Both the position numbers and the translations under genes were made by a program. This document shows positions 1-39,215 of a DNA stretch of 39,215 bases, piece after piece. The notes beneath the pieces were generated by a model, which was given only the letters and a program-made list of their open reading frames with translations, ran no database searches and was not told the DNA's origin. The number at the start of each line of letters is the position of its first letter. The stretch's first letter is position 1. This DNA comes from a virus. The stretch lies in IMG/VR virus record IMGVR_UViG_3300037189_016545, positions 1 through 39,215 of that record; one strand, given 5' to 3'.

Positions 1-189
1 GCTAGATTTTTACGTGCGGGAGTTTTAGGGTAGGGGGGGGGTAGTACAAACGCCTGCATTGACTGGATACCCATCGAAGAAGGGGAGAACGCCGTGGTTT
101 GCGACTGTGTCGCGTGCCCGATCGAAAGCGGAAGCTGACGTTAAACAGGCGTGACAGCCGGAGAGACGGCCCGAATTCAGCAAAACACC
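1..189. other. Left-edge intergenic region
   Basis: I see no convincing gene here. Bases 31-41 contain a run of nine G. If the genome is circular, the frame of the HNH gene at the right edge can be continued into bases 1-33 and stops at TAG 31-33, which would place the HNH C-terminus here. The open frames on either strand are short and have no good ribosome site or family resemblance. In related phages the HNH-terminase interval often contains the packaging (cos) site, but I cannot identify one directly. Confidence 0.4.
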
Positions 190-216
190 GCCCGGCCTGT
201 GCCGGGCTTTTTTTTT
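190..216 (+). terminator. Rho-independent terminator before terS
   Basis: A 7-bp perfect stem (GCCCGGC at 190-196, GCCGGGC at 201-207) with a CTGT loop is followed by nine T (208-216). It lies directly upstream of the terS ribosome site. It is probably a second checkpoint that Q-modified late transcription must read through, after the terminator at 38738. Confidence 0.8.
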
Positions 217-225
217 GGAGCCGCC

Positions 226-774
226 ATGGGATCACGAGGGCCGCAGCCGTTGCCGTCGAACGTGCATCTCTTGCGCGGAAATCCGTCGAAGAAATCTTCC
301 GCCGAGCTGCTCGATGATCTCAATCCCGAGGTCGAGATCCCGAGCGCGCCAAAGTGGATTTGGCCCGAGGCGCGCAAGGAGTGGCGCCGGCTTGGTGGCG
401 AGCTGCTGCGCTACGGACTGATCAGCAATCTCGATCGCGCCGCCTTGGTGCTGTACTGCCAGGCATGGGCGAAGCTGGTCTGGGCCGAAACGATGCTGGC
501 CCGTTCGATGGCGACCGCCGAAGAGAAACGCCTCGAGGCCGAGGCCGCCGGCGACATCTGGAAAGGCGGCGACGGCATCATGGTCCCCAGCCCGAACGGC
601 GCCCTGGTGTATTCGCACCACTGGGTGGTGCAGCGCCGCGCGGCGCAGGAAGTGCATTGGTATTTGCAGAGCTTCGGCCTGTCGCCGGCGTCGCGTGGTC
701 GCGTCAAGACCAGCGACAACCGCCAGGGCGCCCTCTTTGAAGAAGCCGGACAGGACGCATGGAACGGACTCTGA
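226..774 (+). CDS. terS: Terminase small subunit (P27 family)
   Basis: The 182-residue protein is the DNA-recognition subunit of the packaging motor; it binds the phage packaging site and hands DNA to TerL. The N-terminus MGSRGPQPLPSNVHLLRGNP is the typical opening of P27-family small terminases. I chose ATG 226 because GGAG stands at 217-220 and the family signature begins here; a longer frame is open upstream to 151 but would translate the terminator. The middle (about residues 45-110) is predicted helical and holds the W-rich segment usual for the family. The 3' end overlaps terL by 16 bases, which suggests coupled translation. First gene of the late operon. Confidence 0.93.
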   Translation: MGSRGPQPLPSNVHLLRGNPSKKSSAELLDDLNPEVEIPSAPKWIWPEARKEWRRLGGELLRYGLISNLDRAALVLYCQAWAKLVWAETMLARSMATAEEKRLEAEAAGDIWKGGDGIMVPSPNGALVYSHHWVVQRRAAQEVHWYLQSFGLSPASRGRVKTSDNRQGALFEEAGQDAWNGL

Positions 775-2477
775 CCTACGCCGAGATCGCGACGCAGTAC
801 GCGCGCGACGTCGTCGACGGCCGTATTCCGTCCTGCAAATGGCACCGGCTTGCCTGTACCCGTCACCTGCACGACCTGGAGCGTGCCGGTACCGACGCGT
901 TCCCCTACTTGTTCAATCCCGAACTCACTGATGCCAACGGCAAGACCTATCGCCCTGCCGAGAGAATCTGCCGCTTCGGCGAACTAATGCCACACATTAA
1001 GGGCGACTGGGCCGCGCGTGGCCAGCTCATCGTGCTCGAGGCCTGGCAGATATTTATCCTGGTGAGCATCTTCGGCTGGGTGCGTCGCGAGACATTTAAG
1101 CGCCGCTTCCGCGTCGCCGATCTCTACGTGCCGAGGAAGAACGCCAAGAGCACGCTGGCGGCCCTCATCGGGCTGTACATGCTTGCCCTCGATGACGAAT
1201 TCGGGGCCGAAGTCTATTCCGGCGCCACGTCGTTGGCCCAAGCGCTGGAAGTATTCCGTCCTGCGCTTCTCATGGCGAAGGCGACGCCGCGCTTCCTGCA
1301 GACCTACGGCGTCAGCGCCATGGCCAGCAACATTGCGGTCATCGACAAGAACAGCAAATTCGAGCCGATCATCGGCAAGCCCGGCGACGGCGCCTCGCCC
1401 TCATGCGCCGTCGTCGATGAGTATCACGAGCACCAGACGCCCGAACTCTACGACACCATGCAGACCGGCATGGGTGCGCGCAGCCAGCCGCTGATCCTGG
1501 TGATCACCACTGCCGGAACTGACATTTCAGGCCCGTGCTTCCAGCATCAGAATGCACTGGAAAAAATACTCGAAGGAACGCTGATCAATGAGCAACGCTT
1601 CGGCATTGTTTTCACCATCGACGATGGCGACGACTGGACTAGAGAAAATGCCTTGCGCAAAGCCAACCCGAACTTCGGTATCTCTATTGATGCCGAGTAT
1701 CTGATTCATCAGCAGCGCGATGCGAAAGATGATCCGACAAAGCAAAACAACTTCAAGACCAAGCACCTCAACATCTGGTGCCAGGCCGCCTCGCCCTGGT
1801 TGAATTTGTATCATCTTCAGCAGTGTGGCGATTCATCTCTTACCCTTGAGTCTTTCCGTGCGGAAGAGTGCATCGTTGGCCTCGACCTCGCTAGCCGGGA
1901 AGATATCGCCAGCAAGGTCTATCTGTTCCGTCGCTACATTGATGACGTAGTTCACTATTACGCCATCAGTCGCAACTACATTCCGGAATCGTTGCTCGGC
2001 ATGCCGGAGAACGCCCACTATCAAGGGTGGGTAAATAGCGGTCACTTGATCGCTACTCCGGGAAACATGACTGATCTCAGTTTGATCGAGGAAGACTTGA
2101 TCGAGTCAGCCAGCATCGTCGTATTGAGAGAAATCGCAAAAGATCAATACAACTCAGCGCAGCTCGGGTCTAACCTCGCGCTGTCTGGGTTTGAGGTTGT
2201 CGACATTCCGCAGCATGTGCGCTACCTCAGCGAGCCAATGCATGAGCTGAAGGCGCTGGTCAATGCCGGCCGATTTCATCACGATGGCAATCCGGCCTTT
2301 GTCTGGATGCTGAGCAATGTGGAAGTCAAGCCAGATAGAAACGAAAACATCTTTCCGCGCAAGTTGCGTAACTCTAACAAGATCGATGCAGCGACTGCGC
2401 TGATTATCGCGATGAACCGCGCGCTCGCCGCCGCACCTGCCAACGCCAAATCCTTCTGGGAAACGGAAACCGCGTGA
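759..2477 (+). CDS. terL: Terminase large subunit
   Basis: ATPase and nuclease of the headful or cos packaging motor, 572 residues, a normal length for Terminase_1 family TerL. The Walker A region is RKNAKST at about residues 126-132, following a VPR stretch, which is the usual atypical TerL P-loop. Walker B is AVVDEYHEH near residues 215-223. The RNase H-like nuclease domain begins around residue 370 with the acidic GLDLASREDIA motif, which would supply a metal-binding aspartate. It packages DNA into the prohead through the portal encoded next. The stop overlaps the portal start by a GTGA quartet. Confidence 0.96.
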   Translation: MERTLTYAEIATQYARDVVDGRIPSCKWHRLACTRHLHDLERAGTDAFPYLFNPELTDANGKTYRPAERICRFGELMPHIKGDWAARGQLIVLEAWQIFILVSIFGWVRRETFKRRFRVADLYVPRKNAKSTLAALIGLYMLALDDEFGAEVYSGATSLAQALEVFRPALLMAKATPRFLQTYGVSAMASNIAVIDKNSKFEPIIGKPGDGASPSCAVVDEYHEHQTPELYDTMQTGMGARSQPLILVITTAGTDISGPCFQHQNALEKILEGTLINEQRFGIVFTIDDGDDWTRENALRKANPNFGISIDAEYLIHQQRDAKDDPTKQNNFKTKHLNIWCQAASPWLNLYHLQQCGDSSLTLESFRAEECIVGLDLASREDIASKVYLFRRYIDDVVHYYAISRNYIPESLLGMPENAHYQGWVNSGHLIATPGNMTDLSLIEEDLIESASIVVLREIAKDQYNSAQLGSNLALSGFEVVDIPQHVRYLSEPMHELKALVNAGRFHHDGNPAFVWMLSNVEVKPDRNENIFPRKLRNSNKIDAATALIIAMNRALAAAPANAKSFWETETA

Positions 2478-3709
2478 AATTCCTCGACCGTATTTTCGGG
2501 CGCCACTTCGGCCGCAAGGCCACCGAGCTGACCTACGATCAAATCGCCAGCCTGATCGATGGCGTCGGCGGCGGCACCGTCGCTGGCGTCAGCGTCAACG
2601 ATAAAACCGCCCTGGGTGTCTCGACCGTCCTCGCCTGTGTCAAGACCATCGCCGACGGCTGCGCCACTCCCAACCTGCACGTCTTCCGCGAAAAATCCGA
2701 CGGCACCCGTGAGCGCGCCGCCAACATCCCGGAATATCGCCTCCTGAATCGACGCCCGAACGAATGGCAAACGTCATTCGAATGGCGCCGGCAGATGACC
2801 ATCCATGCCGCCCTCACCGGCGCCGCCCTGTCCATCAAGGTCCGCGGCGACAATCGCCGCGTCCGCGAGCTGATCCCCGTGCAGCCAGGGCAGTGGGACA
2901 TCCGTCGCGTCTCGCGCTACGACGTCCGCTATCGCTGCTGGGACCAATTCGGCCTGATCGGCGAATTCGCCCCCGACGATGTCTTCGTCCTCAACGGCGT
3001 CCAGTGGGACTGGATATCCAGCCTCAACGCCGTGCACCTCGCCCGCGCCGCCATCGGCCTCGCCATCTCGTCAGAGCGCAGCCAGGCCGCCATGCATGCC
3101 AATGGCGTCCGCCCCTCCGGCACCTACTCGGTGGAAGGCACTCTCACCGACGCCCAATACGCCGCCCTCACCGCGCACCTGAAAAAGCGCGCCGGACCGG
3201 ACGCCACCGGCACGCCGCTTCTGCTCGATCGCGGCGCGAAGTGGCTCACCACCGCGATGACTGGCGTCGACGCTCAGCACATTGAAACCCGCCGCCTGCA
3301 AGTCGAGGAGATCTGCCGCAGCTACGGCGTCTTTCCGATCATGGTCGGCCACTCCGACAAAGCCGCAACCTTTGCCAGCTCCGAGGCCTTCTTCTCCGCC
3401 CACGTCAAGCACACCCTCGCCCCCTGGCACAAGGCCTGGACGCAACGCATCGACGAAATGCTCCTCGACGGATCCGGCCCCCTGTTCGCCGAGTTCGACT
3501 GTCGCTACCTCACCGCCGGCTCGATGGCAGACCGCTCGCAATGGGCCCGCACCATGGCCGAAATGGGCATCTACACCCGTAACGAGATCCGCGACGAAGA
3601 AGGCAAAGACCCGCTGCCCGGCCTCGACGAACCCCTTACCCCAATGAACATGAGCACCAAGAAAGGAAACGACAATGCCGCCCCGGTCGCCGACCCCGTC
3701 ACACCGTGA
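2474..3709 (+). CDS. Phage portal protein (HK97 family)
   Basis: The 411-residue protein should form the dodecameric ring at the capsid vertex through which DNA enters and leaves. It has the HK97-type portal pattern: an N-terminal stretch VSTVLACVKTIADG (about 48-61), a central ETRRLQVEEICRSYGVFP block (about 272-289) and a basic-to-acidic C-terminus. It starts at GTG 2474 in a GTGA overlap with the terL stop; no better start is available. The 3' end overlaps the protease by 35 bases. The position between TerL and prohead protease is the classical order. Confidence 0.95.
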   Translation: MKFLDRIFGRHFGRKATELTYDQIASLIDGVGGGTVAGVSVNDKTALGVSTVLACVKTIADGCATPNLHVFREKSDGTRERAANIPEYRLLNRRPNEWQTSFEWRRQMTIHAALTGAALSIKVRGDNRRVRELIPVQPGQWDIRRVSRYDVRYRCWDQFGLIGEFAPDDVFVLNGVQWDWISSLNAVHLARAAIGLAISSERSQAAMHANGVRPSGTYSVEGTLTDAQYAALTAHLKKRAGPDATGTPLLLDRGAKWLTTAMTGVDAQHIETRRLQVEEICRSYGVFPIMVGHSDKAATFASSEAFFSAHVKHTLAPWHKAWTQRIDEMLLDGSGPLFAEFDCRYLTAGSMADRSQWARTMAEMGIYTRNEIRDEEGKDPLPGLDEPLTPMNMSTKKGNDNAAPVADPVTP

Positions 3710-4376
3710 ATGCCGCGCCGCCGCGCCGGACCGCGAAATCCGTCGCTGCGCCCTGCAAATCAAGGCCGCTGAAGACGGCAGCATAGACGGCTACGGCTCC
3801 GTCTTCGGCGTCGAAGACACCTGGTGCGACGTCATCGCCCCCGGCGCCTTCGCCGCCTCGCTCGCCGCCCACAAAGCCGCCGGCACCATGCCCGCCCTGC
3901 TGTGGCAGCACGAATCCGACGAGCCCATCGGCATCTGGACCGAGATCGCCGAAGACGGCCATGGCCTGCGCGTCAAGGGCCGCCTGGCCCTCGACACCAC
4001 GCGCGGCAAGGAAGCCCAGGCCCTGCTCAAGATGGGCGCCCTGAACGGCCTGTCGATCGGCTTCGTCTCGCGCAAATGGGCGTATGACGAAAGTACAGAC
4101 GTCCGCACCCTGATGGACGTCGACCTCTGGGAAGTCTCTTTGGTCACATTCCCGTCAAACACCAAGGCCCGCGTCACCAGCGTCAAATCCGCCGACACGC
4201 TGGCCACCCCGAAAGATGTCGAAAGGATCCTGCGAGAGGCCGGATTCAGCAAGTCCGACGCCACCACCCTGGTGTCGCGCACCATGCGGATGGGAGAAAC
4301 GCGGAGCGATTCCGCCGCCTCGACCGCCGCCGCCCTGCAAGCCGCTACACGCCTGCTCACCTCCCTGCAAGCCTGA
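3675..4376 (+). CDS. HK97-type prohead protease
   Basis: Serine protease (U35/S78 family) that trims the capsid protein's scaffold-like delta domain during head maturation; 233 residues. Visible family motifs are GYGSVFG (about 39-45), WQHESDEPIG (about 77-86), which carries the catalytic histidine, and LNGLSIGF (about 117-124), which carries the candidate catalytic serine. The last 50 residues are Ala/Ser/Thr-rich and probably disordered. ATG 3675 lies inside the portal gene; a GAAAGGAAACGAC stretch just upstream can serve as ribosome site. Confidence 0.93.
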   Translation: MPPRSPTPSHRECRAAAPDREIRRCALQIKAAEDGSIDGYGSVFGVEDTWCDVIAPGAFAASLAAHKAAGTMPALLWQHESDEPIGIWTEIAEDGHGLRVKGRLALDTTRGKEAQALLKMGALNGLSIGFVSRKWAYDESTDVRTLMDVDLWEVSLVTFPSNTKARVTSVKSADTLATPKDVERILREAGFSKSDATTLVSRTMRMGETRSDSAASTAAALQAATRLLTSLQA

Positions 4377-4401
4377 CCTTCAACCCCCGAAAGGACTCAT
4401 C

Positions 4402-5808
4402 ATGCAAAACCAAATGACCCGCGACTTCGGCGCCTTCCGCGCCAAGCTGCTCCTGGTTGCCGCCGTTGGCGCCGCCTTCAGCGTCCCCGGCATCGCCAGC
4501 GCCTACGAAACCCGCGAAGACCCGAACATCAAGAACGTCGCCGACGCCCTGGACAAGATCGCCACCGCCTTCGACGAGTACAAGAAAACCAACGACCAGC
4601 GCCTCGACGAAATCAAGAAAGGCAACGGCACCGCCGACCTCGACGCCAAGCTCGCCCGCATGGACCAGCACATCGATTCCCTGAGCGAAGCCAAGACCCG
4701 CCTCGAAAAGCTCGAAACCAAGCTCGCCCGCCCCGGCGCCTATGGCAACGACGGCAAAGACGGCGAAACCAAAGAAGCCGCCGAATACCGCGAAGCCTTC
4801 CTCGACTGGATGCGCGCCCCGCACGACCACGAGCGCCAGCAGCGTGTCGCCCAGACGCAAAAGGCCCTCGAAACCCGCACCGCCGCCGTCCGCGAAACCC
4901 GCTCCACCGCCACCGTCACCAGCACCGGCGCCGCCGGCGGCTATGCCCTGCCCGAGCAGCTCGAGCGCAGCATCGCCCGCCTGTCGATTGATATCTCCCC
5001 AATCCGCCAGATTGCCACCGTCCGCATGGTCGGCACCACGGACTACAAGGAACTGTTCGACATTAACGGCGCCGGCTTCGAGTGGCTCGGCGAAACCGAC
5101 ACCCGCAACCAGACCAACACCCCGGACCTGGCCGAGGTCGCCCCCACCTTTGGCGTGGCCTCCGCCAAGCCGCAGGCATCGGAAGAGTCGCTCGATGATC
5201 TGTTCTTCAACGTCGAAGACTGGCTGGTGAGCAGCGCCGCCGAAACCCTCGCCGGTGGCGAAGGCGCTGCATTCGTCAGCGGCAACGGCACCAAAAAGCC
5301 TACCGGGTTCTTGGCTGGCACGCCGGTTTCCACAGCCGATTCCTCGCGCGCCTTCGGGGTGTTGCAGTACATCGCCTCCGGCAATGCCGCCACGCTGCCG
5401 ACAGCGCTGGAGACGTTCTATGACGTGGTCTATGCGTTGCGCGCCCGCTACCGCGCCAATGCTCGCTGGGTTACAAGCAAGCTGATTCTCGCCGCCCTGC
5501 GCAAATACAAGGAAGCCACCACCAACGCCTACATGTGGCAGCCCTCCGCCGCCGCCGGGCAGCCGGAGACCTTCATGGGCTACCCGATCAGCGAGGCCGA
5601 AGACATGCCCGCGGTGGCCGCCAACGCCTTCCCGATCGCCTTCGGCGACTTCCGGGAAGGCTACCTGGTCGTCGATCGCGTCGGCATGCGCATCACCCGC
5701 GACGAAATCACCACGCCGGGATACGTCAAGTTTTACGTCCGCAAGCGCGTCGGCGGCAAGATCCGCAACAGCCAGGCCATCAAGCTGCTGAAGCTTGCCA
5801 CGTCGTAA
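4402..5808 (+). CDS. Major capsid protein (HK97 fold)
   Basis: The 468-residue capsid subunit. Residues about 40-115 are a charged coiled coil (delta domain), expected to be cut off by the upstream protease. From about residue 165 (TSTGAAGGYALPEQL) to the end is the HK97 fold, including GNGTKKPTGFL near 297 and the C-terminal DEITTPGYVKFYVRKRVGG typical of the family. ATG 4402 has AAAGGA nine bases upstream. Odd: residues 11-34 look like a Sec signal peptide (basic start, hydrophobic LLLVAAVGAAFSV, then IASA), which is unusual for a capsid protein. A stem-loop terminator follows. Confidence 0.94.
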   Translation: MQNQMTRDFGAFRAKLLLVAAVGAAFSVPGIASAYETREDPNIKNVADALDKIATAFDEYKKTNDQRLDEIKKGNGTADLDAKLARMDQHIDSLSEAKTRLEKLETKLARPGAYGNDGKDGETKEAAEYREAFLDWMRAPHDHERQQRVAQTQKALETRTAAVRETRSTATVTSTGAAGGYALPEQLERSIARLSIDISPIRQIATVRMVGTTDYKELFDINGAGFEWLGETDTRNQTNTPDLAEVAPTFGVASAKPQASEESLDDLFFNVEDWLVSSAAETLAGGEGAAFVSGNGTKKPTGFLAGTPVSTADSSRAFGVLQYIASGNAATLPTALETFYDVVYALRARYRANARWVTSKLILAALRKYKEATTNAYMWQPSAAAGQPETFMGYPISEAEDMPAVAANAFPIAFGDFREGYLVVDRVGMRITRDEITTPGYVKFYVRKRVGGKIRNSQAIKLLKLATS

Positions 5809-5826
5809 CCAAGCAGCATCGAAGGC

Positions 5827-5855
5827 AACTGGCGGCCGGTGGTCGCCAGTTTTTT
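5827..5855 (+). terminator. Rho-independent terminator after capsid gene
   Basis: An 8-bp stem (AACTGGCG at 5827-5834, CGCCAGTT at 5844-5851) is followed by a T run to 5855. It probably trims transcription after the highly expressed capsid gene. Confidence 0.8.
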
Positions 5856-5895
5856 GACATAGCACCGCCGCCCTGCCGCTCGAAAGGAAGATCGC

Positions 5896-7920
5896 ATGAC
5901 CATGACACTAAAATATATCGGCGCCGCCTCTCAATACGCTGAGATCGCCGCTACCGGAAAGCAAAGCGTATGGAAAAGCGGCCAAATCGAGAGTCGTGAC
6001 GATGCCGAGGCGTTGCTATTGCTGGGTACTGGATTGTTTGCCGTTCCTGTCGCGACCGTCACGGCGGCGACTGATGCTGCTGCAAAGCGCGAGTATCCAA
6101 TAACTCTGTACGGCACAATATCTCAGGCGGAGACTTTTACAACGGCCGCGATGACTATTGGCTCTGCTGTGCTGACAGTTGCTGGGCACACATTCGCAAG
6201 TGATGACATAGGTAAAACCGTTGGAGTAAAAGGCCCTGGTGTAGGCAGTGATACCGGAGATTTTTCTGGCACGGTCGCAAATGATGGCGTACTTGTTGGG
6301 ACAATCCTGTCGGTCTCAGGCGATACGGCAACGCTATCCGTAGTAGCGACACAAACAGCCAGCGACTGTGCCTGCATTATTGGCAACACAATTGATGCAG
6401 CGGTAGCCGCAGCGGTTGCGCAATGTCAGGCAGATTACGCAGTTGATGGCGTTGCCGGCACCGTAGTAATCCCAAGCGGCAAATACGTGGCATCGACTTC
6501 TATTCCCGTAACATCAGGCGTTGGATTTTCTGGTGTGCACCGGGATTCGTCATACGTGTACGTTGTCAAAATCACTGATGATGCAACTGATGTCACTAAG
6601 TCAGCGTGGATACGGCGCGCAGGAGGCACTGACCGCTACAGCAATATTAATATCACTCAGCTTAGCTTAGTGGGTACATTTTTGGCCGCATCGTCAGTCT
6701 ATGGCGCGGACATGAAAATGATTCACATGAACACAACGGATGCCTCGTCGGTAACATGGTGTCGAATCGAGAACAATCCTAGTACGGCTCTTGGTTATGA
6801 TGACAGTACCGACTGCGAACTGGGACACAACCTGATTATCCGTGCTGGCCGCTTGGCTAGGCCGTCAACAAGCGGGAGTGGCGGTGGTGCTGGTGGCTCA
6901 GGCATCGGTTTCGCTGTTGGTGATACTAATGTTTCAGTGCGCATCCACCATAACATAATCCGTGGATCACTTGTCTCCGGCATGAGCACTACGGCAGCAG
7001 GAGCAACGGGGCGTAGCGGAATCAACATTGAGGCCTCGGCCGACACCCCAAATCCACCGGCGTTTGGTGGTAATGGGGTAATTATCGAGAGCAATATTAT
7101 TGAAGGCTACTTCAACGGGATAGTGGACAGCGGCGGATACGGCACCAGGATTGTGGACAACATTATTCGCAAATGCGTCCATGGGATTAAGGCCGGAAGT
7201 AACGGAGTTACCTACGGACGTGTAGCGCGTGATTCTCTAATAGCCCTGAATGATATTTCGGAACTGTTCACGTGGAATTCGCAATACTCTATAGGCATTT
7301 CGATTAATGCTGCCCCCGGCTCTAACGCACAAGGGCAATCCGGGATCGCTCAAGCGTATGGCAGGACGCGGGTTGTCAATAACACCATTCGCAAGGCTGC
7401 GGGGGGCTACGGGATAGCGTTGATTTCGCATGCGTCATACCCGCTGCTGGGGCTGGTAGTGGATAACAACACGGTCGCGGATAGCGATCTATCCGGCATC
7501 AGGCTAGTCAGTGGCTTCACCAATCTCCAATTGACCAACAATACGCTTATCTCCAACGGGCGTATATCAACCGCTGGCAACAAGGCGCCAATTCGGTTCG
7601 ATACAGGGTCATCGTGGACTAATGGCTGGTTCTACGGAAACAGTTATCTCGATCCCGAGTCATCGCCTACGCAAGATGCTGCACCTACAGTCAATAATGC
7701 AGTATTGACAAATGTATGGGCAGCAGAGAAAGTGCTTGCTTTGATCAACGGCACTGTCGCAAATCTGCCCGCCGCATCGTCGACATATAAGTCTTTTAGC
7801 GCCAAGGTGACCGACGCATCTGTAGCCTATACCTCGGCGAATGTTGGCTCTACGGTAGCCGCTGGCGGGGCAAACGCAGTGCCGGTATTTTGCAATGGCA
7901 CGAATTGGGTGATTGGTTGA
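5896..7920 (+). CDS. Beta-helix protein, probable head fibre
   Basis: The 674-residue protein has three parts. Residues 1-55 (KYIGAASQYAEIAATGKQSVW and on to LLLLGTGLF) resemble small proteins often encoded right after the capsid gene in HK97-type phages. Residues about 130-610 hold repeated N-N-x-I / I-x-x-N-x-I turns (for example NNIIRGS, SNIIEG, DNIIRK, NNTIRK) of a right-handed parallel beta helix like pectate lyases and tailspikes. The C-terminus (FSAKVTDASVAYTSANVGST to NWVIG) is a common end of phage fibre proteins. The DNA is clearly AT-richer than its neighbours, suggesting acquisition. Inference: a capsid-anchored fibre that binds or degrades surface polysaccharide. No catalytic residues could be assigned. 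GGAAG precedes the start. Confidence 0.75.
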   Translation: MTMTLKYIGAASQYAEIAATGKQSVWKSGQIESRDDAEALLLLGTGLFAVPVATVTAATDAAAKREYPITLYGTISQAETFTTAAMTIGSAVLTVAGHTFASDDIGKTVGVKGPGVGSDTGDFSGTVANDGVLVGTILSVSGDTATLSVVATQTASDCACIIGNTIDAAVAAAVAQCQADYAVDGVAGTVVIPSGKYVASTSIPVTSGVGFSGVHRDSSYVYVVKITDDATDVTKSAWIRRAGGTDRYSNINITQLSLVGTFLAASSVYGADMKMIHMNTTDASSVTWCRIENNPSTALGYDDSTDCELGHNLIIRAGRLARPSTSGSGGGAGGSGIGFAVGDTNVSVRIHHNIIRGSLVSGMSTTAAGATGRSGINIEASADTPNPPAFGGNGVIIESNIIEGYFNGIVDSGGYGTRIVDNIIRKCVHGIKAGSNGVTYGRVARDSLIALNDISELFTWNSQYSIGISINAAPGSNAQGQSGIAQAYGRTRVVNNTIRKAAGGYGIALISHASYPLLGLVVDNNTVADSDLSGIRLVSGFTNLQLTNNTLISNGRISTAGNKAPIRFDTGSSWTNGWFYGNSYLDPESSPTQDAAPTVNNAVLTNVWAAEKVLALINGTVANLPAASSTYKSFSAKVTDASVAYTSANVGSTVAAGGANAVPVFCNGTNWVIG

Positions 7921-7933
7921 GAGGCGAGCTACC

Positions 7934-7984
7934 ATGAACCTACACGAAACCATCGCAGTCTCGGTCGCCGTCGACCACCCATGA
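7934..7984 (+). CDS. 16-codon ORF coupled to connector gene
   Basis: A 16-residue frame starting at ATG 7934 ends in an ATGA overlap with the connector gene at 7981. It may only couple translation, or be the remnant of a gene displaced when the beta-helix gene arrived. No family resemblance; whether it is translated is uncertain. Confidence 0.3.
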   Translation: MNLHETIAVSVAVDHP

Positions 7985-8556
7985 TCGACAAACTTATCAC
8001 CGCGCCCACCGAAGAGCCGATCACGCTCGCCATCGCCAAGGCCCACCTGCGCGTCACCGTCGCCGATGACGACACGCGCATCACCGCGATGATCGTCGCC
8101 GCGCGCGAGCAGGCCGAGCTGCGCACCGGCCGCGCCCTGTGCACGCAGACCTGGGAAACCGTCGCCCACACCTTCGACGACGCCGAAACCCTCTCGCGCT
8201 CCCCGGTGCAAAGCATCGTCACCGTCAAGTACCTCGACACCGCCGGCGCGCAGCAAACCCTGTCGTCCGGCAACTACGTGCTGGACAACGACGCCACCCC
8301 CGGCCGCGTCGTCCTCGCCTACGGCGCCGCCTGGCCGGACACCTACGCTATGCCCAACGCCGTGCGCGTCCGCTACCTCGCCGGCTACGGCACCGCCGCC
8401 GATGTCCCGCAATCCATCAAGGCCTGGATGCTGCTCGCCATCGGCAGCATGTACGCCCTCGCCGAAACCTTCGCCGACGGCCGCTATGCTCCGCTGCCGG
8501 ACCGCTTCTGGCACTCCCTGCTCGATCCCTTCGTCATCTACGGCGCCCGCACATGA
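7981..8556 (+). CDS. Head-tail connector (phiE125 gp8 / HK97 gp6 type)
   Basis: The 191-residue protein should form the adaptor ring beneath the portal. The N-terminus (EEPITLAIAKAHLRV) followed by DDDTRITAMIVAAREQAELRTGRAL is the hallmark of this connector family, and the C-terminal helix ends in a WHSLLDPF motif. Start ATG 7981 is in an ATGA overlap with the preceding 16-codon frame. It begins a tightly overlapping run of four connector genes, each joined by ATGA. Confidence 0.9.
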   Translation: MIDKLITAPTEEPITLAIAKAHLRVTVADDDTRITAMIVAAREQAELRTGRALCTQTWETVAHTFDDAETLSRSPVQSIVTVKYLDTAGAQQTLSSGNYVLDNDATPGRVVLAYGAAWPDTYAMPNAVRVRYLAGYGTAADVPQSIKAWMLLAIGSMYALAETFADGRYAPLPDRFWHSLLDPFVIYGART

Positions 8557-8870
8557 TCGCCGCCGCCCGCCTCAAGCATAGCATCGGCATCCAGGCGCCC
8601 GCCGTCACGCAGGATGCGGCCGGCCAGCCCAACACCACCTGGACCACCTTCGCCACCGTCTGGGCCGAGATCCTCGACATCACCGGCCGCGAATACCTCG
8701 CCGCCGGCGGCACGCAAAACCAGGCCATGACCAAGATCACCATTCGCCACCTGGCCGGCGTCGTCCCATCCATGCGCGTCGTCTGGGGCGCCACCACCTA
8801 CAACATCGAAGCCGTGCTCGGAACCGACCAAACCGCGCTCACCCTGATGTGCTCGAGGCTCGCACCATGA
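8553..8870 (+). CDS. Phage head closure / head-tail adaptor protein
   Basis: The 105-residue protein resembles the SPP1 gp16-like head-completion family: short beta-rich body with WTTFATVWAEILDITGREYLAAGG (about 29-52), then TKITIRHLAGVVPSMRVVW and YNIEAVLG. It closes the connector after packaging and receives the tail. Start ATG 8553 overlaps the previous stop (ATGA); its own stop overlaps the next start in the same way. Confidence 0.85.
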   Translation: MIAAARLKHSIGIQAPAVTQDAAGQPNTTWTTFATVWAEILDITGREYLAAGGTQNQAMTKITIRHLAGVVPSMRVVWGATTYNIEAVLGTDQTALTLMCSRLAP

Positions 8871-9286
8871 TCGCCGTGCAAAGCAAGCTCACGGGCGATC
8901 TGTCCGGCGCCTTGGCCGCCTTTGAAAAGCGCATCCAGGAACAAGTCGCCTTCGCCGGCGTCGCCGCCATGGCGCGCGTCATCGAAGCCGAGGTCGCACT
9001 GAACGTGTCCGGAGTCCGCCCCGGCATGCCCAAGGTAAAAACCGGAACGCTAAAAGGTTCCATCTATCGCGTTTATGCCGCCAAGCGTTCGACGGCGACG
9101 CGCAAAACCTACCACGTCGGCTGGAACAAGCGAAAAGCCCCGCACGGGCACCTGATCGAATTCGGCACCTCGCGCGCTCCAGCCTATCCATTCATGCGGC
9201 CGGCATTCGACCGCATCAACGAAGCCATCGCCGCCGGAAAAGCGCGCATGGCTCAGCGTTTCGACGAACTCAAGGCCGCATCATGA
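8867..9286 (+). CDS. HK97 gp10-like head-tail / tail protein
   Basis: The 139-residue protein of the HK97 gp10 family shows KVKTGTLKGSIY (about 49-60) and the signature GHLIEFGTSRAPAYPFMRPAF (about 85-105) that defines the family. It acts at the head-tail interface or in tail completion. I use ATG 8867, in an ATGA overlap with the previous stop, rather than the in-frame ATG at 8849, which would add MLEART. Confidence 0.9.
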   Translation: MIAVQSKLTGDLSGALAAFEKRIQEQVAFAGVAAMARVIEAEVALNVSGVRPGMPKVKTGTLKGSIYRVYAAKRSTATRKTYHVGWNKRKAPHGHLIEFGTSRAPAYPFMRPAFDRINEAIAAGKARMAQRFDELKAAS

Positions 9287-9639
9287 GCCTCGAATCCACC
9301 CTCTTCGACGCACTGAAAAACCTGGTCTCGAACCGCGTCTATCCCGACGTCGCCCCGGAACTGGTAACGCGCCCCTACATCACCTATCAGCAAGTCGGCG
9401 GCCAGGGCGTCAATTTCGTCGATAGCGCCACCGTGCCAAGCCGCAAGAACGCCCGCATCCAGATCAACACCTGGGCCGACACGCGGGCCGCCGCGGCCGC
9501 CCTGGCCCGCCAGGTGGAAGACACCCTGCGCGCCGTCAGCGCATTGCAGGCCACCGTGCTCGCCGCCCCGGTGGCCGTGTATGAGCCGGACACGCAACTG
9601 CGCGGCACGCATCAGGACTTTTCCGTCTGGTTCACGTAG
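9283..9639 (+). CDS. Tail completion protein (DUF3168 / gp17-like)
   Basis: The 118-residue protein matches the DUF3168 pattern: SLESTLFDALKNLVSNRVYPDVAPE at the start, RPYITYQQVGG, then ARIQINTWADTRAAAAALARQVEDTLRAV and a closing THQDFSVWF. It caps the tail tube at the head-proximal end. Joined to the preceding gene by ATGA at 9283. Confidence 0.88.
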   Translation: MSLESTLFDALKNLVSNRVYPDVAPELVTRPYITYQQVGGQGVNFVDSATVPSRKNARIQINTWADTRAAAAALARQVEDTLRAVSALQATVLAAPVAVYEPDTQLRGTHQDFSVWFT

Positions 9640-9723
9640 ACGCCGGCCCTCCCGGGCCTGGCGAGGATTGAAACATAACGCCCTTCTGGGCATCCGCAGC
9701 AAGCCGCTTCAGCTCAGCCCAAC

Positions 9724-9742
9724 GAGCCTGGCGGCTCTTTTT
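9724..9742 (+). terminator. Possible weak terminator before tail tube gene
   Basis: A 5-bp stem (GAGCC at 9724-9728, GGCTC at 9733-9737) with a 4-base loop and five T. It is weak but lies in the only sizeable gap (9640-9762) of the connector-tail block. The gap otherwise shows only a GC-rich hairpin near 9643-9663. Confidence 0.5.
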
Positions 9743-9762
9743 CTTCCCGAAAGGAGAACGTC

Positions 9763-10413
9763 ATGTCAGTCAGCCTTCCCAACGGCGCCATCGTCGAAAT
9801 CGCCGCCTCCTACGGCGACAGCAAAGCCATGTCCGCCATCACCAACGCCAACCCCGGCGTCGCCACGCTGGCGGCCTCGCACGGCATCATCGTCGGCGAC
9901 TACATGGAGATGATATCAGGCTGGTCGCGCCTCACCAACAAGATCGTCCGCGCCTCCGTGGTTGCCACCAACGATGTCTCGCTCGAAGGGCAGGACACCT
10001 CGCTCACCTCGATCTATCCGGCCGCAGGCGGCGCCGGCAGCATTCGGGAGATTTTGAGCTGGACGCAGCTCGCCCAGGTACTGTCCAGCAGCAGCAGCGG
10101 GGGCGAGCAGCAATTCAAGGACTACCAGTTCCTCGAGTCCGATTCGCAGCGCCGCATTCCCACCACCAAAAATGCCGCCGGCCTGAGTTTCAGCATCGCC
10201 GATGACAACACCCTGGCCGGCTACCTGCTCGCCAGCGCCGCCAATGATGACCGCCTGCCGCGTGCCGTGCGCATCACGCTGCCGTCCGGCGCCAAGCTGC
10301 TCTACAACTGCTACATCTCCCTCAACAAGACGCCGTCGCTCACCGTCAACGACATCATGGCCTGCGAAGTCACGATGTCCATGCTCGCCGAGCCCGTGCG
10401 TTACGCGACCTGA
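9763..10413 (+). CDS. Major tail tube protein
   Basis: The 216-residue protein should polymerise into the tail tube. It follows the tail tube protein pattern of lambda-like siphophages: N-terminal SLPNGAIVEIAASYG, a middle block (REILSWTQLAQVLSSSSSGG, about 94-113; KDYQFLESDSQRRIPT, about 118-133) and a C-terminal SLNKTPSLTVNDIMACEVTMSM. GAAAGGAG at 9749-9756 is a strong ribosome site, fitting a structural protein made in many copies. Confidence 0.88.
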   Translation: MSVSLPNGAIVEIAASYGDSKAMSAITNANPGVATLAASHGIIVGDYMEMISGWSRLTNKIVRASVVATNDVSLEGQDTSLTSIYPAAGGAGSIREILSWTQLAQVLSSSSSGGEQQFKDYQFLESDSQRRIPTTKNAAGLSFSIADDNTLAGYLLASAANDDRLPRAVRITLPSGAKLLYNCYISLNKTPSLTVNDIMACEVTMSMLAEPVRYAT

Positions 10414-10415
10414 TC

Positions 10416-10727
10416 GTGGGCAAGCTCACCCTGGCCGTCGCTCCGACCTTCAAGGCCAAGGTCGCCATTCCCGTCGCCGGCGGCGAGTCCGCCGACGTCG
10501 AGATGGTCTTCCGGCATCGCACCAAGTCCGCGCTCGATGCCTTCGTCGCCGCGCGGCCAGGCAAGACCGACGTCGACAGCTTCATGGAGATGGTGGAGGG
10601 CTGGGACCTGGCCGACGAGTTCGGCCCGGCCAACGTCGCGATCCTGCTGGAGAACTACATCGGCGCCGGCCTCGCCACCTATCGCACATACATCGAGCAA
10701 TTGGTGCAGACCAAGGTAAAAAACTGA
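10416..10727 (+). CDS. Tail assembly chaperone, short form
   Basis: The 103-residue upstream part of a tail assembly chaperone (lambda gpG analogue), which binds the tape measure before tube assembly. It starts at GTG 10416, two bases after the tail tube stop. The C-terminal SFMEMVEGWDLADEFGPANVAILLENYIGAGLATYRTYIEQL is typical of phage tail chaperones. Its last sense codons lie on the slippery heptamer A AAA AAC (10718-10724) immediately before TGA, so part of the ribosomes should shift -1 and make the long form. Confidence 0.85.
   Translation: MGKLTLAVAPTFKAKVAIPVAGGESADVEMVFRHRTKSALDAFVAARPGKTDVDSFMEMVEGWDLADEFGPANVAILLENYIGAGLATYRTYIEQLVQTKVKN
10718..10724 (+). promoter_or_regulatory. 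Programmed -1 ribosomal frameshift site
   Basis: The heptamer A AAA AAC fits the X XXY YYZ rule and is in register with the GTG 10416 frame (codons GTA AAA AAC TGA). After a tandem -1 slip, reading goes on as AAA AAA CTG in the DUF1799 frame. The stop codon directly after the heptamer may stimulate slippage. Confidence 0.82.
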
Positions 10728-11041
10728 AAGCCGCGGCTCGGGCGCTGTACTCGCCCGCGCCAAGCGAAGCCGAAGCCGCGGCTTTCGGTCTTACAGTCGA
10801 AGAAGCCAGCGGCCCGGCGGTGGAAGTCTGGCCGGACAACCTGCCCGCCGTCAACCTGCTGATTGCGATGGGCACGCAATGGCGCGTCGGCATGGCCGGC
10901 GCCACAGGCCTGGATTACACCCCGCTGCCGGTGGTTATGCGCCGGCTGCGCATCCCGCCTGCCGATCGGGATACGGTATTCGATGAACTGCGCATCCTCG
11001 AGGATGCGGCGCTGGAAACCATGAGGAGCACGAAGAAATGA
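10718..11041 (+). CDS. Tail assembly chaperone, frameshift extension (gpGT-like)
   Basis: This open frame lies in the -1 frame relative to the short chaperone and has no start codon of its own near its beginning. After slippage at 10718-10724 translation continues KKLKAAARALYSP and onward for about 105 residues, giving a fusion of about 208 residues. The extension contains NLPAVNLLIAMGTQWRVGMAGATGLDYTPL, the DUF1799 signature found in the same position in many siphophages. By analogy with lambda gpGT the fusion recruits the tail tube protein to the tape measure. The stop overlaps the tape measure start (ATGA at 11038). Confidence 0.82.
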   Translation, partial: KKLKAAARALYSPAPSEAEAAAFGLTVEEASGPAVEVWPDNLPAVNLLIAMGTQWRVGMAGATGLDYTPLPVVMRRLRIPPADRDTVFDELRILEDAALETMRSTKK

Positions 11042-13572
11042 GCGACGTCATCGGCCGCGGAATCATCGAACTGTCGGCCGACTCCAGCAAGGTCAACGCC
11101 GCGATCAACGATGCAAGGCGCTCCATCGCCGGCCTCGGCGAGGCCAGCGCCAAGAGTACCCAGGCTGCCTCGAATTCCATCGACCGCTATGTCACGCGCC
11201 TGCAAACGCAAGCCAAGACGCAGGGCCTGTCGACGCGCGAAACCGAGCTGTACAAGCTCGCCCTGCGCGGCGCCAATGATGAACAGTTGCGCGCCGCCAA
11301 TTCGGCGCTGAAGCTCACCGAGGCGCATCAACGAGGCGTCGCCATCGGCGAAAAGATCAGCGCCAGTTTCCTCGCCATCGGCGCTGCCGCCGTCGCCGGC
11401 CTTGGGGCGGCCTATGTCGCCTTCGACCAGTTGGTGAAAAAGGCCGGCAACTTCCAGGACATTGGCGAAAAAATCGGCGACAGCGCGGAGAATGTCGCCT
11501 CGCTTTCGGTTGCCGCTGCCACCGGCGGCTTTTCGATGGAATCGCTCGCCGCGGCATCGGTCAAGCTGACCAAAAACCTCACCGGCGTCGACGACGAATC
11601 CAAAGCCGCCGGCGCCGCCATCGTCGCGCTCGGCCTCGATCTGGAGAAATTCAAGGCCCTAGCACCGGCCGATCAGATGGAAACCCTCGGCAAGGCCCTG
11701 AACAGCTTTGCCGACGGCCCGCAGAAGACAGCAGTCGCCGTTGCCCTGCTCAGCAAATCCGGCGCCGAAGCACTGCCATTTCTCAAGGAACTTGGCGCCG
11801 AAGGCGGCCGCCAGGTCATCCTGACGCAAGCCCAGATCACCCTGGCCGACGAGTACTCGGACCGCCAGGCCAAGATGCGCGCGCAGATCGGCCTGCATGC
11901 TCAGGCCATCGCCGCCAACCTGCTGCCGGCGATGAACGATCTGACAACGACCATTGCCGATCTGGTGAAGGACCAAACCGTGGCGGCCACCGCCACCGAA
12001 ATCCTCAAGGCCGCGTTCTCCGGCGCCGTGATCGTATTCCAGACCATCGCCGTCCTCGGGTCCGAAGTGGGCCTCACCTTCCTCGCCGTCGGGCGCGAAA
12101 TCGCCGCCATCGCCGCGCAGCTTTATGCCCTGTCGCGCCTGGACTTTCAAGGTTTCACCGCCATTAGCGACGCGGTCAAGGAAGACGGCGAGCGCGCGCG
12201 CAAGGAAGTCGACAAGTTCCAGGCCCGCATCCTGGCCATCGGCACGCCGACGCTCCCCGGTGCGGCCGGGCCGGCAGCAGCGCCGAAGGTGGCGGATACG
12301 CGGCCGAAATTGAGCTTCGACGGCGCCAACAAGGCAGGCGCCGGCCAGGGCCAGGAAGCCAAGGCCCGCCTCGCCGCTGATCTCGACCAGATCAAGAAAG
12401 GCAGCGAAGCCCTGCTGGGCGCCTACGCCAATGCCGACAAGATCATGCAGGCACGCCGCGCCGCCGATCTGATCGACGAGCAGGACTACTACGCCGCGAA
12501 AAAGGGCTTCCTGCTCCTCAACAGCGCCGAACAAGAGCGCGCCCTGCAGGCGGAAATCACCCGCCTGCAGGCAGAAAAGCTGGTCGGCAAAGACAAGATC
12601 GACAACGCCCGCAAGATCGCCGACGCCCAGGCCCAGCTTGCCAAGGTGCGCGCCGACACCGTCGCCAGTGCCGAAGTGCTGGCCATCCAGGAAGAGGCCG
12701 CCAACCGCAAGATCGCCCAGTCCTACACCGAAGCCACCATAGCCGCACAAGCCTACCTTGACACCATCGCGCACCAGAACGCCCGCGCGGTCGCCGGCCA
12801 GGGGCAGGGCGCCAAGGCCCGCGAAGAGCAGGCCGGTCGCAACCAGATCGAAGACAAATTCACCGGCCAGCGCCAGGGCCTCGAGCGCGACCTGCGCCGC
12901 GGCCAGATCACCAAGGAAGAGTTCGACGTCTACCTGTCGATCGCCAAAGAGACGTATGCGAAGGAAGTCGAACTCTTCAACCAGCGCACCGCCGACATCA
13001 TCGCCAGCCAGGGCGACTGGAAAGTCGGCATGAGCGAAGCCATGGCCAACTACCGCGACGAGCTGGCGGATATCGCCAAGCGCACCGAAACCAGTATGAC
13101 GGGCGCCTTCAAGAGCATCGAAGGCGCGATGAGCGACTTCTTTTTCAACCCCTTTGACAAAGGCATCAAGGGGATGATCGCCAGCTTCGCCACCGCCATC
13201 CAGCGCATGGTCGCAGATGCCATCTCAGCCGATCTGATGCGGCATCTGGTGGGATCCGGTTCGGGGTCCGGCGCATCGAAGGGCCTGCTGGGCAGCCTGA
13301 TCGGCGCCTTCAGCGGCGGCGGCTACGGCGACCTCGCCGGCGTTGCCGCCGGCGTGCCGCAATTCGCGTCAGGAACCCCCTACGTGGCGCGCACCGGCCT
13401 GGCGATGATCCACCAGGGTGAACGCATCATTCCCGCCGAACAAAACCGCGGCGGTGGCCAAACGATCATCGTCAACGTCGGCGGCGGCGCCGCACCCGAC
13501 GTGCGCCGCGCCGCAGGGCAAGGCGCCCGCGAGGCCCTTGCCGCCTTCACGATGGCGCAGAGGTACTCCTGA
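11038..13572 (+). CDS. Tail tape measure protein
   Basis: The 844-residue protein sets tail length and is ejected ahead of the DNA. The N-terminus (GRGIIELSADSSKVNAAINDARRSI) is the classical tape-measure opening, followed by Ala-rich helices and a hydrophobic segment near residues 105-130. Residues about 440-640 form long charged coiled coils. The C-terminus resembles lambda gpH: MTGAFKSIEGAMSDFFFNPF, FATAIQRMVADAISADLM, then a Gly-rich stretch and RTGLAMIHQGERIIPAEQNR. At roughly 1.5 angstrom per residue a tail near 125 nm would be expected (inference). ATGA overlap upstream. Confidence 0.95.
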   Translation: MSDVIGRGIIELSADSSKVNAAINDARRSIAGLGEASAKSTQAASNSIDRYVTRLQTQAKTQGLSTRETELYKLALRGANDEQLRAANSALKLTEAHQRGVAIGEKISASFLAIGAAAVAGLGAAYVAFDQLVKKAGNFQDIGEKIGDSAENVASLSVAAATGGFSMESLAAASVKLTKNLTGVDDESKAAGAAIVALGLDLEKFKALAPADQMETLGKALNSFADGPQKTAVAVALLSKSGAEALPFLKELGAEGGRQVILTQAQITLADEYSDRQAKMRAQIGLHAQAIAANLLPAMNDLTTTIADLVKDQTVAATATEILKAAFSGAVIVFQTIAVLGSEVGLTFLAVGREIAAIAAQLYALSRLDFQGFTAISDAVKEDGERARKEVDKFQARILAIGTPTLPGAAGPAAAPKVADTRPKLSFDGANKAGAGQGQEAKARLAADLDQIKKGSEALLGAYANADKIMQARRAADLIDEQDYYAAKKGFLLLNSAEQERALQAEITRLQAEKLVGKDKIDNARKIADAQAQLAKVRADTVASAEVLAIQEEAANRKIAQSYTEATIAAQAYLDTIAHQNARAVAGQGQGAKAREEQAGRNQIEDKFTGQRQGLERDLRRGQITKEEFDVYLSIAKETYAKEVELFNQRTADIIASQGDWKVGMSEAMANYRDELADIAKRTETSMTGAFKSIEGAMSDFFFNPFDKGIKGMIASFATAIQRMVADAISADLMRHLVGSGSGSGASKGLLGSLIGAFSGGGYGDLAGVAAGVPQFASGTPYVARTGLAMIHQGERIIPAEQNRGGGQTIIVNVGGGAAPDVRRAAGQGAREALAAFTMAQRYS

Positions 13573-14441
13573 TGGCCTTCCTGGAAGAGCGTCTCCCCGT
13601 CGATATCAAGATGGGCGCCACCTATGCCGACGACTATGCCGTCGAAATCACGCGCACCAAATCCGGCGCCGAACACCGCCGGCTGATCCATCCCTATCCC
13701 CAGCGCAGTTACAACGTCGCCTATCTGGCGCGCACGCCCACGCTATGGGCCGCCATCCTCGCGCTGTACCACCGCGCCTATGGCATGTACGCGGGTTTCC
13801 GGGTCCGCGCCATGGATGATTTCTCGACCAATGCAGACGTCGGCACACCGACCCCCATCGATCAGCCTTCCCTGCTGGTCTCCGCCGGCGTCTATCAACT
13901 GCAAAAACAGTACGGCGCCGGCGCCACGCCGCTGTCGATCGGCCTGCCGGTGCGCACCCTGTTCAAACCCGTCGCCGGCACCGCCAAGGTCGCCGTCTCC
14001 GCCGTCGAGGTTGCTTCCGGCGGCTGGTCCATCGACACCACCACGGGCCTGGTCACCTTTTCCGCCAACAAGACCGGCGTCATCACCGCCATCACCAAGG
14101 CCGCCAGCGCGGTCATCTCCATCGCCGGGCACAGCTTCCTGGTGGGCGAATCTGTGCATATCGCCGGCGTCGTCGGCATGACCCAGATCAACGGCCTGCG
14201 CGCATTGATCACGGCGATCGCCGCCGGCGTGTCGATCACCGTCGCCATCGACAGCACGGGCTTTTCCAACTACACCAGCGGCGGCGTCGCCAACACCCGC
14301 CCGCAGACCGGCGAAGCCGTCACCGCCGGATGTCAGTTCGACATTCCGTTCCGCTTCAACAGCCGCGTCGACGTCGTGCACGCCGCCTATGACGTGCGCG
14401 AAACCCTCGACATCGAAATCGTCGAACTGCTCAACCCATGA
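13572..14441 (+). CDS. Tail tip protein, DUF2460 family
   Basis: The 289-residue protein has the DUF2460 frame: FLEERLPVDIKMGATYADDYAVEITRTKSGAEHR at the start and QFDIPFRFNSRVDV near the end. Such proteins sit at the distal tail. Residues about 190-245 (SIAGHSFLVGESVHIAGVVGMTQING to TSGGVANT) form a separate small domain recurring in phage tail and capsid proteins, here inserted before the conserved C-terminal part. Start ATG 13572 shares one base with the tape measure stop (TGATG). Confidence 0.87.
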   Translation: MAFLEERLPVDIKMGATYADDYAVEITRTKSGAEHRRLIHPYPQRSYNVAYLARTPTLWAAILALYHRAYGMYAGFRVRAMDDFSTNADVGTPTPIDQPSLLVSAGVYQLQKQYGAGATPLSIGLPVRTLFKPVAGTAKVAVSAVEVASGGWSIDTTTGLVTFSANKTGVITAITKAASAVISIAGHSFLVGESVHIAGVVGMTQINGLRALITAIAAGVSITVAIDSTGFSNYTSGGVANTRPQTGEAVTAGCQFDIPFRFNSRVDVVHAAYDVRETLDIEIVELLNP

Positions 14442-15268
14442 AATCCGCCGTCGCCGATCGCCGTTACAGGGTTTTCTGCCTGCGCATCGTGCCCGTCACC
14501 GGCTCGCCGATCTACCTGACGCGCCACCCGCGAGACTTGACCATGAGTGGGCACACCTACCTGGCCGGATCCGGCTACGATTTCACCGGCTACAGCGCCG
14601 AAGCTGGTCTGTCCCCGGCGATGATCGACCTCGAGGGCGTGGCAGGCCTGGCCGGCATCGGTTACGACGAGATCGCCAGCGGCCTGTTGGACAACGCCCG
14701 CGCCTACCTGTTCGCCACCGCCTGGACGGCGCCCGTGGAAGACGAAGAGCCGATCGTCGCCAGCATCCTCGGCAAGACCACGCTGATGGACGGCCGGTAC
14801 CGCATCGAGGAAATGGCGCTGATTGATGCCCTCAACCAGTCTGTCGGCCGCACCTACACCCCGCAGTGCCCCAAGACGTTCGGCAGCCAGACCTACGCAG
14901 GCTGCATGAAAGCGCTGGGGCTGCTCACCGTCACCGGCGCCCTGTCGGCAGTCACCAGCAACAGCATCGTCCGCGATGCCGCGCGCGCCGAGGCCGCTGA
15001 CTACTTCGCCGCCGGCACGCTGCAATTCACCAGCGGCGCCAATGCCGGCCTGAAACCGCTGGAAATCAAACGGCATGAAGCCGACGGCACCCTCGAGGTG
15101 TTCGAGCCCTTCCACTACCTGCCGGTCATCGGCGACACCTACACGCTGATCCCCGGATGCCGCAAGCGCCTCGCCGATTGCCGCGACAAGTGGAGCAACG
15201 TGGTGAATTTCGGCGGGTTCTCGAACGTCCCGACCAGCTCGCAATACGCCGCGCGGGGCAGCAACTGA
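14438..15268 (+). CDS. Tail tip hub protein, DUF2163 / phage BR0599 family
   Basis: The 276-residue protein has a DUF2163 N-terminal half and a BR0599 C-terminal domain recognisable by its cysteines: CPKTFGSQTYAGC (about 149-161) and PGCRKRLADCRDKWSNVVNFGGF (about 240-262). The four Cys could bind a metal, as in lambda gpL-type proteins with an iron-sulfur cluster; that is an analogy, not proven. Joined upstream by ATGA and downstream by TGATG to the NlpC/P60 gene, the usual order DUF2460-DUF2163-peptidase-tip. Confidence 0.88.
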   Translation: MKSAVADRRYRVFCLRIVPVTGSPIYLTRHPRDLTMSGHTYLAGSGYDFTGYSAEAGLSPAMIDLEGVAGLAGIGYDEIASGLLDNARAYLFATAWTAPVEDEEPIVASILGKTTLMDGRYRIEEMALIDALNQSVGRTYTPQCPKTFGSQTYAGCMKALGLLTVTGALSAVTSNSIVRDAARAEAADYFAAGTLQFTSGANAGLKPLEIKRHEADGTLEVFEPFHYLPVIGDTYTLIPGCRKRLADCRDKWSNVVNFGGFSNVPTSSQYAARGSN

Positions 15269-15684
15269 TGCGTGCCGCCGACATCATCGCCGTGGCGCGC
15301 TCCTGCATCGGCACGCCGTTTCGCCACCAGGGCCGCATCCCTGGCGTCGCGCTGGATTGCGCCGGCCTGCTGATCGTGGTCGCGGAGACCGTCGGCGCGG
15401 AGCACCAGGACGTGACCGGCTACGGGCCAAACCCGAGCGGCGGCATGCTCGAGGCAGCACTGGATGCGCAGCCGGGGCTGGAGCGCGTATTGATCGCCCA
15501 GCGCCGCGCCGGCGACCTGCTGCTGATGCGCTTCGCCGTCGAGCCCCAGCACCTGGCCGTGTTCACCGGCGATACCATCATCCATGCGCACGCCAACGTT
15601 CGCATGGTCTGCGAGCACCGCCTCTCGGCCGTCTGGGCGGCGCGCATCGTGCGCGTCTATCGCTTTTTGGGCGTCGAGCCATGA
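15268..15684 (+). CDS. NlpC/P60 family tail peptidase
   Basis: The 138-residue cysteine peptidase is tail-tip associated (lambda gpK-like) and should cut murein peptides during DNA entry. The catalytic Cys is in ALDCAGLL (Cys 31). The partner His is in PQHLAVF (His 95), with a further His in IIHAHANVR (about 106-111). I start at ATG 15268 in a TGATG overlap; an upstream extension is open but reads through the previous gene's end. It ends in an ATGA overlap with the tip gene. Confidence 0.9.
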   Translation: MRAADIIAVARSCIGTPFRHQGRIPGVALDCAGLLIVVAETVGAEHQDVTGYGPNPSGGMLEAALDAQPGLERVLIAQRRAGDLLLMRFAVEPQHLAVFTGDTIIHAHANVRMVCEHRLSAVWAARIVRVYRFLGVEP

Positions 15685-18600
15685 GCGGAGGGCAGTTTAT
15701 TGGGGGGGTGGTCGGTGCGATTGGAGGTTTCTTCCTTGGTGGCGGCCCGATGGGCGCTCTCAAGGGCGCCATGTATGGTGCTCATATCGGTGGCTACCTC
15801 GACCCACCAAAAGGCCCGCACGTTGAGGGGCCGAGGCTGTCTGACCTCACGGTGCAGACCAGCACCTATGGCGCCGTCATCCCGCGCGGCTACGGCACAT
15901 TCCCCATCACCGGAAACGTGTTTTGGTTGGAAAACAATCTACTGAAGGAGGTACCCACTACCACATCAAGCTCCTCCGGGGGCAAGGGTGGTGGGGGTAG
16001 TAAGGCGACCCAGACAACCTATGCATATTATGCGACGTTCGCTGTCGGTTTGTGCGAGGGTCCCATCGCCGGCGTGCGCCGGATCTGGATTGGGGCCGAC
16101 CTGATCTATGATGCCGCCTCCAACGATGTCGCCTCGCTGGTCGCCAGCAACGCCGCGGCGGCGGGCTTCACCGTCCATCTGGGCACCGATAGCCAGCTTG
16201 CCGATACGCGCATGCAGGCCACACTTGGCATCGCCAATACGCCCGCCTATCGCGGCCTGGCCTACATCGTGTTTAACGATTTGGCATTGGCGCGCTACGG
16301 CGACAGCCTGGCCGGCGCACAGGTCCGCGTCGAGGTCGTCTCGGCCAGTAACGTCGCCACGTCGGCGCGGCTGCTGAGCGCCGGAGCGACGTATCCGCAG
16401 CGCGGATTTACCCGCACGCGCAATGTCAATGGCGTGCTGATGGGGATCGGCCTGTCCGCGGTGGCTACGCAGCACTACGTGGACCAGGCGACCATCCCGC
16501 CATCGGGCATCGTCACCCTGGCCAAATCCTCGCCCATCGGCCCCAACGCGCTGGGGTTTTACCCCGAGGTCGTTGCCAACCACCCCGGCCTGATCGTGGC
16601 CCTGACGGCCTATGCCGGCAGCCAGTTGGCCTGGTACAACGCCGACGGCGCCGAGATCGGCGACCGCATCACGATGGACAGCAGCGGCCCCATTTGGGAT
16701 TTTTCCACGGTCGCCTATCATGCCGCCTCCGATACCCTGTTATGCATCGGCGAAAGCACCCTGGGCATAGAGCGGTGCTGCGCAACGCGCGTCGGTAGTG
16801 GGTATTGGGATGTGGCCATCACCGTCGCCGATATGCCCGTGGAGTTCCTGGCGGTGTACGGCAGCTATGACGGCAACGTCTATGCGCGTGTGGGCACCAC
16901 AGAACTGTACCTGGTCGACCAGGCGTGGAACATCGTCGAGGGGCCGTGGACCTACCCGGCGAGTTATACGTTCATGGGCCGCGACGACCGCTATTTTTAT
17001 TTCTATGACGCCACGTTTGCCGCCAGCTACGTGCTCGTCGAAATGGAATTCGATGGATCCAATTACACACTGGGCAGCGCCGAGCAGATCGGCACCGGCG
17101 GCAGTTGGACCTATCACGGCTACATGGGCGGCCGCATCGTGTGGGTGTACGTGGCCTCGGCCGGATCCGGGTCGGCCGGGTCCAAATTCTACGCATTCAG
17201 TCCGTTGCCGGCCCAGCAGACCGAGCAGCTCGGCGCCATCGTCTCCGCCGAGATGCTCAAGAGCGGCCTGCTCGCCGGCGGCGACATCGATACCAGCGCG
17301 CTAACCCAGGCGGTGCGCGGCTACCGCATCGCCAGCGTCGCCGCGATCCGCTCGGCCCTCGAGCCTCTGATGGGCGCCTGGCCGTTCGATGTGGTTCAGC
17401 ACGGCTACCAGGTGCAATGCGTGCCGCGCGGCGGCGCCAGCATCGCCACCGTGCCGGCCAGCGACCTCGATGCCCGTGCCGCCAACCAGGCGCCGGGCGT
17501 GGCGGTCACCACCGTGCGCGAGATGGACACCGTGCTGCCGGCCCGCGTCACCCTCAAATTCCTCGACGCGGACCGGGAGTACAACGATAACGAACAGTAT
17601 GCCGAGCGCCTGAACACGCTGGCCGTCAACGTGTTGAGTCTCGACATGGCCATCGTGCTCACGGCTACCGAGGCCGCGCAGATCGCCGAGCGCCTGCTGT
17701 ACCTGTACTGGCTGGAGCGCTACGACGTCAGCCTCATGCTGCCGCCGACCTACAACCAGCTCGAGCCCGCCGACGTGATCACCGTCGACGCCGACGAGGG
17801 CACCTATGCGCTGCGCCTGACCAAAATCCACTACACGGCCGATGACCGCCTCGAATGCCAGGCCAAGTATCATTCGGCCGCCACCTACACCCCGACGGCC
17901 ATCGGCGAATCCGGCGCCGCGGTCTCGGGCATCATCGCCCTGGAAGGCCCGGCGTTTTTGCTGCCGCTGGATATCCCGTTGTTGCGCGACGCGGCCGACA
18001 GGGCGGGCTTTCCCGTGGCAATGGCGGGGCACACGTCGGCATGGTCCGGCGGCGTGCTGTACCAGACCACCGACGGCGGCCAGACCTGGCTGGCCGTGCA
18101 GGGATTCACCGGCCCTGGCGCGGTCACCGGCGTCGCCAGCGCCGCGATCGGTGCCGGGCGTACCGACCTGATCGACAAGAGCAGTGTGCTGCCGGTCGCG
18201 CTCAACAGCGGCACGTTGTATACCGTCACCGAAGCCGCGATGCTCAACGGCGCAAACCATTTCGCGTACGGCGCCCACGGCCGCTGGGAGATCATCGCCG
18301 CACAGAACTGCACGCTCCAGGGCGATGGCAGCTACATCCTGACCAACCTGCTGCGCGGTCGCGCCGGCACGGAATGGGCCTGTGGCCTGCACGGCGACTA
18401 CGACAGCCTGGTGCTGCTCGACTCGGCGGTGCTGCCGTTCCTGAGCACCAGCATCGATACCATCGGCACGGCCCGCACCTACCGCGTCGTCACCGTCGGC
18501 CAAACTCTCGCCGAGGTCGCCGACACGACATTTACCTATGCCGGCGTCAATCTCGAATGCCTGAGCCCGGTGTATCTCAACGGCAACCGCCACCCCAGCA

Positions 18601-18896
18601 CGAATGACTGGTCGCTCGACTGGATCCGCCGTACCCGCGTCGGCGGCGAGTGGCGCGACTACGTCGACGCGCCGCTGTCCGAGGCCTCGGAGTCCTATGA
18701 GGTCGACATCTTTTCCAGCGGCACTTACACCACGCTCAAGCGCACGCTCACATCCAGCACGCCGCTGGTCGCCTACACCAGCGCCCAGCAGGTCACGGAT
18801 TTCGGCAGCAACCAGGCGACGCTCTACGTCAAGGTCTACCAACTCTCGGCCAACGTCGGCCGCGGCTATCCGCTTACCACCAGCATAACGAGGTAA
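15681..18896 (+). CDS. Tail tip attachment protein (gpJ-like)
   Basis: The 1071-residue central tip protein, expected to carry host contact functions. Residues 1-45 are Gly-rich and hydrophobic (FIGGVVGAIGGFFLGGG), then PKGPHVEGPRLSDLTVQTSTYGAVIPRGYG opens the tail-hub part. Residues about 235-520 are rich in W, Y and G with repeats such as LLCIGESTLG, GNVYARVGTTELYLVD and RYFYFYDATF, resembling a beta-propeller inserted in the hub. From about 610 (LPARVTLKFLDADREYND) the phage-tail_3-like domain resumes, followed by fibronectin-like and TTDGGQTWLAV segments. Start chosen at ATG 15681 (ATGA overlap). Large frames on the opposite strand are shadows. Confidence 0.9.
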   Translation: MSGGQFIGGVVGAIGGFFLGGGPMGALKGAMYGAHIGGYLDPPKGPHVEGPRLSDLTVQTSTYGAVIPRGYGTFPITGNVFWLENNLLKEVPTTTSSSSGGKGGGGSKATQTTYAYYATFAVGLCEGPIAGVRRIWIGADLIYDAASNDVASLVASNAAAAGFTVHLGTDSQLADTRMQATLGIANTPAYRGLAYIVFNDLALARYGDSLAGAQVRVEVVSASNVATSARLLSAGATYPQRGFTRTRNVNGVLMGIGLSAVATQHYVDQATIPPSGIVTLAKSSPIGPNALGFYPEVVANHPGLIVALTAYAGSQLAWYNADGAEIGDRITMDSSGPIWDFSTVAYHAASDTLLCIGESTLGIERCCATRVGSGYWDVAITVADMPVEFLAVYGSYDGNVYARVGTTELYLVDQAWNIVEGPWTYPASYTFMGRDDRYFYFYDATFAASYVLVEMEFDGSNYTLGSAEQIGTGGSWTYHGYMGGRIVWVYVASAGSGSAGSKFYAFSPLPAQQTEQLGAIVSAEMLKSGLLAGGDIDTSALTQAVRGYRIASVAAIRSALEPLMGAWPFDVVQHGYQVQCVPRGGASIATVPASDLDARAANQAPGVAVTTVREMDTVLPARVTLKFLDADREYNDNEQYAERLNTLAVNVLSLDMAIVLTATEAAQIAERLLYLYWLERYDVSLMLPPTYNQLEPADVITVDADEGTYALRLTKIHYTADDRLECQAKYHSAATYTPTAIGESGAAVSGIIALEGPAFLLPLDIPLLRDAADRAGFPVAMAGHTSAWSGGVLYQTTDGGQTWLAVQGFTGPGAVTGVASAAIGAGRTDLIDKSSVLPVALNSGTLYTVTEAAMLNGANHFAYGAHGRWEIIAAQNCTLQGDGSYILTNLLRGRAGTEWACGLHGDYDSLVLLDSAVLPFLSTSIDTIGTARTYRVVTVGQTLAEVADTTFTYAGVNLECLSPVYLNGNRHPSTNDWSLDWIRRTRVGGEWRDYVDAPLSEASESYEVDIFSSGTYTTLKRTLTSSTPLVAYTSAQQVTDFGSNQATLYVKVYQLSANVGRGYPLTTSITR

Positions 18897-18899
18897 CCC

Positions 18900-19556
18900 A
18901 TGAGCAACAGCGCCAGCCCTATCCATGATGCATTGGTGCAGTCCCAGGCCAGCAAAGAGGCCACCGTCAACGCGGCACTCGACGCCATGAGCCCCGCCCT
19001 GATGTTCGGCCGCCGCCAATCCAGCAGCAGCGGCCTCACCTGGGCATACTACGGCGGCAACATCAACTTCGCGGGCGTGCTCACGGTAGTCGCCAACGGC
19101 AGCCTGGTGCTGACCGCCAGCGCCACCAACTACGTCGAGGCCAACGGCATCGGCAGCGTCACGGCCAATACCAGCGGATTTACCCCTGGGCGCACCCCGC
19201 TCTACACCGTGGTCACAGGCGCCTCCAGCGTATCGAGCTACACCGACCACCGCCTATCGATTCCGCTGCCGGGTGTCGCCGTGCGGTTCGTCAAGGCGAT
19301 GGCGGATGCCAACCAACCCCTGACCGCCAACGAGTCACGCGCCGCGATCCTGGAGGCCACGGGCGCCCTGACAGCGCTGCGCGACCTGATCGTGCCGATC
19401 GGCGCGCAGCAGTGGACGGTTTTCGCCAACGTGACCGGCGGTTTTGGTATTCGCGTGATCGGCCCCAGCGGCACCGGCATCACCATCGCCGACGGCAAAC
19501 GCGCCATTGTCTATGCCGATGGCACGAACGTCGTGCGCGCCACGGCCGATGTCTAA
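18900..19556 (+). CDS. Tail fibre-like protein
   Basis: The 218-residue protein follows the tip gene by three bases. The N-terminal region (HDALVQSQASKEATVNAALDAMSPALMFGRR) and the beta-rich middle (LTWAYYGGNINFAGVLTVVANGSLVLTASATNYVEAN) are common in short accessory tail proteins. The end (GTGITIADGKRAIVYADGTNVVRATAD) resembles C-terminal fibre modules. It is probably a distal fibre or fibre-tip subunit. It is not a DGR target: no VR-like sequence occurs in it. Confidence 0.75.
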   Translation: MSNSASPIHDALVQSQASKEATVNAALDAMSPALMFGRRQSSSSGLTWAYYGGNINFAGVLTVVANGSLVLTASATNYVEANGIGSVTANTSGFTPGRTPLYTVVTGASSVSSYTDHRLSIPLPGVAVRFVKAMADANQPLTANESRAAILEATGALTALRDLIVPIGAQQWTVFANVTGGFGIRVIGPSGTGITIADGKRAIVYADGTNVVRATADV

Positions 19557-19581
19557 TTCATTCATCCACAAGGAGCCCGCC

Positions 19582-19896
19582 ATGCCCGACAAAGATCCAG
19601 GAAGTTATGCAGTTTTCACGTATTTCTGGGTAATTCTGCTGTCCGTTGTGGGCGGCTTCGTCAGCTTTTACCACAAGGTGCAGCGCGGCCTGGCCAGCCC
19701 GTTCTCCATCACCGAATTGATTGGCGAGCTGATCACCAGCGGATTCGCCGGCGTGCTCACATTCTGGCTTTGCGAGTGGAGCCAGATCAACCCGCTGCTG
19801 ACTGCGGTCTTGGTCGGCATCAGCGGGCACATGGGCGCGCGGGCGATTTTCCAGATCGAGCAATGGGCCGAGCGCAAATTCGGGAGCATGAAATGA
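19582..19896 (+). CDS. Holin (LydA-like)
   Basis: The 104-residue small membrane protein has three likely membrane segments: FTYFWVILLSVVGGFVSF (about 13-30), a second at about 46-64 (IGELITSGFAGVLTFWLCEW) and a third at about 70-85 (NPLLTAVLVGISGHMGA), ending in a charged tail. This matches LydA-type phage holins. It times inner-membrane opening for the endolysin encoded next. CAAGGAGCCCGCC is a strong ribosome site for ATG 19582. ATGA overlap with the lysin. Confidence 0.85.
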   Translation: MPDKDPGSYAVFTYFWVILLSVVGGFVSFYHKVQRGLASPFSITELIGELITSGFAGVLTFWLCEWSQINPLLTAVLVGISGHMGARAIFQIEQWAERKFGSMK

Positions 19897-20483
19897 TCAA
19901 CCTGACGCAACTCAAGCAGATCATGCCGTTTGCAATGCAGCGCGCGACGATCTTCCTCGAGCCTCTCAATGCCGCCATGGAAGAATTCACCATCGATACG
20001 CCGGCCCGCGCGCGGATGTTCCTGGCGCAGGTGGGCCACGAGTCCGGGCATCTGCGCTACACCCTGGAGATTGCCAACGGAGCCGCCTACAATGGCCGCA
20101 AATCCCTGGGCAACACGCGCGCCGATGCGTTCGAGATCGCCGCGCAGCACGGCCTGACGCCGGGGCCGATGTGGCGCGGGCGCGGCCTGATCCAGATCAC
20201 CGGCTATGACAATTATTTCGCGTGCAGCCAGGACCTCTACGGCGACCCGGCGCACCTGCTGCATCATCCCGAGCTGCTGGAGCTGCCCGGCGCCGCCGCG
20301 CGATCGGCAGGGTGGTTCTGGTGGCGCAACCGCCTCAACGTGATGGCCGATGCCGATGATTTCGACGGCTGCTGCGACCTGATCAACAAGGGACGCAAAA
20401 CCAACGCGATCGGCGACGCCAACGGCTACAGCGATCGCCGGCAGTTTTACGAGCGGGCGTGCCTGGTGATCCCGAATGACTAG
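19893..20483 (+). CDS. Endolysin, glycoside hydrolase family 19
   Basis: The 196-residue lysozyme-like enzyme cleaves the glycan of peptidoglycan. GH19 features: ARMFLAQVGHESGHLRYTLE (about 39-58) containing the catalytic Glu 50 and likely second Glu near 59, then MWRGRGLIQITGYDNY (about 92-107) and the C-terminal INKGRKTNAIGDANGYSDRR. It has no signal peptide, so export depends on the holin. ATG 19893 overlaps the holin stop. Confidence 0.93.
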   Translation: MINLTQLKQIMPFAMQRATIFLEPLNAAMEEFTIDTPARARMFLAQVGHESGHLRYTLEIANGAAYNGRKSLGNTRADAFEIAAQHGLTPGPMWRGRGLIQITGYDNYFACSQDLYGDPAHLLHHPELLELPGAAARSAGWFWWRNRLNVMADADDFDGCCDLINKGRKTNAIGDANGYSDRRQFYERACLVIPND

Positions 20484-20544
20484 CGCCGAGGCAATGATTG
20501 CCGTGCTGGTGTTCGTGGTGCTGGTGCTGGTGGTGCGGTCGTGA
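20476..20544 (+). CDS. 22-residue membrane peptide in lysis cassette
   Basis: A tiny frame, MTSAEAMIAVLVFVVLVLVV then Arg-Ser, nearly all one membrane helix. It starts inside the last codons of the endolysin and its TGA overlaps the GTG start of the Rz-like gene. It may be an accessory holin or antiholin, or may only couple translation. The position and hydrophobicity are seen; the function is not known. Confidence 0.45.
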   Translation: MTSAEAMIAVLVFVVLVLVVRS

Positions 20545-21059
20545 TCGCCGGCCTGATCAGCTTCGCCGCCGGCCCCATCGGGCGCTGGGTGCTGGTGGCG
20601 CTGGGTGCGGTGCTGGTGGCGCTGGCCGCCGCCGCGCTGCTGGCCGGGATCCGAATGCAGGCCTATAACGCCGGCTACGACAAGTGTGAGGCCCAGACAT
20701 CGGCCGCGATCGCCAATGCCAACCAGCAGGCCAGAATTGCCGAGCGCGCGGCATCCGCGCGCCTAGCCAAGCTCGCGACCGAACACCACAAGGAGCAAGC
20801 CGATGCGCAAACCGAAATCGATCGCCTGCGCGCTGATCTGCGCCGTGGCGCTAAGCGCTTGTCAGTCCGTGTCGCCGCCGTACCAGGCTGCCAGGATACC
20901 GCCGCTGCCGCCCCACCTGGCCCAGAAACACGAGCCGAACTTGATGGCGCGACTGCTGACGCTCTTGTCGCCGTCGCCGCCGACGGCGACGCCGCCATCC
21001 GGCAAAGCAATGCCCTGATCGATGCGTATGCGATCGCCGCGGATGTCTGCGGAAAATGA
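20541..21059 (+). CDS. Rz: Rz-like i-spanin
   Basis: The 172-residue inner-membrane spanin subunit has one N-terminal membrane segment (WVLVALGAVLVALAAAALLAGI, about 16-37), then a long periplasmic alpha-helical coiled coil (Ala/Glu/Arg-rich, about 55-105). It starts at GTG 20541, overlapping the preceding tiny frame. With the Rz1 lipoprotein encoded inside it in another frame, it should fuse inner and outer membranes at the end of lysis. Confidence 0.85.
   Translation: MIAGLISFAAGPIGRWVLVALGAVLVALAAAALLAGIRMQAYNAGYDKCEAQTSAAIANANQQARIAERAASARLAKLATEHHKEQADAQTEIDRLRADLRRGAKRLSVRVAAVPGCQDTAAAAPPGPETRAELDGATADALVAVAADGDAAIRQSNALIDAYAIAADVCGK
20803..21018 (+). CDS. Rz1: Rz1-like o-spanin lipoprotein
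   Basis: The 71-residue lipoprotein is fully embedded in the Rz gene in another frame, the classical lambda arrangement. Basic start (MRKPK), hydrophobic core, lipobox LSAC with the acylated Cys 20, then a Pro-rich mature part (SPPYQAARIPPLPPHLAQKHEPNL) as in other Rz1 proteins. AAGGAG at 20790-20795 precedes ATG 20803. It anchors in the outer membrane and pairs with the i-spanin. Confidence 0.88.
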   Translation: MRKPKSIACALICAVALSACQSVSPPYQAARIPPLPPHLAQKHEPNLMARLLTLLSPSPPTATPPSGKAMP

Positions 21060-21169
21060 GACTGCTGGCCAAGCTCGCGGCGGTGCTGGTGGTGCCGCTG
21101 ATCCTGCTGGTGATTGCCCTTTGGCTGCTCGAGGACTGGATCCGCGGCCGCAAGATTGGCGGCTATTGA
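21056..21169 (+). CDS. Small membrane protein downstream of spanins
   Basis: A 37-residue frame with one membrane helix (LAAVLVVPLILLVIALWLL) and a basic C-terminus (IRGRKIGGY). It starts in an ATGA overlap with Rz and ends TGATG with the next frame. Too short for family assignment; a lysis accessory role is only suggested by position. Confidence 0.55.
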   Translation: MRLLAKLAAVLVVPLILLVIALWLLEDWIRGRKIGGY

Positions 21170-21279
21170 TGCGCTCCGGCATCCTGCGCACCTACGTCGC
21201 CACGCTGCGACTGCGCGCCGATGCGCCCTGGCCGAGCCAGATCAGGGCGCGGCAACGGTATCGGATGCGGTTGCTCTAG
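21169..21279 (+). CDS. Small basic protein, end of late operon
   Basis: A 36-residue Arg-rich frame (MRSGILRTYVATLRLRADAP and on) starting in TGATG overlap with the preceding one. It is the last plus-strand frame of the late operon and overlaps the converging minus-strand gene (21242-21460) by 38 bases. Function unknown; coding is supported mainly by the coupling. Confidence 0.4.
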   Translation: MRSGILRTYVATLRLRADAPWPSQIRARQRYRMRLL

Positions 21280-21460
21280 CGTCACGCTGGTTTGCCTTGT
21301 CGATGCGCTGGCGCACCCACTCGGCCCCACCAAGCAGCGCCAGCTTGTCGCGTTGGCCGACCGTAAGGCGCAGCGAGACGGTTACGGTATCCTGCCCCGC
21401 CTTTATGGGCTTGCGCCCCTGGCCCCTTCCTGGGCCGCCTCGCTTCGCGGCTTGAGTCAC
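21242..21460 (-). CDS. Small ribbon-helix-helix-like protein
   Basis: A 72-residue protein starting at GTG 21460 in a GTGA overlap with the upstream gene's stop. After a basic Gly/Arg-rich lead (RGGPGRGQGRKP), the segment TVTVSLRLTVGQRDKLALLGGAEWVRQRIDKA has the strand-helix-helix pattern of small DNA-binding proteins common in proteobacterial phages. It may regulate its own three-gene operon next to the attachment site. The in-frame ATG at 21499 would overlap the upstream gene more deeply. Confidence 0.65.
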   Translation of the reverse strand: MTQAAKRGGPGRGQGRKPIKAGQDTVTVSLRLTVGQRDKLALLGGAEWVRQRIDKANQRDARATASDTVAAP

Positions 21461-21687
21461 AGAACCGCCATCAGATCTATGCCGGCAAACGCCTTGCACT
21501 TGGTTTGCAGTTCTCCCAGCGTGGAAAACACTTTTACGCTGCCCATGTGAGCGCGGCCACCGTAGCCAATACGGCGAGTATAGACACTCCAGCCGAAGGC
21601 GCTGGCGGCCAGCGTGTATTCGGTGCCGCGATACACTGTGCTGGTGTACTTCTTTCCGGCTTCGGTAATTTTTTGGGTCAGGTTCAT
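21457..21687 (-). CDS. Hypothetical protein near attP
   Basis: A 76-residue protein, MNLTQKITEAGKKYTSTVYR and on, with a mixed beta-rich composition (TLAASAFGWSVYTRR, GSVKVFSTLGELQ). I do not recognise the family. It starts in an ATGA overlap with the upstream gene and is followed by a GTGA overlap, so the three genes 21881-21242 form one operon transcribed towards the late genes. Confidence 0.65.
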   Translation of the reverse strand: MNLTQKITEAGKKYTSTVYRGTEYTLAASAFGWSVYTRRIGYGGRAHMGSVKVFSTLGELQTKCKAFAGIDLMAVL

Positions 21688-21881
21688 TGCGTTTTCCTCC
21701 AGGCGTTGTTTAGTCCCTCGACAACATCCGTGAATCCCTTTTCGCTGTAATACTCAATTGCTGCATTCAGCTTTGTTGCAAGATCCTTTTTTGCTTTCGC
21801 TGCTTGCCGCGCCGTGATAAGGCCGGCGCAGAGCATCGTGTCAATCGCGTTAGGTGCGTGGTAGAGGGCATTGGCATTCAT
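21684..21881 (-). CDS. Hypothetical protein, first gene of attP-side operon
   Basis: A 65-residue protein, MNANALYHAPNAIDTMLCAG and on, mostly helical, with ITARQAAKAKKDLATKLNAAIEYYSEKGF. I start it at ATG 21881, preceded by AAGGAGA in the mRNA; an upstream in-frame ATG at 21929 lies inside the promoter. No family is recognised. A good sigma70 promoter (21916-21943) precedes it, so it may be made in the prophage. Confidence 0.7.
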   Translation of the reverse strand: MNANALYHAPNAIDTMLCAGLITARQAAKAKKDLATKLNAAIEYYSEKGFTDVVEGLNNAWRKTQ

Positions 21882-21915
21882 TTCGTTCTCCTTCGTTTGT
21901 TGATCTGATATTGTT

Positions 21916-21943
21916 ATTGTAATGCGCAATCAAAGGAAGTCAA
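21916..21943 (-). promoter_or_regulatory. Sigma70 promoter for 21881-21242 operon
   Basis: Read on the minus strand: -35 TTGACT (21943-21938), 16-base spacer, -10 TACAAT (21921-21916). The first gene starts 35 bases further with a clear ribosome site between. Confidence 0.65.
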
Positions 21944-21995
21944 GATATATTTTCAATTATTTTGTGTTGTTTTTTCAAAACGAAACGTCCGCGAA

Positions 21996-22071
21996 ACTGT
22001 GAAATATTCTGAGGCGACCGACGCAACCATGCGGGCTGGCGAGCATACATTTTAGGTATATATTTCACAGT
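21996..22071. repeat. 12-bp inverted repeat beside attP
   Basis: ACTGTGAAATAT (21996-22007) recurs inverted as ATATTTCACAGT (22060-22071), separated by 52 bases. A further short palindrome (AACGT...ACGTT) lies at 22089-22105. The stretch 21930-22120 is AT-rich and gene-free. These could be arm-type integrase or accessory-protein sites flanking attP; that is inference. Confidence 0.5.
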
Positions 22072-22124
22072 CGGAAATCCGATCATTGAACGTAAACAAT
22101 ACGTTACATGCGATTGGAAGCAGA

Positions 22125-22170
22125 ATTGTGATTCCGGTTGTCGTGGGTTCGAGCCCCATCGGTCACCCCA
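22125..22170 (+). other. attP-like 3' half of tRNA-His
   Basis: These 46 bases read as the 3' part of a bacterial tRNA-His, from the GTG anticodon loop (ATTGTGATTCCGG) through the T-arm (GTGGGTTCGAGCCCC) to the acceptor end with discriminator C and CCA, as expected for His. The 5' half is absent, so this is not a functional tRNA; temperate phages carry exactly such segments as attP cores to restore the tRNA gene on integration. No integrase gene is found near it or elsewhere in the window. The stretch 22171-22271 up to the cassette shows no gene. Confidence 0.8.
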
Positions 22171-22281
22171 ACAAATCAAGCGCTTAGGCGGTATAGGTAA
22201 GGTAAGCGTTTTCCGGTCGTCCTGTATCAATGTTGTGTCTATCTGAACACAGTGCGGACGCAGAGGGTTGGTTAGGGCACT

Positions 22282-23418
22282 TCAAAACAGCGCCTCCTGC
22301 TTCTGCCTCTCCGGCACACAGTGAGGGCTGCACCACAGGGTTTCCGAGGCGCTGTTCTCAACCGCCTCGTCGGTAATAGCGTAGCCCTTGCGCGCCGTCC
22401 AGGCCCGTGTGTGCCATCCATCCTGCAGCAGCGCGTCATGCTCGCCAGCGTGGCCGCACAGCACGATCCGCAGGCGCTTGTCGTTGCCGTTCTTCGCGCA
22501 CCACGCGCGCACCTTGTCAGCCAGCTCGCCGCCTACGCCACCGGCCGCATAGTCCATCGCGCCTTTGGTGTACGGCGGGTCTAGGAAAACCCCTGTCAGG
22601 CCGTGTCGCACGGTCACGCTGTCAGTCAGCACGCGCTGCCAGTCTCCTACTGTCACGCGCACGCCGCGGGTGCGGTCCATCAACGCGCCGAACCACTCAT
22701 GGATGTACGCGCTGCGGCCCCGGCCCGCGCTCAGGTGCGGCAGTTGCCGGTTCACGCCCTGGCCCGCGTCACCCAGGTGCGGCAGTTGCCGGTTCACGCC
22801 CCGGCCCGCGTCACCCAGGTGCGGCAGTTGCCGGTTCACGCCCTGGCCCGCGCTCAGGTCCGGCAGTTGCCGGTTCACGCCCCGGCCCGCGTCACCCAGG
22901 TGCGGCAGTTTCCGGTTCACGCCCCGGCCCGCGTTACCCAGGTGCGGCAGTTGCCGGGCGTCCACCAGCTTCTCGCCGTCGTGCTGCCACGGCCCGGTGC
23001 CGCTGCACCACCCGCTGCCGATCCAGTTGCATGCCCCCCAGCACCACCACCCCGCCACCTTCGCGTCGTAGTAGTCCGGGTCGGCCTCCAGGCGCTGCAA
23101 CAGGCCAGGCGCATTGCGCACCAGCCACGAGTGCCGCGCTATCAGGTCAGCCTCGTTCGTCGGCCAGTCAACGTGCCGCGCAACCTCGGCAGCATCCAGC
23201 GACACCGCGCGCCAGAAGTTCGCCACGAAGCCATCCGCGTCGTTGATCGTTTCCACCTTGCCAACGTTCGGGCGGCCAAGCAGCATTGCCGCCGAGCCGG
23301 CGAACGGCTCCACGTAGTTCTCGGGGTCGCCCAGCGCGGACCATACCGTTTCGCACGCCAGCGACTTCCCGCCAAAGTACGGAAACGGTGCCGCAAGGGT
23401 GCCTGCTACTGTCTTCAT
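22282..23418 (-). CDS. DNA adenine methyltransferase, D12 (Dam) class, with internal repeats
   Basis: The 378-residue N6-adenine methyltransferase should modify phage or host DNA. Motif I pieces PFPYFGGK (11-18) and EPFAGS (37-42) bind S-adenosylmethionine; DPPY (280-283) is the catalytic motif. Between them, residues 155-235 consist of six near-identical copies of RQLPHLGDAGRGVN (13-14 residues) in the region normally occupied by the target-recognition part. ATG 23418 has GGTGGAGA upstream. The gene is the only one in cassette 1; its stop is 10 bases from the cassette edge. No partner restriction enzyme is nearby, so anti-restriction or epigenetic roles are likely. Confidence 0.92.
   Translation of the reverse strand: MKTVAGTLAAPFPYFGGKSLACETVWSALGDPENYVEPFAGSAAMLLGRPNVGKVETINDADGFVANFWRAVSLDAAEVARHVDWPTNEADLIARHSWLVRNAPGLLQRLEADPDYYDAKVAGWWCWGACNWIGSGWCSGTGPWQHDGEKLVDARQLPHLGNAGRGVNRKLPHLGDAGRGVNRQLPDLSAGQGVNRQLPHLGDAGRGVNRQLPHLGDAGQGVNRQLPHLSAGRGRSAYIHEWFGALMDRTRGVRVTVGDWQRVLTDSVTVRHGLTGVFLDPPYTKGAMDYAAGGVGGELADKVRAWCAKNGNDKRLRIVLCGHAGEHDALLQDGWHTRAWTARKGYAITDEAVENSASETLWCSPHCVPERQKQEALF
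22714..22956. repeat. 39/42-bp tandem repeats inside methyltransferase gene
   Basis: Six tandem units of about 42 bases (two are three bases shorter) sharing a core like GGCAGTTGCCGGTTCACGCC, almost identical at DNA level. They encode the RQLPHLGDAGRGVN repeats. Identity at silent positions points to recent expansion or conversion, so copy number may vary. Confidence 0.92.
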
Positions 23419-23437
23419 CTGCTCTCCACCAAGAAGT

Positions 23438-23491
23438 GCCCTAACACGTCATTCCACCGGACGGCCTTCGGCCGCGCGGTGAATTCCAGCG
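23438..23491 (+). other. attC-like site of cassette 1
   Basis: Begins with the R''-like box GCCCTAAC (23438-23445). The core is an imperfect palindrome: ATTCCACCG pairs with CGGTGAAT leaving a bulged C, and CGGCC TTC GGCCG forms the tip. It ends CCAGCG and then the target ATCGG instead of TTAGGGC, as expected after integration into a non-attC target. Confidence 0.75.
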
Positions 23492-23578
23492 ATCGGCGGC
23501 GATGGTGGCGGTCGGCTCGTGCGGGTAGCGTCGCTTGAGTGCGACGACGGATTGCTTGGGCCAGGGTATGCCCTTCAT
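23441..23578 (-). pseudogene. Truncated Myb/HTH-like protein interrupted by cassette 1
   Basis: A 45-residue frame. The first 29 residues (MKGIPWPKQSVVALKRRYPH then EPTATIAAD) look like the start of a Myb/SANT-like or HTH domain found in phage HNH-type proteins (W...L...YP....IA). The remaining residues are translated from the attC hairpin of cassette 1 and are Arg/Gly/Pro-rich. If cassette 1 is removed on paper, the frame continues ten more codons and stops, so the native C-terminus may have been lost earlier by a separate event. It starts one base after the stop of the frame at 23580. Confidence 0.5.
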
Positions 23579-23579
23579 G

Positions 23580-23694
23580 TCAGTGCTCGCCTCGCACGAC
23601 TTCGATTTCCGGATCGAGCGGGGCGAGGCGCTCCAGTGTCGTGGCTGAGCGGCGCATGAGCGCGGCGGCGCGCTTGTGGTCGTACCACTCCTCG
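23580..23694 (-). pseudogene. 3' part of small gene split by cassette 2
   Basis: The C-terminal 37 codons of a 62-codon phage gene, EEWYDHKRAAALMRRSATTL and on to RGEH. Together with 24502-24575 it forms one continuous frame when cassette 2 is excised at its G|TT and G|AT boundaries. In the current sequence this part could still be translated from TTG 23705, which overlaps the methyltransferase stop in a TTGA quartet, giving a 41-residue protein beginning MSPNEEWYDH. Function unknown; composition is helical and charged. Confidence 0.75.
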
Positions 23695-23701
23695 TTAGGG
23701 C

Positions 23702-24424
23702 TCAAAACCCCATGCCCTGCTGTTCGGCCACCGGGGCGGCTTCTTCGTCCAGCAGGGAGCCTTGCGCCTGCGCTTGCCGTATGCGCTCGCAGGCAATCTC
23801 AAAATACTTTGGCTCTCGTTCAATGCCCACGAACTGCCGTCCCTGCTGCACGGCAGCAACGCCAGTCGTTCCGCTGCCCATGAACGGGTCCAACACGGTT
23901 TCGCCGCGCCTGGTGGTCAGCGCCACAAGCCAGCGCATCCAGCCCACCGGCTTTGGCACCGGGTGGCCGTTCTTCTCTGCCGTCTCGTTGCTGGCAATCA
24001 CGGTCGGGTACTGCGCGCCCTTGTGCAAGTCCGGGTATGCGCCGTACAGCAGCACCGGCAGGAAGTTCTTAAACCCCCACTGGTGGCGCCCGGTCGCAGC
24101 AGAGCAGTACACGCCGCCCAGCGCGTCGAACTTCGGCAGTTCGTGAATGTGTGGGCCAATGAACACAGCCGCGCGCCCGGTCAGTTGCATGGCCTGCGTC
24201 AGCGCCGGAACAACCTGCGTCACGTAGTTCTCGTAGGTGTCGGCGTAGCTCGCGTAGGCTTGCAATTGCAGGCCATGCGCACCGCCGCTGCCCTTCGTGC
24301 TGCCAAGGTCAACACCGTAGGGTGGGTCGGTAATCGTGGCGTCGCACGCATCCAGCGTGGGCAGCACCTCTCGGCAGTCCCCCAGGTAAAGCGTCGCTCG
24401 GCCAATCGTCACCTTCTCAACCAT
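23702..24424 (-). CDS. DNA methyltransferase, N4/N6 beta class
   Basis: The 240-residue site-specific DNA methyltransferase. The catalytic motif DPPYG (33-37) precedes the SAM-binding motif VLDPFMGSGTTGVAAV (about 178-193), the motif order of the beta class (N6-adenine or N4-cytosine). A W/H-rich middle (PHIHELPKFDALGGVYCSA, about 91-110) would hold the recognition region. I use ATG 24424 (MVEKVTIGRATLYLGD), with GAGGA seven bases upstream, rather than ATG 24466, which lies in the attC hairpin. Sole gene of cassette 2. Probably protects phage DNA from host restriction. Confidence 0.92.
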   Translation of the reverse strand: MVEKVTIGRATLYLGDCREVLPTLDACDATITDPPYGVDLGSTKGSGGAHGLQLQAYASYADTYENYVTQVVPALTQAMQLTGRAAVFIGPHIHELPKFDALGGVYCSAATGRHQWGFKNFLPVLLYGAYPDLHKGAQYPTVIASNETAEKNGHPVPKPVGWMRWLVALTTRRGETVLDPFMGSGTTGVAAVQQGRQFVGIEREPKYFEIACERIRQAQAQGSLLDEEAAPVAEQQGMGF

Positions 24425-24447
24425 CTGTTGTCCTCGTTGCAAATGCA

Positions 24448-24501
24448 GCCCTAACAGGTCGCTCAAACGGACGGGCCTACAGCCCGCCGTTTAGCTTTGC
24501 G
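24448..24501 (+). other. attC-like site of cassette 2
   Basis: R''-like box GCCCTAAC (24448-24455), spacer AGGTCGCTC, then stem AAACGG-CGGGC / GCCCG-CCGTTT with one extrahelical A in the left arm and loop CTACA, then AGCTTTGCG. The layout and the single extra base match typical 60-bp integron attC sites closely. The R' half is displaced to the other end of the cassette (23694-23701). Confidence 0.82.
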
Positions 24502-24575
24502 ATGTGCGCCGCGACTTCGCGCAGCTCGGTGGCGAGATCGAGCAGGGCGGTCGATCCATAGTGCACTTTAGTCAT
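24502..24575 (-). pseudogene. 5' part of small gene split by cassette 2
   Basis: ATG 24575 and the following 24 codons plus two bases (MTKVHYGSTALLDLATELRE then VAAH) run up to the cassette edge. The frame then enters the attC hairpin and leaves its native sequence. The ATG overlaps the stop of the upstream gene (24568) by eight bases, as usual in this operon. Joined to 23580-23694 it gives a 62-residue protein of unknown function. Confidence 0.75.
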
Positions 24576-25227
24576 GGGCGGCCGGGTGCAAAAACTCAAT
24601 CAAGGTGCGTGCGGCGGCGGGGGAAAGCATGCAGGCATGCGGACCTTCGCCAGCGTTGTGGGTGAGCGTCATGGAGGGCTCGAGGCCTTCGATCCGGATT
24701 GAGCCATCCGAGTATTCGCCGCAGCGGAAGGAAGCCACGGCGGTCACAGGGGCCGATTGGCTCGCCCCCTCGGCAGCGGCGCGCAGGAATTCCGGGATGG
24801 GATAGCGGCCGGCATCCTCGCTTGCCGGCGGCGGTGCAGGCAACGACTGCACTTTCTTGGGGGCCTTCGGCGCCGAAGCATGGCCAAGCGGGGGCCGGCC
24901 GCGCCCGCGCTTGGGGATGGCGTCGCCTGTGCCCTGCCCCGCATTGGCCGAAGTTGCCGCGATGGACGAGGGAACCTTCTTGGCGGGGGTTTCGCGCGGG
25001 GTTCCGCGGGCGTCGGCGCCTCGCAGGCGGTAGCCGAAGCCTTCGGGCAGGTCGCAGGGCTCGATCAGGCCGTGGTCGATCGCGGCCTTGAACTGCGCCG
25101 GCAGGTTCTTGCGCTCGGTGTCGATCGCCTCGGCCAGGTCGATAGCGCCGGCGGCGCCGGCGTGGGCGGACAGATAGTTGACGGCCGCTTCGGTCTTGCT
25201 GCCAGGGCGGGGGGTGTAGTCAGGCAT
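24568..25227 (-). CDS. Hypothetical protein with AT-hook-like motif
   Basis: The 219-residue protein. The first 70 residues (KTEAAVNYLSAHAGAAGAIDLAEAIDTERKNL) look like a small winged helix. A Pro/Ala/Lys-rich linker (about 75-135) contains KRGRGRPPLGH, the core of an AT-hook that binds the DNA minor groove. The C-terminal part (VASFRCGEYSDGSIRIEG and MLSPAAARTLIEFLHP) is beta-then-helix and common in phage proteins. Likely a DNA-binding accessory factor. AAGGAGCAATC precedes ATG 25227. Confidence 0.75.
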   Translation of the reverse strand: MPDYTPRPGSKTEAAVNYLSAHAGAAGAIDLAEAIDTERKNLPAQFKAAIDHGLIEPCDLPEGFGYRLRGADARGTPRETPAKKVPSSIAATSANAGQGTGDAIPKRGRGRPPLGHASAPKAPKKVQSLPAPPPASEDAGRYPIPEFLRAAAEGASQSAPVTAVASFRCGEYSDGSIRIEGLEPSMTLTHNAGEGPHACMLSPAAARTLIEFLHPAAHD

Positions 25228-25262
25228 GATTGCTCCTTAGAAATTGAGGGTTTGGGATGCGG

Positions 25263-25523
25263 TCAAGGGCGCAGCATCTTGCGACGCAGCCACGGATGCG
25301 CGCGCATGGCGCAGATGATGGCCAGCGGCCCTCCGGCGAGGTAGCAGGCGACCTCGAGGCCGGTGGCGTCGGGCGCCATCTTGTAGAGCGCGAGCTGGCT
25401 CAGGCCAATGAACAGGCTGGTGAAGAAGGCGGCGATCTGGTGGCCGTGCTGCACGTTGAGCTGCTGCACGCCGAGCAGGAAGACCAGGGCGAAAGTGCTC
25501 GCGAAAAGTGCGATGGCGTTCAT
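25263..25523 (-). CDS. Small membrane protein downstream of ParB-like gene
   Basis: The 86-residue protein has two or three hydrophobic segments: ALFASTFALVFLLGVQQL (about 5-22), IAAFFTSLFIGLSQLALYKM (about 30-49) and VACYLAGGPLAIICAM (about 58-73), with a basic C-terminus (HPWLRRKMLRP). The pattern, a holin-like or DUF-type membrane protein, has no certain family. ATG 25523 overlaps the ParB-like stop (ATGA). Confidence 0.72.
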   Translation of the reverse strand: MNAIALFASTFALVFLLGVQQLNVQHGHQIAAFFTSLFIGLSQLALYKMAPDATGLEVACYLAGGPLAIICAMRAHPWLRRKMLRP

Positions 25524-27391
25524 ACGCGTGAGCCTCGCGGGAATGGCCAGGCGGCAAACAGATTCAAGTCACCGGTTTTAACCGGCGCAGCCGGTTCGTT
25601 CGCCGGCAACGCCGGCGCTGGATCTGCTTTTGCCTTGGCTTTTTTCGCCGTAGAGTTCAGGGCCGGCTTTGCGTTATCGGCCGGCGCAGCCGCCGCGCCT
25701 ATATCTTTCGCTTGCGCAGCTTTGGAAGGTGGGGAAGCGGATTTTGCCGCTTTCGGTTTTTCAGTTTTGGGCTGCACTTTCGGTTCGCGCAGGGCTTCGG
25801 CATCGATGCCAAGTCGTGCTGACTGGGCCAGCAGGAGAAGGGGTTTCGGCTGGTTGTTACCATTGAAAGCCCACACGCCGACTTGCGTGTCATCGATCAA
25901 GGTGATGTCCGTCAGGAGCAGCAACAATTCCGAAAGCATGAGCTTGTCGAAAATGTGATTCAACGCGTCGAGTTCGTCTTCCTGGCGGCTCTCGGGGTCT
26001 GGAACTTCCAGTCCCCACAGCAATATCAACTCCTCGCTCGCTGCCGAGCCGGTTTCGAGCATCTGCCTGAACAGTTCCGTGATGATCGGCAGCAGATCCG
26101 TCCTGTCGAATGTGTTCGAAGAAAAGCGCTCCCTCAGCTTGATCCGGATGGCCTGAAACAGCTTGCCACGCCAGTTGTTCTCGGCTGCTGCCTGTTCCTC
26201 GCGCTTTGTCCTTTCGGCCGCGTAGTCACGGTCGGCGCGATCCGTCGTCACGGTCTTATGGGCCGGCTCGATGCCGGCCTTTTTCAAGGCGGCGGCGAGC
26301 AGTTTGGTATCGACGGCCTCGATGAAAGCCTTGGCGCGGGCGTCCTCGACATACGTGATGGACGGCGCTGCTTTGCCTAGAATCTCGCGGTAGGTCCGGT
26401 GCTCTTGATCGTCATGGCAGGTGTCATCGATGTTGGCCAGGTTGAACGTGGCCAGGCTGTGCCGACCGCTGACCAGCATCTTGGAGGCTTCCTTGCCGCT
26501 GATGATTTCCCTTCCGGTTTTTTCAGCAAGCACTTTGAGGCGCAGGTAATTGGCTTCCTTCTTGTTCTGGAAACACGGCGGATCGGTGCAAACGTTTGGA
26601 CTGCCGATGTCGGCGAATAGCATCAGGTCGTTGCCGCTGCGCTTGGGACAGGCGTCGCAGCTTCCGGCCTTGGGGACCAGGGCCGCATCATCCATCTTGA
26701 AGCTGGCATCCTCCAGATCGAGCATGTACTGCTGCTGGATGTACTCGGCGGCGCGGCGATACGACATGACGTCGCCCTGCCAATCCGGCGTGGTGATCTC
26801 GCCGGCGGCCTTGACTTGCAGTGTGGTGCCGGGGATGCGCGCGATCAGCAGAGCGTTGCTGGCCGTGAGCTTGCCGTCGTAGAACAGATCCCGCGCGGCC
26901 GGCGCCAAGGCGGTAAGCTTGAGCCTGGCATAAATGTAGGCGCGGCTTTTGCCGATCTTCTCGGCCAGCGTGTCGGCGGTGTAGTCGTGGTACTTGATCA
27001 GCCGCTCATAGCCTTCGGCCTCCTCGATCGGATGAACGTCTTCGCGCTGCAAATTCTCAACTACCTGCAGCTCCAGCACTTGCTTGTCGGTCAGTTCGAG
27101 GACCAGGGCGGGGATGGTGACCATGCCGGCGATCTGACTGGCGCGCCAGCGCCGTTCGCCGCAGACGATCTCGTGTTTGTCCAGCATATCGCCGAAGCAT
27201 TTCTCCCGCGGCATATGCATGCCGACCTGCCAGCGGCGCACCAGGATCGGCTGCAGCACGCCGTGGGCCTTGATGCTGCTGGCTAGCTCGTCGAGTTTGG
27301 CCTGGTCAAAGTGTTTGCGTGGGTTGCTCGGCGACTGGATGATGTCGGTCAGCGGGATCAGCAATGTGGCAGGGGATTCTGGGGCGTTCAT
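25520..27391 (-). CDS. ParB/RepB/Spo0J-like protein
   Basis: The 623-residue protein. Residues about 10-110 form the ParB N-terminal domain (LTDIIQSPSNPRKHFDQAKL, HGVLQPILVRRW, IVCGERRWRAS) including the GERR nucleotide-binding motif. A helix-turn-helix lies near 145-170 (YTADTLAEKIGKSRAYIYAR). A cysteine cluster GSCDACPKRSGN and CTDPPCF (about 230-270) may bind zinc. The end is a low-complexity Ala/Lys-rich tail. No ParA is present, so the role may be DNA condensation, nuclease or transcription control rather than plasmid partition; such orphan ParB-like proteins are known in phage early operons. ATGA overlap with the RT stop. Confidence 0.85.
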   Translation of the reverse strand: MNAPESPATLLIPLTDIIQSPSNPRKHFDQAKLDELASSIKAHGVLQPILVRRWQVGMHMPREKCFGDMLDKHEIVCGERRWRASQIAGMVTIPALVLELTDKQVLELQVVENLQREDVHPIEEAEGYERLIKYHDYTADTLAEKIGKSRAYIYARLKLTALAPAARDLFYDGKLTASNALLIARIPGTTLQVKAAGEITTPDWQGDVMSYRRAAEYIQQQYMLDLEDASFKMDDAALVPKAGSCDACPKRSGNDLMLFADIGSPNVCTDPPCFQNKKEANYLRLKVLAEKTGREIISGKEASKMLVSGRHSLATFNLANIDDTCHDDQEHRTYREILGKAAPSITYVEDARAKAFIEAVDTKLLAAALKKAGIEPAHKTVTTDRADRDYAAERTKREEQAAAENNWRGKLFQAIRIKLRERFSSNTFDRTDLLPIITELFRQMLETGSAASEELILLWGLEVPDPESRQEDELDALNHIFDKLMLSELLLLLTDITLIDDTQVGVWAFNGNNQPKPLLLLAQSARLGIDAEALREPKVQPKTEKPKAAKSASPPSKAAQAKDIGAAAAPADNAKPALNSTAKKAKAKADPAPALPANEPAAPVKTGDLNLFAAWPFPRGSRV

Positions 27392-28767
27392 AGGGATCTC
27401 CGATACGTTTTGGTGAAATCTCCGCAGATCGTGTGACCGCGATCGCGCAGCAGGTTGGCAAGCCGCGCGCGGTCGACGTGGCTGTGGGTGGTTTGGCGCA
27501 GCAGGCCGAAATAGCTGTTGGCGGTGTGGAACAGATCCTCGGCCGGGATCGTGGCGACACGGCGCAGGGCGTCGTGGTATGTCCGGCGGCGCAGGGTGCG
27601 ATGCCAGGGCCGGATCACCTGGCCGACAAAATCAATGCCGCGGTCGATCGGCTGCAGGATGGTCTTGCGCGGGTTGATGGCGAGCTGCAGGTGCGCCGGC
27701 AGCCAGGCCTCGATGTCGGCGTTGGCCTGGTTGAGCCAGTCGGCGGACTCGTGCAGCAGCACCATGTCGTCTACGTAGCGGATGTAGTGCCGCGCCTTCA
27801 GGTTGTGCTTGATGTGCTGGTCTAGCGCATCGAGCAGGACGTTGGCAAAGAACTGGCTTGAGAGGTTGCCGATCGGCAGGCCGTGGTGCGCGTCCTGGTT
27901 GAAGAGGCTCTTGTGCGCGGGAACGCGCGCAAACTCGTCAGGCCGGCCCTGCACGACGACGTTCTGGCGCGGGTCATGGAACAGGATGTCCAGCGCCAGT
28001 TGTCGCCACCAGGGCTCGCTGATGCGCCGCGTGAGCTGCTCGGCGGCGATGCGCTTGTCGATGCTGACGAAAAAGTTGGCGAGGTCGAGCTTGAGGTAGT
28101 AGCCGGGGCGGCTCCAGTTCTGCGTCTGGCTGCGGACTTTGCCTTCGAGGCGCCGGGCCGCATAGAGCGTGCCGCGCTCAGGGATACAGGCGCAACTGTC
28201 GGCGACGAAGCCGGCCTCGAAGCGGGGGCCGATCTTGCGGTAGAGCAGGTGGTGCACAATGCGGTCGCGGAAAGCGGCTGCCCAGACTTCCCGCACCTTG
28301 GGGCGGGTGATGATGAAGCAGATCGACGGGCCGGGGCGATAGGCGCCGCTGGTCAGCTCGTCGTGCAGCGTGGCCAGGTTGTATTCGAGCCGCTGCTCGA
28401 AGGTCAGGGCGCTGGCGCTGTTGCGCTTGGTGCGCCGGCAATCGAGGTAGGCCTCGACGAGATCCGTGAAAGAAAATTCAGCGGGGTGGCGTGGATCATC
28501 TGCGGACGGCTCGGGCGCGGCACTGGTTGTTGATGTGGTTGTTGTTCTGGTTGCCGTTGTTGAAGTTCTGATACCAGGCATACCTCGCGTCGGAGGCGTC
28601 GATGTCGCACTATCGACGTCGCCCGGCCGATCGCTCGACCAGGTAACTGCGCCGGACCTTTCCGGCGCGCTGCCGGAGGTCTCCGTGATGCGCATGGCGG
28701 TGCCCTCGTGGGGCAGCGGCGCGACCAGATTGATCATTCGCACGGGCGTGATGGCCATGACCGTCAT
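27388..28767 (-). CDS. DGR reverse transcriptase
   Basis: Reverse transcriptase that copies TR RNA with adenine-specific errors. Motifs: LKLDLANFFVSID (about 225-237) with the first catalytic Asp, GLPIGNLSSQFFANV (about 296-310), a GNxxSQ form typical of DGR and group II-like enzymes, and YVDDMVLLH (about 331-339) with the active-site Asp pair. The start is uncertain: ATG 28767 overlaps the avd stop in ATGA (459 residues), but ATG 28695 or 28581 are also possible. The RT fold proper begins near FSFTDLVEAYLDCRR (about residue 98). If translation starts at 28767 it runs straight through the TR in another frame, producing a Thr-rich linker. Confidence 0.93.
   Translation of the reverse strand: MTVMAITPVRMINLVAPLPHEGTAMRITETSGSAPERSGAVTWSSDRPGDVDSATSTPPTRGMPGIRTSTTATRTTTTSTTSAAPEPSADDPRHPAEFSFTDLVEAYLDCRRTKRNSASALTFEQRLEYNLATLHDELTSGAYRPGPSICFIITRPKVREVWAAAFRDRIVHHLLYRKIGPRFEAGFVADSCACIPERGTLYAARRLEGKVRSQTQNWSRPGYYLKLDLANFFVSIDKRIAAEQLTRRISEPWWRQLALDILFHDPRQNVVVQGRPDEFARVPAHKSLFNQDAHHGLPIGNLSSQFFANVLLDALDQHIKHNLKARHYIRYVDDMVLLHESADWLNQANADIEAWLPAHLQLAINPRKTILQPIDRGIDFVGQVIRPWHRTLRRRTYHDALRRVATIPAEDLFHTANSYFGLLRQTTHSHVDRARLANLLRDRGHTICGDFTKTYRRSL
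28498..28599 (-). repeat. DGR template repeat (TR)
   Basis: A 102-bp repeat upstream of the RT core, matching VR1 and VR2. In the VR frame it would encode ARYAWYQNFNNGNQNNNHIN, with ten AAC codons, the signature of a DGR template built for adenine mutagenesis. The invariant GC-rich end (CAGTGCCGCGCCCGAGCC and on, near 28498-28525) is the likely initiation of mutagenic homing segment. It sits inside the open frame of the reverse transcriptase. Confidence 0.95.
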
Positions 28768-29117
28768 GCAGCAGGCGAGACTGCGGACTTGCGCCACCCG
28801 GTGGCCTGCTTGCCGATACTCTGAGTCAGCTCAACGGCTTTGGCATATTGGCCGGTCGAGATGAGCCGCTTGTCGCGCGCCAGGCGCAGCAGCAGCTCCG
28901 CCACCTGCAGGCGCTCGATGAGCGTGCCCAGGTGCGGGGCCTTGTCGCGTGCGACATTGGCGCGGAAGATCAGCGTCAGGATCTCGATGCACTCGTCGCG
29001 GAGCTTGCCGCCGATCGATGCCTTGAAGTCGCGGGGCATGTTCTTGGCAAGATCCATGATGGCGTCGAAAAGCCCGTAGGCGACCTTGTAAATCGGCAGT
29101 TGCGTGTGCAGAGCCAT
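28764..29117 (-). CDS. avd: DGR accessory variability determinant (Avd)
   Basis: The 117-residue, basic four-helix-bundle protein (S23-like). The pattern YKVAYGLFDAIMDLAKNMPRDFKASIGGKLRDECIEIL is characteristic of Avd. It forms a pentameric barrel that binds the reverse transcriptase and TR RNA and is needed for mutagenic homing. It lies between target gene 1 and the reverse transcriptase, the common DGR order target-avd-TR-RT. Its stop overlaps ATG 28767 of the RT frame. Confidence 0.92.
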   Translation of the reverse strand: MALHTQLPIYKVAYGLFDAIMDLAKNMPRDFKASIGGKLRDECIEILTLIFRANVARDKAPHLGTLIERLQVAELLLRLARDKRLISTGQYAKAVELTQSIGKQATGWRKSAVSPAA

Positions 29118-29136
29118 GCTGAGTGAAATGGTTAAA

Positions 29137-29514
29137 TTAAGAAATGATCAATCTGCGGACGGCTCGGGCGCGGCACTGGTCGTAGATGCGGCCGTCGCCC
29201 TGGTTGCCGCCGTAGAAGGTCTGAAACCAGGCACACCTCGCGTCGGAGGCGTGAGCCTCGCCGGACCAGTACCAGTCGGCCTTGAAATGCTGTTTGCAAT
29301 TGGCGAACAGCAGCGACTGCTCGCGACGGGTCGGCAGTTCGCCGTTGATGCTGGCGGCCCAGGCCTTGGAGGCTTCCCAGTCGGCTTCGTCGTTGTCGCC
29401 GGGGAGCAGCACCAGGTGGTGGCTGGGTGTGCCGTCGTCGTTGAGGATGAGGCCGGCGTAGATCTCATCGGCGGCCAGGTCGATGTCAGTGGCGGGAAGC
29501 GTGATGCGGGGCAT
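29137..29514 (-). CDS. DGR variable protein 1 (C-type-lectin-like, DUF1566-type)
   Basis: The 125-residue target protein. The N-terminal half (LPATDIDLAADEIYAGLILN) is short. Residues about 45-121 have the C-type-lectin/DUF1566 pattern: NGELPTRREQSLLFAN, WYWSGEAHASDARCAWF, then the variable stretch and CRARAVRR. Compared with TR, 11 residues are changed (94, 97, 99, 101, 102, 106-109, 111, 112), all through TR adenines. No signal peptide and no fibre domain, so the protein is either cytoplasmic or attached to the virion by another route. GGAG-type ribosome site (CAGGAGAATCAC) precedes ATG 29514. Confidence 0.93.
   Translation of the reverse strand: MPRITLPATDIDLAADEIYAGLILNDDGTPSHHLVLLPGDNDEADWEASKAWAASINGELPTRREQSLLFANCKQHFKADWYWSGEAHASDARCAWFQTFYGGNQGDGRIYDQCRARAVRRLIIS
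29151..29252 (-). repeat. DGR variable repeat 1 (VR1)
   Basis: 102 bp, the same length as TR. I count 14 base differences from TR, every one at a TR adenine on the coding strand (for example AAC to GGC, TAC, GAC; TAT to TGT, TTT). The 28-bp end beginning CAGTGCCGCG is identical to TR. Confidence 0.95.
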
Positions 29515-29555
29515 GTGATTCTCCTGTGGTGGTGGTCAGAGTGGATGCGACGGGT

Positions 29556-29759
29556 TCATGCGGCGATCTGCTCACAAGTGCAGACGCCTGCATCCGGCGT
29601 TGCGGATTTCACGCGCAACGGGATCTCGCGCCAGCCGGGCGGGATGATCGGCGAGACCTTGATGTTGAAGCCGTCGCAGATCAGATGCATATTGGCGGCG
29701 CGCGCCACCCTATAGGCTTCGAACAGGGTGAGGCCGGGCGTGAGGACGATGTCAGCCAT
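29556..29759 (-). CDS. Hypothetical protein, left operon
   Basis: A 67-residue protein, MADIVLTPGLTLFEAYRVAR and on, with a WREIPLRV segment and two late cysteines (VCTCEQ). No family recognised. AGGAGCATTT precedes ATG 29759, a strong ribosome site. It lies between variable protein 1 and the small gene at 29768. Confidence 0.7.
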   Translation of the reverse strand: MADIVLTPGLTLFEAYRVARAANMHLICDGFNIKVSPIIPPGWREIPLRVKSATPDAGVCTCEQIAA

Positions 29760-29767
29760 AAATGCTC

Positions 29768-29980
29768 CTAGTGGAAGTTGGCGAGCTTCGCCACGTAAGC
29801 GCGCGCGCCCTGCGGAGTGCCGCGTTTGCCGAGGAAGGTCTTGCGACCGTTGGGCAGCATGCGATATACGATGTAGACGGTCTTGCCGGGCTCGATGGGT
29901 TTTTCGAAGAGGACGAGACCGTGATCGCGGGCGATCTGGCGGGCCTCCTTGAGCTGCTGGGCGGGGCTGTGGCGGGTCAT
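29768..29980 (-). CDS. Hypothetical small protein, left operon
   Basis: A 70-residue protein. The middle part PGKTVYIVYRMLPNGRKTFLGKRGTPQGARAYVAKLANF is a compact beta-strand unit seen in many small phage proteins of unknown function; the N-terminal part SPAQQLKEARQIARDHGLVLFE is helical. I start at ATG 29980, which overlaps the stop of the upstream small membrane frame in ATGA. Confidence 0.7.
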   Translation of the reverse strand: MTRHSPAQQLKEARQIARDHGLVLFEKPIEPGKTVYIVYRMLPNGRKTFLGKRGTPQGARAYVAKLANFH

Positions 29981-30066
29981 GACAGCATCCACAGCATCGC
30001 TTGCACGATCAGAAACCACAGCACCGCGTTGATGGCAATCATCAGGATGATTCCTTCGCGCATCAT
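29977..30066 (-). CDS. 29-residue membrane protein, left operon
   Basis: A tiny frame, MMREGIILMIAINAVLWFLI and on to MLS, forming one membrane helix. It overlaps its upstream neighbour and its downstream neighbour by ATGA at both ends, which strongly suggests it is translated. Function unknown. Confidence 0.6.
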   Translation of the reverse strand: MMREGIILMIAINAVLWFLIVQAMLWMLS

Positions 30067-30311
30067 GGCGCGGCCCCTGCGTGGCGTTCGACCAGGTCGA
30101 AGAGGTCGCCCACGGTGGTGACTGCTGCGTCTTCTTCTGGCGAAAAGCACATGTCCAATGCGTCTTCCAGCGCCATCAATAGCTCGATGAAATCAAGGAA
30201 ATCGCAGCCGAGGTCCTCCTGCAGGCGCGCCTGAGGGGGCAGCAAGTCCACGCTGATGCCGGTGGTGGCGGCGATGATTGCGAGGCCGCGCTGGCGCTGG
30301 GTGTGGCTCAT
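30063..30311 (-). CDS. Acyl-carrier-protein-like protein lacking the serine
   Basis: An 82-residue acidic protein with the length and helix pattern of ACP: LAIIAATTGISVDLLPPQARLQEDLGCD then FLDFIELLMALEDALDMCF. In true ACPs the motif is DSL, where Ser carries phosphopantetheine; here it reads DFL (residues 37-39), so the protein should not be acylated. It may act as a structural mimic that binds ACP partners. Joined by ATGA to neighbours on both sides in the left operon. Confidence 0.78.
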   Translation of the reverse strand: MSHTQRQRGLAIIAATTGISVDLLPPQARLQEDLGCDFLDFIELLMALEDALDMCFSPEEDAAVTTVGDLFDLVERHAGAAP

Positions 30312-30439
30312 GATCCGCTCCCCGGCAGGCAGGTGAGGATCAGCGCGATCGCGGCGATGATCAGAATCGCGGTGATCCAGGGCGAGCCGGTGTCGATCCG
30401 GGGATCGGGATCCGGCGGGAGGTAGTCGTCAGCCCACAT
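30308..30439 (-). CDS. Small membrane protein, left operon
   Basis: A 43-residue protein: an acidic Pro-rich head (MWADDYLPPDPDPRIDTGSP) followed by a single membrane helix (WITAILIIAAIALILTCLPG). Start ATG 30439 overlaps the upstream gene's end; its stop overlaps the ACP-like start in ATGA. No family known. Confidence 0.65.
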   Translation of the reverse strand: MWADDYLPPDPDPRIDTGSPWITAILIIAAIALILTCLPGSGS

Positions 30440-30746
30440 GGTCGGCCTCCAGTGCGCGATGGATGGCGGCGACCGGATCCGTCCGCGCGGCATTGAGCAG
30501 TGGGATCAGCTCGACGCCGATCCGGGTGGCGTGCTCGTTGAGCACCCTGGCCAGTGCGCGCATGGTGCAGGGGTCGAGCGGCACCGTGACCTGCATGCAG
30601 GTGCCGGCATCGTCGGTGGTCAGGGACATGGTCGCGGCGAGGTAGCGCGCGCCGGTGACCATCTCCATCACGGCCGTGCTAATGCGCAGCCGCGGCAGTC
30701 CGGGGATCCGGGTTGTCTCCAGGGTGTCGGCGTAGAGGTCGCTCAT
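30429..30746 (-). CDS. Hypothetical protein, left operon
   Basis: A 105-residue protein, MSDLYADTLETTRIPGLPRL and on, with alternating strands (AATMSLTTDDAGTCMQVTVPLD) and a helical C-terminal half (TMRALARVLNEHATRIG, DPVAAIHRALEADHVG). I start at ATG 30746 in an ATGA overlap with the gene upstream; the longer open frame is a GC-rich extension. Not recognised. Confidence 0.7.
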   Translation of the reverse strand: MSDLYADTLETTRIPGLPRLRISTAVMEMVTGARYLAATMSLTTDDAGTCMQVTVPLDPCTMRALARVLNEHATRIGVELIPLLNAARTDPVAAIHRALEADHVG

Positions 30747-31084
30747 GATCGGCCCTCGGCTTTGGCTGCCGCGAAGCTCCCCACCGCTTTGTCTATCGCG
30801 AAGCTCGCGCGGTCCATCGTATCCAAGATGCGCGTGGCCTCCTCGCCGCTGCTCTGTCCCCACAGCCGGACCAATTCTGCCTTGGTGGCAATCAGTTGCT
30901 CCAGCAGCTCCGGCGCGGCGGCGAGCAGGCGCGCATCGGCGTCGGCTTGCCGGTCCAAACACGGCGTGCTGGCTATGGTAATGCCGGAATCATTGATGAT
31001 CCGCACACGCGCCAGGCCGACGGCCGTGCGCCATGGGCCTGGCGTGCGGGCGTCGCTGGCGATGCAGTCCTTGCGGTTAGCCAT
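30743..31084 (-). CDS. Phage hypothetical protein (TPGPW...ARLLAAAPELL type)
   Basis: A 113-residue protein with the combination RTPGPWRTAVG, IASTPC and ADARLLAAAPELLEQL that recurs in many small early phage proteins of unknown function. The C-terminal half is helical. Start ATG 31084 overlaps the upstream stop by eight bases. Confidence 0.75.
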   Translation of the reverse strand: MANRKDCIASDARTPGPWRTAVGLARVRIINDSGITIASTPCLDRQADADARLLAAAPELLEQLIATKAELVRLWGQSSGEEATRILDTMDRASFAIDKAVGSFAAAKAEGRS

Positions 31085-31271
31085 GGCGCACCTCCGGGCC
31101 CGACAGTTGGCGTGCAAACGCGGAGCGGCGCGCGAGCGACGCGAGCCGGTAGGCGAACGAGGGCTGCAACGGCCGGCGCGGTGCGTCCGGTCGGGTGACG
31201 GCGGCATAGCGGTCGCGCCCGGTGGTGCGGATCACGGCAGCCAGGGTGGTGAGAGCGATGCGGTGGGTCAT
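31077..31271 (-). CDS. Small basic protein, left operon
   Basis: A 64-residue Arg-rich protein, MTHRIALTTLAAVIRTTGRD and on, followed by AYRLASLARRSAFARQLSGPE. It begins 13 bases after the stop of variable protein 2; the upstream part of the open frame belongs to VR2 in another frame. No family recognised. Confidence 0.6.
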   Translation of the reverse strand: MTHRIALTTLAAVIRTTGRDRYAAVTRPDAPRRPLQPSFAYRLASLARRSAFARQLSGPEVRHG

Positions 31272-31284
31272 GGCGGGCCCTGCC

Positions 31285-31707
31285 TCAAAGCAAATTGGTA
31301 AAGGGTTGAATGGGCAATCTGCGGACGGCTCGGGCGCGGCACTGGCAGTCGATGTGGCTGTTGAACTGGGTGCCGGTGAAGTACTGACACCAGGCATACC
31401 TCGCGTCGGAGGCGTGCAGCGTGTTCGACCAGTACCAATTAGCCTTGAACTGAGCTTTCAGCGTGGCGAACAGCAGCGCCTGCTCGATGCGGTTGGGCAG
31501 GTCGCCGCCGATGGACTTGGCCCAGTCCATGGCGTCCTGCCAGGTGGCGTCGTCATGGTCGCCCGGCAGCAGGATGGTGTGATTGCTGTACGTTCCGCAG
31601 GCGCTGATGATCGCGCCGAGGTAGGTTTCGCCTTCGTTGAGGGCGGGGAGGGTGAGGGTGGGAGTGGTGCTGGGTGCGGCTTGGGCGGCGTCTGCAGCGG
31701 TGTTCAT
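31285..31707 (-). CDS. DGR variable protein 2 (C-type-lectin-like, DUF1566-type)
   Basis: The 140-residue target protein, paralogue of the 29137-29514 product. Lectin-like core: GGDLPNRIEQALLFATLKAQF (about 68-88), NWYWSNTLHASDARYAWCQYF (about 90-110), variable stretch to residue 121, then CRARAVRRL. It continues 10 residues beyond the variable repeat (PIQPFTNLL). I use ATG 31707 with GGAGGA seven bases upstream. First gene behind the left promoter, so it should be the most strongly made of the operon. Relative to TR one AAC codon is missing. Confidence 0.92.
   Translation of the reverse strand: MNTAADAAQAAPSTTPTLTLPALNEGETYLGAIISACGTYSNHTILLPGDHDDATWQDAMDWAKSIGGDLPNRIEQALLFATLKAQFKANWYWSNTLHASDARYAWCQYFTGTQFNSHIDCQCRARAVRRLPIQPFTNLL
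31317..31415 (-). repeat. DGR variable repeat 2 (VR2)
   Basis: 99 bp, aligned to the 102-bp TR with a single 3-base (AAC) gap. I count 10 base differences, all at TR adenines. The GC-rich 28-bp end is identical to TR and VR1. Confidence 0.94.
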
Positions 31708-31759
31708 GGTTTCCTCCATCGGTTGAAATTCGGCGGTGTTTTGCCGGGCGATGGAAGGC

Positions 31760-31788
31760 AGATTAACCAAAGGTAAAACGCTTGTCAA
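31760..31788 (-). promoter_or_regulatory. Left operon promoter (pL-like)
   Basis: Minus strand: -35 TTGACA (31788-31783), 17-base spacer, -10 TAATCT (31765-31760), close to the sigma70 consensus. It drives variable protein 2 and the whole left operon, including the DGR. Confidence 0.85.
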
Positions 31789-31804
31789 TAGCCAAAGGTG
31801 AAAT
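31766..31804. promoter_or_regulatory. Repressor-type operators at left promoter
   Basis: Two copies of a 14-mer, ACCAAAGGTAAAAC (31766-31779, within the spacer) and GCCAAAGGTGAAAT (31791-31804, upstream of -35). A third close copy, GCCAAAGGTTATT, lies between the CI-like and Cro-like genes (33098-33110). The shared motif suggests control by the phage repressor. Confidence 0.7.
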
Positions 31805-31865
31805 ATCTAGGCGCAATGACGCACCACCATGTGGCGGTGTCGGCTCAGGCAAGGTGCTGCAAGGG

Positions 31866-32576
31866 TTATTTAAAAATCGAGACGAAAAGCCGTCCGATAG
31901 CGCTGCCGATGGTGTGGGCGCGAGGTGCGGGTGGTGCACTTGCGGCGGGTTCGTCCAGGCTGATGCAAATCTCCATGGGCGGTTGCGGCGGGCGAGCGTC
32001 GCGCTCGGCGGTAGGAATGTAAGGCTTGCGCCTGTGCAGGCGGGCCAGGTGGGCTTTGCCGTTGGCCCCCTGCAAGCGGATCAGGGACAGCAGGGCATGG
32101 GCATCGTCCAGAGCGCGATGCGTCGCGGCGGTGGCAGTCCCGAAATGGGCGACCAGATCGCCGAGCCTCCGGTTTGGCGCTCCTTCGGCAACCCATGGGA
32201 CGCCGTACATGGTGCACGTCCATGGTTTTTGCGCGATCGATGGTATCAGCCGGGTGGCAAAACGATAGTCGAAGGCGGCATTGTGCGCATAAATTCGTTC
32301 GGCGCGTGCGATGAAGTCGGCGATGCGTTGATGATCCAGCGCCTGGCCGCGCACCATATCGGCAGTGATGCCGTTGACGCGTTGCGCGGTTTTGCCGATG
32401 GGACAGCCCGGTTCGCGCAGGGCGGAATAGGTGTCGAGCACCTCCATCACTTCGCCAGACGAGATGGCGTAGCGGAACAGCACCATGCCGATTTCGATGA
32501 TTTCATCTTCAGCGCCCAGCCCGGTGGTCTCGGCGTCCAGGATTAGTGCGGTGCAGGTCTTCACGGTGCGCGCCAT
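31866..32576 (-). CDS. DnaQ-like 3'-5' exonuclease
   Basis: The 236-residue DEDDh exonuclease: ALILDAETTGLG (Exo I, about 10-21), HNAAFDYRF (Exo II, about 98-106) and HRALDDAHALL (Exo III, about 152-162) provide the acidic residues and the His. A Pro-rich C-terminal tail follows. It could proofread, degrade host DNA or process recombination ends. It lies directly downstream of the CI-like gene on the same strand, so it may be made in the lysogen. ATG 32576. Confidence 0.88.
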   Translation of the reverse strand: MARTVKTCTALILDAETTGLGAEDEIIEIGMVLFRYAISSGEVMEVLDTYSALREPGCPIGKTAQRVNGITADMVRGQALDHQRIADFIARAERIYAHNAAFDYRFATRLIPSIAQKPWTCTMYGVPWVAEGAPNRRLGDLVAHFGTATAATHRALDDAHALLSLIRLQGANGKAHLARLHRRKPYIPTAERDARPPQPPMEICISLDEPAASAPPAPRAHTIGSAIGRLFVSIFK

Positions 32577-32651
32577 GGTCTATGTCTTTCGTCTAATTGA
32601 AAATATCCAGACTTGCTTGTACCTTTTTCGTGCGCCATTCCGTCATGGAAA

Positions 32652-33059
32652 TCACGCGGCCTTTTCTTTGACGGGGCGGTAGCGCTCGAGGGCCTGCGAG
32701 ACGGCCATGAGTGCCATGCCGCGCCCAGCCTCGTCGGTCGCTTCGCACAGCGCGATGATTTGGCGGATGGTCGCGTTCGAATGAATGTAGGGCAACGGCG
32801 TTGCCTCGCCTACACCATGTGCGGTTTCGTCGTGGCAGGTGTCCAGCCAGCCACGCTTCTCCCCAAAGGCGTCATCGAAACGCCAGGCGGTTTCCTTGCG
32901 CATACCACGAAGTTTCCCGGACCGCGAATCGAAGGCGCCATTGCGGTAATTGAGATATTGCGCGTAACTCATGCTGACCAGGTCAGCCGCGGCTTTTGGG
33001 GACCCGGCACGCTTCTCCAGCGCCCGAATATTGGTGCGGCGGATCTCGTCAATGTCCAT
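32652..33059 (-). CDS. CI-like repressor with HTH
   Basis: The 135-residue protein. N-terminal helices (DIDEIRRTNIRALEKRAGSP, then KAAADLVSMSYAQYLNYRNG) make an HTH of the lambda-repressor type. The rest (KETAWRFDDAFGEKRGWLDT, TIRQIIALCEATDEAGRGMALM) matches short CI-like regulators without a LexA-type peptidase domain, so induction would not be by self-cleavage. It is divergent from the Cro-like gene across an 84-base operator region. Confidence 0.82.
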   Translation of the reverse strand: MDIDEIRRTNIRALEKRAGSPKAAADLVSMSYAQYLNYRNGAFDSRSGKLRGMRKETAWRFDDAFGEKRGWLDTCHDETAHGVGEATPLPYIHSNATIRQIIALCEATDEAGRGMALMAVSQALERYRPVKEKAA

Positions 33060-33097
33060 TGGCTAATTGGATAACAATTCGCTAATCAAGTAAATTC

Positions 33098-33137
33098 GCC
33101 AAAGGTTATTGACTTTGGTTTTACCTAGCGCTAAATT
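33098..33137 (+). promoter_or_regulatory. Right promoter and operator (pR-like)
   Basis: -35 TTGACT (33109-33114), 17-base spacer, -10 TAAATT (33132-33137). The operator GCCAAAGGTTATT (33098-33110) overlaps the -35, and CTTTGGTTTTACC in the spacer is a further partial site. Transcription should start at about 33143-33145, at the ATG of the Cro-like gene, giving a leaderless or nearly leaderless mRNA. Confidence 0.75.
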
Positions 33138-33143
33138 GCAGGC

Positions 33144-33554
33144 ATGAGACTGAAAGACTATATCGGTAAGCGTGGCAGCGGCCACCAACTGGCGCGTGCT
33201 GTAGGCGTGTCGGGGGTCATCATCAGCCAATGGAAAACGGGTGCGCGCCAGGTGCCCGCCGAGCGCTGCATCGAAATCGAGCGCGCCACCAGCGGCATCG
33301 TCACGTGTGAAGAGCTTCGGCCGGACGTCGACTGGGCATACCTGCGCGCCGCCCAAGTGGTCGCCGAACCCCACAAGGATGAGGCCCCTCCCGCCCGCGC
33401 GCTCGCCTGCGCCACGCAAAGCGTGCGCCTCACCGTCGACCGGCGTGATGCCGATCGCCGTGATCTGGCGCGGCGCGCGGAGGCGGTCGAGGCGCCGAAT
33501 CCCAACCAATTGCCGTTGGCGCTGTCCGGCGAACCCCACCAGGAGGCGGCGTGA
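33144..33554 (+). CDS. Cro/YdaS-like DNA-binding protein
   Basis: The 136-residue protein. Residues 1-55 (MRLKDYIGKRGSGHQLARAV and VSGVIISQWKTGARQVPAERCIEIERATSG) form a YdaS/Cro-type HTH that antagonises the repressor. The C-terminal half is an Ala/Arg-rich extension ending in QLPLALSGEPHQEAA. No ribosome site precedes ATG 33144, consistent with a leaderless transcript. GTGA overlap with the next gene. Confidence 0.85.
   Translation: MRLKDYIGKRGSGHQLARAVGVSGVIISQWKTGARQVPAERCIEIERATSGIVTCEELRPDVDWAYLRAAQVVAEPHKDEAPPARALACATQSVRLTVDRRDADRRDLARRAEAVEAPNPNQLPLALSGEPHQEAA
33531..33552 (+). repeat. 22-bp direct repeat, copy 1
   Basis: GAACCCCACCAGGAGGCGGC plus GT, repeated exactly at 33849-33870. 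This copy contains the AGGAGG ribosome site of the gene starting at GTG 33551. Confidence 0.85.
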
Positions 33555-33772
33555 GCTGCGGGTCGCGCCTACTGGACCTGTTTTACATCGCCGTGTCGGC
33601 GGCGGCGGGAGTGGCGGTGCTCGACCACCTAATCTGCGCCTGGTGGTCTGCTCGCGTTCAGCGCCAGCAGGACCGTGATGGCGAGAAAGCCGGCGCCGGC
33701 GCTGGTGTAGCCGAAAAGCCAGGCACCAAGCGCGAAGGCGCCGCAGACCAGGGCGCCGGCGATGCGAAATGA
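33551..33772 (+). CDS. Hypothetical membrane-anchored small protein
   Basis: A 73-residue protein starting at GTG 33551 (GTGA overlap, AGGAGG four bases upstream). One membrane helix (LLDLFYIAVSAAAGVAVLDHLI, about 7-28) followed by a hydrophilic Gly/Ala/Lys/Asp-rich tail. No family recognised. Its downstream region (33773-33893) holds a small stem-loop (TTCACG...CGTGAA near 33775-33797) and the second copy of the 22-bp repeat. Confidence 0.65.
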   Translation: MSCGSRLLDLFYIAVSAAAGVAVLDHLICAWWSARVQRQQDRDGEKAGAGAGVAEKPGTKREGAADQGAGDAK

Positions 33773-33848
33773 TTTCACGGATCGTTCCTTTCGTGAAGGG
33801 TTGATGCGAGTGGAATCGGCAATCTATCACGGGGGAACGATCCACCCA

Positions 33849-33870
33849 GAACCCCACCAGGAGGCGGCGT
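33849..33870 (+). repeat. 22-bp direct repeat, copy 2
   Basis: Exact second copy of the 33531-33552 repeat, 318 bp downstream, here followed by TAGGCCGCC and the ribosome site of the gene at 33894. It probably marks a duplication of a translation start region. Confidence 0.85.
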
Positions 33871-33893
33871 AGGCCGCCGGAAAGGAAATCACC

Positions 33894-34184
33894 ATGATCG
33901 TCAAGAGGCAGTCTCTCCCGCTGCCGGGTACGCGCCTGGCAAGAGAACGAGAGAGCCGGCATTCCATGGCGGCGGCCAGCAAGTGGTTTGCGGAAATCGC
34001 CGATCTGGCGGCGCTGAGAACCACCACAGGAAGGGGTTGGCCTGTGCAGCCCTATGCTTGCGAATGCGGGAACGAAAAATGTGACGGGAAGAGTTACCGG
34101 CCGCCTTATTCCTCTGTTCGAGTGTCCTGCCCACGTCTGGCCTCGGTGCAGAGTTCCGAAAACACCGCCGTCAGTACGGTGTGA
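33894..34184 (+). CDS. Hypothetical protein, right operon
   Basis: A 96-residue protein. The first 67 residues (MIVKRQSLPLPGTRLARERE and on to CECGNEKCDGK) look natural and carry a Cys cluster (ACECGNEKC, about 55-63). The last 30 overlap the opposing gene 34106-34336 and may be chance. GGAAAGG eight bases before ATG 33894 supports the start. Function unknown. Confidence 0.5.
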   Translation: MIVKRQSLPLPGTRLARERESRHSMAAASKWFAEIADLAALRTTTGRGWPVQPYACECGNEKCDGKSYRPPYSSVRVSCPRLASVQSSENTAVSTV

Positions 34185-34336
34185 TCGGCTGTGTCGCCGA
34201 GAAGGCTCGCACAGATGGATTGGGTTGTCTTCAGCCGCTCGAATATGGCGACGGCGGCATCGATCTCCTTTGTGGGGCAATTGCGCGCGGCATGCAGCGC
34301 TTCGAGACGGTGGTCGAACGTGGTTGTGAAATCCAT
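34106..34336 (-). CDS. Hypothetical helical protein, opposite strand
   Basis: A 76-residue helical protein, MDFTTTFDHRLEALHAARNC and on (IDAAVAIFERLKTTQSIC, TVLTAVFSELCTEARR). GAAAGGAACCGCC precedes ATG 34336. It runs against the surrounding right operon and overlaps the preceding plus gene by 79 bases; one of the two 3' ends may be wrong. No family recognised. Confidence 0.55.
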   Translation of the reverse strand: MDFTTTFDHRLEALHAARNCPTKEIDAAVAIFERLKTTQSICASLLGDTADHTVLTAVFSELCTEARRGQDTRTEE

Positions 34337-34443
34337 GGCGGTTCCTTTCGGCGGGTCGTTGCGTGAGAACTTCGATTCTATCCGTCATGGGCTGGCCTCT
34401 CTTTTGGTTTCCTCCCGCTCGGCATCGTCTTCTGCCGAGCTTC

Positions 34444-34485
34444 AGGCTGTCGGTGTGATGTCCGCACCGACAGCCTATTTTTTTT
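34444..34485 (+). terminator. Strong rho-independent terminator
   Basis: A perfect 12-bp stem (AGGCTGTCGGTG at 34444-34455, CACCGACAGCCT at 34465-34476) with a 9-base loop, then A and eight T (34478-34485). It ends the short right transcript after the Cro region, in the position of a lambda tR1-like terminator ahead of the CII-like gene. Confidence 0.9.
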
Positions 34486-34499
34486 CGCGTCTTTTGGCT

Positions 34500-34526
34500 G
34501 TACCTACGAGTACCTAAAATAGGTAC
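34500..34526. promoter_or_regulatory. Palindromic operator before CII-like gene
   Basis: GTACCTA occurs at 34500-34506 and again at 34510-34516, and inverted as TAGGTAC at 34520-34526, making a perfect 7-3-7 palindrome (34510-34526) plus an extra half-site. A possible -10 (TAAAAT, 34515-34520) lies in the palindrome with a weak -35 (TTTTGG, 34492-34497), so a bound protein would block or position the polymerase. Confidence 0.65.
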
Positions 34527-34530
34527 AGGG

Positions 34531-34920
34531 ATGGAATCCATGCAGAGCAGCCTGTTCCATGAGCGCATTGAGGATGCGCTGGACGAAGTGATTCGCCACT
34601 GCGGCGGGCGCAAGAAGGTGGCCGGCGAGATGTGGCCGGACAAGCCGGCGCGCGAGGCGCACAACCTGATGGACGCCTGCCTGAACCCCGAGCGGCGCGA
34701 GCGCTTCACACCATCGCAAGTGCTTTACCTGGCGCGCCGAGGGCGCGAGGTGGGCTGCCACGCGATCATGGCGTTCTTCGCGCGCGAATGCGGTTATGCG
34801 GAAGTCAAGCCGATCACGCCGGCCGAGGAGATCGACCGCGTTACCTCCGTGGTCGAGACCACGACGAAGACGCTGATCTCCGCCCTGGCGGTACTCGAAC
34901 GCTTGCAGCGGACCTCATGA
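34531..34920 (+). CDS. CII-like transcription regulator
   Basis: The 129-residue protein resembles phage CII-like proteins of proteobacterial siphophages: FHERIEDALDEVIRHCGGRKKVAGEMWPDK (about 9-38), NLMDACLNPERRERFTPSQVLYLARRGREVG (about 45-75), then FFARECGYAEVKPITPAEE. The N-terminal half should form the HTH. The first ATG (34531) lies against the operator; ATG 34540 is an alternative. It sits between the Cro-side terminator and the primase, the place of cII in lambdoid maps. ATGA overlap downstream. Confidence 0.78.
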   Translation: MESMQSSLFHERIEDALDEVIRHCGGRKKVAGEMWPDKPAREAHNLMDACLNPERRERFTPSQVLYLARRGREVGCHAIMAFFARECGYAEVKPITPAEEIDRVTSVVETTTKTLISALAVLERLQRTS

Positions 34921-35114
34921 GGGAATACCACCGGCCGCGCATCCTGGCGCTGCGCCAAACGCAGCGACACGATCAGTTGCGCCGCGAGCTGGTGAGTATC
35001 GACGCGCCGCCGGTGGCGGTGATCGATGGCGCTCAGTTGATCATGGCGCGCTGGTGGCATCGGGCCGGCGGGTACCCGGTCGGCCGTGTGTTCGGGACCT
35101 TCATGCAGACCTGA
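34917..35114 (+). CDS. Hypothetical protein upstream of primase
   Basis: A 65-residue basic protein, MREYHRPRILALRQTQRHDQ and on, ending AQLIMARWWHRAGGYPVGRVFGTFMQT. Starts in ATGA overlap with the CII-like gene and ends six bases before the primase start, so it belongs to the same operon. No family known. Confidence 0.65.
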   Translation: MREYHRPRILALRQTQRHDQLRRELVSIDAPPVAVIDGAQLIMARWWHRAGGYPVGRVFGTFMQT

Positions 35115-35120
35115 CGCGGC

Positions 35121-37616
35121 ATGACGAAAAACAACAATACGGCGGACGGGGAGGGCGGTGCGCACCGGCGCATCGATGTCGACGCGCTGCTGTCGCGCGT
35201 CGACATCGTCAAGCTCATCGATTCCTACATTCCGCTGACGAAGTCCGGTGCGGAATACGAGGCCTGTTGCCCGTTCCATACCGAGAGTACGCCGTCGTTC
35301 AAGGTGAGCGAGACCAAGCAGATATATCACTGCTTCGGCTGCGGCGCCAATGGCTCTGCCATCTCCTTCCTGGTCGAATATCGCGGGTTGTCGTTCCTGG
35401 ATGCCTGCCGCGAGCTGGGCGCGGATGTTCCGGGCGCCTCCTCGCCGGGCGAAAAACAGGAAGCGGTGCAGCGCGAGTCGGTGAAACAGAAAAAGCCCGA
35501 TCCGGTCTGGACGCCGCTTCAGGTGGCGCCGCCGGACGCTCCCGAACCGCCGAAGGCGCACGTCAAGCGCGGCGTGCCGGAGATGACCTGGTGTTACCGC
35601 GCCGCGGCCGGCGCGGTGATCGGGTACGTGTATCGGTTCCGTACCAGCGATGGCGGCAAAGACACGATTCCGCTTTCATGGGCGCGCCGCGAGGATACCG
35701 GCGTCGAGGCGTGGCATTGGATTTCGTTCGCGAAGCCGCGCCCGCTGTACGGCCTGGATCGGCTTGCGGCGAGGCCGGAGGCGACAGTGTTGCTGGTCGA
35801 GGGCGAGAAGTGCGCCGATGCGGCTCAGGCGCAGTTGCCCGACCTGGTGGTGGTGAGCTGGCCGGGCGGCTGCAACGCGGAAGGCAAGGTGAATTGGACG
35901 CCGCTCGCCGGTCGCAAGGTGATGACCTGGGCCGATTGCGACGCGAAGCGCGCGCCGCTGACCAAGGCGGAACGCGATGCCTTGCCGGACAAACAGGCGC
36001 GTGCGACCGCGCAGGCGGAAAAGCCCTTGCTGCCGGAGGCGCAGCAGCCCGGCACCAAGGCGATGCGCGGGATCCACGGCCATCTGCATGCGCTCAACGC
36101 GCGGGTATGGTCGATCGCGATCCCGCCGCCTGGCGAGAAGCCGAACGGCTGGGACATCGCGGATGCGATCGCGGAAGGGCTGGTGGGCGAAGCCTTGGTC
36201 GCGCATATCCGCACTCAGGCAGCCAGGGTGGCGGCGCCGGGCGCGATCGATGCGATTGTGGGCGCTCCGGAAACGTTTTCTACCCCTTGCGGTGCTGGCG
36301 CGGGCCAGGGACCTCCACCGGATGACGATGGCTATGACGGCGACCACGGGCCGCAGGGCTGGCGCCGACTGCTGGTGCGCCGCGACGGCAAGCTGGTCGA
36401 CTGCCGCGAAAATGTCTATTACATGCTCAAGCATCATCCGGACTGGCAGGGTGTGCTGTGGGCCGACGAATTCGCGAAGCGCATCGTGGTGCGCAAGCCG
36501 CCGCCCTGGGCGTTGCCGGCGAGCTTCGTGCCAGGCAGCGAGTGGGACCCGAACGATAGCTTGCGGCTGGGCTTGTGGCTGACGCAGCGCGAGCGGCTGT
36601 TGATTCGGAACGAACAGAATTTGTCGCGGGCGGCAGCCTGGGTCGCGTCGGAATCGAAATGTCATCCGGTGCGCGAGTATCTCGACTCGCTGGTGTGGGA
36701 CGGTACCGAGCGCACCAAGAAATGGCTGACGGACTACATGGGCGTCAAGGCGACGGAGTACACCGAGCTGGCCGGGCACTTCTTCCTGATCGGCATGGTG
36801 GCGCGGATCTTCAAACCGGGCTGCCAGATGCGCTTCATGGTGATCTTCGAGGGCGCGCAGTACCGCGGCAAGTCGTCGGCGCTGCGAGTGCTGGGCGGCA
36901 AGTGGTACAGCGACTCGCTGCTCGATCTGCACAACAAAGACGTGTATCAAATCATCCAGGGCATCTGGCTGCACGAGATCGGTGAGCTGGATTCGTTCAG
37001 CCGGGCGGACGCTACCAGGGTCAAGGCGTTTGTGTCGAGCCAGACCGATCGCTTCCGCGCGCCTTACGACACCGTGCCGCGCGACTGGGAGCGCCAGGTG
37101 GTGTTCGGCGGTTCGACGAATCAGGATGAGTATTTCAAGGATCCGACGGGCAACACGCGCTTCTGGCCGTTGCGGGCCGAGGAAGTGGAGTCGATCAACA
37201 TCGACGGCCTGGCCGGCGCGCGCGATCAGTTGTTTGCTGAGGCGGTGGCCCTGTTCAAGGCGGGCGAGCGCTGGCATCCGACCAGCGATGAGCAGCGACG
37301 CCTGTTCGAGCCGGAACAATCGGCTCGGGAGATCGTCGATCCGTGGCAGTCGATCATCCATCGCTACCTGGATGGAACCACTGTCAGCCGCGTCACGGCG
37401 GCCGAGCTGCTGATCGACTGCCTGAAGATCGAGATCGGCAAGATCGACCGCGCCAAGCAGCAGAGCATGAGCGTCGCCGCGATCATGAAGCGGTTGGGGT
37501 GGAAGAAGCAGAGGGACGGCGCCGGCGACCGTGAGTATTACTACGAGCGGCCAAAGGATGCCGGCGCGCAGCCTGGCAGTCCGCAGGCGGAAGGGGGCGG
37601 CGATGTGCCGTTCTGA
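35121..37616 (+). CDS. Primase-helicase (CHC2 zinc finger, TOPRIM-like, VirE helicase)
   Basis: The 831-residue replication protein. Residues about 28-95 form a CHC2 zinc finger as in DnaG (ACCPFHTESTPSFKV, then YHCFGCGANG; Cys 50, His 53, Cys 71, Cys 74). Residues about 220-290 look TOPRIM-like (VLLVEGEKCADAA, TWADCD). Residues about 520-760 are a VirE/SF3-type helicase with the P-loop EGAQYRGKSS (about 576-585), LHEIGELDSF and the sensor-like GSTNQDEYFKDPTGNTRFWPL. One protein thus primes and unwinds at the phage origin. No separate DNA polymerase is present, so host polymerase must extend. Confidence 0.92.
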   Translation: MTKNNNTADGEGGAHRRIDVDALLSRVDIVKLIDSYIPLTKSGAEYEACCPFHTESTPSFKVSETKQIYHCFGCGANGSAISFLVEYRGLSFLDACRELGADVPGASSPGEKQEAVQRESVKQKKPDPVWTPLQVAPPDAPEPPKAHVKRGVPEMTWCYRAAAGAVIGYVYRFRTSDGGKDTIPLSWARREDTGVEAWHWISFAKPRPLYGLDRLAARPEATVLLVEGEKCADAAQAQLPDLVVVSWPGGCNAEGKVNWTPLAGRKVMTWADCDAKRAPLTKAERDALPDKQARATAQAEKPLLPEAQQPGTKAMRGIHGHLHALNARVWSIAIPPPGEKPNGWDIADAIAEGLVGEALVAHIRTQAARVAAPGAIDAIVGAPETFSTPCGAGAGQGPPPDDDGYDGDHGPQGWRRLLVRRDGKLVDCRENVYYMLKHHPDWQGVLWADEFAKRIVVRKPPPWALPASFVPGSEWDPNDSLRLGLWLTQRERLLIRNEQNLSRAAAWVASESKCHPVREYLDSLVWDGTERTKKWLTDYMGVKATEYTELAGHFFLIGMVARIFKPGCQMRFMVIFEGAQYRGKSSALRVLGGKWYSDSLLDLHNKDVYQIIQGIWLHEIGELDSFSRADATRVKAFVSSQTDRFRAPYDTVPRDWERQVVFGGSTNQDEYFKDPTGNTRFWPLRAEEVESINIDGLAGARDQLFAEAVALFKAGERWHPTSDEQRRLFEPEQSAREIVDPWQSIIHRYLDGTTVSRVTAAELLIDCLKIEIGKIDRAKQQSMSVAAIMKRLGWKKQRDGAGDREYYYERPKDAGAQPGSPQAEGGGDVPF

Positions 37617-37632
37617 CCAGGGATCGGTGATT

Positions 37633-37905
37633 CCGTCCAACCTCAAGGTTGGACGGCCCGGAAAAGGTCGGACGGCGCAAACCCGCATGGATAGGGCATC
37701 CGTCCAACCGTCTAACCTCGTCCGACCTCGCCGGGCGCGCACACGTGAGCGGGCGCGCAGGTGCGCAGGAGCGCGCGCGTATACGCGCCCGCGCGGGCAG
37801 ATATACACATTCAGGTTAGACGAGGTTAGGAGGTTGGACGGATGCAGGTGGCACAAGGGTTTCCATCGTCCAACCTCACGCCTAACCTTTGCGGAGGTTG
37901 GACGG
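37633..37905. other. Iteron-like repeat array, candidate replication origin
   Basis: About ten copies of the decamer CGTCCAACCT or its complement AGGTTGGACG, exact or with one or two changes: 37633, 37646, 37665, 37700, 37709, 37719, 37813, 37831, 37867, 37879 and 37895. The first two form a perfect 11-bp inverted repeat with a 2-base gap (37633-37656). The middle (37735-37805) is an extremely GC-rich alternating purine-pyrimidine stretch followed by a short AT patch. It is directly downstream of the primase-helicase and contains no gene. An origin or multi-site operator is likely. Confidence 0.65.
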
Positions 37906-38138
37906 TGATTGAGCAGATGCGCCTCGATTTCCCTTTGGCGGCCAAGGCAGAGGAATGGACGGCCGAAGATCAGGCGGCGATCGGTGAGGCGGTCAAGGCA
38001 GCGATTGCGGCGGGGGACGATGAGGCGCTGGCGTACTGGGCCGGGCGCATCGGTGATGGGGCAGCTCGGTGGCGTGCCTGGTGCGATCGGGTGCGGGCAA
38101 TTGAGGCCGCCATCAAGGCGCAGAGGTTGGCGGCATGA
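37905..38138 (+). CDS. Hypothetical acidic protein, right operon
   Basis: A 77-residue protein, start GTG 37905 (GGAGG at 37892-37896); ATG 37917 is an alternative. Sequence MRLDFPLAAKAEEWTAEDQA after the first four residues, then Ala-rich helix and RWRAWCDRVRAIEAAIKAQR. The longer open frame to 37842 would translate the repeat array. Unknown function; ATGA overlap downstream. Confidence 0.65.
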   Translation: MIEQMRLDFPLAAKAEEWTAEDQAAIGEAVKAAIAAGDDEALAYWAGRIGDGAARWRAWCDRVRAIEAAIKAQRLAA

Positions 38139-38323
38139 GCGTGGTGCCGTTCTCCTGGCTGTGGCAAGACCCGGCAGAGACGCTCGACCGGCTGCGGGTG
38201 GTGCGTGCGCGTTTGGAGAAGGCAGACAAGGCGCTGCGAGAACAGGATCGTCGGCGCAAGGCTAGGCGTATCCGCAAGCTGGTTAAAGCGGCAAAGGCCA
38301 GACAACTGAAAGGGCAAGGATGA
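38135..38323 (+). CDS. Small basic helical protein
   Basis: A 62-residue Arg/Lys-rich protein, MSVVPFSWLWQDPAETLDRL and on, ending in a strongly basic helix (DRRRKARRIRKLVKAAKARQ). It could bind nucleic acid. Joined by ATGA to both neighbours, immediately before the Q-like gene. Confidence 0.65.
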   Translation: MSVVPFSWLWQDPAETLDRLRVVRARLEKADKALREQDRRRKARRIRKLVKAAKARQLKGQG

Positions 38324-38682
38324 TTGAATACATCAACGTGCAGTTGAGCATCTGGGGAAAGGCGGCGGTGCGGCGCGGCAGCTCGGGCCTGGGGTATCCA
38401 TCGGTCAGTCCGATGTTCCGCGATGCGAGTCACGGCGGGGCCTATGGTAGCAGGGAGCCGCTGGGTGTGTCGGACGCGATCTATGTTGACGAAACGGATC
38501 GGGCGGTGCAGCGGCTATGCCAGGATGACCAGGCGCTGTGCTTGGAGTTTTACCAGCGCGGCGGAACTGCGGTGGAGATCGCGCGCCGGCTGGGCATTGC
38601 GCGGCAACGGCTCTATGAGCGGCTGGACCAGGTGCATCGGCTGGTGCTTGGCTATCTGAACGACATTGCGGCAGGGTGTTGA
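38320..38682 (+). CDS. Antitermination protein Q-like late regulator
   Basis: A 120-residue protein with the layout of phage antitermination Q proteins: N-terminal IEYINVQLSIWGKAAVRRGSSGLGYPS and a C-terminal HTH resembling sigma region 4 (GGTAVEIARRLGIARQRLYERLDQVHRLVLG, about 80-110). Its immediate downstream neighbours are a good promoter and a strong terminator, so it should load on polymerase at that promoter and let it read into the HNH, packaging and structural genes. ATGA overlap upstream. Confidence 0.8.
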   Translation: MIEYINVQLSIWGKAAVRRGSSGLGYPSVSPMFRDASHGGAYGSREPLGVSDAIYVDETDRAVQRLCQDDQALCLEFYQRGGTAVEIARRLGIARQRLYERLDQVHRLVLGYLNDIAAGC

Positions 38683-38707
38683 CATGGTCGGACACTTTCG
38701 GTACATT
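38679..38707 (+). promoter_or_regulatory. Late promoter (pR'-like)
   Basis: -35 TTGACA (38679-38684), 17-base spacer, -10 TACATT (38702-38707). It overlaps the end of the Q-like gene and is followed 31 bases later by a terminator, the lambda-type pR'-tR' layout. Confidence 0.78.
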
Positions 38708-38737
38708 TCCGGCACTCTGTTGTTTTTGTGTCCAGCC

Positions 38738-38774
38738 AAAGCCCCGCCAGTCATTCCGACTCGCGGGGCTTTTT
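38738..38774 (+). terminator. Terminator tR'-like, upstream of HNH gene
   Basis: Stem AAAGCCCCGC (38738-38747) with GCGGGGCTTT (38763-38772), 15-base loop, T run to 38774. It should stop late transcription unless the Q-like protein acts. Confidence 0.85.
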
Positions 38775-38784
38775 GCATTCCATC

Positions 38785-39202
38785 ATGCCTAGCGCGCCTG
38801 CCAAACCCTGCCGCCATCCAGGCTGCAGTGCATTGGTTCGCGATGGGTCAGGTTACTGTGTCAAGCACCTGCAGGTGAAGCAGGCCAGCGCCAAGGCCGA
38901 GCAGCAGAGGTACGATCAAGAACGTGGATCATCGGCGCAGCGCGGATACGGTGCGCGGTGGCAGAAGGTGCGAGCTGGTTTCCTGCGCAGCCATCCGTTG
39001 TGCGTGAGTTGCAAAGCTGAAGGCCTGGTGACTGCGGCAACGGTTGTCGATCACAAGGTGCCGCACAAGGGCGACATGGCCCTCTTCTGGGATGCCGGCA
39101 ACTGGCAACCATTGTGCAAGACGCACCACGATGTGAAGACGGCTAGCGAGGATGGTGGCTGGGGGAGGGGCCTCAAATCTCTGGAGCCGCCCAACGCTAG
39201 AC
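38785..39202 (+). CDS. HNH endonuclease (3' end outside window)
   Basis: Partial, 139 codons visible. N-terminal zinc-binding cysteines (PCRHPGCSALV and GYCVKH), then RGYGARWQKVRAGFLRSHPLCVSC, the HNH core TVVDHKVPHKGD and AGNWQPLCKTHHDVKT. In HK97-like phages this nuclease is encoded next to terS and works with the terminase at cos cleavage. ATG 38785 comes right after the terminator. The frame stays open into the adapter at 39203; in a circular genome it would continue at base 1 and stop at 31-33. Confidence 0.9.
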
Positions 39203-39215
39203 AGATCGGAAGAGC
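39203..39215. other. Illumina adapter remnant
   Basis: AGATCGGAAGAGC is exactly the first 13 bases of the standard Illumina TruSeq adapter. It is not phage sequence. Reads running into adapter here may mean a physical DNA end or an untrimmed assembly edge. Confidence 0.95.

Follow-up and report, generated by a model that had tools for sequence, protein, structure and literature searches.

Two single-gene, phage-adapted integron cassettes very probably lie stranded in this phage genome, in the place that a complete integron occupies in related temperate phages. Both were found in the window (the whole stretch of 39,215 nucleotides that was analysed), and both hold a methylase gene. Integrons are known as bacterial platforms, and cases in phages have been read as occasional captures. 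We consider it likely that a temperate proteobacterial phage lineage domesticated an integron, with an IntI and an attI of its own and with attC sites turned so that the phage operon would transcribe the cassettes, and that the resulting platform swaps counter-defence genes between phages.

The window is a tailed-phage genome or a fragment of one, with genes for terminase, portal, tape measure, tail and primase. On its minus strand, the end of a 219-aa gene is followed by the start of a 62-codon gene, cassette 1, the rest of the 62-codon gene, the start of an HTH gene, cassette 2 and an attP-like tRNA-His end. The last of these is the 3′ half of a tRNA-His gene (22,122–22,171) without an adjoining integrase; no IntI, attI-like sequence or tyrosine recombinase/integrase was found in the window. 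Elsewhere in this phage, which has an attP-like tRNA end and no tyrosine integrase, positions 25,520–27,391 encode a ParB-like protein (ParB_N, HTH_ParB). Positions 27,388–29,117 look like a diversity-generating retroelement, with a reverse transcriptase, an RT-15 RNA (168 bits) and a bAvd-like protein.

Cassette 1 spans 807 bp (23,695–24,501; + by the polarity of its attC) and begins with TTAGGGC (23,695–23,701, +), which would complete R′ upon circularisation, the crossover falling after G23694. Read along the plus strand, it consists of G|TTAGGGC, an antisense methylase gene, GCCCTAAC, the attC arm and G|ATG. The arm has 54 bp (24,448–24,501, +), in the order R″ GCCCTAAC, spacer, L″ GCT(C)AAACGG, L′ CCGTTTAGC, spacer and G. 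The ORF encodes an N6_N4_Mtase DNA methylase of 240 aa (23,702–24,424, −; Pfam PF01555, E 7.9e-23) with the motif order DPPY, then FxGxG. On either side lie the 5′ part (24,502–24,575, −) and the 3′ part (23,580–23,694, −) of the split phage gene. An earlier note on this DNA had given the coordinates, start and arm of the unit just as they stand here; its 61-bp joined attC, with fully paired R boxes and one extrahelical C, was recomputed with the same outcome, and the 62-codon frame that appears when the unit is removed was reproduced.

That note had also proposed a search for an uninterrupted homologue of the joined 62-aa protein. Such homologues exist in four viral contigs of IMG/VR (L002–L005), with 70% identity over 56 aa and 62% over 58 aa and without a gap at the junction, and the nucleotide alignment with these uninterrupted relatives is gap-free there as well; none was found among 50,697 INPHARED records. 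The methylase gene is 96% and 91% identical in nucleotides to those of two further contigs (L006 and L007, respectively), and both alignments stop at 23,693, the predicted left edge of the cassette. Cassette 1 is a discrete unit with an empty site, and its G|AT join, which the earlier note had described, fits a non-canonical IntI target. With support from both the attC model described below and the uninterrupted homologues, the proposal that a methylase cassette splits a phage gene is supported: the 807-bp unit is an integron cassette inserted in the 62-codon gene.

TTAGGGC occurs four times in the window, as two pairs, and only at the ends of the two cassettes. Joined to its own start, each arm gives an attC of 61 bp in which the R boxes pair at 7/7 and the L boxes at 8/8 positions, with one extrahelical C in L″; the paired R and L boxes, the spacers and the extrahelical base of an integron cassette are all present. 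No attC family in Rfam matched here. A strict regular-expression scan overlooked most array sites because the R boxes of neighbouring cassettes differ, so we built a covariance model (R1) from 26 chromosomal-integron attC sites, without any phage sequence. Run over the whole window with no filters, R1 returned the two cassette arms as its top two matches, both on the plus strand, despite the R′ half missing in place. The arm of cassette 1 scored 23.9 bits (E 7.7e-4) and that of cassette 2 scored 30.6 bits (E 1.9e-5); the next-best match had an E of 0.23, so that the covariance check proposed for cassette 1 placed its arm above background.

A scan of the window for split cassettes returned exactly two units, cassettes 1 and 2. 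At the loose setting, chance supplies about 0.33 matches per shuffled window; at the strict setting, with full pairing, 600 dinucleotide shuffles gave 33 matches, and at least two on one strand in two instances. One could argue from the loose matches (about 0.3 per shuffled window) that chance or terminators account for the palindromes and that the “cassette” is an ordinary gene acquisition. We find this barely credible, given a pair of full-score units on one strand that share the same box, the matches to the covariance model, the exact breaks in homology and the empty-site gene. Terminator hairpins and chance palindromes were ruled out by the empty-site homologues and by an attC arm that moves together with its gene.

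Cassette 2 (22,272–23,491; 1,220 bp; polarity +, as for cassette 1; ORF antisense) was absent from the earlier note, as were the reversed polarity of the ORFs and the phage-borne integrase of the relatives. Its plus strand runs G|TTAGGGC, antisense D12 methylase, GCCCTAAC, arm and CCAGCG|ATC. The arm (23,438–23,491, +) contains R″ GCCCTAAC, L″ ATT(C)CACCGG and L′ CGGTGAAT, and its edge was set by comparison with methylase-2 relatives (L171–L180). Encoded in the cassette is a D12-class adenine methylase of 378 aa (22,282–23,418, −; PF02086, E 1.1e-5). Among these relatives the arm, TTAGGGC, the ORF and GCCCTAA are kept as a block while both flanks change. Six viral contigs have the arm, the ORF leader, the ORF and GAAGTGCCCTAAC in common and vary in what precedes the arm and what follows GCCCTAAC. 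The arm thus moves together with the ORF behind it, which puts the attC on the 5′ side of the gene. As a separate observation, the middle of the D12 methylase gene contains six tandem copies of 39–42 bp (22,675–22,999) that encode repeats of 13–14 aa (GVNRQLPHLGDAGR). The gene is 1140 nt long in L171 and near 1014 in the others, and the number of repeats may vary among relatives.

The target of cassette 2 is a truncated HTH gene (23,492–23,578, −), a homologue of which lies just 3′ of intI in one relative (L058). Its 5′ part is intact. The sequence past the other edge of the cassette is unrelated to the HTH gene, which means that material was lost or exchanged there; excising unit 2 does not rebuild its target gene, and no register gives a sensible fusion. 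The edges of cassette 2 are established by the comparison with relatives, and an empty site is available for unit 1 only. Cassettes 1 and 2 occupy G|AT sites in genes that follow one another, both right edges being G|AT (n = 2 sites), and with two attC sites about 1 kb apart and no intI the window contains a CALIN.

The relatives are IMG/VR contigs, that is, metagenomic assemblies, several of them fragmentary. In phage contigs with an intact 62-aa gene, the stretch just downstream of it holds attC sites and cassette ORFs, followed by an integron integrase and, after that, a phage integrase. The integron integrases match TIGR02249 at 450–482 bits (cut-off 265), and two of the records that carry them (G002 and G003) hold terminase, head-tail and tail genes. 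What links the window to these IntI phages is the 62-aa gene, DNA of the holin region (about 80% identical to G002) and the tRNA-His end (94% identical to L056). A complete integron, with intI and attI in one record, occurs in relatives and not in the window. No IntI was found in three contigs with methylase-2 arrays (L173, L179 and L180), which are possibly fragments.

A scan found 53 viral loci with a related IntI. In a FastTree phylogeny of viral IntIs and those from 76 loci of bacterial genomes, a single clade (support 93) unites 31 viral sequences with two MAG contigs. One of the latter (L091) has IntI and array DNA that match those of the phage loci, and the other (L092) has attC sites with the polarity of the phage loci. 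The attI is conserved in the clade, as GTGTCGTTGAATTTAAG|TT and variants, between the last cassette and the start of intI, and most records tested have a second tyrosine recombinase within a few kb of intI. A tblastn search with phage-clade IntI against 50,697 phage records returned nine records, none above 58% identity. Separately, Virus Rctr41k (L188, KX853513.1, 41 kb) encodes at 4680–5678 an IntI-like protein, annotated xerD, that is 48% identical to the phage IntI; R1 gave no attC in the stretch of this record that was fetched.

In the usual cassette the ORF is sense to the attC, so that the Pc promoter at attI transcribes it, and a minority of known cassettes are otherwise. Both window cassettes depart from this form and read backward. 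The polarity of attC relative to intI is the same for nearly all matches at viral and chromosomal loci; what differs is the direction of the ORFs. Among viral loci, 60 of the 62 scored cassettes have ORFs antisense to attC, toward attI/intI, against 7 of 66 in the chromosomal controls, where the other 59 read away from attI/intI. Fisher's test gives p of about 1e-25, a value that overstates the evidence because cassettes that share a contig do not count as independent. Merging near-copies among loci left 54 antisense and 1 sense (54 of 55 clusters), the backward direction is consistent across more than 20 contigs, and the methylase-2 arrays add 28 antisense cassettes and 0 sense. Direction was scored by a codon model trained alike on the IntI genes of both groups, leaving out intervals without a clear ORF (29 viral; 74 chromosomal, plus 6 ambiguous). 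It replaced a count by plain ORF length that was noisy (36 versus 14), since attC contains stops and the G+C here makes for long antisense ORFs. Cassettes are reported to face Pc normally through a choice of strand by attC features (PMC8946536).

Two viral intervals are sense-oriented (L029 16,639–17,173 and L041 6449–6806); the former holds an HTH regulator-like ORF, which may have its own promoter. A 43-kb viral contig (L067) also has a backward array, and its IntI falls outside the main phage clade, among chromosomal IntIs of Gallionella/Thiobacillus. The array of L067 is perhaps a second origin, and on its account the polarity tracks a single IntI clade imperfectly.

Since attC is near-palindromic and is oriented by its extrahelical base and the lengths of its spacers, the backward orientation might be suspected to be an artefact of polarity assignment. 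We regard this as very unlikely. The chromosomal-only model splits the two strands by 48–60 bits in those strong controls for which both strands are listed (L109, L121 and L126), and under the same model R1 the published cassettes of phage TJE1 come out forward. Moreover, the arm is 5′ of the ORF in attI-proximal units and in both lone units of the window, and it co-moves with the ORF downstream of it.

As to cargo, a Pfam search of 54 nonredundant viral cassette proteins returned N6_N4 methylases, Dam, two Mom proteins, Lar restriction alleviation, two PAPS reductase-like proteins and one Acb2/Tad1 hairpin protein; most of the proteins had no family match. Further methylases come from the methylase-2 arrays. 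Chromosomal control cassettes hold BrnT toxins, GNAT acetyltransferases and others. From the family names, the viral cargo would be counter-defence, with the Acb2/Tad1 hairpin protein acting as a nucleotide sponge against CBASS or Thoeris; the methylases of the window most likely protect phage DNA from restriction. In one contig (L003 6056–6637), an HNH endonuclease-like ORF seems to break up the methylase gene of a cassette, which would be one mobile element lodged in another.

In the mechanism that we propose, an IntI encoded by the phage would recombine the folded bottom strand of attC and so release a cassette, and the excised circle would enter a site through a crossover next to G. Cassettes captured at attI would read with the phage operon and intI because their ORFs are antisense to the attC polarity, and the layout suggests that each new cassette would be placed last in the operon and in sense with it. 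In the window, cassette 1 would have entered G|AT inside the 62-codon gene, not attI, and cassette 2 the G|AT of the following HTH gene, with the far-side sequence later lost. IntI would have acted in trans, supplied perhaps by another phage or by the host, or been lost afterwards.

A sub-case of this explanation, differing in the order of events, is that the window holds a decayed phage integron, which once included intI, attI and the phage integrase and of which deletion spared the two cassettes. The locus order is the same as in the IntI phages, the attP-like tRNA-His end stands without an integrase, and on one side cassette 2 joins unrelated sequence 100 bp away. However, the 62-aa gene runs straight into the HTH gene and leaves no room for a lost array, both cassettes occupy non-attI G|AT sites, and there is no trace of an attI. 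We deem this order of events possible, its probability being somewhat short of even.

Alternatively, the integrase of a host chromosomal integron may have inserted cassettes from the host pool, the phage being a passive target. The window is without IntI, IntI1 acts on attC sites of phages (Qi et al. 2023, PMC9892861) and uses attG sites (Loot et al. 2024, to the extent cited in PMC12901181), and one structural model covers phage and chromosomal attC sites, all of which would suit a host enzyme. We nevertheless find it unlikely: relatives of both methylases lie beside attC of backward polarity in the viral contigs searched, chromosomal arrays are mostly forward, and the locus is where relatives carry an integron of their own.

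If the reading of phage-adapted cassettes from a phage-resident integron is true, viruses would possess a dedicated system of gene exchange in this lineage, equipped with an integrase and attI of its own and with backward cassettes, and it would explain the reshuffling of anti-restriction genes between phages. It would also offer a natural test of the determinants of cassette orientation, only the attC polarity being turned, and tools that assume forward cassettes may misassign attC to ORF in backward arrays.

The suggestion in the earlier note that cassettes were an undescribed feature of phage genomes fails, because phages have already been reported to carry integrons, clusters of attC and cassettes with methylases (PMC9892861). 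The screen of 10,705 phage genomes by Qi et al. 2023 yielded 3 complete integrons, one In0 and 17 CALINs, with methylases in some (PMC9892861). The open-access literature, with subscription papers and preprints outside the search, gave no further report of phage or viral integrons and no description of backward phage cassettes, which is weak evidence of absence. The wider picture of a phage IntI, attI and backward arrays at one locus looks new.

The units in the window resemble the integron gene cassette in the order R″-L″-L′-R′, one extrahelical base, a G|TTRRRY boundary and a single promoterless-looking ORF, and the arrays of relatives adjoin intI/attI; they differ in that the ORF is antisense to attC and the units stand alone at non-attI phage sites. 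With the insertions by IntI1 at non-attI genomic sites, attG, as Loot et al. 2024 is cited in PMC12901181, they would share a lone cassette, a non-attI site and a G|AT crossover, the target of the putative insertion here being a phage gene. In reverse integrons, found in Treponema and others, intI is transcribed toward attI (PMC3607928, PMC6557892). Cassette genes and intI share a reading direction there as in the phage relatives, but in the latter attI lies upstream (5′) of intI as usual and it is the cassette ORFs that are turned, by which a Treponema-type reverse integron was ruled out. The integrons and CALINs that Qi et al. 2023 describe in phages come close, with methylase cassettes in phages and attC sites without intI; whereas those represent host integrons picked up sporadically (Vibrio, Shewanella, class 1) or small groups of attC sites (PMC9892861), here one IntI clade, with its attI and backward arrays, is resident in many uncultured phages.
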